From: Natronococcus sp. AD-5
Lineage (GTDB): Archaea > Halobacteriota > Halobacteria > Halobacteriales > Natrialbaceae
Assembly (NCBI RefSeq): GCF_030734285.1
Contig: NZ_CP132295.1
Span: forward strand, 620,001-684,000
DNA: 64,000 bases
Direction: 5' to 3'
Of the stretch, positions 1 through 64,000 are shown piece by piece. The notes under the pieces are model-generated. The model saw only the letters and a list, made by a program, of their open reading frames with translations. It did no database searches and was not told where the DNA came from. Numbering within the stretch: the first letter of the stretch is position 1; the number at the start of each line of letters is the position of its first letter. Position numbers and translations under genes: made by a program.

Positions 1-325
1 ACCACCTCAAGGGATGATCACCTTTCCCGTGACGATCCGGACGCTGTACGGCGGCATCCATGCCCTGGAACTCCACTCCGAGAGCTTCGGGTCCGGGTTT
101 GCACACCTCCCCGGCCTGAAGATCGTCTTTCCTTCTTCGCCGGCCGAGACGAAGGGGCTACTCACGTCTGTGATCCGCGATCCGGATCCCGTCATCTTCA
201 TGGAATCGATGCGGCTGTACCGCTCATTCTTCGAGGAGATCCTTGACGACCACGAGATTCCGTTCGGCGAAGCTCGCATCGTCGAGTCAGGCGACGACAG
301 AACGGTCATTGCTTCGGGGACGAAA
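1..325 (+). pseudogene. Pyruvate/2-oxoacid dehydrogenase E1-beta fragment
   Basis: This open frame runs in from the left edge and reads like the middle of a thiamine-dependent E1-beta subunit: a GGIHALELHSESF stretch, then PGLKIVFPSSPAETKGLL and RDPDPVIFMES, as in the E1-beta domain that pairs with E1-alpha to decarboxylate pyruvate or branched 2-oxoacids. Resemblance stops near base 320 after IASGT, and the frame then runs through unrelated sequence to a stop at 400. Family members are about 330 residues, so only about a third is present and the C-terminal domain is lost. The 5' part lies outside the window, so a fully deleted N-terminus cannot be excluded. No E1-alpha or E2 gene follows. 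It is best read as a truncated relic. Confidence 0.7.
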
Positions 326-560
326 AGTAGCAGAAAGGTGAGTTACGTGAGCGAGATCGTGAGATCTTTCTATAGGTGCTGCTCGACGAAGCCGATCTAA
401 TCTATTAACGGACCTGTCCTCGAACTCATGATCGTAGCGGTAGGTGATCTCGTCGTCCTTGACGACGAGCACGGTCTCATTGGAGGTGCGGTAGACGTAG
501 TAAGCGCCGAGGGCAACCAGAGATTCTTGCCAGTCCTTACGAGGGAGGGAGTAATCAGCC
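290..560 (-). other. Decayed minus-strand frame, unrecognised
   Basis: Between the E1-beta relic and the next gene the minus strand has an open stretch with protein-like composition (LPRKDWQESLVALGAYYVYR, then ETVLVVKDDEITYRYDHEF). It has no convincing start and I do not recognise the family. It may be the end of a gene disrupted by the same event that truncated E1-beta. Confidence 0.2.
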
Positions 561-576
561 CCCTACTGGAAGAGAC

Positions 577-936
577 TCACATTTCATTCCTTCTAGAGTC
601 AGCTTCATTCACTATCGAAAGGGCCGCTTCTAAGCCATCAAGGTTGACGTCTTCTATGACGTTGTGGTCCACATCATAGTCGACCACACCTGTATCGACA
701 AGTTTGGGGATGTGGACGTGACACATCTCGGTATGGATGCTGTTAAACTCTTCTGGCGGAATATCCGGGTGCTGAACGCCGTGTTCCCGGGCAGCGATTT
801 CGTTAGTGAGGCCCCGCAGCGTTGTTGACATCTCCCTAGTCGCGAGGACAGAGAGGATAAACCGTCGTCGAGGATCTGTTAAGAGATCCAACTGGGTTTC
901 AAGATCGACGGTGAGTGATTGTTAGGAACTCGTCAT
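577..936 (-). pseudogene. DUF7344 winged-helix protein with stop at codon 5
   Basis: The protein has the haloarchaeal DUF7344 pattern: DPRRRFILSVL near the N-terminus, an acidic middle with EEFNSIHTEMCHVHIPKL, and DTGVVDYD at the wing, which suggests a small DNA-binding regulator. The natural start appears to be the ATG at 934-936, which has a good Shine-Dalgarno match just upstream. The fifth codon in that frame is TAA (922-924), after which the frame continues unbroken through VDLETQLDLLTDPRRR to the stop at 577. Only a TTG at 889-891 could restart translation, giving 104 residues. So the gene is either inactive or made at low level from an internal start. A second, more decayed DUF7344 gene lies at 12801-13180. 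Confidence 0.7.
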
Positions 937-941
937 ATAGT

Positions 942-949
942 CTCCTTCC
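942..949 (-). promoter_or_regulatory. Ribosome binding site for ATG 936
   Basis: The minus strand reads GGAAGGAG five bases before the ATG at 934-936. Such a site is uncommon in this mostly leaderless region, and it argues that 936, not the internal TTG at 891, was the original start of the DUF7344 gene. Confidence 0.5.
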
Positions 950-974
950 TGGCGACGTAAAGTGGTTTTGTTAA

Positions 975-1971
975 CGCTCTTCAGAAGCAGATTGTTGGTC
1001 GGGGAGAACTGCCGCTGGAAAGCGTAGCGGGCAAGGGTGACGCTCACGCGTCACTCGAGTATGTTCCCATTCGAAGTGTTTCGCTCAGAGACGCACGCCG
1101 CGAACCTGCTGGAGCAGGTTCGCTGGCGCGAGGGCCTCCGGTGTCCGCGCTGTCGGTCTGAGTCGGTGATCAAGTACGGCAGCTATCGAGAGTATCAGCG
1201 GTATCGCTGTAAGGATTGTGGACGCACTTTCAACGATAAGACCGGCACGATCTTCGCGTGCGCGAAGATTGGCCTCGATAGGCTGTTGTTTGCGTTCTAC
1301 TCGTTGCTCCGGTTCAATACGAGTATCCGCCAGTTAGACGCTGAACTTGATGCCTCCTACCGGTCACTTCGACGTCGCGTCGAGCAGTTCGCTAGAACGC
1401 TCGACGCGCCTTCACTCAATCTCGTTGGTCCAGTCGAGATCGACGAGGTCTATGTCATCGCGGGACTGAAAGGCCGCGAGCGCGGCCAAGAGTCGCGCTC
1501 GCGTGGTCTCTCGAAACGTGGTCGAGGAAGCTACGCCGATGACAAACCACCTGTGTTCACGCTTGTTGATCGAGGCAACGACCAGCGGTATGTTGTGCCA
1601 GCGAAATCCGCTGACGAATCGACAGTTCGGCTCCTGCTTGCAGACCACGATGAGGAGCCACTGACCGTCTATACTGACGGATTTCGTGCATACGATCCGC
1701 TTGAGGAGGACGACGCATTCGCCCGCGAATACGTCGTCCATGGCGACGGTGAGTACGCTGATGGAGACGTTCACGTCAACACCTGTGAGAGCCACGGGTC
1801 GCTGGTGCGACCGTGGCTCTTGCCCCACCGAGGGGTCTCCAAAGACAGGCTAACTCCATATCTCAGAGCCTTTCAACTCCGCCGTGAACTCTACAGAAAG
1901 CCATGAGAAGAAGCACTCAAACATGCTCTCGACGCCGCGCTCTAAAATCAACAACGTGCTTCACAAGAGCG
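975..1971 (+). mobile_element. IS1595-family element
   Basis: A transposase gene is bracketed by imperfect inverted repeats, 975-993 and 1953-1971, which match at 15 of 19 positions (CGCTCTT, GAAGCA and TT conserved). The right repeat begins eight bases after the ancestral end of the transposase. The true outer ends may extend further, and no clear target duplication was found. Confidence 0.45.
1061..1945 (+). pseudogene. IS1595-family transposase, premature stop
   Basis: This is a DDE-type transposase of the ISXO2/IS1595 group. Counting from the ATG at 1061, a zinc ribbon is visible (CPRC at residues 28-31, CKDC at 50-53), followed by the catalytic VEIDEVYV segment near residue 127, TDGFRAYD near 207, and a CESHGSLVRPWL segment near 245. 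An in-frame TGA at 1904-1906 ends the protein after YRKP. Beyond it the same frame continues with EEALKHALDAAL to a TAA at 1943-1945, the usual C-terminal end of related transposases, where a Gly codon stands in place of the TGA. The loss is only about 13 residues, so residual activity is possible. A GTG at 1037 in frame is a less likely start. Confidence 0.85.
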
Positions 1972-2023
1972 AATTGGAAAGAGGGGCTAAAAATATAGGA
2001 ACTGCCTTGGGGTCAAGTAGTTC

Positions 2024-2070
2024 GAGACGCCGTAGGCGTCTCGTCATCACGGAAGATTTTCGGTCTTCCG
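2024..2070. repeat. Two adjacent perfect hairpins
   Basis: An 8-bp stem with a 3-base loop (2024-2031/2035-2042) is followed seven bases later by a 7-bp stem with a 7-base loop (2050-2056/2064-2070). They lie in the non-coding stretch 1946-2344 downstream of the IS1595 transposase. They could act in transcript termination or be remains of an element end; no T-tract follows. Nothing else was found in the stretch. Confidence 0.4.
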
Positions 2071-2344
2071 AACAACTCTGAAGCACTCGACCTGCTTTCT
2101 CTGTAGAATGAATTGATAAACATCACTGCTTTCGCTTAGGCTTCTGACCTCTGTAATTGTATTAAATTATTGACTACACACGAGCTATAGCCCATAGCGA
2201 TGGACGTAGTCCCTGTGGTCACCGAAGACGCGACAGAACTACCTCGAAACGATCATGTCACAGTCTCCACACCTCGATTGCTCGATACTCTGGGAGTGGC
2301 TTGAGGCTCGGTGTGTCGAAGCCGATGATCCCGCAAGTGTTCGC

Positions 2345-2524
2345 TTACTGATCGTCAGCGGGGTCATCCATGCTGAGGATGTGGAGCGTCGGCTCGGCAC
2401 AGGTGCATGCCATCTTGCGACCGAGCGGATCGATCGTGCCGTTGGATGTGACCCGAGCAGCCATGATTGCCCCGCAGTTTGAGCACCTCACCGGTACTCG
2501 TTGGTCTTCATCAGTGTTGGTCAT
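2345..2524 (-). CDS. CxxC/CxC zinc-finger-like microprotein A
   Basis: A 59-residue acidic protein with a CSNC pair near residue 14 and a CTC pair near residue 42, spaced as for one zinc site. It is closely similar to the 59-residue protein at 34509-34688: both have PVRC.NCGAI, DGT or NGT, a proline-Leu turn, AC.CAEP and end in DDPADD. It is more distantly similar to the protein at 14881-15033. The start at 2524 is chosen because the paralogue starts at the same point (M-[TS]-N-[TS]-D) and because the sequence upstream looks like a promoter rather than coding DNA. Its function is unknown; conservation of the cysteines amid surrounding gene decay suggests it is still under selection. Confidence 0.65.
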   Translation of the reverse strand: MTNTDEDQRVPVRCSNCGAIMAARVTSNGTIDPLGRKMACTCAEPTLHILSMDDPADDQ

Positions 2525-2560
2525 AAGCTTGACCCCTAGCTGGGTGTTGCTGATAGAGAA

Positions 2561-2594
2561 ATAATAAGGCTTCACCGATTCCCACTAAGTGGTA
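2561..2594 (-). promoter_or_regulatory. Conserved promoter region of microprotein A
   Basis: Read on the minus strand, a TACCAnnTAnTGGGAATCG block (2576-2594) precedes an A/T-rich TATA-like CTTATTAT (2561-2568) and a conserved CAACACCC. The same three blocks at almost the same spacing lie upstream of the paralogue at 34509-34688. The GGGAATCG block is a candidate operator or activator site. Confidence 0.45.
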
Positions 2595-2621
2595 CACTGA
2601 CCACGAGGACGATGGTTTGCG

Positions 2622-2786
2622 ATGAGCTGGCGAGTTGAGCTCGACGAGTGCAAGCGGTGCGACAAATGGGACGACCCGCTTTGGCCGGAAAACACGTGCG
2701 CCACCCAAGATGTACGGGAGGCGGCGCTACGAGTTCCGATGTTGAGTACGCTCGTGCCAATTGTGATCGTGAGGGCGAATTCGTGA
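2622..2786 (+). CDS. Possible small CxxC protein or relic
   Basis: A 54-codon frame starts MSWRVELDECKRCDKWDDPL and contains a CKRC pair followed by a further cysteine about 14 residues on. The second half loses zinc-finger character, and a neighbouring frame carries CDREGEF, which hints at a frameshifted longer protein. No family is recognised. The following stretch, 2787-3210, holds no convincing gene; its minus strand has an open frame with WHEAKLYGPKYSCSW that I do not recognise. Confidence 0.2.
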   Translation: MSWRVELDECKRCDKWDDPLWPENTCATQDVREAALRVPMLSTLVPIVIVRANS

Positions 2787-3210
2787 ATCCGGCTGGGGCG
2801 CTGGGATCAAATTGGGCCGGAAAGAGATCGTCCGGTTAGAGGGAGATGGGAAGGTCGTGCTCTATCACAAAAACTCTTCTCCTGACTTCACTCACGCCGC
2901 AGCTGTGAACTGTTACTCTGAAGCCGTAACGTCGACGTCAAAACAGTTCGGCAGATACGCGTTCGCGGCGCCCCCTCCTTCGTTCTATGGGAGCGCATCT
3001 TTCTCCAGTGCTCCATTCCACTCTGTGGGGTGCTGACTCGGTCGGGCTGCGTGCGACCACGTTCGTCCGTCGCGCGAGAAACAAGCGTGTATGTGTCAGG
3101 ATCGGCGTACCAGCCAGCCCGGAAGAGTCGCCAACTACACGAATACTTCGGTCCATAGAGTTTGGCTTCGTGCCATGTCATCCCACCATCCGTCGATCAT
3201 CCGGCTTCGG

Positions 3211-3843
3211 TTAATCATACTTCCGCACATTATACCATCTAGAGAACCCTCTGAGCATGTCTTCAGCAATCTCTGTTGTTTTTGGCGTGAGAACTCCTGA
3301 CGAGCTATTAGTCGCTGGTCCGTCACCTCCAGCACGAGGCGACGGGCCATGTCCTCGAAGCTATCTAGTCCAACCCGTCAGCTCCAGTCCGTAAGTGTTG
3401 TTCTGCGATGAAGGCGTAGGCTAACATCACCACGGCCAAGTGGTGATGTTAGTCCTTCCACGTTCGTCCTTGGAACTCATCAGCTCCAAGCACTTGCTTG
3501 ACTTCCTTGTGGAACTGCTCGATCGTCCATCGCACATGCGCCCACGAGACTAACTCTTCGAGCGTATGATCGTCGAGCCCCCAGCAGATCCATGCCTCAA
3601 TCGACGAGTCATCATCGGCTGGCTGCTCCTTCTGGACGAGCAGCCAGCCGACTTATCAGAAACTCGCCGCTCGTTGATGTTCTTTACTACCCGAACATGC
3701 TTTTGGACAAACAGCCCGGAAAACGTTCCCTTGCTTCCTTCCGCCCACTCAACTTCTATCCAACCATTCTCCTCATCAACGGCCTGAGCGAACTCCCCAG
3801 CAGTGCGTGGAGTCACCTTCTCAGGGATCGTTGGAAATTGCCG
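3211..3843 (-). pseudogene. IS701-family transposase C-terminal remnant
   Basis: On the minus strand the C-terminal part of an IS4/IS701-type transposase can be pieced together from several frames: TAGEFAQAVDEENGWIEVEW, then ICWGLDDHTLEELVSWAHVR, WTIEQFHKEVKQVLGADEFQ (the YREK-like signature region), HHHLAVVMLAYAFIAEQ, and finally EIAEDMLRGFSRWYNVRKYD to a TAA at 3211-3213. Frameshifts near 3650 and 3310 and in-frame stops near 3450 and 3370 break it. The N-terminal half is missing: the remnant ends abruptly at about 3843 where IS6-type sequence begins, so that element or a deletion removed it. Not functional. Confidence 0.75.
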
Positions 3844-3900
3844 CGCCGGGCCGCAGCCCGGTGTCGGCCCCGGTTCGAGCAGTTCTTGGAATCAACTGTC

Positions 3901-4130
3901 ATGCAACCCCAAGAACCGCTCACCATCACTCTCGATTTTGATCCTCTTCAACGCTGGACTGAAGAGAGCACCGCGAGCACCCTCAGAGCGCTCGCGGTGC
4001 GGCTCCATTCCTCGGGGCTCTCACTTCGTGAGACAGCCGCCGCTCTTGAACAGTTCGGCGTGAATCGATCTCATCAAGCGGTGTTCCAGTGGGTTCACTG
4101 TGTCGCCGAGGAGGCACCCGAACCGCAACT
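3901..4130 (+). pseudogene. IS6-family transposase 5' fragment
   Basis: From the ATG at 3901 the frame encodes the typical N-terminus of a haloarchaeal IS6 transposase: a helix-turn-helix region with STASTLRALAVRLHSSGLSL, RETAAALEQFGVNRSHQAVF and QWVHCVAEEAPEP. The catalytic DDE core that should follow is gone. Resemblance ends near 4130, about 50 bases before the left end of the IS630 element. The fragment abuts the IS701 remnant on its left, where a GC-rich hairpin-forming stretch (3844-3875) may be the IS6 end. About 80 of roughly 220 residues remain. Confidence 0.65.
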
Positions 4131-4181
4131 GCTTAATGATCACGATAACTTTGGCAAATGGGACGAGAGGAACATTTCATA

Positions 4182-5258
4182 GGGTCGTGCGTAAATGATT
4201 GCACCTCCTGGATAGAGGTGGTTCCAGATATCCGGTTCCTCAACCGTCGGGAGTCCTCTCTTGAGCTGTTCTTTCAGCGTAGGCAAATCTGGAACTAGTT
4301 GATGCTTGAACCCTTCTTTTAGGCGATCCCAGCATCCTTCCAGTGGATTCAGCTCCGGCAACTTCGGAAGGCAGTACCAGACCTCCAGATCGGTTCCACC
4401 CACGCAGGCGGCCGAACTGTCCTTGACGATTTCGGTCGCCCGCTCTCCGCTGACGTGCTCTCAGAGATCCCGTGTGTAGAAATACCCAGCACAACCCAGA
4501 AACACCATCAACTTCTCACCAAATCGGGTTTTGAGTGATTCTACCAACCAAATCCCGTGCGCATTTCTAGATTATCTTCCGTCCAGCAGTAGAAGCTGTC
4601 ACCGTCGTCGGTGACAGCGCCAAGCACTGCCACCTTGTCTCAGGAGTTCGAGGTCTCAGTTGTTGGATCCGAGCCGATCGAGTACCAGCCACGACGATTG
4701 ACTGTGCCGACACGCTTTGTGAACTAATCGACAACGACGTCAGTTTTCTCGCTCAGTTCCGGCTGTTTTTGACTGTCTATTGAAATTCGGCTTCCTGATC
4801 GGGATCGACTTCGTGGTTACGCGGTCGTGCTGTCCGATAGGACAGCCCGGCTTTGCCCAACAACTTGCGAGTGTGTTCCTTGCTGTATTCGACATCGTAC
4901 TCGTTTTTGACCTGCGCGAGCAGCAACTTCGTCGACCATGCCTGTTGCTCATAGCCGAGTTCAGTGGGTGGATTCTGGAGACCGTCAAACAGCTCTTCGC
5001 GCTGATGCTCGTTGAGTTTCGAGGGACGACCTGAACGAGGATCGTCGTAGGGAGCCTGCTCGATCGGTTCTTCCTCGAACCGATCGAGGCAGTTGAGAAT
5101 GGTTCTCTCAACAACTCCGTGACGCTCAGCTAATGTGTCGATTTGATCGCCTTGCTTGCGGCCAATCGCAGCGAGAGCCCGTTCCCGAGGAATCTCCCTT
5201 TGGTTTTTTCACGCAGCTCGTGGAGTTCTTCCAGCGTGATGTCGTCCAATCGACTCAT
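4182..5258 (-). pseudogene. IS630-family transposase, multiply frameshifted
   Basis: The N-terminus starts MSRLDDITLEELHELREK at 5258. Further on come a helix-turn-helix with DRFEEEPIEQAPYDDPRSGR, a PSKLNEHQREELFDGLQNPP segment, and at the C-terminal end LPELNPLEGCWDRLKEGF, which is the third catalytic motif of IS630 transposases (Asp/Glu near the ELNP.E box). These blocks lie in different frames with several stops between, including a TAG or TAA soon after the N-terminus (about 5130) and in the 4480-4780 stretch. It cannot make a functional transposase. Confidence 0.75.
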
Positions 5259-5302
5259 TGCATCCACTGCAGGCTACAAACGCAAATACTTTCGCACGAC
5301 CC
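4182..5302 (-). mobile_element. IS630-family element with TA-flanked ends
   Basis: The element is 1,121 bp long. Its ends are exact inverted repeats (GGGTCGTGCG at 4182-4191, complement at 5293-5302, with weaker matching for a further six bases) and are immediately flanked by TA on both sides (4180-4181, 5303-5304), the target duplication expected of IS630/Tc1. This defines the boundaries well even though the transposase inside is ruined. Confidence 0.75.
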
Positions 5303-5486
5303 TATGAATCAGTGTGTATGGAACAAGCTTGGTGGATAGGACTCGTGGGTGCACCGGCAACTCTCCTACTACTTTTTGAGCCAGATCTGGTCGCTAACGT
5401 CGCGTGTAACTCTATTGAGCACGGCGCGGTGTGCTAGTGCATTAGTAGACAACGGATCTATCCCGAACTGGATCTGATATACTCCT

Positions 5487-5761
5487 ATGTCCGAATCCAG
5501 AACAGCCCGTTTCCGCGGTCGCACGATTCCCGATCGCCCGGCTGGAAGAGCTCGACGGTCGCCCGTCGGACGACCAACTATGACGCAGTCGAGACGTGTG
5601 CGGTCACGGGCACTGACGTTCCGCTCGATGGCTGGCACTACCTCGTAACGATTCGTACGCCCAGCCCTGGCCCGTGGATCGAGTACGAATACGACGAACT
5701 CGTGGTTGCAGACGGCGCGCTCGTCGAACTCGAAGTGTGGCTCGAGGAGAGCGAGGAATAG
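5487..5761 (+). pseudogene. Frameshifted small haloarchaeal protein
   Basis: An ATG at 5487 opens with MSES, while the well-formed C-terminal part lies in another frame: TCAVTGTDVPLDGWHYLVTI, RTPSPGPWIEYEYDELVVAD and ALVELEVWLEESEE to a TAG at 5759-5761. The composition of that second segment is typical of a real haloarchaeal protein, with a single CxxxG-type cysteine. It has no start of its own, because the frame runs up to a stop near 5435 without ATG, GTG or TTG. So one indel between about 5500 and 5590 probably broke the gene. The family is not identified. The stretch 5303-5486 contains nothing else. Confidence 0.4.
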
Positions 5762-5800
5762 TCCGACTGTTTTTATCCGAAGCCGCGGCCAACAGCGGCG

Positions 5801-5992
5801 ATGTACGACCGAACTTCACAAGAGGATCTGCTCGTCGTTGAGGCGCTTGTTGAGTACAGTCACGACCGTGAAGAGATCCAACCTGGACGGTCGGCTCGAG
5901 CGTGGGTGCTTGCCGAGCAGCTCGCGTCGATGCACGGACTCACGGTCGAGGATGCGCTGTATCAGCGAGATCGTCTCGAAGGAAACTCATAG
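5801..5992 (+). CDS. Conserved-looking 63-residue protein, function unknown
   Basis: The protein is acidic and apparently helical (SQEDLLVVEALVEYSHDRE, then ARAWVLAEQLASMHGLTVED). It has third-position GC like real haloarchaeal genes, unlike its surroundings. A TTTATC box about 25 bases before the ATG (5771-5777) suits a leaderless transcript. It follows the frameshifted gene at 5487-5761 by 39 bases on the same strand, so the two may once have been neighbours in a chromosomal operon. No domain recognised. Confidence 0.5.
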   Translation: MYDRTSQEDLLVVEALVEYSHDREEIQPGRSARAWVLAEQLASMHGLTVEDALYQRDRLEGNS

Positions 5993-6039
5993 TATATACT
6001 ATCGTGAAGTTTTATACTGCTGTAAAGTGCTGGTGGTAT

Positions 6040-6258
6040 ATGAGCTTTCGAATGCTTCTAGGCTGGGCGCTGAAAATAATATTTGGCTGGGTTGTATTTC
6101 TCTTTGCAGTTATCACGGCAATGGCGCTGTTTATGGCTGGATATATGATTAGCGGAATTATTGCTCTTGCTATGGGAATGGTTGGTGTCTTATATGCTGA
6201 ATACCATCGTGGGAAACAAGGAGAGCGTATCCATGACGGTAAGAATACGCATCGCTGA
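6040..6258 (+). CDS. Small two-helix membrane protein
   Basis: From the ATG at 6040 the 72-residue product has two hydrophobic segments, roughly residues 7-30 (LGWALKIIFGWVVFLFAVIT and on) and 32-50 (GYMISGIIALAMGMVGVL), followed by a charged, probably cytoplasmic tail with HRGKQGERIHDGKN. A TTTATA box at 6010-6015 lies about 27 bases before the ATG, which decides this start over upstream codons and indicates a leaderless mRNA. Codon use is A/T-rich compared with the right half of the window, which suggests acquired DNA. No family recognised. Confidence 0.5.
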   Translation: MSFRMLLGWALKIIFGWVVFLFAVITAMALFMAGYMISGIIALAMGMVGVLYAEYHRGKQGERIHDGKNTHR

Positions 6259-6389
6259 ACTCCGATTCAACCCCTTGATTTCCTGCTGACTATCTATAGC
6301 TTCTCAGACGTTGATTTTCGGAGAATTAGATCCTAGAGGCTCTGTTGAAATCCTTAGTGAATAATAAATTCAGCGAGTAGTTCGAGTGG

Positions 6390-7212
6390 ATGCAGACTCT
6401 CCCAAAGTCTCGGGCACTTCGATTTTGTTGAGGAGGCATATCAGTTAGCGCAACGTGCTGTAGCTCGATACTCCTCGAAGTTCTCGAAACAACGCTACAC
6501 GCACCATCAGCACATCGTTCTCCTGTGTCTCAAAGTTCGGAAGAACACGACGTATCGAACACTTCTCGATGAACTCATTGAGATGCCTCGCATTCGGAAC
6601 GCTATCAACCTCACCGAACTTCCTGCGCCGTCAACGCTATGCAAGGCGTTCGATAGACTCGATATGGCCGACTGGCGAGTCCTTCTCAACCTCTCTGTTT
6701 CACTGCTTCCGACAAACGATGTTGCGGGGATCGACGCCCCGGGCTTCGACCGAAGTCACGCCTCGAAGCACTATACGAACCGGGCGAAGTAGACGATTCA
6801 GCAGTTGAAAGTCACGCTCTTAGTCGATACGAGAGTTAACGCGATCCTCGATCTCCACGTCACAACGACCCGCAAGCACGATACACAGATCGCACCATCG
6901 CTTATCAACCGCAACACGGCTGAAGTTGATGTTCTTCTTGGAGACAAAGGATACGACGATCAGCAGATTCGAGCGATGGCCCGTAAGTACGAGATTCGTC
7001 CACTCATCAAACACCGTGAGTTCTCATCACTTCAGAAAGCGTGGAACGCTCGGTTGGATTCCGAATTTTACGGCCAACGGAGCCAGAGCGAAACGGTGAA
7101 CTCTCGACTCAAGCGAAAATACGGTGCATTCGTCCGTTCACGACGCTGGTGGAAGCAGTTTCGTGAACTCGCCCTTGCGTGTATCGTCCATAATCTCAAC
7201 CAAGCCATCTAA
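6390..7212 (+). pseudogene. IS5-family transposase, frameshift plus stop
   Basis: The product is an IS5-type DDE transposase of the common haloarchaeal ISH group. The start MQTLPKSRALRF is at 6390. A frameshift near 6430 moves the frame to VEEAYQLAQRAVARYSSKFS, which runs on through TTYRTLLDELIEMPRIRNAI. The first catalytic Asp is present in AGIDAPGFDRSHASKHY. A TAG at 6790-6792 follows NRAK, and the rest continues in frame: the second Asp in LGDKGYDDQ and the C-terminal Glu in GQRSQSETVNSRLKRKYGAF, ending HNLNQAI. Two lesions separate the catalytic residues, so it is inactive unless decoded past the stop. Confidence 0.8.
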
Positions 7213-7299
7213 CGATCAGTACAGGAAAAGCAGCTATCGAATGTGGAGAGGACATTACCTTGTCAGAAGACACTTAACGGCCCAAATGGACGGTATCTT

Positions 7300-7683
7300 A
7301 TGGAACGAAGGGCCTTCCTCGCTGCTTCAGGATCAGGTCTAACAGTACTTTCTACAAGGTGTGTGAGCATCGATTATTTTCGGAACTATAAGTTTATAGT
7401 GACCAATGGGTCAGATAACGCGCATTCTATTGGTATTCGTGTTGATGATAGTGACACAAACACGGTCTTTGAAGATACGTTCGAAATGGTCGGATTAACT
7501 GCTAATGAAGGAATGTCAATCGACGGAACTCCATCCAACATTTACGTCACAATAGATTCGAATGATGAACAGGAGCTATCTTGGCCGTTAGAAGCAGGTG
7601 ACAGGGTCTCAGAAGTGAATATTGAGAACAACCCAATTTATCATCTTGATCAAGATGTTTTCATTCATACTGTACAGGTTTAG
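7300..7683 (+). CDS. Predicted twin-arginine lipoprotein, IS passenger
   Basis: The 127-residue product begins MERRAFLAASGSGLTVLSTR followed by Cys. This looks like a haloarchaeal Tat lipoprotein signal: twin arginines, a short hydrophobic stretch, then a lipobox-like site. The residue before the cysteine is Arg where Gly or Ala is usual (LSTGC expected), so lipidation may fail. The mature part is acidic and beta-rich (NYKFIVTNGSDNAHSIGIRV), compatible with a small extracellular beta-sandwich. The gene lies between an IS5 transposase and the right IS5 end, is A/T-rich, and has no partner gene. Function unknown. Confidence 0.55.
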   Translation: MERRAFLAASGSGLTVLSTRCVSIDYFRNYKFIVTNGSDNAHSIGIRVDDSDTNTVFEDTFEMVGLTANEGMSIDGTPSNIYVTIDSNDEQELSWPLEAGDRVSEVNIENNPIYHLDQDVFIHTVQV

Positions 7684-7770
7684 ACTGTGTCCGCTCAATA
7701 AGCACGTGTAGTGTACAGTAGATTCACGTGAAGGTATATCTAAAGAAAAGTATTTCAACAGAGCCTCTAT

Positions 7771-8445
7771 AATTGGTTCAAGCGACTCGGTGTCGAATCG
7801 CTTGAGCAAGCTGCCACTGATACTCATTGATCTGGAAGAAAACAAAAGATATCAGAAATATATCAAAAACAGTTCAAACAAACACTCCACGGATCACCCA
7901 CTGATATCGGCTACGACGCGCCGGCGTCCCACGTCGGCGCTCGCTCAACAGTATCTCGACGAGACATACGATCCCGTGTACTCAATCCCGAACTGCCGGC
8001 GGTTGCTCAAAGAAGCGGAATTGAGCTATCAAAACCACGCCGGACAGCCGCCGAATCTGACGCTGACGGGCAGGAAGCATTCCGCGAGGAGCTCAAAAAA
8101 AGCAGCGGGAGATGGACGCCACAGTCGTTTGTATCGATCAAACCAAGAAATCTGTTCAAGTTGAGCCGCGTGCTGCGTGGTTTCCGCGCGGCACGCGGCC
8201 AGCCGTCGAATTATCTGGACAACGTGACTGGACGTGTCTGCTGGGCGTAATCACCGAAGGCGGTGATCACTTTTCTCCCGATACGAAGAGTACGTAACCG
8301 GCGAACACGCCAAAAATACCACCCTTCCGTTATGAGAAGAATTCCGAGAAGACTTGATCATCATTCTCGATGGTGCGCTATATTTTCGGGCGTCGGCCGT
8401 CACGGACCTGGCGGCCCGTGACGACCTCGCCTTCGTGAGATTGCC
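7771..8445 (+). pseudogene. Second IS630-family transposase relic
   Basis: Translation in shifting frames gives WFKRLGVESLEQAA at the left, next to the IS5 end, then PTDIGYDAPA, QQYLDETYDPVYSIPNCRRL and LKEAELSYQ, then the first catalytic motif in MDATVVCIDQTKKSVQVEPR, WFPRGTRPAVELSGQRDWTC, and the second near 8367-8445 (IILDGALYFRASAVTDL). The third motif (PELNP) is missing. At least four frameshifts and stops separate the blocks. It differs from the IS630 element at 4182-5302. Its 5' end was removed where the IS5 element now ends. Confidence 0.7.
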
Positions 8446-8614
8446 GACGAATCGAAACGGGACAGGGTTAGAGGTCGTTCATAGAACAGGGACTACAGAG
8501 AAGGGGCGCTATTGCCGTATCTGATGAGCAGATACACTACTAGTATATTAAATAATGAGCAAAGGTAGTATCAAACACCACCTAGTACATTCGTATAGCA
8601 TACTGGACGTGCCG

Positions 8615-8635
8615 GAGCAGCTCTCTCAGCTGCTC
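8615..8635. repeat. Inverted repeat upstream of usp gene
   Basis: GAGCAGC (8615-8621) and GCTGCTC (8629-8635) form a perfect 7-bp dyad with a 7-base spacer, about 100 bases before the universal-stress-protein start. It is a possible regulator site. Apart from this and the ribosome site, 8446-8733 shows no gene. Confidence 0.3.
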
Positions 8636-8717
8636 GATGCACTATTGGAGTGTCGTTTTATGAGAACTGAGATGCAGGTACGGTCAACGATGTCTTTTCA
8701 AGGGCTGGCGAACAAGT

Positions 8718-8723
8718 AGGAGG
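8718..8723 (+). promoter_or_regulatory. Ribosome binding site of usp gene
   Basis: AGGAGG lies 10 bases before the ATG at 8734. A TTG at 8728 is in frame but only four bases from the site, so the ATG is preferred. Confidence 0.5.
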
Positions 8724-8733
8724 ATGATTGACC

Positions 8734-9597
8734 ATGTTTGAGACTATTCTCATCCCGGTTGACGGGAGTGATACTGCGAAGCGTGCTGCTACGGTCGGGT
8801 GTGGACTTGCACAACGCTATGACGCGCGTCTAGACGTCCTCCACGTCCTCGAAGGACAATCACGTCTTCCCGGCAAGAGAGGAGACCAAGACCCGAAAGA
8901 GAAGGGCCGCGACATTCTTGATGAGATTGCGGACCTCGCCACTGGGAACGATCTCATGATTAACACTCATCTAGTAGAGGGGCGGCCTTACGAGGCCATC
9001 GCTGAGCACGCAAATGAGGCTGGCAGTGACCTCATTGTGATAGGCCGTCATGGCCGGGGTGGAGTGAGAGAACGCCTCCTTGGTACCGTCACCGATCGCG
9101 TGTTGCGTCAGACTAATGTCCCGGTGCTGACCGTTCCCGGTGAAGACATCGAGAGCATCACTGGTGGCACGTATGAAAATACCCTCATCACGACGGATGG
9201 CAGTGAAAACGCCGAACAAGCAGCACCCTATGGCGGAGATCTCGCCCAGCACTTCGAGGCCACACTCCACCTACTCAATGTGGTTGACGTGCAGGCTGAG
9301 GCAGGCGCCTTCGATGCCGGTGGCGTGTCAGAGAACTTCATCGAACGACTCGAGACAGAGGGCCAAGAGGCAATCGAGCGACTTGCCCAACAGATCGATG
9401 ACACCGGCGTTCCGATGCAATCAGCCGTGGTACGAGGGGATTCACAGGAAGCTATCGCTGACTACACTGCCGAGAACGATATTGACCTGATCGTAATGGC
9501 ATCCGAGGGAGAATCGAATCTGGCCAGTCAATCCCTTGGAAGCGTCACGGACCGCGTTCTCCGCACTGTGGATGTGCCAGTACTCGTCGTCTTTTAA
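8734..9597 (+). CDS. Tandem universal stress protein (UspA x2)
   Basis: The 287-residue protein consists of two fused UspA domains, residues about 1-140 and 148-287. Each opens with the typical strand ([FY]E[TN][IT]L[IT]P/TTDGS) and each carries the ATP-binding glycine pattern: GRHGRGGVRERLLGT in the first, and ASEGESNLASQSLGS in the second, where the leading Gly is Ala. Both end in VTDRVLR...VPVL. Such proteins bind ATP or AMP in the cytoplasm and support stress survival. In haloarchaea usp genes often sit beside amino-acid permease genes, and a permease relic lies just downstream on the other strand (10005-10367). The gene is intact amid decayed neighbours and has a good ribosome site. Confidence 0.9.
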   Translation: MFETILIPVDGSDTAKRAATVGCGLAQRYDARLDVLHVLEGQSRLPGKRGDQDPKEKGRDILDEIADLATGNDLMINTHLVEGRPYEAIAEHANEAGSDLIVIGRHGRGGVRERLLGTVTDRVLRQTNVPVLTVPGEDIESITGGTYENTLITTDGSENAEQAAPYGGDLAQHFEATLHLLNVVDVQAEAGAFDAGGVSENFIERLETEGQEAIERLAQQIDDTGVPMQSAVVRGDSQEAIADYTAENDIDLIVMASEGESNLASQSLGSVTDRVLRTVDVPVLVVF

Positions 9598-9806
9598 CAG
9601 CGATACATCTTCTCGAACGGTCTGTGATTTGCTGGGCGACGGAAACGCCGCCGGAATGTATTCACGCTCTTTTCTCGTATACCCTGATCATTTATCATAT
9701 AATTCTGCCACTCACGGAGTACCCAATGGCAGTCTTCGAATTACCACAATTCGGTGGAAACTGACTATTCGAGGCAATATTGCGTGAGTAGCGAGCTGAT
9801 CCAATG

Positions 9807-9991
9807 GCTCTGTTGAATAGGGGTAGGTGTGCTACAGCCACGAACTATAGGTTGAAAGGCAATATCTCAGAAATCAATCTTCATTCTCGCCACCAAGCCA
9901 GATAAGTACGCTATTCACGACTGCTAAACGAACCTGTCTACGGCACACTTTTCTTTATATAGGGCAGTGTAAATAAGCTATTCAACAGGGC
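9807..9991. mobile_element. MITE-like element with IS5-type ends
   Basis: A 185-bp segment is bounded by inverted ends GCTCTGTTGAATAG (9807-9820) and the complement of GCCCTGTTGAATAG (9978-9991), with one mismatch. It contains no frame long enough for a transposase. The ends share GCTCTGTTGAA with the 18-bp ends of the IS5 element at 6334-7769, so a related transposase could have mobilised it. Its right end is followed within about 15 bases by the broken 3' end of the permease relic, suggesting the insertion or a linked deletion truncated that gene. The stretch 9598-9806 shows nothing. Confidence 0.55.
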
Positions 9992-10004
9992 ACTGCGAAC
10001 TACT

Positions 10005-10367
10005 AGAGGAACGGCGAGGAAGACGGCGACGTATTCGCCGAAACCGACGAGTAGAATGCCGATGCAAACGCCATGCCGAGCCAGCTTCCGAGGCCGGCTA
10101 TCGTGCCGGCCATTGGACCAAGTGCACGGTCAATGTAGACGTACGTTCCACCCGCTTGGGCATGGCCGTACTCAACTCGCTGGCGGTCGCGGCGGTAAAC
10201 AGCCCGATCACGCCACCGAGGACGAACGCCGCCGTGGCAGCCGGTCCCGCATCAGCCGTTGTAGCACCGGCCAGGACAAAGATACCTGCCCCGACCATCG
10301 TCCCTACACCGATCATCAGTGCCAAGAAGAGCCCGAGATCTCGTGGGAGTTCATCGGTGTCGGACAT
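10005..10367 (-). pseudogene. APC amino-acid permease, truncated N-terminal part
   Basis: The minus strand starts MSDTDELPRDLGLFLALMIG at 10367 and runs through the first two membrane helices of an amino acid-polyamine-cation permease (GVGTMVGAGIFVLAGATTAD, then AAFVLGGVIGLFTAATASEL). After a frameshift near 10150 comes GGTYVYIDRALGPMAGTIAG and LGSWLGMAFASAF in a second frame, and a further shift before GEYVAVFLAVPL. Members of this family have 12 helices and over 450 residues; here sequence stops after about 120 residues at the MITE-like element. The adjacent usp gene fits the common permease-Usp pairing. Confidence 0.75.
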
Positions 10368-10611
10368 CCGTCAGTATTCACCTTTTCCTACGTTACTCCG
10401 AGCTGTGGAGGGCCAAAACGATCTCGTAGGGCGGGTTTGAGGCTGCCGGGAAAGAGTCTGCGCCATGCAGACGACGACATGTGTATTAGACTGTGATGTT
10501 CGTTTTACTCGGACAGACGTGCGGCGATCGAGACGTATTCCCCTCGCTTGGAATACGCAGGGGATGCCGTTTCCTGCATTCTCTTCTCTAGCGGGTCACG
10601 AGAGATGTAAT

Positions 10612-10842
10612 ATGAGCGAAGAACCGGAAAACACGATATGGCTCGCCCGTCATTGGGTGCCAGTTGCTATGCTATCTGCGGTCGTGTTATTCCTCAGTGG
10701 ACTTGGGGTTGCAATCTGGCTAGGATTCCTCGATTTCCTGATCCCAGGAGTGGGAATTGAGACAGCCCCATGGCCAGTATACGCTCTTGTCGGCCTCATT
10801 GTTCTAATCGGTCTTATCGGAGTTTGGAGATGGGTCCGATGA
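10612..10842 (+). CDS. Small two-helix membrane protein
   Basis: The 76-residue product has a short polar N-terminus (MSEEPENTIWLARHW), a hydrophobic helix around residues 16-40 (PVAMLSAVVLFLSGLGVAIW), a short loop with GIETAPWP, and a second helix around 53-72 (VYALVGLIVLIGLIGVWRWV). The start at 10612 is preferred because the upstream extension in this frame is basic and out of character, and an AGAGATGTAAT stretch immediately before is promoter- or leader-like. No partner gene or family is recognised. Confidence 0.55.
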   Translation: MSEEPENTIWLARHWVPVAMLSAVVLFLSGLGVAIWLGFLDFLIPGVGIETAPWPVYALVGLIVLIGLIGVWRWVR

Positions 10843-10888
10843 GCAGTCCGTACCTAATTACTGGACAAAAAGTGTACGAAGCAGACGG

Positions 10889-11031
10889 TTAGATGTATTC
10901 GCCCGGCTGTTCCTTGAACTCCGCTCTGTGCTCCCTCGAACAAAAGCGCAGCGTCTGTCCTTGTATTCCATAACGATTTTCTTCTCTTCATCTTCGTACA
11001 GCTCTTTGCCGCAGACGGGACATGTATTCAT
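10889..11031 (-). pseudogene. YHS-domain protein with one-base deletion
   Basis: From the ATG at 11031 the frame reads MNTCPVCGKELYEDEEKKIV and MEYK. One base appears missing near 10960, since the continuation QTLRFCSREHRAEFKEQPGE followed by YI and TAA is in the next frame. Rejoined, it is a 47-residue YHS domain, with CPVC and C.R.H metal-ligand pattern; such domains bind metal and occur in metal-handling proteins. Total length is one base short of a multiple of three. The lesion is a single base in CTGTCCTTG, so a sequencing or assembly error is a real alternative. Confidence 0.6.
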
Positions 11032-11389
11032 CAGTATTACCGTGGATTAGTCGGCCAGCAAGGAATATGTGATTTGTAGCAACCTGAACTCGCAATCACG
11101 CCAATGGTGTCGCGAGTGTGTCTGACTGATTCACGGGAAGCCACGGGCTACTGTGCCCGTGACGGTTCACTAAATTGGGAAAGTGTTGAGAGAGCCGTGT
11201 GGTTACCGTTCAAGGAAGTAGAGCGTGAAAGTTACTGGAGCTATTAGAGTCCTTGAAATTAGGAGAATTGGTGTTCCTCTGGGCGTGTCCTCATTAATAG
11301 TATTGTCGAGAGTGCTTCTAGAATATTATAGAAGATTGTCCAATAACATCCCCAAATCCATTAGCTCATCTAATCAAAACTATAGATAT

Positions 11390-12456
11390 GGAGATGAAAC
11401 GTACTTCAATGAATTTACTGAGCGTGACTGGCAGACCACCGACGATGGTAAGTCAATTCAGCTTGCCGTCATCGGACTGGGCTGGTTTACTCGCGACCGT
11501 GCATTGCCAGCTATCGAAAAATTACTGTTTTGCGAGACGATAGTAATCGTCAGTGGATCATCCGAGAAAGCAAAAAGGGTGGCGATGGAGTTTTATATTG
11601 AACATATCATTAACCATAAATCATTTCGAGACGGTGCAGCGAGTGCTGCCTACGATGCTGTGTACATCGCGGTACCTAACTCCTTGCACCTCGACTATAC
11701 GAAGGATGCAGCCAAGCTAGGGAAACACGTTCTCTGTGAGAAGCCGCTCGAGGTGAGCGTTGATCGTGCCGAACAGATGGTCCGTGCCTGTGCAGACGCT
11801 GACGTAATTCTCATGACTGCCTATCGGTTGCGGACTGAACCGGCTGTCAGGCGGGTGCGCGAGATGATTCAAGATGGCGTCATCGGCGACCCGGTGCAAA
11901 TTCATAGAGGCTTTTCCTCACGCCTAATTGATGCGGCTGGGAGTGATACCTGGCGACTCGATCCCGAGTTGGCTGGCGGCGGAGCCCTCATTGACATCGG
12001 CATCTATCCGCTGAACACAAGTCGCTTCCTTTTGAATGCGGATCCAGTTACTATTCAGGCTAATACGTTCTCGACACAGGAGGTTTTCGACGCAGTTGAA
12101 GAAAATGTGGCATTTCAATTAGCTTTTTCGGAGGGTGTGACAGCTTCCTGCACCGCAAGTTTCAACGATATCCTGACAGTCGCCTCCAGGTTATCGGCAC
12201 TGAGGGGCAAATAGTCATTGACTCACCGTTTGATGGAGACGTGCCACAGCACATTACCGTCAAGCACGGAGAGATGAGTGCAAAACATACTGGGCCACCA
12301 ATCGATGAAGTTGTCGAAGAATTCGATTACTTTGCCAATTGCATCCTCACCGACGCTTCATGTGAATCATCAGGAGAAGATGAATTGGAAGACGTCCGCA
12401 TCATCAGAGCTGCGTACGAATCTGCGGAGAATGGGAGACTCATCGATCTAAAATAA
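11390..12456 (+). pseudogene. Gfo/Idh/MocA sugar dehydrogenase, frameshifted
   Basis: This is a Rossmann-fold NAD(P) sugar dehydrogenase close to the haloarchaeal D-xylose 1-dehydrogenase (Gfo6) group. Recognisable parts are FNEFTERDWQTTDDG, the nucleotide-binding VIGLGWFTRD, HVLCEKPLEVSVDRAEQMV with the EKP signature, AYRLRTEPAVRRVREMI, and DIGIYPLNTSRFLLNADP. After VASR near 12190 the frame must shift to give VIGTEGQIVIDSPFDGD and then VVEEFDYFANCIL to the stop at 12456, so one indel splits the C-terminus. No ATG opens the N-terminal frame; the open frame further upstream to 11225 looks spurious. An intact relative is at 57368-58465. The stretch 11032-11389 is otherwise empty. Confidence 0.75.
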
Positions 12457-12800
12457 TAGTTACTGGAACAACACTCATTTTAACCGGTCTGGTCCGAAAA
12501 TATCGAGAAACAAGAAGGGATATAGTTTTATTTGTTGTCAAAGTGAGGTGAGATGAATATCTTTTCAGTCTTCAACGCATAGTGTACATATTGTGCTTGG
12601 GCCACATTCTCCTAGCGCCCTGTTTTGATTTTGGCCGCTTTTCTGTAGCGTAGCGGAACCAGACTACGATCATTAGGGCCTCCCATTGAGATTCCCACTG
12701 TTTCTGTCCCGAAGATGACGTCGATCGACTTTCTCAAGTGGGCGGAGATGGCTGTTAACACAAGTCGCGTATATATTGTTGTCAAGACTGGGATGTATAT
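12457..12800. other. A/T-rich intergenic stretch with promoter
   Basis: No gene is supported. A minus-strand frame (12612-12815) lacks family resemblance. CGTATATATTG at 12766-12776 is a clear TATA-like box about 28 bases before the DUF7344 start at 12801. Confidence 0.4.
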
Positions 12801-13180
12801 ATGGAGAAAAGTCAACGCCAGAGTATAGAGGACCCCCCGCTATCCCTCAGGTCTGATGGTGATCCACAGATCGATGAACTCTTTACCGCGCTCACAGACT
12901 ACCGGTGGCGGTGTGCACTTCATATCTGGTGAAGAAGAACGTGCATCGCTGGCGGATGTCGCCCAACAGATCACGGCGTGGAAGCAGGAACGTCCATCCA
13001 CCGATGTTTCAGATGATCAAGAAGATCAAAATAGAACTCTATCAAAACCATCTTGAGCGGCTACTCGAAGCGAACATTGTCATGTATGACCAACACTCCG
13101 CGATGATCGTCTATCGCAACCCATACAATCTCATCGAGGCGTGTCTCGAGCTCTGTGTATGGCAAGATTATCCCGGTTGA
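12801..13180 (+). pseudogene. DUF7344 winged-helix protein, two frameshifts
   Basis: Starting at the ATG at 12801, the first frame gives DPQIDELFTALTDYRWRCAL. A second frame continues EEERASLADVAQQITAWKQE and RPSTDVSDDQEDQ, and a third gives IELYQNHLERLLEANIVMYD and ends EACLELCVWQDYPG at 13180. Together these rebuild the DUF7344 winged helix of haloarchaeal regulators (helix with LADVAQQI, recognition part LYQNHLERL, wing NIVMYD). Two indels, near 12930 and 13020, break it. A good TATA box remains upstream, so the RNA may still be made. Confidence 0.65.
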
Positions 13181-13304
13181 CCTACGCTAGGGCAGATCAC
13201 AAGCTGTCCGGCATTGGCAGCGGTGATCCGAAGCCCTACGTGCCAAACCGGAAAACTGCCGCCGGTGCGCCGGCAAGATAAGATCTATTAGCTCAAATCC
13301 ATTT

Positions 13305-13660
13305 TCACGGGTCTTCTCTGGTGAGCAATCCCGTCGTCACTAATCGGCGAAGAAGTACCACAACGCCATTTTGAAGGCCTTTGGCGAAGATCGCCTGTTC
13401 TCTCGTTCTGCCGCCGCCAGCTCCCGGATGGTACAATCCGATCAGGAGTGTCTCGCGGTCGACGAGCAGTATTCGGCTGATCGCGATTTCGTCGTCCTCG
13501 CTCCTGACGAGCTAGTTGAGGTCGGTTTCAAACACGCAGGTGGTAGAGAGTTCTGTCTCGAGTGTCTCCGCAATCGCTTCGGTCTGTCCGCCGAGAACAA
13601 TCGAGAGTTCTCTCTCTGCTGTCTCCTGTACGCTTATCAGACAAAGTAGCGCTGTGACGG
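13305..13660 (-). pseudogene. TrmB-like regulator C-terminal fragment
   Basis: The minus strand reads AERELSIVLGGQTEAIAETL, ETELSTTCVFETDLN, an in-frame TAG (about 13515), then LVRSEDDEIAISRILLVDRE, TLLIGLYHPGAGGG and REQAIFAKGLQNGVVVLLRR to a stop at 13305. It resembles the sensor half of TrmB-family regulators as found in haloarchaea (lines such as RILLVDRETLL and GLLTREDP), but this is by eye. The DNA-binding half is absent. Not functional as it stands. The stretch 13181-13304 is empty. Confidence 0.4.
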
Positions 13661-13970
13661 TTAATTGTTCCGTGAGCCCGTTTCAAGCCCTTGGTCCTCC
13701 GTGACGATGAGTTCGCCCATCCGCTCCAGTCAATCACGACATTATAAATCACTGGCGACTTCTCTACACTATTGACTCATTTGAGAACATCTCCTCCACC
13801 AATTCTCCAGACACCACCGTCTGTACCTCTGGAGAAAGCCGTACCGAATCCACGGGTGAACCAGTACACCGCTACTGCTACGTCGATGCTTATGGCGGAC
13901 CGGAGTGGCTCAAGCACTTTGGGTGACCACATCAACCCGCGCGAAATTGAAGAGTAACGTTAACAGCCTT
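13661..13970. other. No supported gene; start-less open fragment
   Basis: A plus-strand open stretch ending at 13926 reads SPDTTVCTSGESRTESTGEP and VHRYCYVDAYGGPEWLKHFG. It has protein-like composition but no start codon, and I do not recognise it. It is probably the tail of a deleted gene. Confidence 0.25.
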
Positions 13971-14285
13971 TCTGTCGTTTTCCGGGGGTAACAAGTCTGA
14001 GTTTCCGATTCAGGAAATCCCAACGCTTTTGTGAGAGAATATCATGGGGCCACTGACGGGGGCACAGTGGGCGCGTTGCCAAGCGCTTCATTCTTGTTCC
14101 GCACCACGCCCACCTACCGAGTCAAGTGTTTGCCAACACACTCGGCCACCATAACTGTGCCCGGTCACACCGCGCTCCCTCGAGTAGGTTCGGGAAGTGA
14201 CGTTCTTAACCAACAGCGGCGGTCTCGGGTGGTCAGTATTGGTTAAGGCCCAAGACGATTTCGGCACCGGTGAGTCTCTTCAAAG
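13971..14285 (+). repeat. ~310-bp direct repeat, copy 1
   Basis: Begins TTAACAGCCTTTCTGTCGTT and ends GGTGAGTCTCTTCAAAG. It aligns in the same orientation with 15893-16197, at roughly 70-75% identity by eye, with matching blocks CTTTTGTG, CATGG, GACGGGGGCACAGT, CAAGTGTT and CCCTCGAGT. Neither copy encodes a convincing protein. The copies flank the microprotein, integrase remnant and coiled-coil gene at 14291-15932. Confidence 0.5.
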
Positions 14286-14290
14286 TATAA

Positions 14291-14467
14291 ATGTCTCTTA
14301 TCGAAAGTAGTGCACGCTCGGGTGATCGCACTGGGCGAGATGAAATGTGGGCCGAGATTATTATCGGCTTTGTAGCATCGTACGGAGCACTGATAGGGAT
14401 GCTCCGAACGGCTGACAGTTCGTCGCCACTCTACTCAAGGTTGTGGTGTGGCGAATCCTCACGGTAG
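14291..14467 (+). CDS. Possible 58-residue protein
   Basis: The frame starts MSLIESSARSGDRTGRDEMW with a mildly hydrophobic middle (AEIIIGFVASYGALIGML) and an ordinary tail. It begins right at the end of repeat copy 1. There is no promoter at leaderless distance and no family. The rest of 14468-14880 shows nothing beyond a hairpin-like AAGCCCCGTCCTGGGGCTT at 14503-14521. Confidence 0.2.
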   Translation: MSLIESSARSGDRTGRDEMWAEIIIGFVASYGALIGMLRTADSSSPLYSRLWCGESSR

Positions 14468-14880
14468 AGCTGTCAATCGGTGACGATCCTGATTAGGGAC
14501 GTCGAAGCCCCGTCCTGGGGCTTTGCGACGTACATCATAGACGCCTCAATCTGATTTTGATATGCGCCCGAACGTTGATATAATTAGAATATAGACTCTT
14601 TGTCGTCGGGAGTTGCTGGTGCATTACACAGCACCCGATCATTCCGTTCTATCACACTATGACACGCCACCGGCCCCGCCATGGGGCTTTGCGAAGTGGG
14701 ACCTGGCGTACAAACTGAACCATCAACGTCGCTATCTCTCGCTACTCCCGCCCGGATCGAGAGAACTTGTCGATGATCGTTCCTTCGTCGGACTTTAACT
14801 CTGGTATAGAGTACTCGTTTCAGATATTGAGATATGACGAAAGAATCGACGGGATTTCTGGTGATGGATATATCAAGAAG

Positions 14881-15033
14881 ATGGTAAAGACAGAACCGGT
14901 TCTCATAAGATGTGCCCGCTGCGACTCGGTCTGTGTGGGCCGGATATACGAAGACGGAACAGTCAAACCGAGGAGTCAGTATTCCTGTAGTTGTGGAGGG
15001 GAAGACTTTACAATGATTGAAAACACAAACTAA
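14881..15033 (+). CDS. CxxC/CxC zinc-finger-like microprotein C
   Basis: The 50-residue product has CARC near residue 11 and CSC near 36 (ending CSCGGEDFTMIENTN), with EDGTVKP between. It follows the same plan as microproteins A (2345-2524) and B (34509-34688): first cysteine pair, a DGT.KP or DGT.NP turn, then a CxC and a short tail. Identity outside these points is low and the N-terminus is shorter, so it is a divergent member. The start at 14881 is chosen to match the others; upstream codons in frame add an unrelated extension. It does not share the upstream element of A and B. Function unknown. Confidence 0.55.
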   Translation: MVKTEPVLIRCARCDSVCVGRIYEDGTVKPRSQYSCSCGGEDFTMIENTN

Positions 15034-15048
15034 TCAGTTCTGACTCTG

Positions 15049-15355
15049 TTATTTTCGCCCAGTATGAGCAAACTCATCGATAATCGTCTCCTCGTCGGGT
15101 TTCGAGAGGTAGGACTCGAGACTCTGATAGTTGTCCCAGCCTCCGACTTCCATCACTACCTGTGGTTCATCCGCTCGCGGACGAGCATGGTGTGAGCGAA
15201 GTATCGGCGTGAGTCGTGCGATGAGATATTGAGGTAATCGTCGTCGCCCGTTGCGTCCCCTGCTCTCTCCACTATCCGTTTGACAATCCGTTGCACCGTC
15301 CGCGGCGTAACATCGATCACGGGCTCGCTTGGTGCGATCTCGTGCTCATACTGTC
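15049..15355 (-). pseudogene. Tyrosine recombinase (integrase) C-terminal fragment
   Basis: On the minus strand the sequence reads PSEPVIDVTPRTVQRIVKRI, VERAGDATGDDDYLNISSHD with SRRYFAHTMLVRERMN next, then after a frameshift near 15165 VVMEVGGWDNYQSLESYLSK and ends IIDEFAHTGRK. This is the catalytic end of an XerD/phage-type integrase: HDSRR supplies the His-x-x-Arg motif, GGW precedes the active-site region, and the Tyr in ESYL is the likely nucleophile. The N-terminal two thirds are absent. It probably marks an integrated plasmid or provirus that has decayed, together with the coiled-coil gene next to it. Confidence 0.65.
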
Positions 15356-15427
15356 AGCTAAAAATTCATGGAGTTCAGCCATGCGTCTGACGCATCTATA
15401 ACGGACCAGAGCGCATCGCTGGCGCAC

Positions 15428-15932
15428 ATGGAGCGCATCACTCTCTATGCCCGGGAGAATCACCTCGAACAAATCCGATCTGGCCAAGAATCGGCGGATG
15501 GCGATATATCCGAAGCGGAAGCGGTGCGCCGTATCTTTGATCGAGCAGCGGAAGCAGACCGTGCCGAAGCGGAGCGCGAATCGATTCGCTCCGAGTACGA
15601 ATCGAAGAAGATTCGATCCGGTCCAACACGAATCGGAACTCGAATCGGTCCGAAGCGAATACGAATCGCGGATTGACGACCTCGAGCAAGATGTGGAACG
15701 ACTGCGCAACGAGAAACGCACACTCATCAATGATCGCGAAGAGCGGACTGAGCTAGTCGAGTACGTCGAAGAACAGCGTGAAGTCGAACGCTATCGCGAT
15801 CGCCAGCAACGGAAGATCGACCAAGCTAGAGTTCTCACACGCGCGAAGTGGGCACTCGTAGGGATGCCTACCGACGACCCCGAGGAGTATCCTAACAGCT
15901 TTTCTGTTGTTCTCCGGGAGTGCCAAGCCTGA
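15428..15932 (+). pseudogene. Ribbon-helix-helix/coiled-coil protein, frameshifted
   Basis: The N-terminus from the ATG at 15428 reads MERITLYARENHLEQIRSGQ, then ISEAEAVRRIFDRAAEADRA. This is the strand-helix-helix pattern of CopG/Arc-type DNA-binding proteins, with SEAEAVRRI at the second helix. A charged coiled coil follows, and a frameshift near 15605 moves the frame to VQHESELESVRSEYESRIDD, LEQDVERLRNEKRTLI and a C-terminal TRAKWALVGMPTDDPEEYPN. Such proteins are common on haloarchaeal plasmids and proviruses. The two halves together would be about 165 residues. Its 3' end merges with repeat copy 2. Confidence 0.55.
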
Positions 15933-16197
15933 GCGGCCTATTCAGCAAGCCCCAATACTTTTGTGAACCAATACCATGGCCCCAACACGACGGGGGCACA
16001 GTAACCGTTGACAAGCGATCCAGTACTGGTTCCACACCGTCCCACCTAACCAAGTGTTGTCACACCCAGGTTGCCGCGTGCTCCGGTCATGCTACCCCCT
16101 CGAGTCGCGGACCTGTTGCTTCTGTTCCGGTTTGGAAAGTTGTCCCAGCTGGGCCAGTTTTTCAGCATCCTCGAGACGACGGTGAGTCTCTTCAAAG
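15893..16197 (+). repeat. ~310-bp direct repeat, copy 2
   Basis: Homologous to 13971-14285. Copy 2 ends in TCTCTTCAAAG exactly where the left inverted repeat of the next IS5 element begins, so that element appears to sit at the edge of, or inside, this copy. Confidence 0.5.
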
Positions 16198-17137
16198 GGC
16201 TTTGGTGAATCGCTAGACGGCGCCGACTTGCTCCGTCACAACTAGGGAGTTGAAGCGGGAAACGGTGGATGCTTCATATCCAAAATATCCCTCTTCACTG
16301 GGAAGGTCGTGACGGCGGCTAAAAGTGCTGTTGGTTGCCAAGGCGAATCCGCCGCCCCGCAGGGTGGCGGATTCGCCGACTACACCGTCGTTTCGCTGCA
16401 TTGTCTCCGGATTTACCTGGAGAAATCCTACAGCGAAGCGCTCGACCTCTTGAGCGAAATGCCACAAATACTGGCGGAGATCGGCCTTCAAAAGGCCGAT
16501 CTCCCGTATCATTCGACGCTAGTGGAAGCGTTTGACAGGATCAAGATGGCAGTCTGGCGAGTGCTGCTGCGCCTGTCGGCGCAGCTGCACGGGCCATCCG
16601 GTCGTGCAGCGATGAACGCGACGTTTTTCGACCGCGAAAACGCGAGCAAGCACTACTGCCGCCGCACGAATTACCGTGTTCAGACGCTCAAGACGACCGC
16701 TCTTGTAGATACAGCAACACAGGCCGTTCTCGACGTTCACTGTATGACGAAGAAACGCCACGACACTCAGCTCGGCTGGCAACTCGCCCGTCGCAACGCG
16801 GGCGAGTTGCACAGCCTCGCCGCCGACAAAGGCTACGATTTGCAACGGTTACGCGAGAAGCTGCGGGAAGAGGACGTGAGACCGCTGATCAAGCATCGTG
16901 AGTTCCGCCCCATCGATCACGCGCATAACGCGCGGATCGATGGGACTCTCTACGGCCAAAGAGCACTGTCTGAAACCGTCTTCTCCGTGATCAAGCGCAC
17001 GCTCGGCGACGCCGTGTGTGCGCGAAGCTGGTATCGAGAGTTTCGTGAAATCGTCTTGATGTGTGTCGTCTACAACATCAAACGTGCTGTGAGCTAGGGA
17101 AATCCACCGCCGTATGGCGATTCACCACGGCCCTTGA
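16192..17137 (+). mobile_element. IS5-family element, second type
   Basis: Imperfect inverted ends lie at 16192-16213 and 17117-17137 (GGGC..[T]GGTGAATCGC conserved), enclosing about 0.95 kb with one transposase gene. This size is usual for haloarchaeal IS5 elements. The ends differ from those of the 6334-7769 element. No clear target duplication seen. Confidence 0.6.
16276..17097 (+). pseudogene. IS5-family transposase, start lost and active-site Asp changed
   Basis: The frame is open for 274 codons and matches haloarchaeal IS5 transposases through GFADYTVVSLHCLRIYLEKS, MAVWRVLLRLSAQLH, SKHYCRRTNYRVQTLKTTAL, AADKGYDLQRLREKL and GQRALSETVFSVIKRTLGDA, ending YNIKRAVS. Relatives begin MSKIS or similar; here that codon is ATA (16276-16278), with a TAG 33 bases before it, so only a GTG at 16309 could start translation. 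In AAMNATFFDRENASKHY the first catalytic Asp, normally in IDATFFD, is Asn (16615-16617). Both changes indicate an inactive enzyme although the frame is otherwise intact. Confidence 0.75.
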
Positions 17138-17447
17138 GCCATAGTCTCTAAGTGGTTTTCCCCTCATACCGATGGCTTCGTACTTAACAACACCTTCACA
17201 GTCGGAGGAACTCGTCGAGTACACTCGGCTCTCGCCTTCCTTGCCTTAATTCTCTTTGAGCAGGTTTGCGAGTGTCATAAGCACCACTTAGTGAGACTTA
17301 CTCCCGTCTTAAACACATTTAATTATCTAACATATAGAATATTATTTCTCATATGCAGAGGTTAATAAACTTTGTTCTCTGTTCATTCTTTTCATTTCAA
17401 GTAATGGTTATATTACTAACTACATGATTCTCATCAGCCATGATTGC
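17138..17447. other. A/T-rich intergenic stretch before subtilase
   Basis: No gene is seen. TTATATTA at 17408-17415 is a TATA-like box about 35 bases before the subtilase ATG at 17448, consistent with a short leader. Confidence 0.4.
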
Positions 17448-18968
17448 ATGTCTGACAGAAAACCAAGCATCAGCGAATTTAGTCGGCGGAAAGTCCTCCA
17501 AGGAGCAGGCGCTGCGGGCGCAGCAGGACTTCTGTTTGGAGGAACCATAAGTGCGCAATCTAACCAAGACAATGAACCTGAGTCGGAGGAAGAACCGGAG
17601 GACCCGAGTACCATAACCGAAGAAGCCAGGTTTAACGTTGGATACAGCAATTCGGACGGCGCACAGATGGTAGAAAAGGTGGCAGACGAGGTGTGTCGGA
17701 AGATCGAACCGATTGGTATGATGACGATCAACGCCGGTCTCAAGGAACTTCAGGAGTTCCAAGAGTCCGACGATGTTGACTTCATCGAAGTCGACTTGGA
17801 AGTTCAAGTTGATCTTCCACCACAGGATATTCAAGCTCAACAGGAGCCAAACGGTCAAATAGTTCCCTGGGGGATCGAACGAATTGGGTCACTTGAAGCC
17901 CACGAATCGGGCTTTCGAGGAGAAAACGTCGACGTTGCGGTGCTAGATTCAGGGATTTATCCCTCTCACGAGGACTTGTACGAGAATATCGGTGAGGGGT
18001 TTGCTCCGATTCCGTGTCAAGGAGATTGTGAGGAAGAATGGGATGATGACCATGGTCACGGAACGCATGTCGCCGGAACCATTGCTGCGCTCGATAATGA
18101 AATCGGTGTCCTCGGCGTTGCACCGGACATCACGCTTCACTCTGTCAAGGTATTAGATGAAAACAATGCAGGGACTATCTCAGCTATCGTCGACGGCCTT
18201 GTCTGGACCGCCGAACAAGGATACGATATTGCAAACATGAGTCTCGGCGGTCCCAATAGCCTCGCTATGCAGCTCGCGATTGAATTCGCGCATGAACAGG
18301 GGGTCTTGCTTGTCGCCGCAGCAGGAAACGCCGGTCTTCCTCAGGTCAGTTTTCCAGCAGCCTATGAAGAGACTATTGCAGTAAGCGCGACGACACCGGA
18401 GGATACACATGCTGTCTTCTCAAATTTTGGCCCCGAAATCGAACTTGCGGCCCCCGGTGTTGAGATTTTATCAACACTTCCGCCTAACGTGACTATCAAT
18501 CCGACATCAGAACTCTATGGTGAACTTCAGGGCACGTCAATGGCGACACCTCATGTAAGCGGGGTTGGAGCACTCCTCATGGCATTGGGGTATTCTGCCG
18601 AAGAGACACGGGAATTCATGAACGAGACTGCAGAAGACCTCGGGCTCCCGCCTGAAGAGCAAGGCTCTGGACTCGTTAATGCTGCTGCAGTCGAAGCAGA
18701 ACCAGAACCATCAGACCCGGTCAGAGAACTCCTACGGCTTGTCAATGAAGCAGTCCAACTGGTCCAACAAGCAGTACAGCTCATTTTGTCGGGTGGGTCA
18801 CTAGATGAAGCCCGTCGGCTTCTTCGTAATGCAGCTCAGCTACTCCAGGAAGCTCGTGAGATCTTCCGTGGTCTCGATGAAAGCGAAGCAAGCGAAGTAA
18901 GATCTGACCTCACCTCTGCTGAAGATGATCTCGCCGAGGCAGAGTGTCTCCTGACTGAAGAAGAATGA
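17448..18968 (+). CDS. Secreted subtilisin-like serine protease (S8)
   Basis: The 506-residue protease is halolysin-like. A twin-arginine signal (SRRKVLQGAGAAGAAGLLF, residues 12-30) directs folded export. Residues about 55-125 form a propeptide of inhibitor type. The S8 catalytic domain follows, with Asp167 (VAVLDSGI), His204 (HGHGTHVAGT), oxyanion Asn294 (AAAGNAG) and Ser364 (GTSMATPHVSG). After about residue 425 comes an unusual helical tail of about 80 residues (PVRELLRLVNEAVQLVQQAV, LDEARRLLRNAAQLLQEARE, then acidic), predicted as coiled-coil-like, in place of the Cys-containing or PKD-type extensions of many halolysins. The ATG at 17448 is preferred over 17424 because of the TATA position. 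The gene is intact and alone. Confidence 0.9.
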   Translation: MSDRKPSISEFSRRKVLQGAGAAGAAGLLFGGTISAQSNQDNEPESEEEPEDPSTITEEARFNVGYSNSDGAQMVEKVADEVCRKIEPIGMMTINAGLKELQEFQESDDVDFIEVDLEVQVDLPPQDIQAQQEPNGQIVPWGIERIGSLEAHESGFRGENVDVAVLDSGIYPSHEDLYENIGEGFAPIPCQGDCEEEWDDDHGHGTHVAGTIAALDNEIGVLGVAPDITLHSVKVLDENNAGTISAIVDGLVWTAEQGYDIANMSLGGPNSLAMQLAIEFAHEQGVLLVAAAGNAGLPQVSFPAAYEETIAVSATTPEDTHAVFSNFGPEIELAAPGVEILSTLPPNVTINPTSELYGELQGTSMATPHVSGVGALLMALGYSAEETREFMNETAEDLGLPPEEQGSGLVNAAAVEAEPEPSDPVRELLRLVNEAVQLVQQAVQLILSGGSLDEARRLLRNAAQLLQEAREIFRGLDESEASEVRSDLTSAEDDLAEAECLLTEEE

Positions 18969-19131
18969 TATTATAAGAAGCTATTTAAAAGAGTACCACT
19001 GGATTTTTAGCAGAACTGGTCGTCGACTAGTTCAGGCTATCCGGATATCCAGATTGTACTTATTACTATTTTATTGATTAACTTGGAGATAGTTCCCGGA
19101 TTGAACTTATCGAACCGTCTCTGACCAGACG

Positions 19132-19332
19132 TTTCTCACAGAGTATCTCGCCGAGCATGGGCCGGGGCTTCACCACGTAACGCTCGAGGTTGCGGATATC
19201 GATGCAGTCATCGAGACGTTAGAGATGAATGATTTCCCTGTCGACAACTATCAGGAATATAGCGAGTGGACGGAAGCATTCGTTTCTCCGCGGACACCTA
19301 CTGGACACTATTCCAACTGATGGAGTATTCCC
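19132..19332 (+). pseudogene. VOC-family protein C-terminal relic
   Basis: The frame reads FLTEYLAEHGPGLHHVTLEV, ADIDAVIETLEMNDFPVDNY and WTEAFVSPRTPTGHYSN. A one-base shift near 19308 gives the expected TLFQLMEYS end. This is the second half of a vicinal-oxygen-chelate domain such as methylmalonyl-CoA epimerase: HH in GLHHVTLEV and the Glu in QLMEY are the usual metal ligands. No start or N-terminal half exists. It abuts a ligase relic directly. The stretch 18969-19131 is empty. Confidence 0.55.
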
Positions 19333-19539
19333 GAAGAACGGAAAGCCCACTTCGAAAATCCTATCCCTATCAATATCGTGATCGATCCGAAAACGGATCG
19401 TGATTCAGAGTCTGTCGCTGACGAAGTAGCTGATGAAGTGCGGACAAAATTCAAAGCCCGCATACAACCTAATCCAATATCACCCGAAGATGTCGAACTC
19501 TCTGAATATAAGTCTGATCTGGTGGTCGTCGAGGAGTAG
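19333..19539 (+). pseudogene. Adenylate-forming CoA ligase C-terminal relic
   Basis: An open frame without a start reads KAHFENPIPINIVIDPKTDR, ESVADEVADEVRTKFKARIQ and ISPEDVELSEYKSDLVVVEE to a stop at 19537. This resembles the C-terminal cap of phenylacetate-CoA ligase-like AMP-forming enzymes, as judged by eye from the LSEYKSDLVV end. The body of the enzyme (over 350 residues) is missing. Its junction with the VOC relic suggests a deletion that fused two gene ends. Confidence 0.35.
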
Positions 19540-20209
19540 CAGAGAATCGATGAAATAAAAATAATCATTACTTTTCTATTAAGAACTATGATGTATTCAA
19601 GGTCAGTGAGGAATTGATCAACCACCGTCGATCGAAGCCACAGCTAATCCAGATGAGCGGCTTTTAGAGTTCTCGTATGACTGAACGAATCTCACAGTAG
19701 CAGTGTAGAATGCTTTGGAAGAGTTCTGGTGGTTTGTAAAATCGTGATCGACTCCTCTCACAGAGGGCAAACACGTCGTATTCAGACGGTGATACTGTCT
19801 CGGTCACTGCGACATTCAAGAAGTCGTTGTCCGAAGCGACGTCTTGCAGGGCTTGGGTTTTGCTGGGCACAATTTCCACGTCCTGCAACCTCGTACGTGA
19901 CGCTTTCTATGATACGCTCTCCTCGTCCAGAGTACAACAGAAGTTGAGGCTGCGTTGGCCAATGCATATGGGAGTAGCATTTGCCTCGTCATACTCACTC
20001 ACCTACGCGGATAAGATGATTCCCCTCCATGGCGGCGGACTTTCGCCGCAGGATACTCGCTAACCCAGCGTCCCTCTCCGTTTTTGTCTCTGGCCAGTCT
20101 CGCCTGTAACTCCACAACTATCAATCGCTATAGAGAATACTCCTATGGACAACCCAACCGTATTGGAGGCCTGTACCGCCCTCCGAGTGGATCTTGTAAT
20201 GAATTACCT
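19540..20209. other. No supported gene; minus-strand relic
   Basis: On the minus strand an open stretch (19664-19888) reads SKTQALQDVASDNDFLNVAV and VSPSEYDVFALCERSRSRFY. An upstream frame gives GERIIESVTYEVAGRG, so a longer frameshifted gene is possible. It is not recognised. A CTATAGAGAATA at 20128-20139 may serve the next gene. Confidence 0.25.
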
Positions 20210-21394
20210 ATGACACAACACGATGACCGGTCCAACGAGAACCGATTCGCAACCATCGCCGTCGGCGCCACTAAGAGCGAGACGCGCCCCCACAGAGGTG
20301 GAACGAGCGACGTCGTCCCGCCAATCCACCTCTCGACCACGTTCGAGTGGGGCAGCGGGGACAATGCCAACGAACACGACTACTCACGTGAGAGCAACCC
20401 GACGCGGGTGGCCCTCGAAGAGCAGTTAGCTCGCCTCGAAGGCGGCGAGCATGCGTTGGCGTTCGCCTCGGGGATGGCCGCTATTTCGACGACGATGCTG
20501 TCGCTGGTCCCGCCGGGGGGCCACCTCGTCTCCTCAGACTCTATCTATAGCGGCACCGAAAAACTGCTCACGGAATTCGCTGCCGGACACCTCAACGTCG
20601 ACGTGGACTTCGTCGATGCCCGCGAACCCGAAAACGTTGCGGCTGCAGTCGATTCAGAAACCGACTTGATTTGGGCAGAGACACCGACCAACCCGCTGAT
20701 GCGGCTGTGCGACATTCAGGCGATCGCCGACATCGCCGACGACCACGGTATCCCGTTCGGAGTGGACGGTACCTTTGCGAGTCCGTACTTCCAAGCACCG
20801 CTCGATCTGGGTGCCGACATTGTCGTCCACAGCACCACTAAGTACCTTAACGGGCATTCCGACTCGATCGGCGGTGCCGTCATTACCAATGACGAAGAGG
20901 TCTTTGAGCAATTGGCGTTCGCGCAGCGGGTCGGGCTTGGGAATATGCTGTCACCGTTTGACTGCTATCTGGTTGCGCGAGGGATGAAGACGTTGCCGGC
21001 GCGGATGGAACACCACGAGACGAACGCGATGGCGGTTGCGCGGTTCCTCGAGAGCCACGATCGGGTGGCACGTGTCTATTATCCGGGTCTGGAGAGTCAC
21101 CCGCAACACGACCTTGCGAGTAAGCAGATGTCGGGGTATAGTGGGATGTTGTCGTTCGAGTTTGACGGTACGCCGGTTGAGCTTGAAGCGTTCGTTAGGG
21201 GGCTTGAGGTGTTTACGCCGGGGGCGAGCCTTGGTGGGGTTGAGAGTTTGGTTGAGGTGCCGTCATTGATGATTCCCGACGAGATTGACCATGGGGAGGC
21301 GACGGCGGAGATTCCCGAGACGCTAGTCCGAGTGTCGGTTGGTCTCGAAGACGCTGATGACCTCTGCGAGGATCTCCGGACGGCGCTGCCGTAG
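20210..21394 (+). CDS. Cystathionine gamma-synthase/lyase-type PLP enzyme
   Basis: The 394-residue enzyme is of the Cys/Met metabolism PLP family (MetB/MetC/MetZ type), acting in trans-sulfuration or direct sulfhydrylation of homoserine esters. Recognised parts are the N-terminal VPPIHLSTTFEW, the family-defining YSRESNPTRVALEEQLA, EHALAFASGMAAI, ETPTNPLM, and VVHSTTKYLNGHSD with Lys211 as the PLP Schiff-base lysine. A later SLGGVESLVEVPS helps contact substrate. Where most relatives have DNTF before the PLP lysine segment, this has DGTF. Length is normal. ATG 20210 is chosen because MTQHDDRS is a typical acidic haloarchaeal N-terminus and the upstream frame is not. It stands alone, so the exact substrate cannot be inferred. 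Confidence 0.9.
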   Translation: MTQHDDRSNENRFATIAVGATKSETRPHRGGTSDVVPPIHLSTTFEWGSGDNANEHDYSRESNPTRVALEEQLARLEGGEHALAFASGMAAISTTMLSLVPPGGHLVSSDSIYSGTEKLLTEFAAGHLNVDVDFVDAREPENVAAAVDSETDLIWAETPTNPLMRLCDIQAIADIADDHGIPFGVDGTFASPYFQAPLDLGADIVVHSTTKYLNGHSDSIGGAVITNDEEVFEQLAFAQRVGLGNMLSPFDCYLVARGMKTLPARMEHHETNAMAVARFLESHDRVARVYYPGLESHPQHDLASKQMSGYSGMLSFEFDGTPVELEAFVRGLEVFTPGASLGGVESLVEVPSLMIPDEIDHGEATAEIPETLVRVSVGLEDADDLCEDLRTALP

Positions 21395-21533
21395 GCGCGC
21401 GTTCCCCTCCTTTGATCTCAGGTTCGATTCAGATTTTCTTCTGGAGTACGTTGTCTGTTAGCCCGTCGTAACAACCTACTCAAAATCGAGACATGAAGAA
21501 GGTTATTTACTACTAAACCGGGATTGTGTGAGC

Positions 21534-21968
21534 ATGAATTGGGTCGGAACTGCTGAGCGCATCTTCACTGCTCCTGACGCGGGCGTCGAAATGACCGAAC
21601 GCGGTGAAGTTGAGGCCATTGCTGGAGCTGGTCTTCGTGGTGACAGATATTTCCGTGAGATCGAAACAGGGACCTTCGTCAAGTGGAAGGCTGACGAAGA
21701 ACGCCCGGATGGCTACGATCTAACGCTCATTGAGCGAGAAGCCATCCACGCGATTGAGCGCGAGGCGGAGATCAAACTCGATTCTGGCGAACACAGGCGG
21801 AATATCGTCACCCAGAATGCCGCGCTCAACCATCTCGTTGTTCGTAGACCAGATTACTCATTCTCAAATACATCAGCAGTCTCTTCAGTTAGCTCACTTG
21901 CCTCGATATGGATGGACATCTATGAAGTGGTCCACGGGTCGGCGTATCGGAGCACGCGTTCGGTGTAG
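21534..21968 (+). pseudogene. MOSC-domain protein, C-terminus scrambled
   Basis: The frame opens MNWVGTAERIFTAPDAGVEM, then EVEAIAGAGLRGDRYFREIE, ERPDGYDLTLIEREAIHAIE and SGEHRRNIVTQNAALNHLV. This is the MOSC fold found at the C-terminus of molybdenum cofactor sulfurases and in stand-alone proteins handling sulfur or N-hydroxylated compounds. After about residue 103 resemblance is lost for about 25 residues and returns only as MDIYEVVHGSAYR, so paired frameshifts or a small replacement removed the region that normally carries the CEPC-like conserved cysteine. A TTATTTA box at 21504-21510 is about 27 bases before the ATG, which suits a leaderless start. Confidence 0.6.
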
Positions 21969-21982
21969 AAGCCGCACTCCGC

Positions 21983-23095
21983 TCATTTTGAATAGCGATC
22001 TCGAACCGGCTTCACGTTCGAGAGGCGGGCTTTTCCCTTCTCGATAGCTCGTAGTTTACGAACCGCGATGTAGACGAGCAAGGCCCCGAAGAAGGTGCCG
22101 GGAGTCAACACGAGGTGCCACAGAAGCGTGTTTTCGATCTCGTACCCCATTTCGGTCAGCGCCTCGCCCGCTCGCTCCAAGACGAATAATACCGACGGAT
22201 GTGCGATGTAAATCCCGACGGCGTAGTTCCCCCACGACGGTAACGGCGTAGATTTTCCGAGGTTCGGACGCGAGAGCAGGAACGCGAACAACGAGATGGT
22301 AACCAGAACGGTTGCGATCGTGTAACTCGCCGTATAGACGCTCTGGGTAATCGTCTCTCCCGTTAGTGCGTATCCCAGTACGTAGCGTTCAGCGATGTGG
22401 AGCGCTCCGAACAGTACGGTTGCACCGAGATAGAGCGTACTTCGGTCGGCGTCCGGCTGCCAATCCGCCGAGTAGATGTAATAGCCGAGACTGCTGTAAA
22501 AGAACCCGAAGAACAGCGCGTCTCTGACCTCGAACGGAATGTCGACGAACATCGTATAGCTCGCACCCAGGAGGCCGATACCGTGGAACCCGAACGCAAT
22601 AGGAAGGAGAAGTTCCGTCATGTTGGCCTTACTGATGAGGCAAATGAGTCCGAGGGAGAAGATGAGCGCCGGAAGAAACCACAGTATCTCGGATACCGAG
22701 TTCCCGTAGTAAAGCAGGTCGATCGGAGAGACGAACTCGGCCGTTCTACGGGCGATGAGACCCGGTATCTCCCGACGGTCGGCGCCTTCGCGGACGACGC
22801 TCCCCGCGAGAAACACCGGAACGGTGAGTACCAGTCCGAACGCGTAGAGCGAAGCGATACTGACCGCCCGTTCGGCAAAATACGCGATCGGATCGCGGCG
22901 GGTAGTTTTGAGGGCGAAAAAATACCCCGCAGTCACGAAAAAGAACGGAACTGCGAACCGTGCGGACGAATCTATCACGAAATTGATCGGGGTGCCGTAT
23001 TCTCCGACCCCCCTGAGCAGGTCAGTGTGGATCGATACGATGAACGCCATCGCGATTATTCGCATCGAATCTATACTGTAGATTCGCCCGGCCAT
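21983..23095 (-). CDS. Acyltransferase 3 family membrane protein
   Basis: The 370-residue product is an integral membrane O-acyltransferase (OafA/NodX-type) with about ten hydrophobic helices. It opens MAGRIYSIDSMRIIAMAFIV and continues SIHTDL, where the His in helix 1 is the family's conserved residue (usually in a RAIA...V...H pattern). ARFAVPFFFVTAGYFFALK is the second signature. Such enzymes transfer acetyl or other acyl groups to surface glycans or lipids. It converges on the MOSC relic with a 14-base gap and starts 23 bases after a TTTGATTTG stretch. There are no glycan genes nearby to name the acceptor. Intact. Confidence 0.85.
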   Translation of the reverse strand: MAGRIYSIDSMRIIAMAFIVSIHTDLLRGVGEYGTPINFVIDSSARFAVPFFFVTAGYFFALKTTRRDPIAYFAERAVSIASLYAFGLVLTVPVFLAGSVVREGADRREIPGLIARRTAEFVSPIDLLYYGNSVSEILWFLPALIFSLGLICLISKANMTELLLPIAFGFHGIGLLGASYTMFVDIPFEVRDALFFGFFYSSLGYYIYSADWQPDADRSTLYLGATVLFGALHIAERYVLGYALTGETITQSVYTASYTIATVLVTISLFAFLLSRPNLGKSTPLPSWGNYAVGIYIAHPSVLFVLERAGEALTEMGYEIENTLLWHLVLTPGTFFGALLVYIAVRKLRAIEKGKARLSNVKPVRDRYSK

Positions 23096-23472
23096 TGTTC
23101 AACAAGAATCCCCTTCTTCCTTATCGTTCTTTTGATTTGTGGGGGAATCCACCTAGAATAATTATAATCTGTCATCTAAGAGTGATACTCGAAATTTCGG
23201 CCATCAAAGCGTATATCTCCAGAATATCGGCTTCAGGTATGGTTTGATAGAATGTGCATATTTCAATAAATTCAGCTCTCCTGACTGTAGGTCGCTTTCG
23301 TCGCTTCGTTCGACGTACCCCAAAACGCTCCGAATCACCCATCGAATCGGCATCAGATACTGGATTCGTTCGGTTCGTAGACCCGGTTTCGATCTCCCGA
23401 GACGCCGAGTCCGGACCGAACGGCGACTCGAGCGGGAACACCGTTTTCTCTGCCGGCCCACTGAGAGCGTTC

Positions 23473-24566
23473 ATGACTCCACGGGAGGCAGCGATCCTCG
23501 TTCCACCGGCAGTTGATACGCTTCCACTCACCGTCGCGATCCTCGACGACGAAGGAACGATTCTGTATACGAATCGCGCGTAGCAGGAGTTCGGCGAGGC
23601 GAACGATATCAAACATCGACCGGATACGATCGGTGTCAATTACCTCGACGTCACCGCACGAGCGGAGACTGACACCGCCCGGGCCGCCGTCGCTTGCTTG
23701 ACTGAAATCCTTGCGGGCGAGCGGGAGCTACTCGAATTCGAGTATCCGTACCACTCGCCCGACGAGCAACGGTGGTTCCTCATGCGTGCTGCGCCGTTCG
23801 TAACCGATGGAACGACTTACGTCGTCGTTGCGCACTCCGATATCACCGAGCGCAAAGAGTATCAACAGCGGCTGGAGGAATCCAACGAGCGCTTAGAGCA
23901 GTTCGCCTCCGCCGCCTCCCACGACCTCCAGGAGCCGCTGCGGATGGTCACGAGCTACCTGCAACTGCTCGAGCGCCGATACGGCGACGTCCTCGACGAG
24001 GAGGCCGAGGAGTTCATCGAATTCGCCGTCGACGGCGCCGAGCGGATGACCGCGATGATCGACGGACTGCTCACGTACTCCAGGGTCGAGACGCAGGGCG
24101 ATCCCTTCGAATCGATCGATCTCAAGGCGGTGCTCGACGATGTTCTGGCGGATCTCGACGTGAAGATCGAAGCGACCGGCACCGAAGTCACCGCCAGGTC
24201 GCTGCCGACCGTCGAGGGCGACGCCAGCCAGCTTCGCCAGGTGTTTCAGAATCTGTTGGTCAACGCTATTGAGTACAGCGGTGAGGCGACGCCTCGGGTG
24301 AAGATCGCCGCCGAGCGGGACGGGGACGAGTGGATCGTTTCGGTTAGTGACGACGGAATCGGCATCTATCCGGACGACGCAGGTCGGATTTTGAATCGTT
24401 CCAGCGCCTTCACAGCCACGAGGAATACGCCGGAACGGGAATCGGTTCGGCGCTCTGCGAGCGGATCGTCGAACGCCACGGCGGTGAGATCTGGGTCGAT
24501 TCCGAGCCGGGTGACGGGACGACGTTCTCGTTTACGCTACCGGATGCGCACGGTCGTATCGAGTAA
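23473..24566 (+). pseudogene. PAS-domain histidine kinase with two lesions
   Basis: A PAS domain (LPLTVAILDDEGTILYTNRA...) is followed by EYPYHSPDEQRWFLMRAAPF and DITERKEYQQRLEESNERLE. The dimerisation box is FASAASHDLQEPLRMVTSYL with the phospho-accepting His, followed by the N box FQNLLVNAIEYSGEA and the G box [12 protein letters not shown] at 23581-23583 replaces the Trp expected in NRAWQEFG. One base is missing near 24391 (R-I-L-N-R instead of R-I-F-E), after which the true frame reads [20 protein letters not shown] and [20 protein letters not shown] to a TAA at 24564. The start is uncertain; ATG 23473 is the last good one. Both lesions are single-base, so loss may be recent. Confidence 0.8.
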
Positions 24567-24759
24567 ATCTCAGGGTTCGCTACCAGTGATCTGTGCGAAC
24601 GGTTCCGGATTCGTATCGCTGATAGTCGAGCACCCTAGACAGTTCCGAATCTATAAGTGGCCGACTCGCTAGAAGAGAGACGGATTCAGGACTCGCCGAA
24701 GCAGGAATTCGGCCCGGAGCTAGGGACTCCGAACCTGGGTTCTCCGACTACTAGAGAAC

Positions 24760-25152
24760 ATGAGTACGAGATATCCATACAGTGATAAATCTACCGCCGA
24801 CGAACGCGGCGTCGCGCTCATCGACGAGACGACCATTACGCGCCTTCACGACGAGAAAACCGCCGAACACGGCTGTCGGTTCGCCGCGGTCGCCCGTTCG
24901 CTCGAGCACGCTCGTGTTCCTAACACCCACTTCTCGCTTCCGAAAACGGTCGTCGCCTACGTCGATCAATCCGGACGGTATGGCATCGAACGCGAGTTCT
25001 TCGGCCACCGGCCCGACTGGACGGAAATTCCGCGTACGGTCGTCGTCACTGAACCCGACGTCGTCCGCGAGATTCCCGACGCCCATCGCGATCGATATCG
25101 GGAGGTGCTCGGGATTTACGGTCGAGTGCTCGGTGAGAACGACGAGACGTAA
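24760..25152 (+). CDS. Hypothetical protein, 130 residues
   Basis: The product starts MSTRYPYSDKSTADERGVAL and has a regular alternation of short strands and helices (HFSLPKTVVAYVDQSGRYGI, FFGHRPDWTEIPRTVVVTEP, HRDRYREVLGIYGRVLGEND). It has acidic composition and high third-position GC as in real haloarchaeal genes. There are no cysteine pairs, membrane segments or signal sequence. I recognise no family. It follows the broken histidine kinase on the same strand with a gap of 193 bases, too far to claim an operon. Confidence 0.5.
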   Translation: MSTRYPYSDKSTADERGVALIDETTITRLHDEKTAEHGCRFAAVARSLEHARVPNTHFSLPKTVVAYVDQSGRYGIEREFFGHRPDWTEIPRTVVVTEPDVVREIPDAHRDRYREVLGIYGRVLGENDET

Positions 25153-26778
25153 CCCGATGAGGCACTGGGTTTGGGACTGCCGGTCGATACCGGACGGGCA
25201 ATCTACCGCGATAACGACGAGGCAATGCCCCGATCGAACGATTCGGTCGAGGCGCTCGTACTGACTGCGTATCGGAGGCGTCTATCACACCATATTGACC
25301 TATGCTTGGGGTACGACCGATACAGGGTAGCCGCAGATTACGAGTGTGCTAGACGATTTATTCTACGCCGGATCAAAACGGTTGGGCGGATAGAGGGGAT
25401 CGAGCGCGCAGGATGCCGCTGAAATCGAGTTGACTGAATTCGTCGACGTGACCGACTCGATCGTCGATATCATCGCGCTCGACGCTGATGCTGGTCACGG
25501 TATCGTATTCAACAGCGATGGAACGCAAACGAGTCTCATTACCAATGATTGCGGAATGAGCGGACGTTGCCGAAACGATCCGGAGATACCGGCGGAGAAC
25601 TCCTCCTGTGGGTTGTCGATGAAAACGCATTTCGTATACCGGAACGGTAGCAGACGAGACAGACGAGGGGTAGTCAGAGACGACCTCTTGGTTTTGAGTA
25701 CCGCCAGTCGAACCTCGGCGCTGTGAGAAGAGACGACCGGTGGTATCACGAGCACTAAAACTATTGCGAGCATCTCAACCATCGTCTCCGAGTACGGTAT
25801 TCCGCGGTACGTCGTATAGATAGCTGCCCGCCCCTGTACGCTTCCGTTCACCCTCTCGGAAGAGGCCATTCGCTCTCGAGTTCCGTCGGCCGAACGGTCG
25901 GAAAATTGTGTTAACCCGCCTGAACGGTCTCTAATTCGGAAACACGATCCCGTCCTTCAATATAGCTTCGCGCCCTTGCTCCGAGCGCCCGAAAGGGCTC
26001 AGCCGTGTTACGGCGTCGAGTGATCCAATCACCCGAAAGGACACGGGGAATCGTTTCCCCTGCACCCTTCGCAATCCACCACCCACTGTTCACCCACCGC
26101 GCCGATTCTCCCTTCACTTTTCCTCGAGCCCACCGATCGACGCCTGCACAGTCCGTCAGAGTCGTACGGCACTACCCGTAGACGCACCGTCATTTACTCG
26201 CGGACTTCCGCCTCGAAAATTCCGTGAGTGCGTGCTCGAGCACGCCGACCGCTCTGAGCGACGTGTCCGTAATCGGCCGGGGACACGCCGGCAATACGAT
26301 ACCGAGAACACTGACGGGTACGGCGCGACGCTCATAAGTAATGGTTTCGTTCTGAACGATATCAATTCGTCTGGGAAAATACGGTGTCTCAAATCAGGTG
26401 CTGACGTCTCTAACCACCTAGCCGCGTTTGCGCACCGGCGACGCGGACGCGAGTCATCGTTCTCGACACCGGTTTCGACGGCGATCTCGAACCACTCGAG
26501 GGTAAACCGTCCACGGTTCTCTGTGTGACCGCGTGAAACGGCCGAACGCGTGCGAGTTAGAATTGACGGACGGATCCACTACGGACTGAACGTCTTGTTT
26601 CGTGTAACTACTCGCCAAAGATGGAATCTACTCTGGTCAGCTATTTTGACTGATTAATTATAGATACATGTACTATATCAGCAAATATTGTTCAGTAACG
26701 AGTAGAAATAGATATATTAAACTAATATTGTTCAAAGTAGAGAAGATTTATGTGAAAGTCACGGAGTTAGTGAGATGC
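25153..26778. other. 1.6-kb stretch without a supported gene
   Basis: Several short frames exist on both strands, none with family resemblance. A minus-strand frame (25495-25869) has one hydrophobic segment (MVEMLAIVLVLVIPPVV). A plus-strand frame from TTG 25430 reads TEFVDVTDSIVDIIALDADA. Around 25970-26070 there are small GC-rich hairpins (GCCCGAAAGGGC and GGGGAA..TTCCCC). This looks like decayed DNA. Confidence 0.4.
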
Positions 26779-27084
26779 ATGTCGCAGAATCCCCGCACCC
26801 GCGACCACGACGAGCCCTCCCCCTCCGAACGAAAATTAACGCGTCGCTCGTTCATACAATCGATCGCTGCAGTTGCGGCGGCGGCGACGACGGGGATCGC
26901 TTCGACTGAGACTGCAACGGCGGCGATCACTTTCGACTCCGGCAGCGCCGGCCCGCAAGGATCCGTATCGGCCACCGAGATCGAGAACGATCCGAATCTC
27001 TCGCTACCCAGCGACGTCTCTCACGGCCGGGGTACAAACGATATGCACCCACGAACTCGAACGATCCGAGACAGAAACCGCTAA
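26779..27084 (+). CDS. Short Tat-signal protein, probably truncated
   Basis: From the ATG at 26779 the 101-residue product has an acidic N-terminus, then the twin-arginine signal LTRRSFIQSIAAVAAAATTG (residues about 18-37) and a signal-peptidase-like ATAAI end. Only about 55 residues follow, starting TFDSGSAGPQGSVSATEIEN and ending in a low-complexity basic tail (PRTRTIRDRNR), which does not look like a finished extracellular domain. Either this is a small secreted protein or the mature domain was lost by frameshift. The preceding 100 bases are A/T-rich with TATATTAAACTAATATT, which is promoter-like. Confidence 0.45.
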   Translation: MSQNPRTRDHDEPSPSERKLTRRSFIQSIAAVAAAATTGIASTETATAAITFDSGSAGPQGSVSATEIENDPNLSLPSDVSHGRGTNDMHPRTRTIRDRNR

Positions 27085-27156
27085 CGACGACCGGATAACG
27101 ACGGTCGGTTAATCCACGCACCGCGACTATTCGCTTCTCAGCGAACAAGGCGAATA

Positions 27157-27177
27157 CCTCGGGGCTCAACCCCGAGG
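27157..27177. repeat. Perfect 8-bp hairpin, possible terminator
   Basis: CCTCGGGG and CCCCGAGG with a 5-base loop lie between the Tat gene and the HtrA gene, which converge here. It could end transcripts from either side, though no clear T-tract follows. Confidence 0.3.
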
Positions 27178-27286
27178 CGATCCGTCAGTGGATCGTGCTG
27201 TACCCGTGAACGCAACCGCCACGCGAAGTCACAGGTACGCCGATGAGAGGTAATCGTGGTAAATAGCTGATCCGACAGATCGGGGG

Positions 27287-28270
27287 TCACTCGATCTGTA
27301 CGTGCACCGCGGCCGGTTCGGTCGCCCGGTCGGGACGTTCGGCGAGCGTAACCTCTTCGGTCGTCGCCCGCCCCTCTCGGAGCAACTCGATTTCGATCGT
27401 GTCGGTCGGTCGCGTCTCGGTGAGGAGATAGCGCTGTAGGTTCTCGTGCGTGTCGATCTCGTGACCGTCGATACCCGTAATCACGTCCCCGCCGACGGGC
27501 ACCTCGCGTCCACGAACCCGGCGGATTCTGCGACACCCTCGAAGTGCTGCGCTCGCTGGACCGAGAGGTGAGTCCACCACGAGTACGCCTCGAGGGGTCG
27601 CCAGGCCGTTGGCCTCGGCGATGGTGGGCGAAACGTCCAGCGTCCGAATGCGCAGGTAGGGATGACGGAATCGACCGTGCTCGATGAGTTCGGGGACCAC
27701 CCGGGTGACGACTGCGGCGGAAATAGCGAACCCGATATTCTCGCCGGCTTTCGCCCGATTAACTCCGACTACTTCGCCGTCGAGCGTTACGAGCGGGCCG
27801 CCGCTGTTTCCGGGATTGATCGCGGCGTCGGTCTGAATGGTGTCCGGAATGGTGAAACCGTTACCCGTCGGCGACGACCGATTTACGCCGCTGACGATTC
27901 CGGTCGTAATCGTTCCGTCCAGTCCCATCGGGTTGCCAAGCGCCGCGACTAGTACACCCGACACCGGGGGGCGTTGGGCGATTGGCAACGGATCCGCGTC
28001 CGTTGGGAGATTGCGGATCCGGATAACCGCGAGGTCCGTGTGCGCGTCGACTCCCACAACCCGGCCCGTCCCCCACGACCCGTCGCTGAACCGGAGATCG
28101 ACCTCTTCGACGTTGCCAACGACGTGCTGGTTCGTGATCACGTGGTCGGCGTCGTAGACGAATCCGGATCCGGTGCCGCCCGGCCGATATTGGTCCGGAT
28201 CGACGTATATCGACACCACCGACGAGATGGTTTCGCGATACAGCTGTTCGAACGTAGTCGTCGTGCTCAT
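27287..28270 (-). CDS. HtrA/DegP-like serine protease with PDZ domain
   Basis: The 327-residue protein combines a trypsin-like domain with one PDZ domain. The catalytic triad is complete: His49 (ITNQHVV), Asp79 (DAHTDLAVI) and Ser156 (INPGNSGGPLV). The PDZ domain, residues about 215-300, includes GLATPRGVLVVDSPLGPASA, GGDVITGIDGHEIDTHENLQ and the terminal ELLREGRATTEEVTLAERP. The family degrades misfolded proteins. This copy starts MSTTTTFEQLYRETISSVVS with no Tat signal or membrane anchor, so as annotated it would act in the cytoplasm, unlike many secreted or anchored relatives. The start at 28270 is chosen because residues match the family from here on. Intact, monocistronic. Confidence 0.9.
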   Translation of the reverse strand: MSTTTTFEQLYRETISSVVSIYVDPDQYRPGGTGSGFVYDADHVITNQHVVGNVEEVDLRFSDGSWGTGRVVGVDAHTDLAVIRIRNLPTDADPLPIAQRPPVSGVLVAALGNPMGLDGTITTGIVSGVNRSSPTGNGFTIPDTIQTDAAINPGNSGGPLVTLDGEVVGVNRAKAGENIGFAISAAVVTRVVPELIEHGRFRHPYLRIRTLDVSPTIAEANGLATPRGVLVVDSPLGPASAALRGCRRIRRVRGREVPVGGDVITGIDGHEIDTHENLQRYLLTETRPTDTIEIELLREGRATTEEVTLAERPDRATEPAAVHVQIE

Positions 28271-28466
28271 CTGATATTGTCGCAACAGGCACTATACTGC
28301 CGTGCTGTCGCTGTATTCACTTCGAGTTAAGGTCTATGTTATCATAAGGCATTCGGCGGCGTACGTCACCAGTTACCCCTCAAACGTTCGAAACGTTCCG
28401 TGCGGTTGATTCCGGATCGATCACGGCGTCGCGAAGTCACCCTTCGCTTGTTGAAACTCCGGGAGT

Positions 28467-28613
28467 TTAGAGGCCGAACAATCGGAGAACGATCCCGAGC
28501 ACGACGCCCGAGATGCCGACGAGCAGTCCGATGCCAGGGACGACGGGGATAGGGATGAGACCGATAGCAAAGATAATCGCGAGAACGATAACGATGGTTG
28601 ATATTCTGACCAT
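28467..28613 (-). CDS. 48-residue hydrophobic membrane microprotein
   Basis: On the minus strand an ATG at 28613 opens a 48-residue product made almost entirely of two hydrophobic segments, VRISTIVIVLAIIFAIGLIP and PGIGLLVGISGVVLGIVL, joined by a proline-rich turn (IPIPVVP). It ends RLFGL. The clean frame with haloarchaeal codon use in an otherwise gene-free stretch supports it. The position, about 200 bases before the HtrA start and on the opposite side of its promoter, gives no functional clue. Confidence 0.5.
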   Translation of the reverse strand: MVRISTIVIVLAIIFAIGLIPIPVVPGIGLLVGISGVVLGIVLRLFGL

Positions 28614-28985
28614 GTCGTACGTATCCGCTATTTCCGTGTAGCGATTGCGCTTGCTGTTTCATTCTCCGTCAGATATCGCCACTCAGCGTGGTTTCGAGGC
28701 TGCTTGCAGAAAGCCGAGTTACTTTGGATATCCGTCTCGTGTCATCGACTACGATCGTCGACCACGTGTAGAAAACCCGTCGAGCGATCTCGGAACTCTC
28801 GTCGGTGAGGTCCGTACCTACTCTGCTCCTCCCCGTTGGTTCCGATTGGGGAGTAAACCACCGACTCGCGCGCCGAATTCGCTCCGGAGGACTTCGCGCC
28901 GAAGTACCGGTGGTAGTTCGCGGGCTCTCATCCCGAACGGTCCGTACCCGTTACGGGATTCGCTCGGGCTAATTTTCGTCTTCGG
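28614..28985. other. No supported gene
   Basis: A plus-strand frame (28645-29025) is basic and Ser/Arg-rich without family resemblance and overlaps the HalOD1 gene, so it is not accepted. Nothing else is seen. Confidence 0.4.
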
Positions 28986-29300
28986 TTACGCCGTACCCGA
29001 TACGACGATGGTCCCTGTTGCATGAATGGTGACGGTGTACGTTTCGAACGAAAACGATACGTGTCCGGCGTTTCGCCCGGTGCTTTCGTTCGCGGGTTCG
29101 AAGATCGTTTCGAGGCTGTCGGGATCGATCCGGTCGTAGAGTCGGTCGATGTCCTCGGGTTCGGCGTTCGAGAGCTTCGCGACCGTCGAAACGATGGTTT
29201 CAGCGATCGACTCGTCGCTGTCCCAGTCGTAAGAGACGAAGGCCGTCTCCATTTCGCGGTCGATCCTGGACGCGTCGTGCGTATCTTGAACTACGGTCAT
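28986..29300 (-). CDS. HalOD1 output-domain protein
   Basis: The 104-residue protein matches the haloarchaeal output domain HalOD1: SIAETIVSTVAKLSNAEPED, then IDRLYDRIDPDSLETIFEPA, and a beta-hairpin end VSFSFETYTVTIHATGTIVV. These domains are found alone or fused to signalling modules in haloarchaea and are thought to relay or read out sensory signals; their exact activity is unknown. The start at 29300 (MTVVQDTHDASRID) is preferred over a codon ten residues earlier. No sensor gene adjoins, though the broken histidine kinase at 23473 and the response regulator at 32006 lie within 6 kb. Confidence 0.75.
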   Translation of the reverse strand: MTVVQDTHDASRIDREMETAFVSYDWDSDESIAETIVSTVAKLSNAEPEDIDRLYDRIDPDSLETIFEPANESTGRNAGHVSFSFETYTVTIHATGTIVVSGTA

Positions 29301-29781
29301 TGAAATCACCAATTGTTGCGGGACAGTCACTCCGTGTGACTGGAATATCTGTATGGGTGCAGATAATATAAATCCCTGTCAGACAATTTACGTAGGATTG
29401 TATGACGAAATAAACAATGATCGCGAGACGGTGACTGCTCAGAGCGGGCAGTTTCGTCATACGTCTCTCCGGCTATCGATTCGAGAATACGGCCCCCCGT
29501 GGGATAGTGTTTTCAGCGTCACACAACGCATATTCCGTCCGGGACGAACCGAACCTCGGTCAGCCCGACGGTGAGCGACGATCGCCGTAATAAATTCGAT
29601 TCTCCTCTACGGAAGGTGCCGCGTCTCGAGTCTCAGTTACTAATACCTCTCGTATCACGCGCGCTCTTGAAGAGCAGGTCCTGCTCGACCGGCGGCCCTA
29701 CCAGCTCTTCGTCGGCCACTATAATCGTGTAGAGTATTCTTCGGAGAACGTGGAGATAATCGGGAAGAGACGTGACTTCCT
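29301..29781. other. No supported gene
   Basis: The stretch between the HalOD1 promoter side and the TnpB element end is A/T-richer near 29340-29410 and shows no convincing frame. Confidence 0.4.
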
Positions 29782-29825
29782 CCCCACCCTACTCGCCCGC
29801 TTGCGCTCGCTCCGTGAGGGTGGGG
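29782..29825 (-). ncRNA. TnpB 3' hairpin, candidate guide-RNA region
   Basis: The 9-bp stem CCCCACCCT/AGGGTGGGG encloses a loop of 26 bases at the end of the tnpB frame. In related elements the right end of tnpB overlaps the region that yields the reRNA (omega RNA) guide scaffold. Here the stem is perfect although the protein gene is broken. Assignment as RNA is inference from position. Confidence 0.35.
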
Positions 29826-31010
29826 CTTCCTGTTTCCACGACGCGCTTTGCAGGAACCGACTGGGTTCCCGTAGGGAGCGCAGTCTCCGCAGGCGTTGAT
29901 TCGGGACGCCCGTCCCTACTTGCTTCAGTCCGCGTACCAGGATGTCGTAGGCCGCGTTCCAATCGCGGTCCGCCGTGAATCCGCACGACGGACACAAGTG
30001 CTCGCGGACCCACAACGGTTTGTCCGTCTCGACACCACACGCCGCACACTCTTTGGTCGGCCCAGCCGGATCGACAGCGACGAAGTGCGTCCCTCCGCGT
30101 TCGCACTTGTACTCGAGCATTCGCGGGAACGTTCCCCATGCCGCGCCTGCTCGGTTCCGGCTGTTCGACGGGAGTTCCATCAACCTCTTGGCGTCGAGAT
30201 CTTCGACCGCCACGAAATCGTACTCTCGCGCGTAGTGGTTCGAGAGCTTGTGCAGGAAATCGCGGCGCTTCCGTTGTAGGTCGGCGTGATATTTGGCGAC
30301 GACGCGCTGTTGCTTGCGGTAGTTCTCCGAGCCGTGCTCTTTCCGTGAGAGCTCCCGTTGCTCTCGTTCCAACCGGTCGCGTTCGTCGGACAGGTCGGGG
30401 CGTTCGACGGCAGTACCGTCGGTGTCGTGAGCGTACTTCAGGATACCCACGTCGATCCCGACACAGTTCTCGAGTGTCTTGGGTTTCGACGGTGCGTCGT
30501 CTTTGGTTTCGATCCCGAGGACGGCGAACCACTCCCCGGTCGGCTCCTGCTTGATGACGACCTCTTTGATCGTAGCGTCGTCGGGAACGTCGCGGTGGTA
30601 GACCATCGGAATATCGCCGATTTTGGAAAGAGAAAGCACAGTACGGCCACTCGTGTTCTTGAGTTCGAAGCCGGTTTGGCTGTACTTGATCGAGCGGTAT
30701 TCCTGCGGCTCCTTCCACTTGAGTTCGCCGACGCGGTAGCCGTTGTCCTTCCGGCCTTTCAGTGTTGAGAGGTTGTCGTATAACCGTTGTACGACTTTCT
30801 GCAACACCTTCGGTGGACCTTCTTCAGATCGGTCCACTCACGTTTGAGGTCGGGAAGAATCGACTGCTCGGAGTAGGCGGACGTACCGTCTACTCGGTTG
30901 AGTCGGTGCAAAAAGTGGTTGTAGACCTGTCTGCAGGTATCGACAGTCCACTCTAACCGTTCGTGGAGTTTGTCGGTCGGGTCGAGTCGATACCTGTAGT
31001 TGTAGCGTAT
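29789..31010 (-). pseudogene. tnpB: TnpB RNA-guided endonuclease, frameshifted
   Basis: Frame one starts at 31010 with RYNYRYRLDPTDKLHERLEW and TVDTCRQVYNHFLHRLN, but its first codon is ATA where ATG is expected. A shift near 30800 leads to KVLQKVVQRLYDNLSTLKGR and the long core. The RuvC-like residues are all present: Asp in VGIDVGILKYAHD, Glu in VAVEDLDAKRLMELP, and Asp in ADRDWNAAYDILVRG. The zinc finger CAAC/CPSC is also intact. A second shift near 29925 moves the end to PESTPAETALPTGTQSVPAK and VVETGSPTLTERAQAGE. With a lost start and two shifts it should be inactive. Confidence 0.75.
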
Positions 31011-31013
31011 GGA

Positions 31014-31163
31014 CTACTCGTCTTCGTCGGACGGATCGGTGACACGGACGACCTTGACGGTGGCACCGCGCCACCGCTTCGGAACGAGTACGTGAGCACC
31101 GTTGCCGGTCGGTTTGACTTCGGCTTCGTGGACTTCGTGTCTTTCGACCTCGTACCGATCCAT
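31014..31163 (-). CDS. DUF2080 transposon-associated protein
   Basis: The 49-residue product reads MDRYEVERHEVHEAEVKPTG, then NGAHVLVPKRWRGATVKVVR, ending VTDPSDEDE. This is the DUF2080 family, found immediately upstream of tnpB in haloarchaeal elements. Its beta-rich core (AHVLVPKRWRG) resembles an AbrB/SpoVT-like fold, so DNA binding is plausible but untested. It ends three bases before the ATA that replaces the tnpB start, so the two were likely translated together. It is intact. Confidence 0.7.
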   Translation of the reverse strand: MDRYEVERHEVHEAEVKPTGNGAHVLVPKRWRGATVKVVRVTDPSDEDE

Positions 31164-31391
31164 TACCAATGTTTGGACTACGTATAAACATAAAGCAACC
31201 GATCACGTAGGCCTGCGGGCCTGCGAAAGAACAGCGCAAGAAACTCGAGCGGCGCTGTATTCCCTCCCTGCTCGCTTCGCTCGCTGAGGAAGGGGCATTA
31301 GCGCCGCTATTTAGGTAAACAGCACGGTTCGCCGGCACCGCCGTTCATACGCTAGCGCAAAGTACATTTGCAGATCTGGACAACGGAGGGT

Positions 31392-31877
31392 ATGAGTGGA
31401 ACCGACCCGCAACTGGATACCGTAGACCACGGGATCCTTCACCTGCTGCAGAAGGACGCCCGGAACAACACGACTCGAGAGATCGGTGAAGCGGTGGGGG
31501 TCTCCGCCGGAACAGTTCGGAACCGAATCGAGAAACTGGAAGATGCTGGCGTAATTCGAGGGTACGTACCCGATATTAACTACGAGAAAGCGGGCTATCA
31601 GCTGGAAATTCTCTTCACCTGCACTGCAGTCGACCCGTCCGAAGCGCTCGCCGAGGACATCCTTGACAAACACGGCGTCGTCACCGTTCGAAAGTTGCTC
31701 GCCGGAGAAGAAAATTACCACGTCACGGTCGTTGGCACCGACACGGACGACGTTTCAGAGATCGCTAACTCGATCCGCGACTGCGGTCTCGAGATCGTGC
31801 GCTCCGAGGTTCTGGATGAGGAGTACATCCAACCGTTCAACCACTTCGGGAAAGAGGTGTCTCAGAACGAAGACTGA
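31392..31877 (+). CDS. Lrp/AsnC-family transcriptional regulator
   Basis: The 161-residue protein has an N-terminal winged helix (residues about 8-60: LDTVDHGILHLLQKDARNNT, TREIGEAVGVSAGTVRNRIE and KLEDAGVIRGYVPDINYEKA). A C-terminal RAM-like ligand-binding domain follows (LEILFTCTAV through VRKLLAGEENYHVTVVGTDT). Such regulators bind small metabolites, often amino acids, and control transport or catabolism. It is transcribed toward the response regulator, 128 bases upstream, with its own probable promoter. Start at 31392 matches the family N-terminus. It marks the boundary where dense intact genes begin. Confidence 0.85.
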   Translation: MSGTDPQLDTVDHGILHLLQKDARNNTTREIGEAVGVSAGTVRNRIEKLEDAGVIRGYVPDINYEKAGYQLEILFTCTAVDPSEALAEDILDKHGVVTVRKLLAGEENYHVTVVGTDTDDVSEIANSIRDCGLEIVRSEVLDEEYIQPFNHFGKEVSQNED

Positions 31878-31974
31878 TGAATTAACACTATTTCCGATAA
31901 AGTTTGCCCATATACCTTCTAAATAAGCAGCGAATGACCTGTTCGTTCCGCCATCACAAAATTTTGACCGGACC

Positions 31975-31980
31975 TTTATA
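31975..31980 (+). promoter_or_regulatory. TATA box of response regulator gene
   Basis: TTTATA is centred 28 bases before the GTG at 32006, the spacing of a leaderless haloarchaeal promoter. This decides the GTG start over upstream codons. Confidence 0.5.
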
Positions 31981-32005
31981 CGCATTCGCCCCGCGGGTGA
32001 CCGTA

Positions 32006-32467
32006 GTGAGTGCTCATAGTCAGCCAAGCGCCGACACGAGCGACGGACCCGTGGATATTCTACTCGTCGAAGATAACCCGGGCGACGTTCGACTCATTCA
32101 GGAGGCGTTCAAAGAAACGGAAATTGAACAGACACACCAGGTTTTTACTAACGGCGAAGATGCGCTGGATTTTCTTCTCGAGAGCAACGAGTGCTCGCCT
32201 CCGGATCTCGTCTTTTTGGACTTGAACCTCCCGGGAAAAGACGGGTGTGAAATTCTCGAAACGATCAGGGATGATTCACAGCTCGAACGCCTTCCCGTGA
32301 TTATTCTTACGAGTTCCGAGGACAGCGACGACGTCGAGAGGTGCTACAGGGCTAACGCGAATGCCTATCTGACGAAGCCGACGGATCTCGACGAACTCGT
32401 TTCTGTAGTAAAATCGGTCGAACAATTTTGGGCCGAGCACGTCCAGTTACCGCTGATCTCACGGTGA
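32006..32467 (+). CDS. Rcp1-type single-domain response regulator
   Basis: The 153-residue protein is a lone receiver domain: VDILLVEDNPGDVRLIQEAF with the acidic pair, phospho-acceptor Asp72 in VFLDLNLPGKDG, Thr/Ser in VIILTSSEDSDD, and the conserved Lys in NAYLTKPTDLDEL. There is no output domain, as in cyanobacterial Rcp1-like and many haloarchaeal regulators that pass phosphate to other proteins. The GTG start follows from the TATA box. The only histidine kinase in the window, 23473-24566, is broken, so a partner must be elsewhere. Confidence 0.85.
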   Translation: MSAHSQPSADTSDGPVDILLVEDNPGDVRLIQEAFKETEIEQTHQVFTNGEDALDFLLESNECSPPDLVFLDLNLPGKDGCEILETIRDDSQLERLPVIILTSSEDSDDVERCYRANANAYLTKPTDLDELVSVVKSVEQFWAEHVQLPLISR

Positions 32468-32909
32468 ATTCCGGCTTCTCTTCCCAACGCGGGCGCGTCT
32501 CGCGATACGTTATCACCCCCATCCTCGCGAGCATCCGCAGCTCGGGCCTTCGCCGCTCTCTAGAAAACTGTCCAGCCAGTTCCAGAACACCCAACGCGAG
32601 TACGATCGCGAGGACGAGCGGGATAGTAGAGGAGTCGGTATTTCAGCGGAAACCCGGTGTGTCACGGTCGATAGGCAGACTACCGTCACGGCCTCTCTGG
32701 AGTGTCCACAGAGGAACGCCGCGCACGAGTTGAACAGAATCCGATCGCTCCGGACTCGAGCGGAGTTCGATCCGCTGATCGCCGTTACTGGCATCTCCAG
32801 GAGTCGCGGACGTCTCGTCTCCCGTCGGATTCGACTCGGAGCGGTGCTCGGACGAGGGGACTCGTTCCGGTTTCGGAACGCTTGAGACCTCCTGTTCGAA
32901 AGACCGACT
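32468..32909. other. Intergenic; possible decayed small membrane ORF
   Basis: The minus strand has an open stretch ending near 32352 that reads TIPLVLAIVLALGVLELAGQ then a basic tail, but it has no start and runs into the response regulator gene. No gene is called. Confidence 0.3.
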
Positions 32910-34067
32910 GTGACTCGCGCCCGACTCTTCGGTTCCCTCTGTGGGTTCGTCTTTCTCGTCAACCTCGCCAGAATCGTCTTCGCGCCGCTCCTGGACGTTT
33001 TCATCGCCGAATTCGGTATCGGCGAGGCGACCGCCGGACTCATCGTGACGCTCGCGTGGGTGGGGAGCGCGTCCCCTCGACTGCCCACGGGGTGGCTCCT
33101 CACGAGAGTCCCGAGACACCACGTCGTGATCTCGTCCGGGATAATTCTCGCCGTCTCCTCCGGCATCGCTGCGACCGCGACGACGATCCAACACCTCATG
33201 GCCGGAGCCTTCCTCATGGGCATCGCCTCCGGCGTGTACTTCGTCTCGGCGAATCCGCTCTTGAGCGAACTGTACCCGGAGCGCGTCGGACGGATCATCG
33301 GGATCCACGGGGCCGCCAGCCAGATCGCCGCGGTGATCGCCGCCCCGTTCGTCGTCCTCGCGCTCTTCGTCGACTGGCGACTCTCGCTGTGGGTGATCGC
33401 CGTCGGTGCAGCAGCGATAACGGCCTACACGTGGTACGCCGCGAGCACGACCGATCTGCCGACGGCCGGACGGGCCGATCGCGACTTCGTGGCCGGCGCA
33501 CTTTCGGAGTGGCGTCTCATCGTCACGTCGTTAGCGATCGTCGGCGCGGCATCGTTCGTCTGGCAAGGACTGTTCAACTTTTACGAACTGTACATGCAGT
33601 GGAAAGGGCTCTCCGATTGGATGGCGGGAGCGATGCTCACGATCGTCTTCGCCGCCGGCGTTCCCGCGTTTTACTTCGGCGGCGATCTAGCGGATAGATT
33701 TCCGCACGTCCCGTACCTGCTCGGAATCGTCGGCGCGTTCTCCGCAAGCGTATTGCTATTGACGATCGCAGAAAGCCTGCTCGCACTGGCCGTACTCACC
33801 ACGATCGTCGGATTCGTCATCCACGCCCTGTTCCCGGCCATAGACACGTACCTCCTCGACACGCTCCCGGATTCGACGCGGGGCAGCGCCTACGCCGTGT
33901 TCAGTTCCAGCTGGATGCTCATGCAGGCGGTCGGTTCGTCCGCCGTCGGCCTGTTCCTCGAGCGCGGGCACACCTACGACTCGGTGTTCGGCAGTAGCGC
34001 TCTCCTCCTCGGAGCCACGATCATCGTCCTCGTGGTTCTCGAGCGGACGGGACGACTGCCGAGTTGA
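32910..34067 (+). CDS. MFS transporter
   Basis: The 385-residue membrane protein has 12 predicted helices in two halves (1-180 and 200-385) with a short charged central loop. It begins from a GTG: MTRARLFGSLCGFVFLVNLA. The cytoplasmic loop 2-3 signature is weak (GWLLTRVPRHHVV), and the second-half equivalent is GGDLADRFPHVPYL. ALFPAIDTYLLDTLPDSTRG resembles loops in drug or metabolite exporters of this superfamily. Substrate unknown. Neighbours offer no pathway. High GC and intact. Confidence 0.8.
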   Translation: MTRARLFGSLCGFVFLVNLARIVFAPLLDVFIAEFGIGEATAGLIVTLAWVGSASPRLPTGWLLTRVPRHHVVISSGIILAVSSGIAATATTIQHLMAGAFLMGIASGVYFVSANPLLSELYPERVGRIIGIHGAASQIAAVIAAPFVVLALFVDWRLSLWVIAVGAAAITAYTWYAASTTDLPTAGRADRDFVAGALSEWRLIVTSLAIVGAASFVWQGLFNFYELYMQWKGLSDWMAGAMLTIVFAAGVPAFYFGGDLADRFPHVPYLLGIVGAFSASVLLLTIAESLLALAVLTTIVGFVIHALFPAIDTYLLDTLPDSTRGSAYAVFSSSWMLMQAVGSSAVGLFLERGHTYDSVFGSSALLLGATIIVLVVLERTGRLPS

Positions 34068-34222
34068 AACGGCACCGGTGGAGAACTCACGAACTGCTCG
34101 CCGGCGTCGAGAAACCGGTAGCCGTTGCAGGCGGATGATCGCGGAAACGGCGTTACGGTGCCCGTCGCCCGAGCGAGAGCCGGTGAAACGACACGGGTGG
34201 CGGTCACCCCGAAAATGATCGG

Positions 34223-34381
34223 TCAGCCACGATGCTCGTTTATCCTACTAAATTCGATCCGGACGACGATCAACGGCAGCAGAAAAACGAGGACGAGACC
34301 GGCGTATACGATGATCTCCGTCCATTCTGGGGGCTGTCCATCAGAAGCACGAAGAGACGATCGCTGAGACCACTCGTACAC
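34223..34381 (-). CDS. 52-residue single-helix membrane protein
   Basis: From a GTG at 34381 the minus strand encodes YEWSQRSSLRASDGQPPEWT, then the hydrophobic EIIVYAGLVLVFLLPLIVVR and a charged end IEFSRINEHRG. One membrane helix is predicted with the short tail on the cytoplasmic side. It is too short to assign. The GTG start is uncertain since the frame is open further upstream. Confidence 0.4.
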   Translation of the reverse strand: MYEWSQRSSLRASDGQPPEWTEIIVYAGLVLVFLLPLIVVRIEFSRINEHRG

Positions 34382-34508
34382 GTCCGGTGTGTCGAACGCT
34401 TTCCTCCACTAGCCGCCCGAGGGCCGGGATCTAGCGTTCGTGGTGGTCACCTGTAGCGATCCGCGTGTCCAGAGACGGAGCGTGGGTATCACGACTTCTG
34501 GGGTTCGA

Positions 34509-34688
34509 CTACCGGTCGTCGGCGGGGTCATCCACGTCGAGGATGCGAAACCTCGGTTCGGCACAGCCGCACGCCAGATTACGACTGAGCGGATTGACCG
34601 TCCCATCGGCGGTGACCTGGGCGGCCACGATTGCTCCGCAGTTTAAACATCTGACCGGCGCTCGTCGGCTGGTATCGCTGTTGGACAT
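34509..34688 (-). CDS. CxxC/CxC zinc-finger-like microprotein B
   Basis: The 59-residue product reads MSNSDTSRRAPVRCLNCGAI, then DGTVNPLSRNLACGCAEP, and ends ILDVDDPADDR. It is the close paralogue of microprotein A (2345-2524), with the cysteine positions, the PL.R turn and the DDPADD end all conserved; microprotein C at 14881-15033 is more distant. The four cysteines suit one zinc. The start is fixed by alignment with A and by the shared promoter-region blocks upstream. Function unknown. The gene lies between the MFS gene and a nuclease-domain relic. Confidence 0.65.
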   Translation of the reverse strand: MSNSDTSRRAPVRCLNCGAIVAAQVTADGTVNPLSRNLACGCAEPRFRILDVDDPADDR

Positions 34689-34723
34689 GGGCCGATCCTC
34701 AACGGGGGTGTTACTGGTAGCGG

Positions 34724-34758
34724 CAATAAGAGGCCCCGTCGATTCCCAGTATCTGGTA
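34724..34758 (-). promoter_or_regulatory. Conserved promoter region of microprotein B
   Basis: On the minus strand TACCAGATACTGGGAATCG (34740-34758) precedes CTTATTG (34724-34730). Both blocks and their spacing to the ATG (about 36 bases from the TATA-like block) match those of microprotein A at 2561-2594. Confidence 0.45.
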
Positions 34759-34794
34759 CGCGATCCCGAATCGGTTCGCGACGAACCGGCCTGA

Positions 34795-35219
34795 CGGAGT
34801 TCGATAGACGGATCCGGTTCGGCGAGCGGGTCGGCGAAGCGCGCCGACCGAGCGAGAACTACGCGAAGGCGCTGGACGCGATGGACGGCGACCGCCGGGT
34901 CGAGGAGAGCGCGTACCCGCCGCTCGAGGCCGACGGCGAACGGGTACCCGTATCCATCCGCGGCGTCGTCGACTTGGTTCACGTATCCGAGGATACCGTC
35001 GAAATCGTCGACTACAAAACGGAGCGGGGGCGACGCGCCGAGGCGGAGTATCGGACGCGGCAAAGCGTGTACTACCCCGCCCTCGAGGAGGCGTATCCGG
35101 ATCGGACGATCACCGCGAGCATCGGTTACACGGCGGACGGCGAACGAGAAGCGGCGGCGTCGCTCTCGAGGGACGAACGTATCGAACTGCCTTGTGATCG
35201 ACAGCGTGGGAACCGATAG
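34795..35219 (+). pseudogene. RecB-like PD-(D/E)XK nuclease domain fragment
   Basis: The open frame reads GERVGEARRPSENYAKALDA, PPLEADGERVPVSIRGVVDL, then VHVSEDTVEIVDYKTERGRR with the GVVDL...VDYKT core of PD-(D/E)XK nucleases (Asp, Asp and Lys), YRTRQSVYYPALEEAYPDRT with the motif IV Gln-x3-Tyr, and TADGEREAAASLSRDERIEL. This is the C-terminal nuclease domain of UvrD/AddA-type helicase-nucleases. The helicase part (over 800 residues) is absent and the end is frameshifted. High GC suggests a recent deletion from chromosomal DNA. Confidence 0.55.
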
Positions 35220-35426
35220 CGGTAGCGGGTTCTGAAGGGACCACTACCCGATAGGCGGCACCAGCATCTCCGTTCTGATCGGCGCGTCGTCCGACGTTCG
35301 ACTCTCGGTTAGCCGTCGGCGACGGTCGGACGCTCTCGCTCGAGGACGGCTAACGCGGTGCACGCTTTTGAACGGGTCGATCACCTGCGGTCAAGATACT
35401 TGGAAACCCGTTTCGTCACCCGTAAT

Positions 35427-36671
35427 ATGCCACACCATCTCACGGACGTCGATCCGGCGGTTGCCGACGCCGTCGATCACGAGCGCGAGCGACAGGAGTC
35501 GACTCTCGGAATGATCGCCTCGGAGAACCACGCTTCCGAGGCCGTTCTGGCGGCCCAGGGGACGGTACTGACTAACAAGTACGCCGAAGGGTACCCCGGC
35601 GCGCGCTACTACGGCGGCTGCGAGTACGTCGACGAGGTCGAGCGGCTGGCGATCGAACGGGCGACCGAACTCTGGGGTGCGGATCACGTCAACGTCCAGC
35701 CCCACTCCGGAACCCAGGCGAACATGGGCGTTTACTTCGCGGCCCTCGAGCCGGGCGACACGATCCTCTCGCTCGACTTGACTCACGGCGGGCACCTCAG
35801 TCACGGCCACCACGTCAATTTTTCCGGGCAACTCTACGAGGTCGCCCAGTACGAGGTCGACCCCGACACCGGTTACGTCGAGTACGACGCGCTCGCCGCG
35901 CGGGCCCACGAGGTCGAACCCGACGTGATCGTCAGCGGTTCGTCGGCTTATCCCCGCGAGTTCGACTGGGAGCGCGTCGGCGAGATCGCGGACGAGGTCG
36001 ACGCTCACCACCTCGCCGACATCGCCCACGTCACGGGGCTCGTCGCGGCGGGCGTACACTCGAGTCCCGTCGAGCACGCGTCGTTCGTCACCGGGAGCAC
36101 GCACAAGACCATTCGAGCCGGCCGAGGCGGCATTATCATGTGCGACGAGGAGTACGCGGACGACGTCGACAGCGCGGTCTTCCCCGGGAGCCAGGGCGGG
36201 CCGCTCCTGCACAATATCGCCGGCAAGGCCGTCGGGTTCGAGGAGGCCCGCCAGCCCGCGTTCGAGAAGTACGCCCGACGGACGGTCTCGAACGCGACCG
36301 CGCTCGCGGACGTTCTCCGGGACCGGGGCCTGTCACTGGTCTCCGGCGGCACCGACAAGCACCTCGTGCTCGTCGATCTCCGCGACTCGCACCCCGATCT
36401 CACCGGGGCGGACGCCGAAGCGGCGCTCTCCGACGTCGGAATCGTCGTCAACAAGAACGCGGTCCCGGGGGAGACGCGCTCGCCGTTCGTCACCAGCGGC
36501 GTCCGCATCGGAACGCCGGCGCTAACGACGCGCGGTTTCGGCTCCGAGGAGATTGAGACGGTCGGTCACCTCATCGCCGACGTGATCGACGCCCCCGAGG
36601 ACGACGCGACGCGCGAACGGGTGTCCGACGCGGTCGACGACCTCTGCGAGTCGTTCCCGATCTACAAGTAG
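35427..36671 (+). CDS. glyA: Serine hydroxymethyltransferase
   Basis: The 414-residue PLP enzyme interconverts glycine plus methylene-tetrahydrofolate with serine. Recognised are IASENHASEAVLAAQGTVLT, NKYAEGYPGARYYGGCEYVD, QPHSGTQANMGVYFA, DIAHVTGLVAAGVHSSPVEH, and VTGSTHKTIRAGRGGIIM with Lys227 as the PLP lysine, then GGPLLHNIAGKAVGFEEARQ. The start at 35427 (MPHHLTDVD) agrees with archaeal homologues; the upstream frame does not. It stands at the left edge of the betaine-catabolism island, convergent with the BCCT gene. Inference: it can take up the glycine and the one-carbon unit released by the demethylases. A dyad AGCCGTC/GACGGCT lies about 80-115 bases upstream. Confidence 0.95.
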   Translation: MPHHLTDVDPAVADAVDHERERQESTLGMIASENHASEAVLAAQGTVLTNKYAEGYPGARYYGGCEYVDEVERLAIERATELWGADHVNVQPHSGTQANMGVYFAALEPGDTILSLDLTHGGHLSHGHHVNFSGQLYEVAQYEVDPDTGYVEYDALAARAHEVEPDVIVSGSSAYPREFDWERVGEIADEVDAHHLADIAHVTGLVAAGVHSSPVEHASFVTGSTHKTIRAGRGGIIMCDEEYADDVDSAVFPGSQGGPLLHNIAGKAVGFEEARQPAFEKYARRTVSNATALADVLRDRGLSLVSGGTDKHLVLVDLRDSHPDLTGADAEAALSDVGIVVNKNAVPGETRSPFVTSGVRIGTPALTTRGFGSEEIETVGHLIADVIDAPEDDATRERVSDAVDDLCESFPIYK

Positions 36672-36786
36672 TCGACTCGCGTCCGTCGCGCGGTTCGCCG
36701 ACGGGGAGAACCGACAGAATCGTTATTAGTAATCGTGTTGAACTCTCGACAGTCTCGCCGGCCGCGAGCCCGGCGGGAGGGTACGC

Positions 36787-37149
36787 ATGACCACGAGCGC
36801 GACTACGAGAGAAGACGTACTGGACCACCACCTCGAGGCCTTCGAGAGCCAGGATCTCGAGGCCGTCATGGAGGACTACACGGAGGAATCGACGATCGTC
36901 ACCGACATGGGGACGTTCCGCGGGCTGGACGAGATCGAGGGGCTGTTCGCGAACCTGTTCGACGAGTTCGACCACCCCGACGCGTCGATCACGATGGAGG
37001 AACAGCTCGTCGAGGGCGAGTTCGGCTACATCGTCTGGCACGCCGAGTCGGCGGAGAACGTCTACGAGTTCGCGACCGACACCTTCCACATTCCCGACGA
37101 CGCGATCGCTTTCCAGACGTTCGCGGGGAAAATCAGACAGAAGGAGTAA
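36787..37149 (+). CDS. NTF2-like (SnoaL-type) protein
   Basis: The 120-residue protein has the cone-shaped NTF2-like pattern: an N-terminal helix pair (REDVLDHHLEAFESQDLEAV, MEDYTEESTIVTDMG with the family's DYT..), TFRGLDEIEGLFANLFDEF, then strands VEGEFGYIVWHAESAENVYE, ATDTFHIPDDAIAFQTFAGK ending IRQKE. Families with this fold include ketosteroid isomerase-like enzymes, polyketide cyclases and small subunits of Rieske oxygenases. It follows glyA by 115 bases on the same strand. Because a Rieske oxygenase is encoded 7 kb away in the same island, a role there is possible, but the sequence alone does not show it. Confidence 0.8.
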   Translation: MTTSATTREDVLDHHLEAFESQDLEAVMEDYTEESTIVTDMGTFRGLDEIEGLFANLFDEFDHPDASITMEEQLVEGEFGYIVWHAESAENVYEFATDTFHIPDDAIAFQTFAGKIRQKE

Positions 37150-37166
37150 CGGGGACGCGAGCCGAC

Positions 37167-38786
37167 TCAGTCGTCGTCCTGGGCGCCGACGACGTCGCCG
37201 GTGCCGGGCACCTCCACGCCGTCTTCCTCCCGGAGGAACAGCGAGCGCTCGGTCCCGAACGCGAGTCCCATCGACGCGACGGCGAGCAGGGCGATGATCG
37301 AGAACGGCCCGCCGGTGATGATCGCGGCCGCCTGCAGCGCGTCGACGCCGCCGGTGACCATCAGCAGGGAGGCGAGCGCGCCGATGAGGAACCCCCAGAT
37401 GACGCGGTTGACCGTCGAGGGGCTCTCGGCGCCGCCGGTGGTGAGCATCCCGAGCGCCAGCGTCGAGGAGTCCGCCGAGGTGACGAGGAACGTCGTCACG
37501 AGTACGAGGAACAGCACCGTCAACAGGCCGCCGAGCGGCAGCGCCTCGAACAGCGGGTAGCCGGAGCCGGCCTCGCCCAGCTCGCCGACGACGGTGAGAA
37601 TATCGGCCCGGCCGGACTCCTGCAGGAAGATCGCCGTCCCGCCCATGGTGGCGAACCACGGGATCGTGACGCCCGTCGATGCGACCACGCCCGTGACGGC
37701 GACCTGTCGCACCGTCCGACCGCGCGAGATGCGGGCGATGAACAGGCCGACGAACGGCGTCCAGGAGAACCACCACGCCCAGTAGAAGACCGTCCAGCCG
37801 CCGACCCACTCGGCGACGCCGCCGCCGGTGCTCTCCGCGGCGCCGGTGTAGAAGCTCATCGTGACGAACTGGTTCAAGTACGCGCCGAGCGCCTCGGTGC
37901 CGACGGACATGATGTACGCCGTCGGACCGAGGACGAACGTCGCGACGGTCACGACGGCGAACAGTCCCATGTTGAAGTACGAGAGCCGCCGAATCCCCTT
38001 CTCGACGCCGAGCGCGACGGAGATCGTAAACGCCACGGTGAGGCCGGTGATCACCAGAACGGTTCCGGAGTCGCCGACGCTCACGCCGGTCATCCACTCG
38101 ACGCCGACGAGGAACTGGCTCCCGACCAGTCCGAGCGTCGTCGCGACGCCGCCGATCGTCGCGAACACCGCGAGGATGTCGATGGCCTTCGCGATCGGGC
38201 TATCGAGATTCTCGACGCCGATCCACGGCGCGAGTACCGTCGAGATACGCAGCGGCGCGTCGTACCGGTAAGCGAAGTACGCGATCGGTAGGGCCATGAC
38301 GACGTACGCGGTCCACGCGGAGATTCCCCAGTGGAAGAAGGTGTACTGGATCGCCCCGACGGCGGCTTCCGGCGACTGCGACTCCGCTCCCACGAACGGC
38401 GAAACCGCGTCGTAGTGGAAGATCGCCTCGGCCGGCCCCCAGAACACGATCCCGGCGGCGATTCCCGCCGAGTACAGCATCGCGAAGTACGCGAGAAACG
38501 TAAACTCCGGTTCCTCGTCGTCGTCGCCGAGCTTGATGTTCCCCCACGGACCGAATATCAGGAACCCGACGAACGCGACGAGGACGAACATCGCGATCAG
38601 GTACCACCAGCCGAGTACCGTCCACAGGAAGTCGTTCGCACTGTTCATGTATCCCGACGCCGTCTCCGGTCTGAGGATGAACCCGAGTACCGCGACGGCC
38701 GCGACGACGAACCCGACCCCGAAGACGACGTGGTCGAGTTCGTCGAGGAACTCGGCTACCGGACGTTGTGTGTCTGAATCACTCAT
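37167..38786 (-). CDS. BCCT-family betaine/carnitine/choline transporter
   Basis: The 539-residue protein has 12 membrane helices and the BCCT marks: LAYFAMLYSAGIAAGIVFWG with PAEAIFHYD (signature region of helix 3), YTFFHWGISAWTAYVVMA, the aromatic WTVFYWAWWFSWTPFVGLFI with ARISRGRTVRQ (helix 8 and loop), and TSADSSTLALGML. The glycine segment for Na+ binding in BetP-like carriers (GMGIG) is AGIAAG here. Such carriers import quaternary amines with Na+ or H+. It is the last gene on a strand shared with sarcosine oxidase, dimethylglycine dehydrogenase and the dehydratase, so glycine betaine is the likely substrate. A gap of 194 bases to ilvA may hold its own promoter. Confidence 0.92.
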   Translation of the reverse strand: MSDSDTQRPVAEFLDELDHVVFGVGFVVAAVAVLGFILRPETASGYMNSANDFLWTVLGWWYLIAMFVLVAFVGFLIFGPWGNIKLGDDDEEPEFTFLAYFAMLYSAGIAAGIVFWGPAEAIFHYDAVSPFVGAESQSPEAAVGAIQYTFFHWGISAWTAYVVMALPIAYFAYRYDAPLRISTVLAPWIGVENLDSPIAKAIDILAVFATIGGVATTLGLVGSQFLVGVEWMTGVSVGDSGTVLVITGLTVAFTISVALGVEKGIRRLSYFNMGLFAVVTVATFVLGPTAYIMSVGTEALGAYLNQFVTMSFYTGAAESTGGGVAEWVGGWTVFYWAWWFSWTPFVGLFIARISRGRTVRQVAVTGVVASTGVTIPWFATMGGTAIFLQESGRADILTVVGELGEAGSGYPLFEALPLGGLLTVLFLVLVTTFLVTSADSSTLALGMLTTGGAESPSTVNRVIWGFLIGALASLLMVTGGVDALQAAAIITGGPFSIIALLAVASMGLAFGTERSLFLREEDGVEVPGTGDVVGAQDDD

Positions 38787-38980
38787 GATTGATTACCGTC
38801 TCGCGTCGTATCCACCCGTATCCTCGATCGGCGACCGACCGATCGAGCGACGCCGTCTCCCTCCGTACTGCGGCCTTTCGTGGCACGGGTAGTCGTGGTA
38901 ACAATTATCAAACTGCCCTATCAGTGTTCATCTTAATCACCGGTGCCACTTTTAACCGGTCGGACGAGAGGTATCCTCGC

Positions 38981-40213
38981 TCAGGCGTTGACGTGCCTGA
39001 CCTCGTACCCGTGGTCGCGGATCGACCGGATGATCGCTCGCGCCTGGCCCGCCCCGCTGGTCTCGATTTCGAAGACGAGGTGGGCCTCGCCGACGTCGAG
39101 TTCGGGCGCGGATCGATCGTGGCGAACCGTCTGGATGTTGGCGTTGTGCCCGGCGATGATCCCGGAAATCTCCTCCATCTTTCCGGGCCGGTCGTCGATC
39201 CGAACGCGCAGTCGCAACAGCTGTTCGCGGTCGCTCAACGCGTGGACGAGGACCGTCTGGAGCATCGTCATGTCGAGGTTGCCGCCGCCGAGCAGCGCCA
39301 GCACCGTCTCGTCCGCGACGTCGAGTTCGTCGCTGATGATGGCGGCGACCGACGCCGCACCCGCCCCCTCGACGACCTGTTTCGCCCGCTCTAGCAGCAA
39401 CAGGATCGCCCGAGCGATCTCCCCGTCGGTCACCGTCACCACCTCGTCGACGTGCTCCTCGATGAGCGAGAACGTCAGCTCGGAGATGCCGCCCGTCGCG
39501 ATCCCGTCGGCGATCGTGTTCACCGACTCGAGCGAGACCGGATCGCCCTTCTGCAAGCTCTCGGGAACGGTCGCGGCGCCCGCCGCCTGCACCCCGACGA
39601 TGCGCGCGTCCGGCGAGCGTTCGGCGTAGGCGGTCGCGATTCCCGCGATGAGCCCGCCGCCGCCGATGGGGACGACGACCGTGTCCGCGTCGGGGACGTC
39701 CTCGTACATCTCGAGGCCGAGCGTTCCCTGTCCGGCGACGATCGCTGGATCGTCGTAGGCGTGAACGAACGTCGTTTCGTCGTCGACGAGCCCGCGCGCG
39801 TGTCGCATCGCCCCCCGGAAGTCGTCGCCGACTAGTTCGACGTCGGCGCCGTAGCTTCGGGTCGCGTCGACCTTCGCCTGCGGCGCCCCCTTCGGCATGA
39901 CGATCGTCGCGTCGACGCCGAGTTTCGTCGCCGCGAGCGCGACGCCTTGTGCGTGGTTGCCGGCGCTGGCCGCGACGACTCGTCCCGGTTCACCGTCGTC
40001 GGCGCACTGGGCGATCTTGTTGTACGCGCCGCGCGTCTTGAACGAGCCCGTCCACTGCAGGTGCTCCATCTTGAGGTGGATTTCGCCGCCGGTCAGCTCG
40101 TCGAGGGACGTGCTCCGTTCGACCGGCGTGTGTTTCACGACCGACTCGTCGTCGAGGCGGTCGCGGGCGGCCTCGATCTCGGCGAACTCGACGGGTTTGA
40201 ACTCCTGATTCAT
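38981..40213 (-). CDS. ilvA: Threonine/serine ammonia-lyase with ACT domain
   Basis: The 410-residue enzyme is a fold-II PLP dehydratase. Lys59 in WTGSFKTRGAYNK binds PLP. ASAGNHAQGVA is the substrate loop, and VVPIGGGGLIAGIATAY is the glycine-rich phosphate loop. An ACT domain follows from about residue 325 (LRVRIDDRPGKMEEISGIIA). The family deaminates threonine to 2-oxobutyrate and serine to pyruvate. The ATG lies 5 bases after the stop of the dimethylglycine dehydrogenase gene, so translation is coupled. In this setting serine made by GlyA from glycine is the likelier physiological substrate, giving pyruvate; this is inference. A TTG three codons earlier overlaps the upstream gene and is less likely. 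Confidence 0.92.
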   Translation of the reverse strand: MNQEFKPVEFAEIEAARDRLDDESVVKHTPVERSTSLDELTGGEIHLKMEHLQWTGSFKTRGAYNKIAQCADDGEPGRVVAASAGNHAQGVALAATKLGVDATIVMPKGAPQAKVDATRSYGADVELVGDDFRGAMRHARGLVDDETTFVHAYDDPAIVAGQGTLGLEMYEDVPDADTVVVPIGGGGLIAGIATAYAERSPDARIVGVQAAGAATVPESLQKGDPVSLESVNTIADGIATGGISELTFSLIEEHVDEVVTVTDGEIARAILLLLERAKQVVEGAGAASVAAIISDELDVADETVLALLGGGNLDMTMLQTVLVHALSDREQLLRLRVRIDDRPGKMEEISGIIAGHNANIQTVRHDRSAPELDVGEAHLVFEIETSGAGQARAIIRSIRDHGYEVRHVNA

Positions 40214-40218
40214 GGCGT

Positions 40219-42735
40219 TCAACGGAGCATTTTCTCGCGGTCGGGGTCGAACAGCGGTTCGTCCCGGACCGTCGCGGAGTGGCGCTCGTTCTCGTAGCCG
40301 ATCTCGACCGCGCGGCCGGCCTCAGCGGCGTCGACGGGGAGGTAGGCGTAGGCGATCCCCGCGTCGATCGTGTAGCCGTAGTCCGCGCGGACGACGTCGC
40401 CGAGCACCTCGTCGGTTCCGGGATCGTACACCGGATGACCGGCGTCGACGAGCGATCCGGGTTCGTCGAGCGTGATCGGGACGAGCTTCCGGTCGATTCC
40501 TCCCTCGCGCGCCTCGAGCAGCGCCTCCTTCCCGACGAAGTCGGTCTCGCGATCGACGGCGAAGCCGATGCCCGCCTCGTAGGGATCGTACTCGGGGGTG
40601 ACGTCGGTCCCCCACAGGCGGAATCCCTTCTCCATGCTCGTCGAGTCGAGGGCCGCCCACCCCATCGGGACGACGTCGTAGGCCGCGCCGGCGTCCTCGA
40701 TCGTCTCCCACAGCCGCACGCCGTACTCCGTGGGCGCGTAGAGCTCCCAGCCGAGTTCGCCCGCGTAGGAGAGCCGAAGCATCGTGACGGGGATGCTCTC
40801 GAGGTAGGTCTCCCGGGCGGTGTAGAACGGAAACGCGTCGTTCGAGAGATCGGCCTCGACGAGCGGCGCCAGGACGTTCCGCGCGTCCGGCCCGAAGACG
40901 CCGATCCCGCAGAGACTCGAGTCGCGGGTGGTCACCGAGACGGAGCCGTCGTCGGGCGCGTGCTCGCGGATCCACCGCGAGTGCAGCGTCGCGGAGTTTC
41001 CGCCGCCCGTGAAGACGATATAGCGATCGTCCGCGAGCCGTGCGACCGTCACGTCCGCGAGAATGCCGCCGTTCTCGTTGCACATCGCCGCGTAGCGGAT
41101 CCGACCCGGCGGGACGTCGACGTCGTTCGTCAGGAGCCGCTGGAGGAGCGCGGTCGCGACGTCGCCGGTTACCTCGATCCCGGTGTAGGTGGTCATGTCG
41201 ACCATCGCGACGCGGTCGCGGACCGCCTGGTGCTCGACGCCCTGGGCCTTCGACCAACCGCGGTCGAGCCAGTCCGGCCTGTCGGGCACGTCGTACTCCT
41301 CGAGCAGCGCCTCGTTGGACTCGTACCACTGCGGCGTCTCCCAGCCGCCCGAGCCGTAGAACTCCGCGCCGAGTTCGGCCTGGCGTTCGTAGAACGGACT
41401 GCGGCGGAGCGCGCGCTGGCCCTCGGGCTGTTCGCGCGGGTGGATCAGCTGATAGACCTCCTGGTACTGCTGGGCGCCGCGACCCCGGGTGTACTCGCGC
41501 GAGCCGGCGTGGGGCTGGAACCGGGAGAGGTGGGCGGGGGTGACGTCGACGCGCTCGCCGTCGAGGCGCGGGACGCCCTCTTCCATCCAGCGGGCGACGA
41601 CGCTCCCGGCGCCCCCCGACTGGGTCACCCAGATGGCCAGCGCCCACCAGAGCCCGTCGACGTCCTCCGTCGGCCCCAGGATCGGCATCCCGTCGGGGGT
41701 GAAACTGAACATCCCGTTGATCGCGGACTCGAACTCGGCGTCCCGGAGGGACGGAACGAGCTCGCAGGCCGCGTCGTACGCCGTCTGCTCGTGGTCGGGG
41801 TGCGTGTTCTCGTAGAAGTGCTCCGCGGTGAACTCGCGCAGCGAGGGGTACTCGAGGCCCAGATCCTCGAGTTTCTCGGGGCCGTGGATGTCCGCGGGGT
41901 CGACGAGCAGCGGCTCGTGGTTGTACGAGCCGACGCCGTAGCGCTCGTCGTGCTGGCGGAAGTACAGCGACCGATCCTGGTGGCGCAGCAGCGGCTGCTC
42001 GAGTTCCCGCGTCGCACCCGCGAGCGCCTCGAGTTCGTCGGAGACGAGGTACTGGTGGGCGCAGGGAACCAGCGGGACGTCGACGCCGACCATGTCGCCG
42101 AACAGCGGCCCCCAGATGTTCGTCGCGACGAGCACCTCGTCGGCCGCGATGCGCCCGCGATCGGTGACGACCGCCTCGATCTCGCCGCCGCTCGTCTCGA
42201 GGTCCGTCACCGTCGTCTCCCCGTAGAACGCCGTCCCGGCCTCCCGGGCGCGCTCGGCCATCGCCGCCGAGGCGTCCACCGCGTGGGCCTTGCCGTCGGT
42301 CGGGACGTAGTAGCCGCCGCGGATGACGTCCTCGTCGATCTGAGGCACCCGTTCGGCGACCGCCGTGGGCGAGAGGAGTTCGCCGCCCTCGATGCCGTAG
42401 GCTTGCCCCCACTCTCGCTTTCGTTTCAGGTGGTTCCAGCGATCGTCGGTGTACGCCACTTCGATCCCGCCGCAAGTGCGGAACCCGTCGAGGTCCGCGT
42501 ACAGGTCGCGCGTGTACGACGCCATCCGCGTCATGAGCTTGCAGCCCGAGGTCTGAAACACCAGCCCGGGCGCGTGCGAGGTGGAGCCGCCGGTTTCGAA
42601 CAGCGGGCCCCGATCGATCACGACGACGTCCTCGCGACCGAGGCGGGTGAGGTGGTAGGCGGCGCTGCAGCCGACGCAGCCGGCGCCGACGACGACGGTT
42701 CCTGCGCTGTCCGGGATCGTGGTCCCTGTACTCAT
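40219..42735 (-). CDS. Dimethylglycine/sarcosine dehydrogenase with GcvT domain
   Basis: The 838-residue enzyme has an FAD-binding DAO domain (residues 10-370, opening TVVVGAGCVGCSAAYHL), a middle FAO domain, and a C-terminal GcvT-type folate domain (about 430-830, with AAMCNENGGILADVTVARLA, SYAGELGWELYAPTEYGVRL and the LDSTSMEKGFRLWGTD region). His54 in GSTSHAPGLVFQ occupies the position of the flavin-linked histidine of mammalian dimethylglycine and sarcosine dehydrogenases. The reaction removes one N-methyl group and passes it to tetrahydrofolate as methylene-THF. It lies between sarcosine oxidase upstream (213-base gap) and ilvA downstream (5 bases). Substrate, dimethylglycine rather than sarcosine, is inferred because a separate sarcosine oxidase is present. 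Start at 42735 is supported by the Rossmann spacing. Confidence 0.9.
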   Translation of the reverse strand: MSTGTTIPDSAGTVVVGAGCVGCSAAYHLTRLGREDVVVIDRGPLFETGGSTSHAPGLVFQTSGCKLMTRMASYTRDLYADLDGFRTCGGIEVAYTDDRWNHLKRKREWGQAYGIEGGELLSPTAVAERVPQIDEDVIRGGYYVPTDGKAHAVDASAAMAERAREAGTAFYGETTVTDLETSGGEIEAVVTDRGRIAADEVLVATNIWGPLFGDMVGVDVPLVPCAHQYLVSDELEALAGATRELEQPLLRHQDRSLYFRQHDERYGVGSYNHEPLLVDPADIHGPEKLEDLGLEYPSLREFTAEHFYENTHPDHEQTAYDAACELVPSLRDAEFESAINGMFSFTPDGMPILGPTEDVDGLWWALAIWVTQSGGAGSVVARWMEEGVPRLDGERVDVTPAHLSRFQPHAGSREYTRGRGAQQYQEVYQLIHPREQPEGQRALRRSPFYERQAELGAEFYGSGGWETPQWYESNEALLEEYDVPDRPDWLDRGWSKAQGVEHQAVRDRVAMVDMTTYTGIEVTGDVATALLQRLLTNDVDVPPGRIRYAAMCNENGGILADVTVARLADDRYIVFTGGGNSATLHSRWIREHAPDDGSVSVTTRDSSLCGIGVFGPDARNVLAPLVEADLSNDAFPFYTARETYLESIPVTMLRLSYAGELGWELYAPTEYGVRLWETIEDAGAAYDVVPMGWAALDSTSMEKGFRLWGTDVTPEYDPYEAGIGFAVDRETDFVGKEALLEAREGGIDRKLVPITLDEPGSLVDAGHPVYDPGTDEVLGDVVRADYGYTIDAGIAYAYLPVDAAEAGRAVEIGYENERHSATVRDEPLFDPDREKMLR

Positions 42736-42948
42736 GTGACACGATCCTGTGGTCCGTCCCCGGGCATAGCTCTCGGGGTGTACTATCTGTGGCGTATACA
42801 GGGGGTGTGCGGATCGGAGGCCCTCAGCTCCCGGCGATCCGACGGCCGATCGTCGCGATCGGATCCGTCGTCGGAGACGGAGGGTCGCTCGAGAGAACGC
42901 GTCGTCGCGTCGGAAACGGTGTGGTCGCGGTCGAAACGCGGCGACGCG

Positions 42949-44100
42949 TCAGGATCGGTCGTCGAACCGCTCGAGTCGAAACATCTCGATCGGGTGGTCG
43001 GTGTCGCCGTCGACCGCGAGATCGGCGAGGATCTCACCGATCACGCTGGCGAACTTGAACCCGTGGCCCGAGAACCCCGCGCCGACGGCCACCTGCGGGT
43101 GATCGGGGAGCGTATCGAGGATGAAGTGCTCGTCGGGGGAGTTCGTGAACATGCAGGTGGCGAGTCGCATCGTCGGGCCGGCCGCCCCGGGGAAGTAGTT
43201 CTCCACGACCTCCCGGAGCAGTCGCTCGTCCTCGCGCTCGGGCTCGGTCTCGTAGTCGTCCGGATCGACCTGCTCGTCGCGGTGGTGGTACTTCCCGATC
43301 TTGAACCCCGGGACGTCGTAGATCGGGAGTCCGTAGAACCGCCCCTCGGGAACCTTCAGGTTCCAGACCGGGAAGTTGTCCGGAGCGAACGTTTCCGGCC
43401 GGTCGGGCTGGAACCAGCCGAGCACCTGCCGCTCGGGCACCGCGAGCCCCTCGAGCGCGTCGGCGAACTTGTGGGTCCACGCGCCGGCGGCGAGCACCAG
43501 GTTCTCGGCGACGTAGGTGCCCCGGTCGGTCTCGACGCGAACGCCGCCGTCCGCCGTCGGCTCCCACTCGGACACCCGCTCGCGAGCGCGGACCTCCGCA
43601 CCCGCCGCCTGGGCCGCCTCGACGTGACCGATGATCGACTGTTCGGGGACGACGAACCCGCCGTCGGGCTGGTACAGCGCCCTGTGGCCCGCGGGAAGTC
43701 GGTAGCCGGGGAAGCGCTCGGTCACCTCCTCGCTCGTGAGCACCTCGTGCGGGATGTCGTACTCCTCGCAGGACCGCAGCGATCCCTCGAAAACGACGTT
43801 GCCATCGGGGCCGGCGTCGATCGACCCCGTTCGGTGGAGCACCTCGCGCCCGGTCTCGTCCGCGAGGGCGTCCCAGAGCTCGTACGCCCGATCGATGAGC
43901 GGGATGTACGACGGGTGCTCGTAGTAGGCTCGCCGGATGATCCGCGTGATTCCGTGCGACGACCCCCTCGTGTGCGGAACGTCGTACCGCTCGAGGCCAA
44001 GCACGTCGAGTCCGCGCTCGGCAAGGTGGTAGGTCGTCGCGCTGCCCATCCCGCCCACGCCGACGACGACGACGTCGTACCGATCTCCTGTCGCGTGCAT
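42949..44100 (-). CDS. Monomeric sarcosine oxidase-like enzyme
   Basis: The 383-residue flavoprotein has the N-terminal dinucleotide fold (YDVVVVGVGGMGSATTYHLA), GSSHGITRIIRRAYYEHPSY, which is the hallmark of MSOX/N-methyltryptophan oxidases, and a C-terminal TCMFTNSPDEHFILDTLPDH with Cys316 at the position of the covalent-FAD cysteine, followed by GAGFSGHGFKFASVIGEILA. Such enzymes oxidise N-methyl amino acids, chiefly sarcosine, to glycine, formaldehyde and peroxide. It is the first gene of a four-gene same-strand run and is divergent from the Rieske oxygenase across a 212-base regulatory gap. Assigning sarcosine as substrate rests on family and context. Confidence 0.9.
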   Translation of the reverse strand: MHATGDRYDVVVVGVGGMGSATTYHLAERGLDVLGLERYDVPHTRGSSHGITRIIRRAYYEHPSYIPLIDRAYELWDALADETGREVLHRTGSIDAGPDGNVVFEGSLRSCEEYDIPHEVLTSEEVTERFPGYRLPAGHRALYQPDGGFVVPEQSIIGHVEAAQAAGAEVRARERVSEWEPTADGGVRVETDRGTYVAENLVLAAGAWTHKFADALEGLAVPERQVLGWFQPDRPETFAPDNFPVWNLKVPEGRFYGLPIYDVPGFKIGKYHHRDEQVDPDDYETEPEREDERLLREVVENYFPGAAGPTMRLATCMFTNSPDEHFILDTLPDHPQVAVGAGFSGHGFKFASVIGEILADLAVDGDTDHPIEMFRLERFDDRS

Positions 44101-44259
44101 ACTGCCGGGCGGTTCGGTAGCATCGCTCTTCGTAGTTCGTCTGTCTCACCCCATCCCTTTTTGACGCGTCGCGCGCCGCTCGCGGAGCGGTCGGCGAGAG
44201 CGCGGCGGACCCGCGTCGGCGGTTCGAGCGGCGCAGCGATCGACCGCATCGCCCCGTCA

Positions 44260-44294
44260 CTTATACGTCCGAATCACCTGCGATCAACCCTTAT
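44260..44294 (+). promoter_or_regulatory. Promoter boxes of the Rieske oxygenase gene
   Basis: Two TATA-like boxes, CTTATA (44260-44265) and CTTATT (44288-44293), lie in the 212-base gap between divergent sarcosine oxidase and oxygenase genes. The second is about 22-25 bases from the ATG at 44313, which suits a leaderless transcript; the first would give a short leader. Confidence 0.35.
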
Positions 44295-44312
44295 TGAGCG
44301 GTATGACTTGGC

Positions 44313-45464
44313 ATGACACACAGCATGACGAAGTGGAACAACGGTCTGGACGAGGTAGAGCGGGTCAGTCCCGACATCACCGACGAGGCGAACGCGCTCC
44401 CGGCGCGGTACTTCACCGACCCGGCGGTCCACGAGATGGAGAAAGAGAAGGTGTTCGGCCGGTACTGGGTGTACGCCGGTCACGCGAACTGCATTCCGGA
44501 GGCGGGAGACTACTTCACCCGCACCGTCGGCGACCGGGAGATCATCGTCCTCCGGAACCACGACGGCGACGTGCAGGCGTTCTACAACGTCTGCGCCCAC
44601 CGCGGGTCGGCGATCGTCGAGGACACGCCGATGACCGATCCGGACAACGCGCGACGGATCCAGTGTCCGTACCACCTCTGGACGTACGACCTCGACGGGG
44701 ACCTCGCGAGCACGCCCCGGAGCTTCGAGGAGGCGCGGCTGAACCCCGACCTCGAGGACGAGGACGTTCCCGAACTGGACGCCGAGGAGAATTCGCTCAT
44801 GGAAGTCCACAGCGATCGCGTCGGTCCGTTCGTCTTCGTCAACTTCGCCGACGATCCGATGCCCCTCGAGGAACAGGCCGGGAAGCTGAAACCCGAACTC
44901 GAGTCGCTGCCGCTCGAGGAGTACCAGCTGGCCCGGCGAATCGTCTCGGAGGTCGATTGCAACTGGAAGGTCTTCGGCGGCAACTACTCCGAGTGCGACC
45001 ACTGCCAGGCCAACCACCAGGACTGGGTCAGGGACCTCGAACTGCTCGATTCGGAACTCGAGGTCAACGACTACCACTGGGTCCTCCACTACAAGCACAA
45101 GGAGGACGTCGACGACGAGATGCGCATCCACGACGAGCACGAGGCGCAGTTCCACTACTTCTGGCCGAACTTCGCGGTCAACATGTACGGGACCGCAGAC
45201 GGCTACGGCACCTACATCGTCGACCCGATCGACGAGGGGCGGTTCCAGCTCGTCGCGGACTACTACTTCAAAGACGCCGAACTGACCGCGGAAGAAGAGC
45301 AGTTCATCCGCACGAGCAGGCAACTGCAGGAGGAGGACTTCGAACTGGTCGAGCGCCAGCAGCGCGGCCTCAAATCCGGCGCGATCGCACAGGCCCAGCT
45401 CGGTCCGAACGAACACACGGTGCACAAGCTTCACCTCCTCGCACAGGAGGCCTACGAGGCGTAA
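44313..45464 (+). CDS. Rieske oxygenase, probable glycine betaine monooxygenase
   Basis: The 383-residue protein is the catalytic component of a Rieske non-heme iron oxygenase. The [2Fe-2S] ligands are Cys94, His96, Cys118 and His121 (YNVCAHRGSA and IQCPYHLWTYDLDG). The mononuclear iron site follows CNWKVFGGNYSECDHCQANH, with His230 and His235 as ligands and acidic residues Glu227 and Asp229 on the electron route. These features and the neighbours point to the GbcA group, which hydroxylates glycine betaine so that it loses formaldehyde and becomes dimethylglycine. It diverges from sarcosine oxidase and precedes a zinc-finger protein. A ferredoxin-reductase partner (GbcB) is not in the window. 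An alternative is another quaternary amine such as carnitine or stachydrine. ATG 44325 is a possible alternative start. Confidence 0.85.
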   Translation: MTHSMTKWNNGLDEVERVSPDITDEANALPARYFTDPAVHEMEKEKVFGRYWVYAGHANCIPEAGDYFTRTVGDREIIVLRNHDGDVQAFYNVCAHRGSAIVEDTPMTDPDNARRIQCPYHLWTYDLDGDLASTPRSFEEARLNPDLEDEDVPELDAEENSLMEVHSDRVGPFVFVNFADDPMPLEEQAGKLKPELESLPLEEYQLARRIVSEVDCNWKVFGGNYSECDHCQANHQDWVRDLELLDSELEVNDYHWVLHYKHKEDVDDEMRIHDEHEAQFHYFWPNFAVNMYGTADGYGTYIVDPIDEGRFQLVADYYFKDAELTAEEEQFIRTSRQLQEEDFELVERQQRGLKSGAIAQAQLGPNEHTVHKLHLLAQEAYEA

Positions 45465-45493
45465 CTCCCGTCGCGTCGGAGTGTCATCCAGCC

Positions 45494-45871
45494 ATGAGTC
45501 AGCCTCACCACGACCGCACGCCGTTCGTCGCCGCGTGTCCGGACTGCGACGTCGAACGTGGAGCCGAATCGCCGAACGAGATCGTCGAGTTCTACCGCCG
45601 CCACTACCGGCACACGGGACACGACGTCGTGTTGCGCCGCGCCGACCTCGACGTCGAACTCGAGGACGCAGACGCGGGCGCGGCGACGGACGTCGCGGCC
45701 GTCGTCGCCGCCCTCGAGCCGCGGTACGAATCCGGCGTACCGATCGGTATCGTCGCCGCAGCGACGGGCCGACGGGGGGCCACCGTCGGCGAAACGCTCG
45801 AGAGGATCCACGAGGTTCGGATGACCGGGGCGCTTTACGAGCCTCGCGACGATCACCTCGCCGCCTTTTGA
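45494..45871 (+). CDS. Zinc-finger/winged-helix-like protein, function unknown
   Basis: The 125-residue protein has an N-terminal CPDC pair (residues 15-18) and a downstream RRHYRHTGHDVVL with three histidines, which could make one C2H2-type zinc site, followed by an acidic linker (VELEDADAGAATDVAAV) and a C-terminal helical part (VPIGIVAAATGRRGATVGET, LERIHEVRMTGALYEPRDDH) reminiscent of a winged helix. It starts 29 bases after the oxygenase stop on the same strand, so the two are probably co-transcribed. It could be a regulator of the island or an accessory protein. I recognise no named family. Confidence 0.7.
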   Translation: MSQPHHDRTPFVAACPDCDVERGAESPNEIVEFYRRHYRHTGHDVVLRRADLDVELEDADAGAATDVAAVVAALEPRYESGVPIGIVAAATGRRGATVGETLERIHEVRMTGALYEPRDDHLAAF

Positions 45872-45936
45872 GCAAGGGCCCGATCGTGGCGGCCGCTCGA
45901 GTTCGAGCCCCGGCGGTCGCGGTCGGTCCGCGATCG

Positions 45937-46581
45937 TTACTCTTCGAGCAGCGTCGTCTCGACGAGCTTCCCCGTGCCGCGACGGATGCGACCGCCGACC
46001 GCCGTCGGCGAGATGTCGAGCTGATCGGCGAGCTCCTCGAGCGACGTTTCGCGGGGCTCCTCGAAGTACCCCTCCTCGTAGGCGTTTACCAGCGCGGCCC
46101 GCTGTTGGTCGGTCAGCTCGGGCGAGAGCCCGTCCACCCACTCCTCCTGACGGAACATGCGATACAGTTCGAACGTGATGTCTTCGTCCTCGCAGTACTC
46201 CCACAGCGTCGCGAGCGCCTCTCGATCCGGGAGGTGCAGCCGAACCGTCCACCCGCGATCGTTGCTCTCCGCTCTCAGCATAAGACCGCCGAGTTCGGCG
46301 ACTTTCGGCGAGAGGAGTATCGTTTCGTCGCCGTGTTGGAGTTGGTAGATACCGGTCGTTCCGAAATCGTTGACGAGCGTCCAATCCGTAACCGTGTGAT
46401 CGTCGTCGAACGCCGTCTCGATCGTCTCGTCCGCGCTCTCGACGAGGAAGAAGAAGAGCCCGGTTTCGGGATCCGTCGTCGAGTGGGGAACGACCCGAAC
46501 GGTCGCATCGGGGCACTCGCGGATCGTCGGAGTCAGCGCGAGATCCGGGTGGGCGACGTCAAGTATCGCGATGAGACTCAT
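45937..46581 (-). CDS. Bat-type HTH_10 transcriptional regulator
   Basis: The 214-residue protein has the haloarchaeal Bat-like layout: an N-terminal GAF-related sensor half (residues 1-150, with RECPDATVRVVPHSTTDPET and LHLPDREALATLWEYCEDED) and the C-terminal HTH_10 domain (LTDQQRAALVNAYEEGYFEE, PRETSLEELADQLDISPTAV, GGRIRRGTGKLV). These regulators often control neighbouring operons. It converges on the oxygenase-zinc protein pair at the right edge of the betaine island, making it the leading candidate regulator. No ligand residues can be named from sequence. Confidence 0.85.
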   Translation of the reverse strand: MSLIAILDVAHPDLALTPTIRECPDATVRVVPHSTTDPETGLFFFLVESADETIETAFDDDHTVTDWTLVNDFGTTGIYQLQHGDETILLSPKVAELGGLMLRAESNDRGWTVRLHLPDREALATLWEYCEDEDITFELYRMFRQEEWVDGLSPELTDQQRAALVNAYEEGYFEEPRETSLEELADQLDISPTAVGGRIRRGTGKLVETTLLEE

Positions 46582-46757
46582 CGGCGTGTCCTTCCCGTAG
46601 CGTTTCCGACCGTCCGTTCGTCGGTCGCGTGCGAACCGTTACGTACCGATCGAGGTTCCGTCCCGGTGACCGTCATGTGGTGGAAGGTAACACGGATCGT
46701 ACCTTAACCGTTACTCCGCCGACGGGGACGCTGGTTCCCCTCTCACGGAACGGATCG

Positions 46758-47906
46758 TCACTCGAGTTCGGCGAGCCGCTGCAGGGAGCTCTGTTCGGTT
46801 TCGCCGTCGATCTTCGCCCCCCGGAGCATCGAGCGCATGTGCTCGATCGACCGATCGTAGCGTTCGCGCTCGACCGGGTGCGGCGTGCCGTCCTTGCCGC
46901 CGTGGGCGTAGGCGTACTTCGCCGGATCCTCGCGGGAACTCTCGGCGTCGTAGACGAGTTCGGCGATCAACGCGAGCGCCCGGAGCGAGCCGGGACCGAT
47001 CCCGTCTAGCTCCACGAGCTCCTCGTAATCGGCGGGCTGGTACTCGTAAGCGTGCTGGAGTTGCTCGAGCGCCCGTTCCGAAAGGTCGGCCCGCTGAAGC
47101 TCGTGGTGTCCGGGCATCGTCAGCTCCGGGTCGCGGTTCAGCGCGCTTCGATCGAGTCCTGCGGTCCCCGCGGTGGTGTCGTCCGACGCGCCGCCGCCGA
47201 AGTCGGACAGCGACCGTTGTCCCTGGAGTTCGCGTTTGAGGTGGATCGGATCGTCCTGCACCAAGTCCACCGATACGGTGCGGGTCTCCGCGGACGCGTT
47301 CGCCGTCAGGTCGAGCGGGCTCGGTCGGCGCTCCTGGGCGCAAATCGCCGCCTGCGGCTCCTCGACGAAGCCGTCGACCGTATCGGAACGCCAGTGGTAC
47401 CGCCGCGCGGACGAGTCGTCCATCCCTTGCTGGACGACGCACCACGCCCCCGATTCGGAGATCGCCATCGTGTGGTGATACAGGGTATACCCGTCCTGAA
47501 CGCACCCGTTGTCGACCGCGGCGCTCATCCGGGAGGTCCGCTTCAACTCGTCGCGCGCCCCCGACGAGAGGTCGAGTGCGCTCCCGTCGATCTCGTCGGG
47601 CGTCTTCCGCGACCTCGCCCCTTTGCCGCCCACCACGACGACGCCGTGTCGATAGGGGGACAGCGCTTCTTTCAGCGCCCCCATCGTGGTCGTGGTGACG
47701 CCGGAGGAGTGCCAGTCGAACCCCAGGACGCAGCCGAGCGCCTGAAACCAGTAGGGGTCCGATAGGCGCCGCAGGAGCTCGTCCCGTCCGCACTCCTCGA
47801 TGATCGCCTCGGCGATGGCATCGCTCAGATCGACCATGCGGTCGAAGAGCCACGGGGGTGCCGAACCCGTGTGAAGCGGGAGGTCGGCGCTGGCGCGTCG
47901 ATCCAT
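46758..47906 (-). CDS. DUF763 protein
   Basis: The 382-residue protein matches archaeal DUF763: MDRRASADLPLHTGSAPPWL, CVLGFDWHSSGVTTTTMGAL, GVVVVGGKGARSRKTPDEID, then DNGCVQDGYTLYHHTMAISE, WCVVQQGMDDSSARRYHW, and a late helix-hairpin-helix-like ELVELDGIGPGSLRALALIA. The HhH element hints at nucleic-acid contact; the family's role is not established. Start at 47906 gives the family N-terminus; the frame is open far upstream but overlaps the divergent reductase promoter. No operon partner. Confidence 0.85.
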   Translation of the reverse strand: MDRRASADLPLHTGSAPPWLFDRMVDLSDAIAEAIIEECGRDELLRRLSDPYWFQALGCVLGFDWHSSGVTTTTMGALKEALSPYRHGVVVVGGKGARSRKTPDEIDGSALDLSSGARDELKRTSRMSAAVDNGCVQDGYTLYHHTMAISESGAWCVVQQGMDDSSARRYHWRSDTVDGFVEEPQAAICAQERRPSPLDLTANASAETRTVSVDLVQDDPIHLKRELQGQRSLSDFGGGASDDTTAGTAGLDRSALNRDPELTMPGHHELQRADLSERALEQLQHAYEYQPADYEELVELDGIGPGSLRALALIAELVYDAESSREDPAKYAYAHGGKDGTPHPVERERYDRSIEHMRSMLRGAKIDGETEQSSLQRLAELE

Positions 47907-48077
47907 TGACGACTTCCCAGGCGGTACGGCACCAAGAAGCGTCGCCGTAGACCGAAAGTAGTGAACGGTAGTACAAGGACCCCGATCGTTCGAACGCGGG
48001 CCTGCGAGCGGCGGAGGCGACGTTCGATCCGCCGTACCCACCACAACGTTTTTGCGGCTTACTGGACTGCTCAGGAT

Positions 48078-49088
48078 ATGGCGGATCAGACGATCGGGTA
48101 CGCGGACGACATGGAGTACACGACCCTGGGAGAGACGGGACTCGAGGTGTCCCGCTTCTGTCTCGGGTGTATGAACTTCGGGAGCGGCGAACCCTGGATG
48201 ATCGGCGACGAGGCGCAGTCGCGCGAGGTCATCGACCGCGCGCTGGAGCTCGGCATCAACTTCTTCGACACCGCCAACGTCTACTCGCGCGGCGAGAGCG
48301 AGGAGATCGTCGGCCGCGCGCTCGAGCCGTACGAGCGCGACGAGCTCGTGATCGCGACGAAGGTGTTCGGCCGCATGGGCGACGGCCCGAACCGACAGGG
48401 CCTCTCCAGGAAGCACGTCTTCGACCAGTGTCGGGCGAGTCTCGATCGGCTGGGAACCGACTACATCGACCTCTACCAGATTCACCGCTGGGACGAGTCG
48501 ACGCCGCTCGAGGAGACGCTGCACGCCCTCGACAGCCTGATCGGGGAGGGTCGGGTCCGGTACGTCGGCGCCAGCACGATGTCGGCCTACCAGTTCACCA
48601 GGGCACTGTACACGGCCGGCGTCGAGAACGTCGAGCGGTTCGTCTGCATGCAACCGGAGTACAACGCCGTCGATCGCCACGAGGAGGCGAACCTCCTCCC
48701 GGTCTGCGAGGGGGAGGGAATCGGCGTCATCCCCTGGTCGCCGCTAGCCGGCGGTTTCCTGACCGGCAAGTACGACAGGGACGCCGATCCGGACGGCGAC
48801 CTCCGCGCCGCCGCGGACGAGTACACGAAACGGCGGTTCACCGACGAGAACTGGGCCGTCCTGGACGTCATCGAGGACCTCGCCGCGACGAAGGACGCGT
48901 CGCCGGCGCAGGTCTCGCTGGCCTGGCTCCTCCACAAGGACGTCGTCGACGCCCCGATCATCGGCCCGCGGTCGATCGAGCACTTAGAGGAGAACGTCGC
49001 GGCGATCGACCTCGGGCTCTCCGACGACGAACTCGAGCGCATCGAGGAGCCGAAAACGCCTCGGTGGCCCGCCGCCGGGAAGGACTGA
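48078..49088 (+). CDS. Aldo/keto reductase
   Basis: The 336-residue NADP-dependent oxidoreductase is of the AKR superfamily: VSRFCLGCMNFGSG, FFDTANVYSRGESEEIVGRA with catalytic Asp and Tyr, VIATKVFGRMG with Lys, and YIDLYQIHRWDESTPLEETL with His. The C-terminal cofactor-binding part includes VIPWSPLAGGFLTGKYDRDA and PIIGPRSIEHLEENVAAI. The substrate cannot be told; this subgroup (YajO/MocA-like) acts on varied aldehydes. It diverges from DUF763 with 171 bases between. A link to aldehyde handling in the neighbouring islands is possible only as speculation. Confidence 0.9.
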   Translation: MADQTIGYADDMEYTTLGETGLEVSRFCLGCMNFGSGEPWMIGDEAQSREVIDRALELGINFFDTANVYSRGESEEIVGRALEPYERDELVIATKVFGRMGDGPNRQGLSRKHVFDQCRASLDRLGTDYIDLYQIHRWDESTPLEETLHALDSLIGEGRVRYVGASTMSAYQFTRALYTAGVENVERFVCMQPEYNAVDRHEEANLLPVCEGEGIGVIPWSPLAGGFLTGKYDRDADPDGDLRAAADEYTKRRFTDENWAVLDVIEDLAATKDASPAQVSLAWLLHKDVVDAPIIGPRSIEHLEENVAAIDLGLSDDELERIEEPKTPRWPAAGKD

Positions 49089-49215
49089 CGCGTCGCGAGC
49101 GAACGCTCCCTTTTTACGCAATTCGTCGCCCCCGAACCGGTTACGACGGAGCCGGCACGAACTCCGCCGCTACGATCGAATCGTCGGAGAAGTCGACGCG
49201 ACCGGAGGAGTCCGT

Positions 49216-50403
49216 TCACGACTCGGCTGTCCCGACGGCGACAGTCCAAATGCCGACGACGACCGCGACGAACGTCAGTAGAATCGCGGTGGTAAAGCCA
49301 CCGGTGTACGCGACACTCGCCGTCCCGAGCGGGGGCATCGCCAGTGCGGTGATGCCGATCGCGACGTTAAACACGCCGACGATGGCGGTATCCTTCTCGG
49401 GCGGATAGATACCCATGAGGAGGGGAATGTACAGCGTCGCGGAGCCACCCAGACCGAGTCCGATCAGGAAGATTGCGACCGGTAGTGCCGGAACGGCGGG
49501 GACGAACAGCAGGGCGATTCCGCCGGCCGTACAGCCGAGCGACGCGAGGAACGCGCGTCGCGAGCCCACGGCGTCGGCCAGGTAGCCGCCGCCGATCCGC
49601 GAAATGATGCTGACACCGCCGATCAGGCCGAACGCGGCCGAGGCGCCGGCCTCCGTCAGTCCGCGGTAGGCGAACAGATCGACGGCGTAGGCGGCGAGCA
49701 GCTGGTACCACGCGAACGAGAGCGCCATCCCGAGAAACAGGAACTGGAACGTCCGCGTGCCGCCCAACCGCGCGAGCCACTCGAGGAGTTCGCCGGCGGT
49801 CGCGGTCGACCGCTCCGCCCATCGCGGTCGTCGACAGGCGAGACCGGCGAGGAGAAACGCGATCGCGGTCGCCGATACGATCCCGAGGAAGCCGCGGCGC
49901 ACGCCCATCTCCGCGAGGGCGAGCTGCCAGGCGGGCGGAAGCACGAACAGGCCGAGTCCGTTGCCGACGAAGATGAGTCCCGTTGCGGCGCCGCGACGGG
50001 TCTCGAACCATCGCGGGACGACCGACGCGATGAGGACGAACGCCGTCCCCAGTGCGAGCCCGAGGGCGGCGAACACGACGACCAGTCCGACGACCGAGCC
50101 CGTGAGATACAGGGACGGGGCCAGCAGACCCGTCGCGAGCGAACAGGTGAGCAACACCGCTCGAGCCGGGAACCGCGAACCGAACACGCCGACGAACCCG
50201 GAGCCGATGAAGAAGGTGAAGAGCATGACGGCGAACACGCCGGAGAGTGCGACCGGCGAGATACCGAAGGCGTCGCTGAACGGCTCGCGGAAAATGCCGT
50301 ACGACAGCGGCGTACCGAAGGTGAAGACCATTGCGACGGCGCCGATAACGGCCACCACCCAGCTGTGGCGACTATCGGGACGTTCCGCTTGACCGGCGTG
50401 CAC
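49216..50403 (-). CDS. MFS transporter, monocarboxylate/oxalate-type
   Basis: The 395-residue protein has 12 helices. It opens from a GTG with a short polar end, then WVVAVIGAVAMVFTFGTPLS with YGIFREPFSDAFG. This, together with WFETRRGAATGLIFVGNGLG in the helix 4-5 region, is typical of the monocarboxylate porter and oxalate/formate antiporter branch of the MFS. GGGYLADAVGSRRAFLASLG is the second-half loop signature, and IYPPEKDTAIVGVFN follows. The likely cargo is an organic anion; no partner enzyme adjoins. It converges with the aldo/keto reductase. Confidence 0.8.
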   Translation of the reverse strand: MHAGQAERPDSRHSWVVAVIGAVAMVFTFGTPLSYGIFREPFSDAFGISPVALSGVFAVMLFTFFIGSGFVGVFGSRFPARAVLLTCSLATGLLAPSLYLTGSVVGLVVVFAALGLALGTAFVLIASVVPRWFETRRGAATGLIFVGNGLGLFVLPPAWQLALAEMGVRRGFLGIVSATAIAFLLAGLACRRPRWAERSTATAGELLEWLARLGGTRTFQFLFLGMALSFAWYQLLAAYAVDLFAYRGLTEAGASAAFGLIGGVSIISRIGGGYLADAVGSRRAFLASLGCTAGGIALLFVPAVPALPVAIFLIGLGLGGSATLYIPLLMGIYPPEKDTAIVGVFNVAIGITALAMPPLGTASVAYTGGFTTAILLTFVAVVVGIWTVAVGTAES

Positions 50404-51174
50404 GACTTGCTCTCGGCTATGCTCGGTCGAAAGGATTCTGATCCACGTCCGTCGGTGGTCGAAAATCCGACCGAAATCAGACAGCCCTCGGTGGGTCGTG
50501 TATGTGCCCGGTCTTACATATTCGACGAAGTCAGATTGCCGGGTGCTGACCGCGAGGAGAGTTGACGTTCGCTGCTCGTCGAAACAGAACTACGCAGAGC
50601 GTTTCGGAAAGGCAATCGAGCGACTCCGATCCACGGCCGCCTACGACCTCGATCTGTTGAACGCAATCGAGGGATCGGGTATCTACACGTCCCAGACCGA
50701 CCATCTGAACAAGCCGTCGGGTTTGATCGGGGTGGCAGACGCGGACGCGAACGGAGCGGCTGACGGACCGCACGCGTTCCAGCTCTCCTGTCGGTTCATC
50801 GGTAACGTCCACTCGAGGACGAGCTTTCCGGATTCCGTCCTCGAGGATATCCCGATTTGACAGTTCGACCGATGATGGCTGAACCTCGCCTACAATAGGT
50901 GGCGTAGCTGAGGTAGCTATTGCACCTACTGTATCTATTGCACCTGTAAACCTATCGTTCGGCTCCGATCGTAGCGGTCACGGTCAAGACCGGATCCGTA
51001 ATGGCGAACGCCACGAGCAAGCCACCGGGCCCTCACAATTGCCGGTCGGACCGAGCGAACATCCCCCGAGAATGACCGAGTTAGCGACTTTTTGTTCCAG
51101 TCTGACGCGATATGCAGGCGATACCCGAAGCAGACGATGACCGAATCGCTATTTTGGGATGCGCACGCCACCGC
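50404..51174. other. Intergenic stretch, no recognised gene
   Basis: A plus-strand frame (50498-50860) reads NYAERFGKAIERLRSTAAYD and SGIYTSQTDHLNKPSGLIGV. It has plausible composition but no family, promoter or clean start, and its first part is out of character. It may be a relic. The remainder up to the EamA gene end is empty. Confidence 0.3.
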
Positions 51175-52047
51175 TCAGATTGCGATGAGCGTAACGCCGA
51201 CGACCGCCAGTACGGCAGCGACGAGACGGATCCGGAAGTAGCGCTCGCCGAGGAGGACTCCGCCGAGAACGACGGCGATGATCGCCTGCGTATTGATAAC
51301 CGGGGAGGCGATACTCGCCGGCAGCACTGCGAAGGCGAGCGTCGTGGTGTGTTCGCCGAGCGCGACGATGGCACCGCCCGCAGCCAGTTTAGGGACGTCC
51401 TCGCGGATCGCCGTCGGAGGATTCCGGACTGCGCTCGGCAGGAGGACGACCGCGACTCCGAACAGCAACGTCGGGACCCACAGCGTTTCCGGAATGGCGA
51501 GTTCCTGCAGCGAGACGCGTTTTCCGATATCGCTAACCGCGTAACACATCGCACTCAGCAGCGCGAGTTGTGCGGGTCGGGACCGTGCAGCGTTGATAAA
51601 CGGCTGGAAGAATCCGCCGGGGTCGTAATTCGCGACGTATACCGCGAACGTCGCGACGACGATACCGCCGACTTGCAGCGACGTGAGAAACTGTCCGAGC
51701 AACAGGATTTCGAGCGGGAGGACGAACATCGGGACGACCTTGTTGATCGGCGTGACGTACGAGACGTCACCGTCGGCGATCGCTCGGAGGAACAAGACGA
51801 ACGCCACAGCAGTCGTGATCACCGTCAGTGCGACGACGCCCAGTTCGGGAAGCCCGGCACTGTCGATCAGGTCACCCGAGAAGTCCGTCTGCGTGATCAT
51901 CACCGGGAAATACCACGCGATCGCGAACGAGTTGAGAAGCACCGTCAGCGCCGCCGGCGGATAGCCGGAAAACGAGCGCTTCAGCACGTAAATGTAGACG
52001 CCCCAGACGAAGGCTGCAGTAATCGCGAAGCCGAGTCCGGCGTCCAT
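51175..52047 (-). CDS. EamA/DMT-superfamily transporter
   Basis: The 290-residue protein has ten predicted helices in two EamA repeats (residues about 1-140 and 150-290). It starts MDAGLGFAITAAFVWGVYIY, and each repeat ends with the usual glycine/proline-rich pair of helices: YVTPINKVVPMFVLPLEILL and PVINTQAIIAVVLGGVLLGE, followed by R.. and a last helix VAAVLAVVGVTLIAI. Members export amino acids or other metabolites; the cargo here is unknown. It is a lone gene with GC like its neighbours. Confidence 0.85.
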   Translation of the reverse strand: MDAGLGFAITAAFVWGVYIYVLKRSFSGYPPAALTVLLNSFAIAWYFPVMITQTDFSGDLIDSAGLPELGVVALTVITTAVAFVLFLRAIADGDVSYVTPINKVVPMFVLPLEILLLGQFLTSLQVGGIVVATFAVYVANYDPGGFFQPFINAARSRPAQLALLSAMCYAVSDIGKRVSLQELAIPETLWVPTLLFGVAVVLLPSAVRNPPTAIREDVPKLAAGGAIVALGEHTTTLAFAVLPASIASPVINTQAIIAVVLGGVLLGERYFRIRLVAAVLAVVGVTLIAI

Positions 52048-52260
52048 TACTCGGCCGAAAGAATGCCCGGTACATCAACCGTTCGATCGCGTGGCTGCTT
52101 GCGTTTCCTCGAGTGAACGGCGCGAGACCGCAGGGATCGGTACCGCTCGAGTAGCCGGTCGCGGGTGATTCGGCACGGAGACTGGGTCGATCGAGAAGCA
52201 CTCGAGACGGAACCAACGGGTGCGGAGCGGTCGTCACCGACGACGACCTGTGATTCGATG

Positions 52261-52584
52261 TCACGCGATCCGTCGCCACGACGGCGCCGTCTCGAGGGAC
52301 GAAACCGCCGCTTCGAAATCCGCGTTCGCAGCGCCGTAAAACCGTTCCCTACCGACGGGTGTGCAAACCTTGAGGATGACGGTGGCACTCGTCGCACGAA
52401 AAACGGTCAGTTCCCACAGCGAACTGGTATTTTCCCACGCACTCCTGAGTGTCGATTCGGCGCCGTCGACAATACGCGACCCGAGCTCCCAGCTTAATCG
52501 AGTCGTTCGTGGGATCTCGAGTGGAACGGCGGCGGGGAGGGTAACGGTGGTGTCGTCGACACTCGAAGAGCTACGAGTTGCCAT
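52261..52584 (-). CDS. Hypothetical protein, 107 residues
   Basis: The frame starts MATRSSSSVDDTTVTLPAAV and contains RLSWELGSRIVDGAESTLRS and LWELTVFRATSATVILKVCT. The composition is less acidic than usual. A CTTTTTAG block about 35-45 bases upstream in A/T-rich DNA could be a promoter. No family is recognised, and it may be a relic. Confidence 0.3.
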   Translation of the reverse strand: MATRSSSSVDDTTVTLPAAVPLEIPRTTRLSWELGSRIVDGAESTLRSAWENTSSLWELTVFRATSATVILKVCTPVGRERFYGAANADFEAAVSSLETAPSWRRIA

Positions 52585-52599
52585 ACCTCACGTTCTGAA

Positions 52600-53578
52600 T
52601 CGGTAACTAAAAAGATAACCATTTGTTACCAACGATGGGCGTACGGGACCGATTACGGAGGCGTTGCAGGCGAGCGGAAGCCGGACGAAGGCCGAGTCGA
52701 TGGGATACTAATTTGTCGAGAGTGCGTGACATTCAAAACTGAGTTCCGTGATCGCCGTTTAGTTACGTTATATTTTATATATACAATAATTCACTTGGCG
52801 AGTTTTTATCTAATAAGTATGCAGACACTAGATCCACGGTTCGTAATATTTTCTCGATCGCTAATACGATAGCGAGAGGAAGGGAGATTCGGGAACAGCC
52901 GCTCGGGGTGAACGTTAGACTCGAGTATCTCTCGAGTTCGCCCTCGCTCGTCGGCAGCACGGTCCTTCCAAATTACGAATACGAGCGGTCGACCGGAGCT
53001 AGTTAGAGTATATCTAATTAATTAAATGGGCTGCAGCGGGCCTGATCCGAGGAATTCGGCCATCAAGCTACAGATATTACAGGAAACGGTTATGGCAGAA
53101 GTATTTTAAATAGGTACAACTATCGTCGATAGTCCGACGGCATGACTGCTATCACTCGTGAACGAGTTTTACGCGACCGAGCTCTCGGGCGTTCGCGACT
53201 CGAGTTTATTCAATAGTTACCATATAGCTTATCGTTTCGCATATACATAACCGATAATATATATTCCGCTTCCAATACTAGTAAGGTATTTTTCATTTAG
53301 AAAAGGATGAAATAGAATCGCGATTCGATTTTGAAAATACAGTATACGAAACCGTTGCTGACGAGCGAGAACGAGCGCGCGATACCGTTGCTGTCGCGTT
53401 AGACGGGCGTTTCACCTCCGGCAGTCGGTGCTCGCAGCGGCAAACCGCGCAGATCGTCGTCTCGCTCCTCGAACCCGCGGTCCATCGGTCGAAACCGATC
53501 CGGAACCGGATCGAATCCGGTCGGCGCCAACCGAGCATCGAACCGCGATGCGCCGGCTGAACGGGGGTGAACCCGAAA
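52600..53578. other. A/T-rich ~1-kb gene-free stretch
   Basis: Between high-GC genes this stretch is strikingly A/T-rich (for example 52762-52800, 53000-53130 and 53215-53340) and has no convincing frame. It may be a scar of an inserted element or a large regulatory region beyond the hydrolase 3' end. Confidence 0.4.
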
Positions 53579-56284
53579 TCAAATTTGCTGGGAGAGCCAC
53601 CGGAGGAGACGATTGCAGACAACGGTTGCGACGGGATGGCGTCCGTACCGCTCACCGATTCGAAGCGTCAGCGCCGTCATCGATCCGCTTCCGTGTCCGC
53701 GGACGACGAACGGGCTGCTCCAGTTCGCGATCCACCCCTCGACGTAGCCGACGTGAACGCGATCGATCGACGGATTCAGGTCGGTCGCGACCGCGTACGG
53801 GTAGAGCCCGTCGAACTCCCAGCCGAGGTGCCGGTCGGAACAGAGATCGTCGAGAAGCGTCGAATCCTGATAGTAGAAGCCGGCGACGAGATTCCAGCTT
53901 TCCGATCGCGGTAACGAGCGGTAGGTGAACGGCCCGCCGGTTCTCATCTCGCCGTCCCGGTCCGGGACGTGAACGACGGCGCCGCCGTCGGACGCGAACT
54001 GATCGATGCGACTCGTGATCTCGGTAGTTACGGCGACGTCGACCGCGTCGGAGAGCGTGTGCGTGACGGGTATCCCCTCTTCAGCGAGTCGAGAGGCGAG
54101 CGCACCCTCCGCGTAGACGGTAACCGACGGCGTCGCCCGTCGGTCGCCGTCGACGATCGTGATCGGCTCCGTCGTCGTGATCGATTCGTCGCGAGGGGCG
54201 AAGGAGGCGATCAACTCCGTCGTTCGCGCCGCTTCGTCCGTCTCCGCCGGGGCCGTAACCGTCGTCGTAAGCGACACCGTGTCGTGAGCGGGAACCGATA
54301 CCGTTTCGCCGGTCCGCTGTCGGTCCAGGGACCACTCGAGCGTTCCCGAAACCGACTCCCCGGTGTCGTTGACGACGGTGAGCGAAACGTCGAACGACCG
54401 GCCGGTCCACGCGACGTGCGTCTCCGGCGTCGCGACGACCGCAATCGGGCCGTTGACCGGCGGAAGCGCGGAGGCGAAGGACTTCGGGGTTCGGTGATAG
54501 TCGGCCAGGCCGTTGAACTCCCACTCGATGTCCGAGAGCTCGGTCAGGACGTAGCCGGCGATCTCGTCTCGGACGCGCATCTCCTCGAGGAGGTGCTTGA
54601 CCGACGCGAATTCGCGGTCCTGCCAGGACGCCGCGAGATCGGCGTAATCGTCGAAGACGTCGGGGAGCGTGGTCCGCCGAAATCGCTCGTCGACGCCGGC
54701 CGGCTTCTTGAGCGTCTCGACGAGGAAGTCGTGGTCGAACCAGTGCGGATCTCCGCCGTATCGCTCGCGCAGCGCGTCCGCGTCGCCGAAGCCCCACGTT
54801 CCGAGCTCCGAGACGACGATCGGCGCGTCGGGATCGTCGAACTCGGTCGTGGTGTAGTTGTCCGCCGGATAGTGACGGATGTGCTCGAGGTCGGCGGCCC
54901 AGCTCTCGGCCTGATCGGGACTGACGAAGTAGCGGTGGTAGTCGTTGACGTCGGTCGCCACGTGCGCCCAGCCAGAGTTATCGCACACGATTCGCGTCGA
55001 GTCGCGTTCGCGGACGGATCGGTAGAGATCCGCGAGGAACTGCTGTTTCTCCGCGTCCGTCCAGAGCGTCTCGTCGACGTCGTGGTGGCCGATCCCCCAC
55101 TCCTCGTTGTACAGCGACCAGACGACGACGCTCGGACGGTTGTAATCGCGTTCGATGAGTCCGTCGAGCTGCGCCGCGACTTCCGTCCGCGAGCGCTCGG
55201 TGTAGCGCATCGGGTTTGCGGGCTCTTGCCACACCAGCATGCCGTTTCGATCCGCACACTCGAGGAAGTCCGGATGGGCGGGCTTGACGTGCTTTCGGAT
55301 GAGATTGAATCCGAGGTCCGACGCCAGCTCGATCTCGCTCTCGAACGTCTCTTCGCTCCCGGGTCGGTAGAGCGTCTCCGGGTAGTACCCCTGCTCGAGC
55401 ACGCCGCGAAGCGTGATCGGCTCGCCGTTCAGCAGGAACTCCCCGCCGTCGGTCTCGAAGCTCCGCAGTCCGAAGTAGTCCTCGTACCGATCGACGATCG
55501 TCCCGTCGCGCTCGAGGACCACGGTGAGATCGTACAGCGCCGGTTCGTCGGGATGCCAGTAGGTGGGATCGTCGAACTCGAGAACGGCCGTCGAACGGGA
55601 CGAAAGCGAGACGGTAGCGCTCGCCGCCGAATCGCCGTTCAGGTCGGCCAGGACCGTCGCCCGCAGCGACTCGATATCGGCCGGCCCCGTCGCGAACTCG
55701 AGGTCGACGACGGCTCGATCCCGCTCGAGGTCGGGCGTGACGGGCGCGTCGACGATCCGGGTTTCCGGGCGGTACTCGAGGCGGACGGATTGCCAGATCC
55801 CGGAGACCCGGGTGTACCACGGGTCGCCTTGCTTTCCGTGCGGAATCTCCGAGAGATCCTCGGGGTCGGTGACGGCGACCGCGATCACGTTCTCTCCGCG
55901 CTCCAGCGCGTCGGTGACGTCCATCTCGAACGGAAGGTAGCCGCCCCGATTCTCGCCGACGCGGTTCCCGTTAACCCAGACGGTCGTCTCGTAGTCGACG
56001 GCGTCGAACGCGAGAAACGCGCGTTCTCCCGCCGGAACCGCCGCGTCCAGTTCGATCGACCGGCGGTACCACGCCGTTCCCGTGTACTCCCGGTACGTCT
56101 CGTCTTCCTGCCACGCTCGGGGGAGTTCCACCGCGTGCGCGCGATCCGGCCACGTCGCGTTCCGGTCGTACCACCGGTTCGTCCGGCCGCTGTGTTTCGG
56201 ATCGACGAGGAACTCCCACTCGCCGTCGAGCGCGATCGAGCGCCGGTACCTATCGCTCGCGCTATCCTCGAACGCTCGAGTCAT
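53579..56284 (-). CDS. Family 2 glycoside hydrolase (beta-galactosidase type), copy 1
   Basis: The 901-residue enzyme has the GH2 layout: sugar-binding jelly roll (residues 10-180, with TAWYRRSIELDAAVPAGERA and TVWVNGNRVGENRGGYLPFE), an immunoglobulin-like domain, then the TIM barrel with SDLGFNLIRKHVKPAHPDFL, VVWSLYNEEWG containing acid/base Glu394, and VVSELGTWGFGDAD whose Glu is the likely nucleophile. About 250 C-terminal residues form a second Ig-like domain plus a ThuA/glutamine-amidotransferase-like segment (FASDGGAVVHVPDRDGEMRT ... VGYVEGWIANWSS). No signal peptide, so hydrolysis is cytoplasmic. It is divergent from the IclR gene. The paralogue at 59652-62333 is about half identical by eye. 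Specificity, beta-galactoside or beta-glucuronide, is inferred from the galactonate dehydratase nearby. Confidence 0.88.
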   Translation of the reverse strand: MTRAFEDSASDRYRRSIALDGEWEFLVDPKHSGRTNRWYDRNATWPDRAHAVELPRAWQEDETYREYTGTAWYRRSIELDAAVPAGERAFLAFDAVDYETTVWVNGNRVGENRGGYLPFEMDVTDALERGENVIAVAVTDPEDLSEIPHGKQGDPWYTRVSGIWQSVRLEYRPETRIVDAPVTPDLERDRAVVDLEFATGPADIESLRATVLADLNGDSAASATVSLSSRSTAVLEFDDPTYWHPDEPALYDLTVVLERDGTIVDRYEDYFGLRSFETDGGEFLLNGEPITLRGVLEQGYYPETLYRPGSEETFESEIELASDLGFNLIRKHVKPAHPDFLECADRNGMLVWQEPANPMRYTERSRTEVAAQLDGLIERDYNRPSVVVWSLYNEEWGIGHHDVDETLWTDAEKQQFLADLYRSVRERDSTRIVCDNSGWAHVATDVNDYHRYFVSPDQAESWAADLEHIRHYPADNYTTTEFDDPDAPIVVSELGTWGFGDADALRERYGGDPHWFDHDFLVETLKKPAGVDERFRRTTLPDVFDDYADLAASWQDREFASVKHLLEEMRVRDEIAGYVLTELSDIEWEFNGLADYHRTPKSFASALPPVNGPIAVVATPETHVAWTGRSFDVSLTVVNDTGESVSGTLEWSLDRQRTGETVSVPAHDTVSLTTTVTAPAETDEAARTTELIASFAPRDESITTTEPITIVDGDRRATPSVTVYAEGALASRLAEEGIPVTHTLSDAVDVAVTTEITSRIDQFASDGGAVVHVPDRDGEMRTGGPFTYRSLPRSESWNLVAGFYYQDSTLLDDLCSDRHLGWEFDGLYPYAVATDLNPSIDRVHVGYVEGWIANWSSPFVVRGHGSGSMTALTLRIGERYGRHPVATVVCNRLLRWLSQQI

Positions 56285-56538
56285 CGGACCGGTCGAGGGT
56301 TGCACGGCTTCTTCCGGGTGCTATCGACCGGCTCGGCGCGCAAACGCGAGATCGTTCGGAGGGACCATCGCAGCGTTCCGATCGTATTACGGTGTGTGGG
56401 ACGCATGTTCGGTCACTTTCGAAGCAAAGTCCGGTTCGGCGAATAAATCTTCCGTCCGCCGTAGATATCGTCCCGACGGGACGAACCGTGTCACAATGAG
56501 AAACGGTTTAGGTGATCGTAGCCCGTGGTCTACGACAC

Positions 56539-57345
56539 ATGTCGGGGACGAGCCACCACGTGAAGTCGGTCCGCAAGCTCTTTCGGATCGTCGAGACGCT
56601 GGAAGAGCGCGAGAGCATGGGAATCACGGAGCTGGCGCGCGAGACGGGGATCGCCAAGAGCTCGGTCTACAAGTACCTCGACACGCTCCACCACCTCGGG
56701 TTCGTCACGAAAGACGAGTCGTCGTACGCGCTCTCGTTGCGGTGGTTTCAGGTGGGCCGGCGGGTTCGCGAGCGACGCGACGTCTTCCAGGTCGCGCGAT
56801 CGGAACTGAATCGATTGGCCCGACGGACCGGGGAGACGGTCTCGCTGGTCGTCGAAGAAGACGGGTACGCGATCTACCTCTCCCAGGTGAGCGAGCGGGA
56901 GCAACCGGCCGGCCCGGTTGCCGAGGGCGATCGCATCCCGGCGCCGATTTCGGTCGGCGGGAAGGCGGTCCTCTCGTACCGCCCCGTCAAGGAGGTCGAG
57001 GCGCTGCTCGCGGACCAGGAGCTGACCGACCGCGCGGAGCAACTCGTTTCGGAATTACAGACGCTTCGAAACCAGCGGATGGTCATCGAACGCGAGAGCC
57101 CGCAGGACGGAACCTTCAGCGCGGGATCCTTCATGGGTCACCGACACGTCGTCGGCCACGACGAGCCCTACCAGAACCTCCACAGCATCGCCGTTCCCGT
57201 CAGAAACGCCGACAACTACGCGATCGCCGCGATCGAAGTCAGCGGCTCGAAAGACAGCCTGTACGGCCGGCGACTCGAGGACGAAATCGCTCGGCTCCTC
57301 GTGAACGCGAGCAAATCGATCGAAACCGTGCTGCTGAGTCGGTGA
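56539..57345 (+). CDS. IclR-family transcriptional regulator
   Basis: The 268-residue protein has an N-terminal winged helix (VKSVRKLFRIVETLEERESM, GITELARETGIAKSSVYKYL, DTLHHLGFVTKDESSYALSL) and the IclR effector domain (GETVSLVVEEDGYAIYLSQV, APISVGGKAVLSYRPVKEVE, NLHSIAVPVRNADNYAIAAI). In haloarchaea IclR proteins control sugar catabolic genes such as the xylose/arabinose system. The position between the two hydrolase-containing runs, divergent from one and convergent with the other, marks it as the island's regulator. GTTTAGG at about 56506-56512, some 30 bases before the ATG, is TATA-like. Confidence 0.9.
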   Translation: MSGTSHHVKSVRKLFRIVETLEERESMGITELARETGIAKSSVYKYLDTLHHLGFVTKDESSYALSLRWFQVGRRVRERRDVFQVARSELNRLARRTGETVSLVVEEDGYAIYLSQVSEREQPAGPVAEGDRIPAPISVGGKAVLSYRPVKEVEALLADQELTDRAEQLVSELQTLRNQRMVIERESPQDGTFSAGSFMGHRHVVGHDEPYQNLHSIAVPVRNADNYAIAAIEVSGSKDSLYGRRLEDEIARLLVNASKSIETVLLSR

Positions 57346-57367
57346 TGCGAGCCGAGCGGGGAACTCG

Positions 57368-58465
57368 TCAGTTCTCGACGCGGACCGTCCCACCCGTCTC
57401 GCCCGCCTCGTAGATCGCCTCCATCGCCTTCACGTCGGCGAGCCCGTGAGCGCCGTCGGGTTCGATCGGCTGTCCCGAGAGCACCCGGTCGGCGAAGTAC
57501 GCGATCAGTTCGGTCATCTGATTGACCCGCCCGGGCGCGACGGAGACGCTATCGTCGCCGCGCTCGAGTCGGAGCTCCGTCTCCATGTGGAACGCCGGCT
57601 CGAGGACGAGTTGTCCCTCGGTCCCGACGACGCGAAGACTCGTACTGCCGTGGGCGTTCTGGCTCGCGGTCGCGACCAGCGTCGTCCGGTCGTCGAACAC
57701 CGCGGTGAACGCCGATCGTTCGTCGGGGACGTCGGCGAACGCGTCGCGGCTCGAGTCCATCGTCGCTTGCACGCGAACGGGGTCCGCGTCGAGGAGAAAC
57801 CGCGTCGTGTTGAGCGGGTAGACGCCGAGATCCATCACGGACGTTCCGTATCCCGTCACGTCCGGGTCGAGACGCCACTGGTCGGGATCGGGGACGAGAT
57901 CGAGCAGCGTCTGCGCGTTGTTCCCGAGGGCGTGGACCGGCCGGCCGATCGCTCCCTCGCGAACGAGGGTGCGCGCGTACCGGACGACCGAGTCGGTCTG
58001 CATTCGATAGCCGACCAGCAGCGACACTCCCGCGTCCTCGCAGACGACGATCAGTTCGGCGGCGCGCTCGACCGTCGCCTCCATCGGCTTTTCGCAGAGG
58101 ACGGCCTTCCCGAGCTCCGCGGCCGTCTTCGCGTACTCGAGGTGGTACGCGTTCGGCGTACAGACGTAGACGGCGTCGTACGCGGACGCCGCCTCGCCGG
58201 CGTGGAACTCGTCGTAGGTGAGGGTGCGTTCGACGGTGTCGACGCGGTCGGCGATCCGAGTCGCCTTCTCCGTCGAGTCGCTGACGGCGACTGTCGCTTC
58301 ACAGCGGTCGGTCTCCTCGAGCGCGGGGATCACTTCCGCCGTCGTCCACCAGCCCAGTCCGATCAGGGCGAACCGGACGGTTCCGCTCGCGTCCGTTTGC
58401 CAGTCGCGGGCGTCGTATCCCTCGAGCGTCGCCGCGAGACCGGGAGTCGACGTTTCGTCCGCCAT
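57368..58465 (-). CDS. Gfo/Idh/MocA sugar dehydrogenase (Gfo6-like)
   Basis: The 365-residue NAD(P) dehydrogenase shares the D-xylose 1-dehydrogenase plan of haloarchaea: YDARDWQTDASGTVRFALIG with LGWW at the dinucleotide fold, the KAVLCEKPMEATVERAAELI signature, VGYRMQTDSVVRYARTLVRE, and GTSVMDLGVYPLNTTRFLLD. It oxidises an aldose to its lactone or aldonate. Its ATG lies two bases beyond the stop of dgoD, so the pair is translationally linked. With galactonate dehydratase next to it, galactose is the expected substrate here, though xylose-type activity cannot be excluded. The broken relative at 11390-12456 shares the same blocks. Confidence 0.88.
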   Translation of the reverse strand: MADETSTPGLAATLEGYDARDWQTDASGTVRFALIGLGWWTTAEVIPALEETDRCEATVAVSDSTEKATRIADRVDTVERTLTYDEFHAGEAASAYDAVYVCTPNAYHLEYAKTAAELGKAVLCEKPMEATVERAAELIVVCEDAGVSLLVGYRMQTDSVVRYARTLVREGAIGRPVHALGNNAQTLLDLVPDPDQWRLDPDVTGYGTSVMDLGVYPLNTTRFLLDADPVRVQATMDSSRDAFADVPDERSAFTAVFDDRTTLVATASQNAHGSTSLRVVGTEGQLVLEPAFHMETELRLERGDDSVSVAPGRVNQMTELIAYFADRVLSGQPIEPDGAHGLADVKAMEAIYEAGETGGTVRVEN

Positions 58466-58467
58466 CG

Positions 58468-59616
58468 TTACCACTCGGCGACGCCGCTGTCGTCGTGGCG
58501 CCACACGGGATTGTGCCAGTCGACGCCGCCGGCCCGCGCTCTCACGTGATCCTCGTCGACGTCGATGCCGAGTCCCGGGCCGTCGGGGAGGTCGACGTAG
58601 CCGTCGTGGTACTCGAACACCGAGGGGTCAGCGAGGTAGTCGAGCACGTCGCTGGTCTCGTTGTAGTGGATGTCCAGGCTCTGCTCCTGGATCAACGCGT
58701 TCGGCGAGCAGGCGTCGACCTGGATGCACGAGGCCAGCGCGATCGGCCCCAGCGGACAGTGCGGCGCCATCGCCACGTCGTACGCCTCGGCCATCGACGC
58801 GATCTTGTTCACCTCGGTGATCCCGCCCGCGTGCGACAGGTCGGGCTGGATCACGTCGACAGCGTTCGACTCGAAGACCTCCTTGAAGTCCCACCGGGAG
58901 TACATCCGCTCGCCCGTCGCGATCGGGACGGTCGTCTGCCGGGCGATCTCCGGCAGCGCGTCGTTGTGCTCGGGGAGGACGGGTTCCTCGACGAAGAACG
59001 GTTCGTGCGGCTCGAGGGCCGCGACCAGTCGCTTCGCCATCGGTTTCGAGACGCGACCGTGGAAGTCGACGCCGACGTCGACCTTGTCGCCGACGGCCTC
59101 GCGGACCTCTCGCATTCGCTCGGCCGCGGCGTCGACCGTCGCCGGGGAGTCGATCCGCTCGATCGCCGGCGTCCCGTTCATCTTGAGCGCGGTGAACCCG
59201 GCGTCGACCTTCTCGCGGGCCTGCTCGGCGACGTCCGACGGGTCGTCCCCGCCGATCCACTGGTACACGCGCAGTCGATCGCGGGCCGCACCGCCGAGGA
59301 GGTCGTAGACGGGCGCGCCGAACCGCTTGCCCTTGATATCCCACAGCGCCTGGTCGATCCCGGCGATGGCCGACATGAGGACCGGCCCGCCGCGGTAGAA
59401 GCCGCCGCGGTACATCGTCTGCCAGTGGTCTTCGATCCGCGCCGGATCCTCGCCGATCAGGTAGTTGTCCATCAGCTCTTCGACCGCCGTCCTGACGGTC
59501 TTCGCGCGGCCCTCGACGACCGGTTCGCCCCAGCCGACGGTGCCGTCGCTCGTCGTCACTTTGAGGAAGAGCCAGCGCGGCGGTACCTCGAACAGTTCGT
59601 AGTCCGTGATGTGCAT
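58468..59616 (-). CDS. dgoD: D-galactonate dehydratase
   Basis: The 382-residue enolase-superfamily enzyme matches bacterial DgoD almost throughout: LFEVPPRWLFLKVTTSDGTV, MYRGGFYRGGPVLMSAIAGI, DQALWDIKGKRFGAPVYDLL, VGVDFHGRVSKPMAKRLVAA with the catalytic His and metal Asp, FFVEEPVLPEHND and IATGERMYSRWDFKEV for the other metal ligands, and VAMAPHCPLGPIALASCIQV with the second catalytic His. It ends NPVWRHDDSGVAEW as in the E. coli protein. It dehydrates D-galactonate to 2-dehydro-3-deoxy-galactonate. The gene lies 35 bases after the second hydrolase and two bases before the sugar dehydrogenase. The kinase and aldolase that finish the pathway are not in the window. Confidence 0.93.
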   Translation of the reverse strand: MHITDYELFEVPPRWLFLKVTTSDGTVGWGEPVVEGRAKTVRTAVEELMDNYLIGEDPARIEDHWQTMYRGGFYRGGPVLMSAIAGIDQALWDIKGKRFGAPVYDLLGGAARDRLRVYQWIGGDDPSDVAEQAREKVDAGFTALKMNGTPAIERIDSPATVDAAAERMREVREAVGDKVDVGVDFHGRVSKPMAKRLVAALEPHEPFFVEEPVLPEHNDALPEIARQTTVPIATGERMYSRWDFKEVFESNAVDVIQPDLSHAGGITEVNKIASMAEAYDVAMAPHCPLGPIALASCIQVDACSPNALIQEQSLDIHYNETSDVLDYLADPSVFEYHDGYVDLPDGPGLGIDVDEDHVRARAGGVDWHNPVWRHDDSGVAEW

Positions 59617-59651
59617 AGTTGGTGATTCGTGGTGGTTTCGGTCGATCGCGA

Positions 59652-62333
59652 TCAGTCTCGAGCGAGGTCGGTGACGAACGCGGCGAGCGCCGCAACGGCG
59701 ACCGGGTTCGCCGCGCCCGGTTCGTCGTCGGAAACTCTGAAGGTGAACGCGCCGACCCGACCCGCGCCGCAGTCGCGGACGACCGCGGCGGCGGACCAGT
59801 TCGCGATCCAGCCCTCGACGTAGCCGACGGCGACGTCGTCGTCCGCGTCGACGTCGCTGACGACCTCGTAGGGGTAGCAGTTCTCGAGTTCCCAGCCGGG
59901 GACGTCGCCGACGACGTCGGCCGCCGGTCCGTCGCAGTAGAACAGCGACGAGACGAGGTTCCAGCTCTCGTCCTCCGGCAGCGATCGGTACTCGAAGAAT
60001 TCGTCGTCCTGAACGTGACCGCTTCCGTCGGGCACGACGATGACCGTTCCGCCGTCCTCGACGTAGGATCGCACGTCGTCGTCGGGGTCGGTGACGAGCG
60101 CGGCGTCGACGCTCGCGTCGAGGCGTTCGGCGACGTCGAACCCGCCTTCCGAGAGGTCCGCGGCGAGCGCGTCGGCGTCGGCGTACACCGTCACGCCGTC
60201 CGCCGACGAGGCGGGAGCCACCGCGATCGACTCTCCGTTTGTCGGAATTTCCGGGTGCGAGACGGTCAACTCGTCGGTCGAGACCGAATCGACCTCGGGG
60301 ACGTCGATCGCGATCGCGTCCTCGAGTCGAGCGACGCCGAAGCCGTCGATCGAGACGGAGATCGTTCCCGAGCGGTCGAAGACCGACCACTCGAGGTCGC
60401 CATCGATCGGCTCGGTCGTGTGGTTGCTGAGGACGACGTCCGCGGTGAGCGTCTCGCCGGCCCGCAGGGCGTGGGAGTCGACCTCGACGCTGACCAGCAC
60501 GTCGTCGTTAATCCGCGCGAAGTCGTCGTGGAAGACCTTCTCTTCGCGGCGGTAGTCGAGCATGCCGTTGAACTCCCACTCGATGTCGGTGAACTCGGTG
60601 ATGACGTAGCCGGCGATCCCCTCGTCGGCGCGCATCTGCTCGACGACGTCCTCGTTCGAGCGGAACTCGCGCCGCTGCCAGGCCTCCGCCAGCGCCTCCC
60701 AGTCGTCGAACACCTCGGGGAGGGTCGTTTCGGCGTAGCGATCGTAGACGCCCTCGGGGCGCTTGATCGGGTCGTCGAAAAATTCGTAGTCGAACCACGG
60801 CGGCGTCTCGCCGTAGTACTCCTCGATCGCCGGGAGGTCGCACAGCCCCCAGGTGCCGAACTCGGAGACGATCCGCGGCGCGTCCTCGGGGTCGGTCACC
60901 GTCGCGCCGTAGTTCTCCTCGGGCGAGGACGTCATCCGCTCGATGTCGTCGGCCCAGGCGTCGGCCCGGTCCGGACTCACGAAGTAGCGGTGATAATCGT
61001 TCACGTCGGTCGCGACGTGGGCCCACCCCGAGTTGTCGCAGACGAGCCGCGTCGGATCCCACGCCTTCGCCTCCTCGTAGAGGTCGGCGAGGTACGCCTG
61101 CTTCTCCTCGTCCTCCCAGAGTGAGGTCTCCTCGTCGAGCCCCTGGGGGTTACCGATGCCCCACTCCTCGTTGTACAGGCTCCAGACGACCACGCTCGGG
61201 CGGTTGTAGTCCCGATCGATCATCCCGCGAATCTGGTCGCGGACCTCGCGCTTCGAGCGCTCCGTGTGGACCGTCGGGTTGGCGGGTTCCTCCCAGACGA
61301 GGATGCCGATCCGGTCGGCCAGTTCGAGGAAGTCCGGGTGCGCGGGTTTGATGTGCTTTCGCAGGAGGTTGAACCCGAGTTCCTTCGCCGTCCGGATCTC
61401 CCGCTCGAAGAGGTCCGCGTCGAAGGGCCGGTACAGCGTCTCCGGGTAGTAGCCCTGATCGAGCGCGCCCCGCACGTAGTAGGGTTCGCCGTTCAGGTAC
61501 AGCCGTCCGTCGCGGCTCTCGACGCTTCGCATCCCGAAGTAGTCCTCGTACCGGTCGACGACCTCGCCGCCGCGCTCGAGTTCCACCGCGACGTCGTAGA
61601 GGGCGGGATTCTCGGGCGACCAGTACTCGGGGTCGTCGAACGCGAGGGTCGCGCCGCCGCCCTCGCCGTCGACGTCGGCGCTCGCAGTCGCGACCGTCTC
61701 GCCGTCTCGAGTCGCGGTCACCGTCGCGGTGAGCGACGAGTCGCCGCCGGTCGCGTCGAAGACCACGTCGGCGGCGTCGCGCTCGAGGTCGGGGGAGATC
61801 CGCACGCCGGTCACCCTCGTCGCGGGGACGCCGGCGAGGGTGACGTCCTGCCAGATGCCGCTGACGCGCTGGTACCACGGCGCGCCCTGCTTTCCGTGGG
61901 GGATCTCGCTGATATCCTCCGGGTCGTCCACCCGCACCGCGACGACGTTCTCGCCGTCGACCAGCGCGTCGGTGACGTCGAACTCGGCCGGAAGGTAGCC
62001 GCCGCGGTGGGTTCCGACCTTCTCGCCGTTCACCCAGACCGTCGCCTCGTAGTCGACCGCGCCGAACCGGAGGCGGTGGCGCTCGCCCGGCGGGAGCTCC
62101 TCGACGGTCGTCCGGTACCACGCGACGCCGGCGTACTCCCGAAGGTCGTCGAGTTCCTGCCAGGCGTGCGGGACGGTCACCGTTCGGCGCCGCTCGGACG
62201 GCAGCGACGCGTCGGCGGCCGCCCAGTTCTCGTCGACGCCGACGTCGTCCGGGTCGGGAGCGAACTCCCAGGAGCCGTTCAAGCTACGCGTCGATCGATG
62301 CGTCTCGTCTCGGTCGTATTTCGTGTCGATCAT
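59652..62333 (-). CDS. Family 2 glycoside hydrolase (beta-galactosidase type), copy 2
   Basis: The 893-residue GH2 enzyme has the same five-part layout as copy 1: jelly roll (VAWYRTTVEELPPGERHRLR, ATVWVNGEKVGTHRGGYLPA), Ig-like domain, TIM barrel with KELGFNLLRKHIKPAHPDFL, acid/base Glu389 in VVWSLYNEEWG and nucleophile Glu in IVSEFGTWGLCDLP, then Ig-like and amidotransferase-like C-terminal parts (YVEDGGTVIVVPDGSGHVQD ... YVEGWIANWSAAAVVRDCGA). No export signal. It follows DUF624 by 20 bases and precedes dgoD by 35 bases, so it is inside the transport-catabolic operon, whereas copy 1 is separately transcribed. The two may split linkage or aglycone preferences. Confidence 0.88.
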   Translation of the reverse strand: MIDTKYDRDETHRSTRSLNGSWEFAPDPDDVGVDENWAAADASLPSERRRTVTVPHAWQELDDLREYAGVAWYRTTVEELPPGERHRLRFGAVDYEATVWVNGEKVGTHRGGYLPAEFDVTDALVDGENVVAVRVDDPEDISEIPHGKQGAPWYQRVSGIWQDVTLAGVPATRVTGVRISPDLERDAADVVFDATGGDSSLTATVTATRDGETVATASADVDGEGGGATLAFDDPEYWSPENPALYDVAVELERGGEVVDRYEDYFGMRSVESRDGRLYLNGEPYYVRGALDQGYYPETLYRPFDADLFEREIRTAKELGFNLLRKHIKPAHPDFLELADRIGILVWEEPANPTVHTERSKREVRDQIRGMIDRDYNRPSVVVWSLYNEEWGIGNPQGLDEETSLWEDEEKQAYLADLYEEAKAWDPTRLVCDNSGWAHVATDVNDYHRYFVSPDRADAWADDIERMTSSPEENYGATVTDPEDAPRIVSEFGTWGLCDLPAIEEYYGETPPWFDYEFFDDPIKRPEGVYDRYAETTLPEVFDDWEALAEAWQRREFRSNEDVVEQMRADEGIAGYVITEFTDIEWEFNGMLDYRREEKVFHDDFARINDDVLVSVEVDSHALRAGETLTADVVLSNHTTEPIDGDLEWSVFDRSGTISVSIDGFGVARLEDAIAIDVPEVDSVSTDELTVSHPEIPTNGESIAVAPASSADGVTVYADADALAADLSEGGFDVAERLDASVDAALVTDPDDDVRSYVEDGGTVIVVPDGSGHVQDDEFFEYRSLPEDESWNLVSSLFYCDGPAADVVGDVPGWELENCYPYEVVSDVDADDDVAVGYVEGWIANWSAAAVVRDCGAGRVGAFTFRVSDDEPGAANPVAVAALAAFVTDLARD

Positions 62334-62353
62334 CTATATCGTACGGAGAGTGG

Positions 62354-63004
62354 TCATATCACTGCAGTACAGGTAGTGTCGGTCCCCGTCGCTCGAGCGC
62401 GCGGCGGGGAGAACAGTTCGAGGTGGAACGAGAACGCCAACGCCGGAAAGAACAGCGCGAACGCGACCGTCAGCAGCGCCGTTCCGGCGAAGACGAGCAG
62501 CGTCAGCAGACCGGCCGTCAGCGAAAGCGTCGGGTGGGCGGCGGTCCACTGCCACCCCTGCCGGAGCGCCGCACGCGGCGGATCGCCCCGGCTCATCGCG
62601 ACGAACGCCGGCATCAGCACGAGGATCGCGTAGACGGTCGCGTACGCCGCGACGACCGCGAGGCCGGCGGCGAACGCGTCGCCCGTCGTGACGTACCGGA
62701 CCGCATAGGCGGCTCCGACAGTCCCGAACGCGAGCGGGATCCCGCTCAACAGCACCGCGTGGACGAACCCGCTTCGGACGACGGCCCGCACCCGATCGTA
62801 ATCGAGGCGACCGGAGTCGCGCAGCGAGTCGATCGCCGCGTACGCGCCCACCGTCGCCGGACCGACCGTGAGCAGCGGTATCGACGCCAGCGACCACACG
62901 ATGCTCACGCCGACGAGCGCGGCGATGTGATCGTAGATGAACGTGGCGGTCCGCCGCAGCGCGTCCCGAAGCGTCTCGACGTCCGAGGAGCGTGCGTCGC
63001 TCAT
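62354..63004 (-). CDS. DUF624 (YesL-like) membrane protein
   Basis: The 216-residue protein has about five hydrophobic helices: FIYDHIAALVGVSIVWSLAS, IPLLTVGPATVGAYAAIDSL, then three more, ending AFALFFPALAFSFHLELFSP. DUF624 proteins accompany sugar ABC transporters and glycosidase operons in bacteria and haloarchaea; their role in uptake is not established. Its ATG overlaps the stop of the permease gene upstream (ATGA), and the hydrolase follows after 20 bases. Intact. Confidence 0.8.
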   Translation of the reverse strand: MSDARSSDVETLRDALRRTATFIYDHIAALVGVSIVWSLASIPLLTVGPATVGAYAAIDSLRDSGRLDYDRVRAVVRSGFVHAVLLSGIPLAFGTVGAAYAVRYVTTGDAFAAGLAVVAAYATVYAILVLMPAFVAMSRGDPPRAALRQGWQWTAAHPTLSLTAGLLTLLVFAGTALLTVAFALFFPALAFSFHLELFSPPRARATGTDTTCTAVI

Positions 63005-63870
63005 CCGGTGGTCCCCTGGATTTTCACCGCGTTGATCAGGTGATCCTGGAGTATCAGGAACACGACGAACAGGGGGAGCGACGCGACGACCGTCGCGGCC
63101 ATCATCAGCCCCGGCTGGAACACCTGATTGCTCGACAGCGTTACGAGCCCGATGGGAAGCGTGTACGCCACCTCCTCCTGGAGCACGATCAGCGGCCACA
63201 GGTACTGGTTCCAGCTCGTGACGAACGTGAACAGCGCCAGCGCCGTCAGCGGCGACTTCATCAGCGGCAGCGTGAGCCGCGAGTAGATCTGGAACGTCGA
63301 GAAGCCGTCCAACCGCGCCGCCTCCTCGATCTCCTCGGGGAAGTCCTGGAAGAACTGCACCAGCAGGAACACGCCGAGCGGTCCCGCCGTCAGCGGCAAG
63401 ATGACGCCGGAGAAGTTGCTGATGAGCCCCAGATCGGCGACGAGCGTGTACAGCGGAACGATGTTCACGTACGCGGGCACCATGAAGCTCGCGATGATGA
63501 TCGCGAGGACCGCGTTCTGACCCGGCCAGTCGAGTCGCGTCAGCGAAAACGCGATGAGCGAGTCGACGACCAGCACCAGGAACGTGGTGACCCCGGCGAT
63601 GATGAGCGTGTTGACGGTCCACCGGAGGACGAGTGACTCCGAGAGGACGATCTCGTACCACTCGAGGGTGATCTCCGACGGGATCCAGTGCGGTTCCTGG
63701 GCGAACAGTTCCGCCTCCGTCTTGAACGACATCGACAGCATCCACAAGTACGGAAGCAGGAACAGCAGCGCAGCGCCGTAGAGCGCGACGTAGAGTCCCG
63801 TCGTGCGGACCGTTCCCTCGTCGACGGGAAGGGCGTCCAGGAGCCCATCGTTCTCGGCGGTCTCACTCAT
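63001..63870 (-). CDS. Sugar ABC transporter permease (MalG type)
   Basis: The 289-residue inner-membrane permease has six helices. It starts MSETAENDGLLDALPVDEGT, with a first helix YVALYGAALLFLLPYLWMLS. The EAA loop is EEIEEAARLDGFSTFQIYSR with LTLPL following, which docks to the ATPase. SFKTEAELFAQEPHWIPSEI after helix 1 is typical of carbohydrate permeases of the CUT1 class. It overlaps the upstream permease gene by eight bases and the DUF624 gene by three, so the genes form one transcript. Confidence 0.92.
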   Translation of the reverse strand: MSETAENDGLLDALPVDEGTVRTTGLYVALYGAALLFLLPYLWMLSMSFKTEAELFAQEPHWIPSEITLEWYEIVLSESLVLRWTVNTLIIAGVTTFLVLVVDSLIAFSLTRLDWPGQNAVLAIIIASFMVPAYVNIVPLYTLVADLGLISNFSGVILPLTAGPLGVFLLVQFFQDFPEEIEEAARLDGFSTFQIYSRLTLPLMKSPLTALALFTFVTSWNQYLWPLIVLQEEVAYTLPIGLVTLSSNQVFQPGLMMAATVVASLPLFVVFLILQDHLINAVKIQGTTG

Positions 63871-64000
63871 CGCTATCACCCATGAAGTAGTAGTTCGCGA
63901 GCGACACGACGATCAACACGGCGAACAGGAAGTAGCCGATCGCGGCGGCGTACCCGAAGTCGTGTTGCTGGAACGCGGCCCGGTACAGGTAGACGACCAG
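63863..64000 (-). CDS. Sugar ABC transporter permease (MalF type), partial
   Basis: Only the last 45 codons are in the window: LVVYLYRAAFQQHDFGYAAA, then the final helix IGYFLFAVLIVVSLANYYFM and GDSDE. The position before a MalG-type gene, the FQQHDFGYAAA motif near the last helix, and the eight-base overlap indicate the companion CUT1 permease. The substrate-binding protein and ATPase are expected to the right of the window. Confidence 0.8.
   Translation of the reverse strand: MVVYLYRAAFQQHDFGYAAAIGYFLFAVLIVVSLANYYFMGDSDE

Follow-up and report, generated by a model that had tools for sequence, protein, structure and literature searches.

Insertion sequences (IS) are usually regarded as carrying their own transposase alone, and textbook IS5 elements consist of a transposase only, enclosed by short ends. 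Transporter IS (tIS), or transporons, are IS-related elements with passenger genes, found for instance in IS1595. In Haloquadratum, MITEs and ISH2-type elements are small, possess inverted repeats and are mobilised in trans, and one class contains a non-transposase ORF (PMC3119063). In Halorubrum lacusprofundi, Hlac_3088 was described as the passenger gene of a transposon whose family and ends were not given; its protein is secreted, has a PGF-type C-terminus and was proposed as a virus-exclusion candidate (PMC10544981).

The window analysed here, a stretch of 64,000 nucleotides from Natronococcus sp. AD-5, contains an element which is very probably a decayed member of a pan-haloarchaeal, three-module IS5-type family of gene-carrying insertion sequences. 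The element covers positions 6338–7765 (1428 bp). The core of its left terminal inverted repeat (GGCTCTGTTGAAA, 6338–6350, plus strand) was identical at 13 of 13 positions to the right core (7753–7765, minus strand, TTTCAACAGAGCC as read on the plus strand), and 17 of the 18 outermost base pairs matched when counted inward from 6338 and 7765. The first-pass annotation had proposed identical 18-bp ends and limits at 6334–7769 (1436 bp). The inverted repeats proved to be real, with the identical 13-bp core, but the outer 4 bp (TAGA/TCTA) belong to the flank, which rules out the 18-bp repeat as the true end. The ends were placed at 6338 and 7765 because the sequence from 7766 lies inside an IS630-type gene that resumes there after the interruption, and in agreement with the family boundaries. 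In nearly all relatives, the same left core precedes the start of the transposase by 52 bp.

The transposase of the window copy is an IS5-type DDE pseudogene (6390–7212, plus strand), identified by a PF01609 match on its C-terminal part (E=2e-16). Intact relatives have 273 codons, and an intact paralogue matched NCBIfam NF033579 (transpos_IS5_2) with 219 bits for a cut-off of 140. In the window, an extra T near position 6423 shifts the frame and a TAG stop occupies positions 6790–6792: this transposase is dead, and the copy would now move only with transposase supplied in trans. The conserved stretch CGATCAGTACAGG (7213–7225, plus strand), directly after the stop codon (7210–7212), marks the end of the conserved left module. 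The right end is located 553 bp past this stop, so that the distant right end noticed beforehand (at a claimed 540 bp) was borne out. It is formed by a conserved right module of approximately 71 bp (7695–7765, plus strand), which recurs in relatives with other cargo, namely in Natrialba, Natrinema, Halocatena and Halogranum and in other elements of the same genome.

Between the two modules, an intact frame (7300–7683, plus strand) encodes a Tat-type lipoprotein of 127 amino acids (ERRAFLAAS...LSTRC lipobox). Its N-terminus, MERRAFLAASGSGLTVLSTRC, shows by eye the twin-arginine signal followed by the lipobox cysteine that characterises haloarchaeal lipoproteins. This signal and lipobox make the cell surface the most likely place of action of the protein. 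The extra DNA is indeed A/T-rich, as had been observed together with the Tat lipoprotein: the cargo has 42% GC, compared to 60% for the window. The search of the protein against Pfam and NCBIfam returned no family, and the single-sequence AlphaFold model was unusable (pLDDT 33). Relatives with a like signal (MKRRSVLAAIGTSLTVFSAGC and similar) were 35–45% identical and corresponded to scattered genes in other Natrialbaceae genomes. No further copy of the full 1.43-kb unit with the lipoprotein was found elsewhere, nor was a second element combining IS and lipoprotein found among these relatives. The lipoprotein was looked for elsewhere with IS ends, and this gave a near-match upstream of three relatives and neither a paired end nor a duplication. 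These near-matches, IS ends of 13 bp with one mismatch at most 150 bp upstream of the lipoprotein gene (L049 position 1357, L050 position 1486 and L051 position 1357), exceeded the chance expectation and had no partner end. The lipoprotein as a regular IS cargo elsewhere was rejected, as the relatives showed no complete element, paired end or duplication.

On its right side, the element is bordered by a fragment of the interrupted IS630-type element (7766–8449, plus strand, with a DDE_3 match). The complete IS630-type element measures approximately 1060 bp. The genus has about ten other copies, and a further one occurs in this genome (C2:118780-119390). In the other copies of the genus the sequence continues across the insertion point and has no repeat, which rules out the right repeat as a part of this adjacent element. 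The first 210 bp or so of the target were looked for in the left flank within the window and were not found, and the left flank was therefore probably deleted or rearranged after the insertion. The 8-bp target duplication was likewise absent around the window copy, the flanking 8-mers being different (ATCCTAGA and TCTATAAT). The window copy would have inserted into the IS630-type transposase gene; DNA on the left side would then have been lost with the duplication and the transposase would have died, the lipoprotein frame surviving. A segment of 53 bp to the left of the element (6270–6322) is repeated at C1:3870646-3870698 with 85% identity and may represent the terminus of a different mobile element. 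Just past the IS cluster, positions 8728–9597 encode a protein with two universal stress protein domains.

The survey of relatives covered the best 80 transposase loci from a scan of GTDB contigs, all of them haloarchaeal. A right end could be identified at 59 of the 80; at the other 21 the left or the right end was unidentifiable, several of these loci having a contig end nearby. The distance from the stop codon to the right end was at least 315 bp in all 59 elements, which ranged from 1189 to 8323 bp in length. None of the 59 had a right end just after the transposase, and since the search range started before the stop codon, it would have included a right end in the usual place. With regard to IS5 characters, the family has the DDE transposase of IS5 type (by the NF033579 match of the paralogue and the PF01609 match of the window copy) and short inverted repeats with a 13-bp core. 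It also shows a duplication of fixed length, as a perfect 8-bp target duplication flanked 30 of the 59 elements compared to 1 of 3190 cross-pairings, the window copy having none. The compact form ending soon after the transposase was not encountered, 315 bp being the minimum. An IS5 transposase with such a distant right end is therefore not a canonical IS5 element. Approximately half of the right-ended elements had no clean duplication, and recombination between copies explains some of these cases and not all. Across the class, the transposase (E ≤ 1e-60) was present in 168 of 292 haloarchaeal genomes.

These data bear on a reading in which an ordinary IS sits beside a separate neighbour, the right repeat coming from a MITE or another IS and the lipoprotein being a trapped host gene. 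The window copy has no target duplication, as would be expected in this case, and right-type ends without a nearby transposase do exist in its genome (L044). Against this, the DNA beyond the right end is the interrupted IS630-type gene, intact copies of which lack the repeat; no family copy among the 59 has a nearby right end; and the same right module closes complete units flanked by a perfect duplication, such as the 1382-bp element of Natrialba magadii (ACTCTTCT). We hold this reading to be extremely improbable. The two observations named in advance as fatal to a cargo-carrying element, other copies ending just after the transposase and a right repeat belonging to an adjacent element, were thus not made. 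The proposal that an archaeal IS5 element of the transporon-like kind carries cargo here was upheld. The cargo design is a property of the whole family, beyond what could be seen from the window.

Several relatives are informative on the movement of the element. Two 1412-bp copies in one genome were 100% identical, cargo included, and were bordered by distinct perfect duplications, TGAGAACC and AATCTCTC; transposase and cargo therefore move as one unit. The ISHla2-type unit of 1193 bp recurred at many sites across three genomes, and its small ORF accompanied it every time. These comparisons of DNA demonstrate for the family that insertion produces an 8-bp duplication and that the transposase moves together with the cargo. 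We infer from the relatives that the window copy, which has no duplication and a dead transposase, would likewise have transposed together with its lipoprotein. The way in which duplications may be lost is shown by two 1471-bp inverted copies (L195 and L196), the flanks of which were reciprocally exchanged by recombination.

Four other places in the same genome matched the transposase part, one of them (C2:789512) being a fragment. The copy at C2:716180-718317 (2138 bp) carries a gene for a threonine-synthase-like PLP enzyme and has a perfect duplication, TAACGTTT. The copy at C2:191206-193219 (2014 bp) carries a nitronate monooxygenase gene, and its duplication is partly decayed. The third (C1:3921468-3924236, 2769 bp), whose cargo encodes a small export protein as well as a TrmB-type regulator, is located inside a unit of 5278 bp (C1:3921468-3926745; positions 7469–12746 of locus L008) which extends between two right-type ends and is flanked by the perfect 8-bp duplication AATTATTG. 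Besides the IS copy, this 5.3-kb unit holds an integrase-like gene, a cupin/zinc-ribbon protein and a membrane protein. The cargo is different in each of the complete copies of this genome and all their right ends are distant. The motif GGTMAGTACAGG was considered as a general cargo boundary and was dismissed, having only four sites in the genome.

The alignment of close relatives revealed three modules. The conserved left module, of approximately 890 bp, comprises the inverted repeat, the transposase of 273 codons and some 20 bp downstream of the stop codon, where the homology ends. The variable middle consists of one or a few unrelated genes. The conserved right module ends in the same inverted repeat, and homology usually resumes 65–75 bp before the right end, or in some close relatives only 17–35 bp before it. 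Among 56 pairs with left modules 90–99% identical, cargo DNA was shared in only two. The elements L123 from Halohasta and L124 from Halovenus have left modules 99.3% identical and unrelated cargo, and archaeal families are intermixed in the left-module tree. The nearest relative of the window copy in the genus, with a transposase 89% identical and the same type of right module, carries a membrane protein of 189 amino acids. The pair L109/L111 was 96% identical, with a common right module of 74 bp. The pair L010/L078 had a common cargo and different right modules.

How the cargo changes may be read from three snapshots. In L008, the 5278-bp unit described above is bounded by two right-type ends. 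In L132, the inner right end is mutated, and beyond it lie an additional CNNM-type gene and a new right end; the duplication of this unit is perfect. In L107, an 8.3-kb unit has gained nos-type genes. From these we infer the capture of cargo by means of a surrogate end: the transposase would pair its own end with a right-type end situated beyond neighbouring genes, so that cargo would be swapped or added. Cargo would also be replaced or added where copies recombine at the end modules that they share, and this process probably reshuffles the modules as well. Cargo turnover might even be due mainly to homologous recombination of resident copies via the transposase and right modules rather than to surrogate ends. 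Identical cargo is found with different right modules, L195 and L196 did exchange their flanks, and both shared modules could act as crossover sites. However, recombination accounts for the reshuffling and not for the entry of wholly new genes, and L008, L132 and L107 resemble the capture of neighbouring DNA. We give recombination as the main route a real chance, clearly less than even. The L107 unit (positions 10001–18300, Natronococcus jeotgali) has a perfect duplication and contains NosD/NosL-type and ABC-2 genes with TrmO; it is possible that its cargo represents mobile nitrous-oxide-reductase accessory genes.

The cargo repertoire ranges over small membrane proteins, lipoproteins, enzymes, regulators and a transporter. 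Pfam matches were obtained for PALP, NMO, methyltransferases, TrmO, SnoaL, RibD, thioredoxin, GNAT, MATE, alpha/beta hydrolase, maltose acetyltransferase and phosphatidylserine decarboxylase. As in transporter IS, passenger genes unrelated to transposition, including the window lipoprotein, are thus enclosed by the inverted repeats. A middle serving only as filler for length or by chance, with incidental ORFs of no function for the cell, would agree with four elements (L090, L110, L111 and that of N. magadii) that have no coding-like ORF. All but these four of 67 elements do have a middle ORF scored as coding by a model of codon usage for which the loci were the training set, many cargoes match known enzyme families, and the threonine-synthase-like cargo common to L010 and L078 has a dN/dS of 0.125. 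Membrane protein and lipoprotein genes were moreover over-represented, with 37 of 64 cargoes compared to 14 expected from length-matched neighbours (2.6-fold, reached in 0 of 2000 draws), the calls being made by crude hydropathy and lipobox rules that perhaps miscalled some short ORFs. Filler is thus a very unlikely explanation. That envelope proteins are in excess points to a theme open to selection, for example a changed surface or the exclusion of viruses.

The family shares its transposase type and terminal repeat with the IS5 elements of NF033579, including ISHla2 of Halorubrum lacusprofundi. The transposase labelled ISHla2 itself sits in the 1193-bp unit of the same design, followed by an ORF of 57 amino acids. 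The ISH1 subgroup of IS5 is delimited by an 8-bp duplication together with the ISfinder sequence grouping; of these two, the comparison covered the duplication, which was of 8 bp. In contrast to textbook IS5, and to a similar IS of 940 bp that is inserted in L097 within an 8-bp duplication of its own and has no room for cargo, the right end in the family always lies beyond a cargo region. As in transporons, inverted repeats and one transposase flank genes foreign to transposition, and the unit moves with target duplications. Unlike the described cases, the family is archaeal and of IS5 type, every member found has a cargo region and a conserved right module of about 70 bp, and near-identical transposases accompany unrelated cargo. 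The window copy, its transposase being dead, would now resemble the Haloquadratum MITEs and ISH2-type elements, whereas family elements normally carry their own transposase. A family element from Halorubrum (L223, positions 3291–5094, 1804 bp to the nearest right end) carries a secreted protein of 233 amino acids with a PGF-type C-terminus. This cargo is probably Hlac_3088, and the species that harbours the element is probably likewise H. lacusprofundi. IS with passenger genes are already known; the family, to which the transposase labelled ISHla2 belongs, is of IS5 type. The family-wide design with swappable cargo in archaea is new here as far as a literature keyword search can tell, which found no systematic account of cargo in this IS5-type family and does not establish priority.

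We propose tentatively, at a little under even chances, that this haloarchaeal IS family may be a general shuttle for single genes, with a nearly always exchangeable cassette, mostly of envelope proteins, some perhaps serving in virus exclusion, acquired through surrogate ends. The gene carried by this common IS5-type family changes with nearly every lineage, and near-identical transposases are found with unrelated cargo across archaeal families. If confirmed, this would provide a simple and testable route by which single genes are transferred in a group noted for its extensive exchange of genes, and the “hypothetical” genes located beside these transposases may be mobile cargo.
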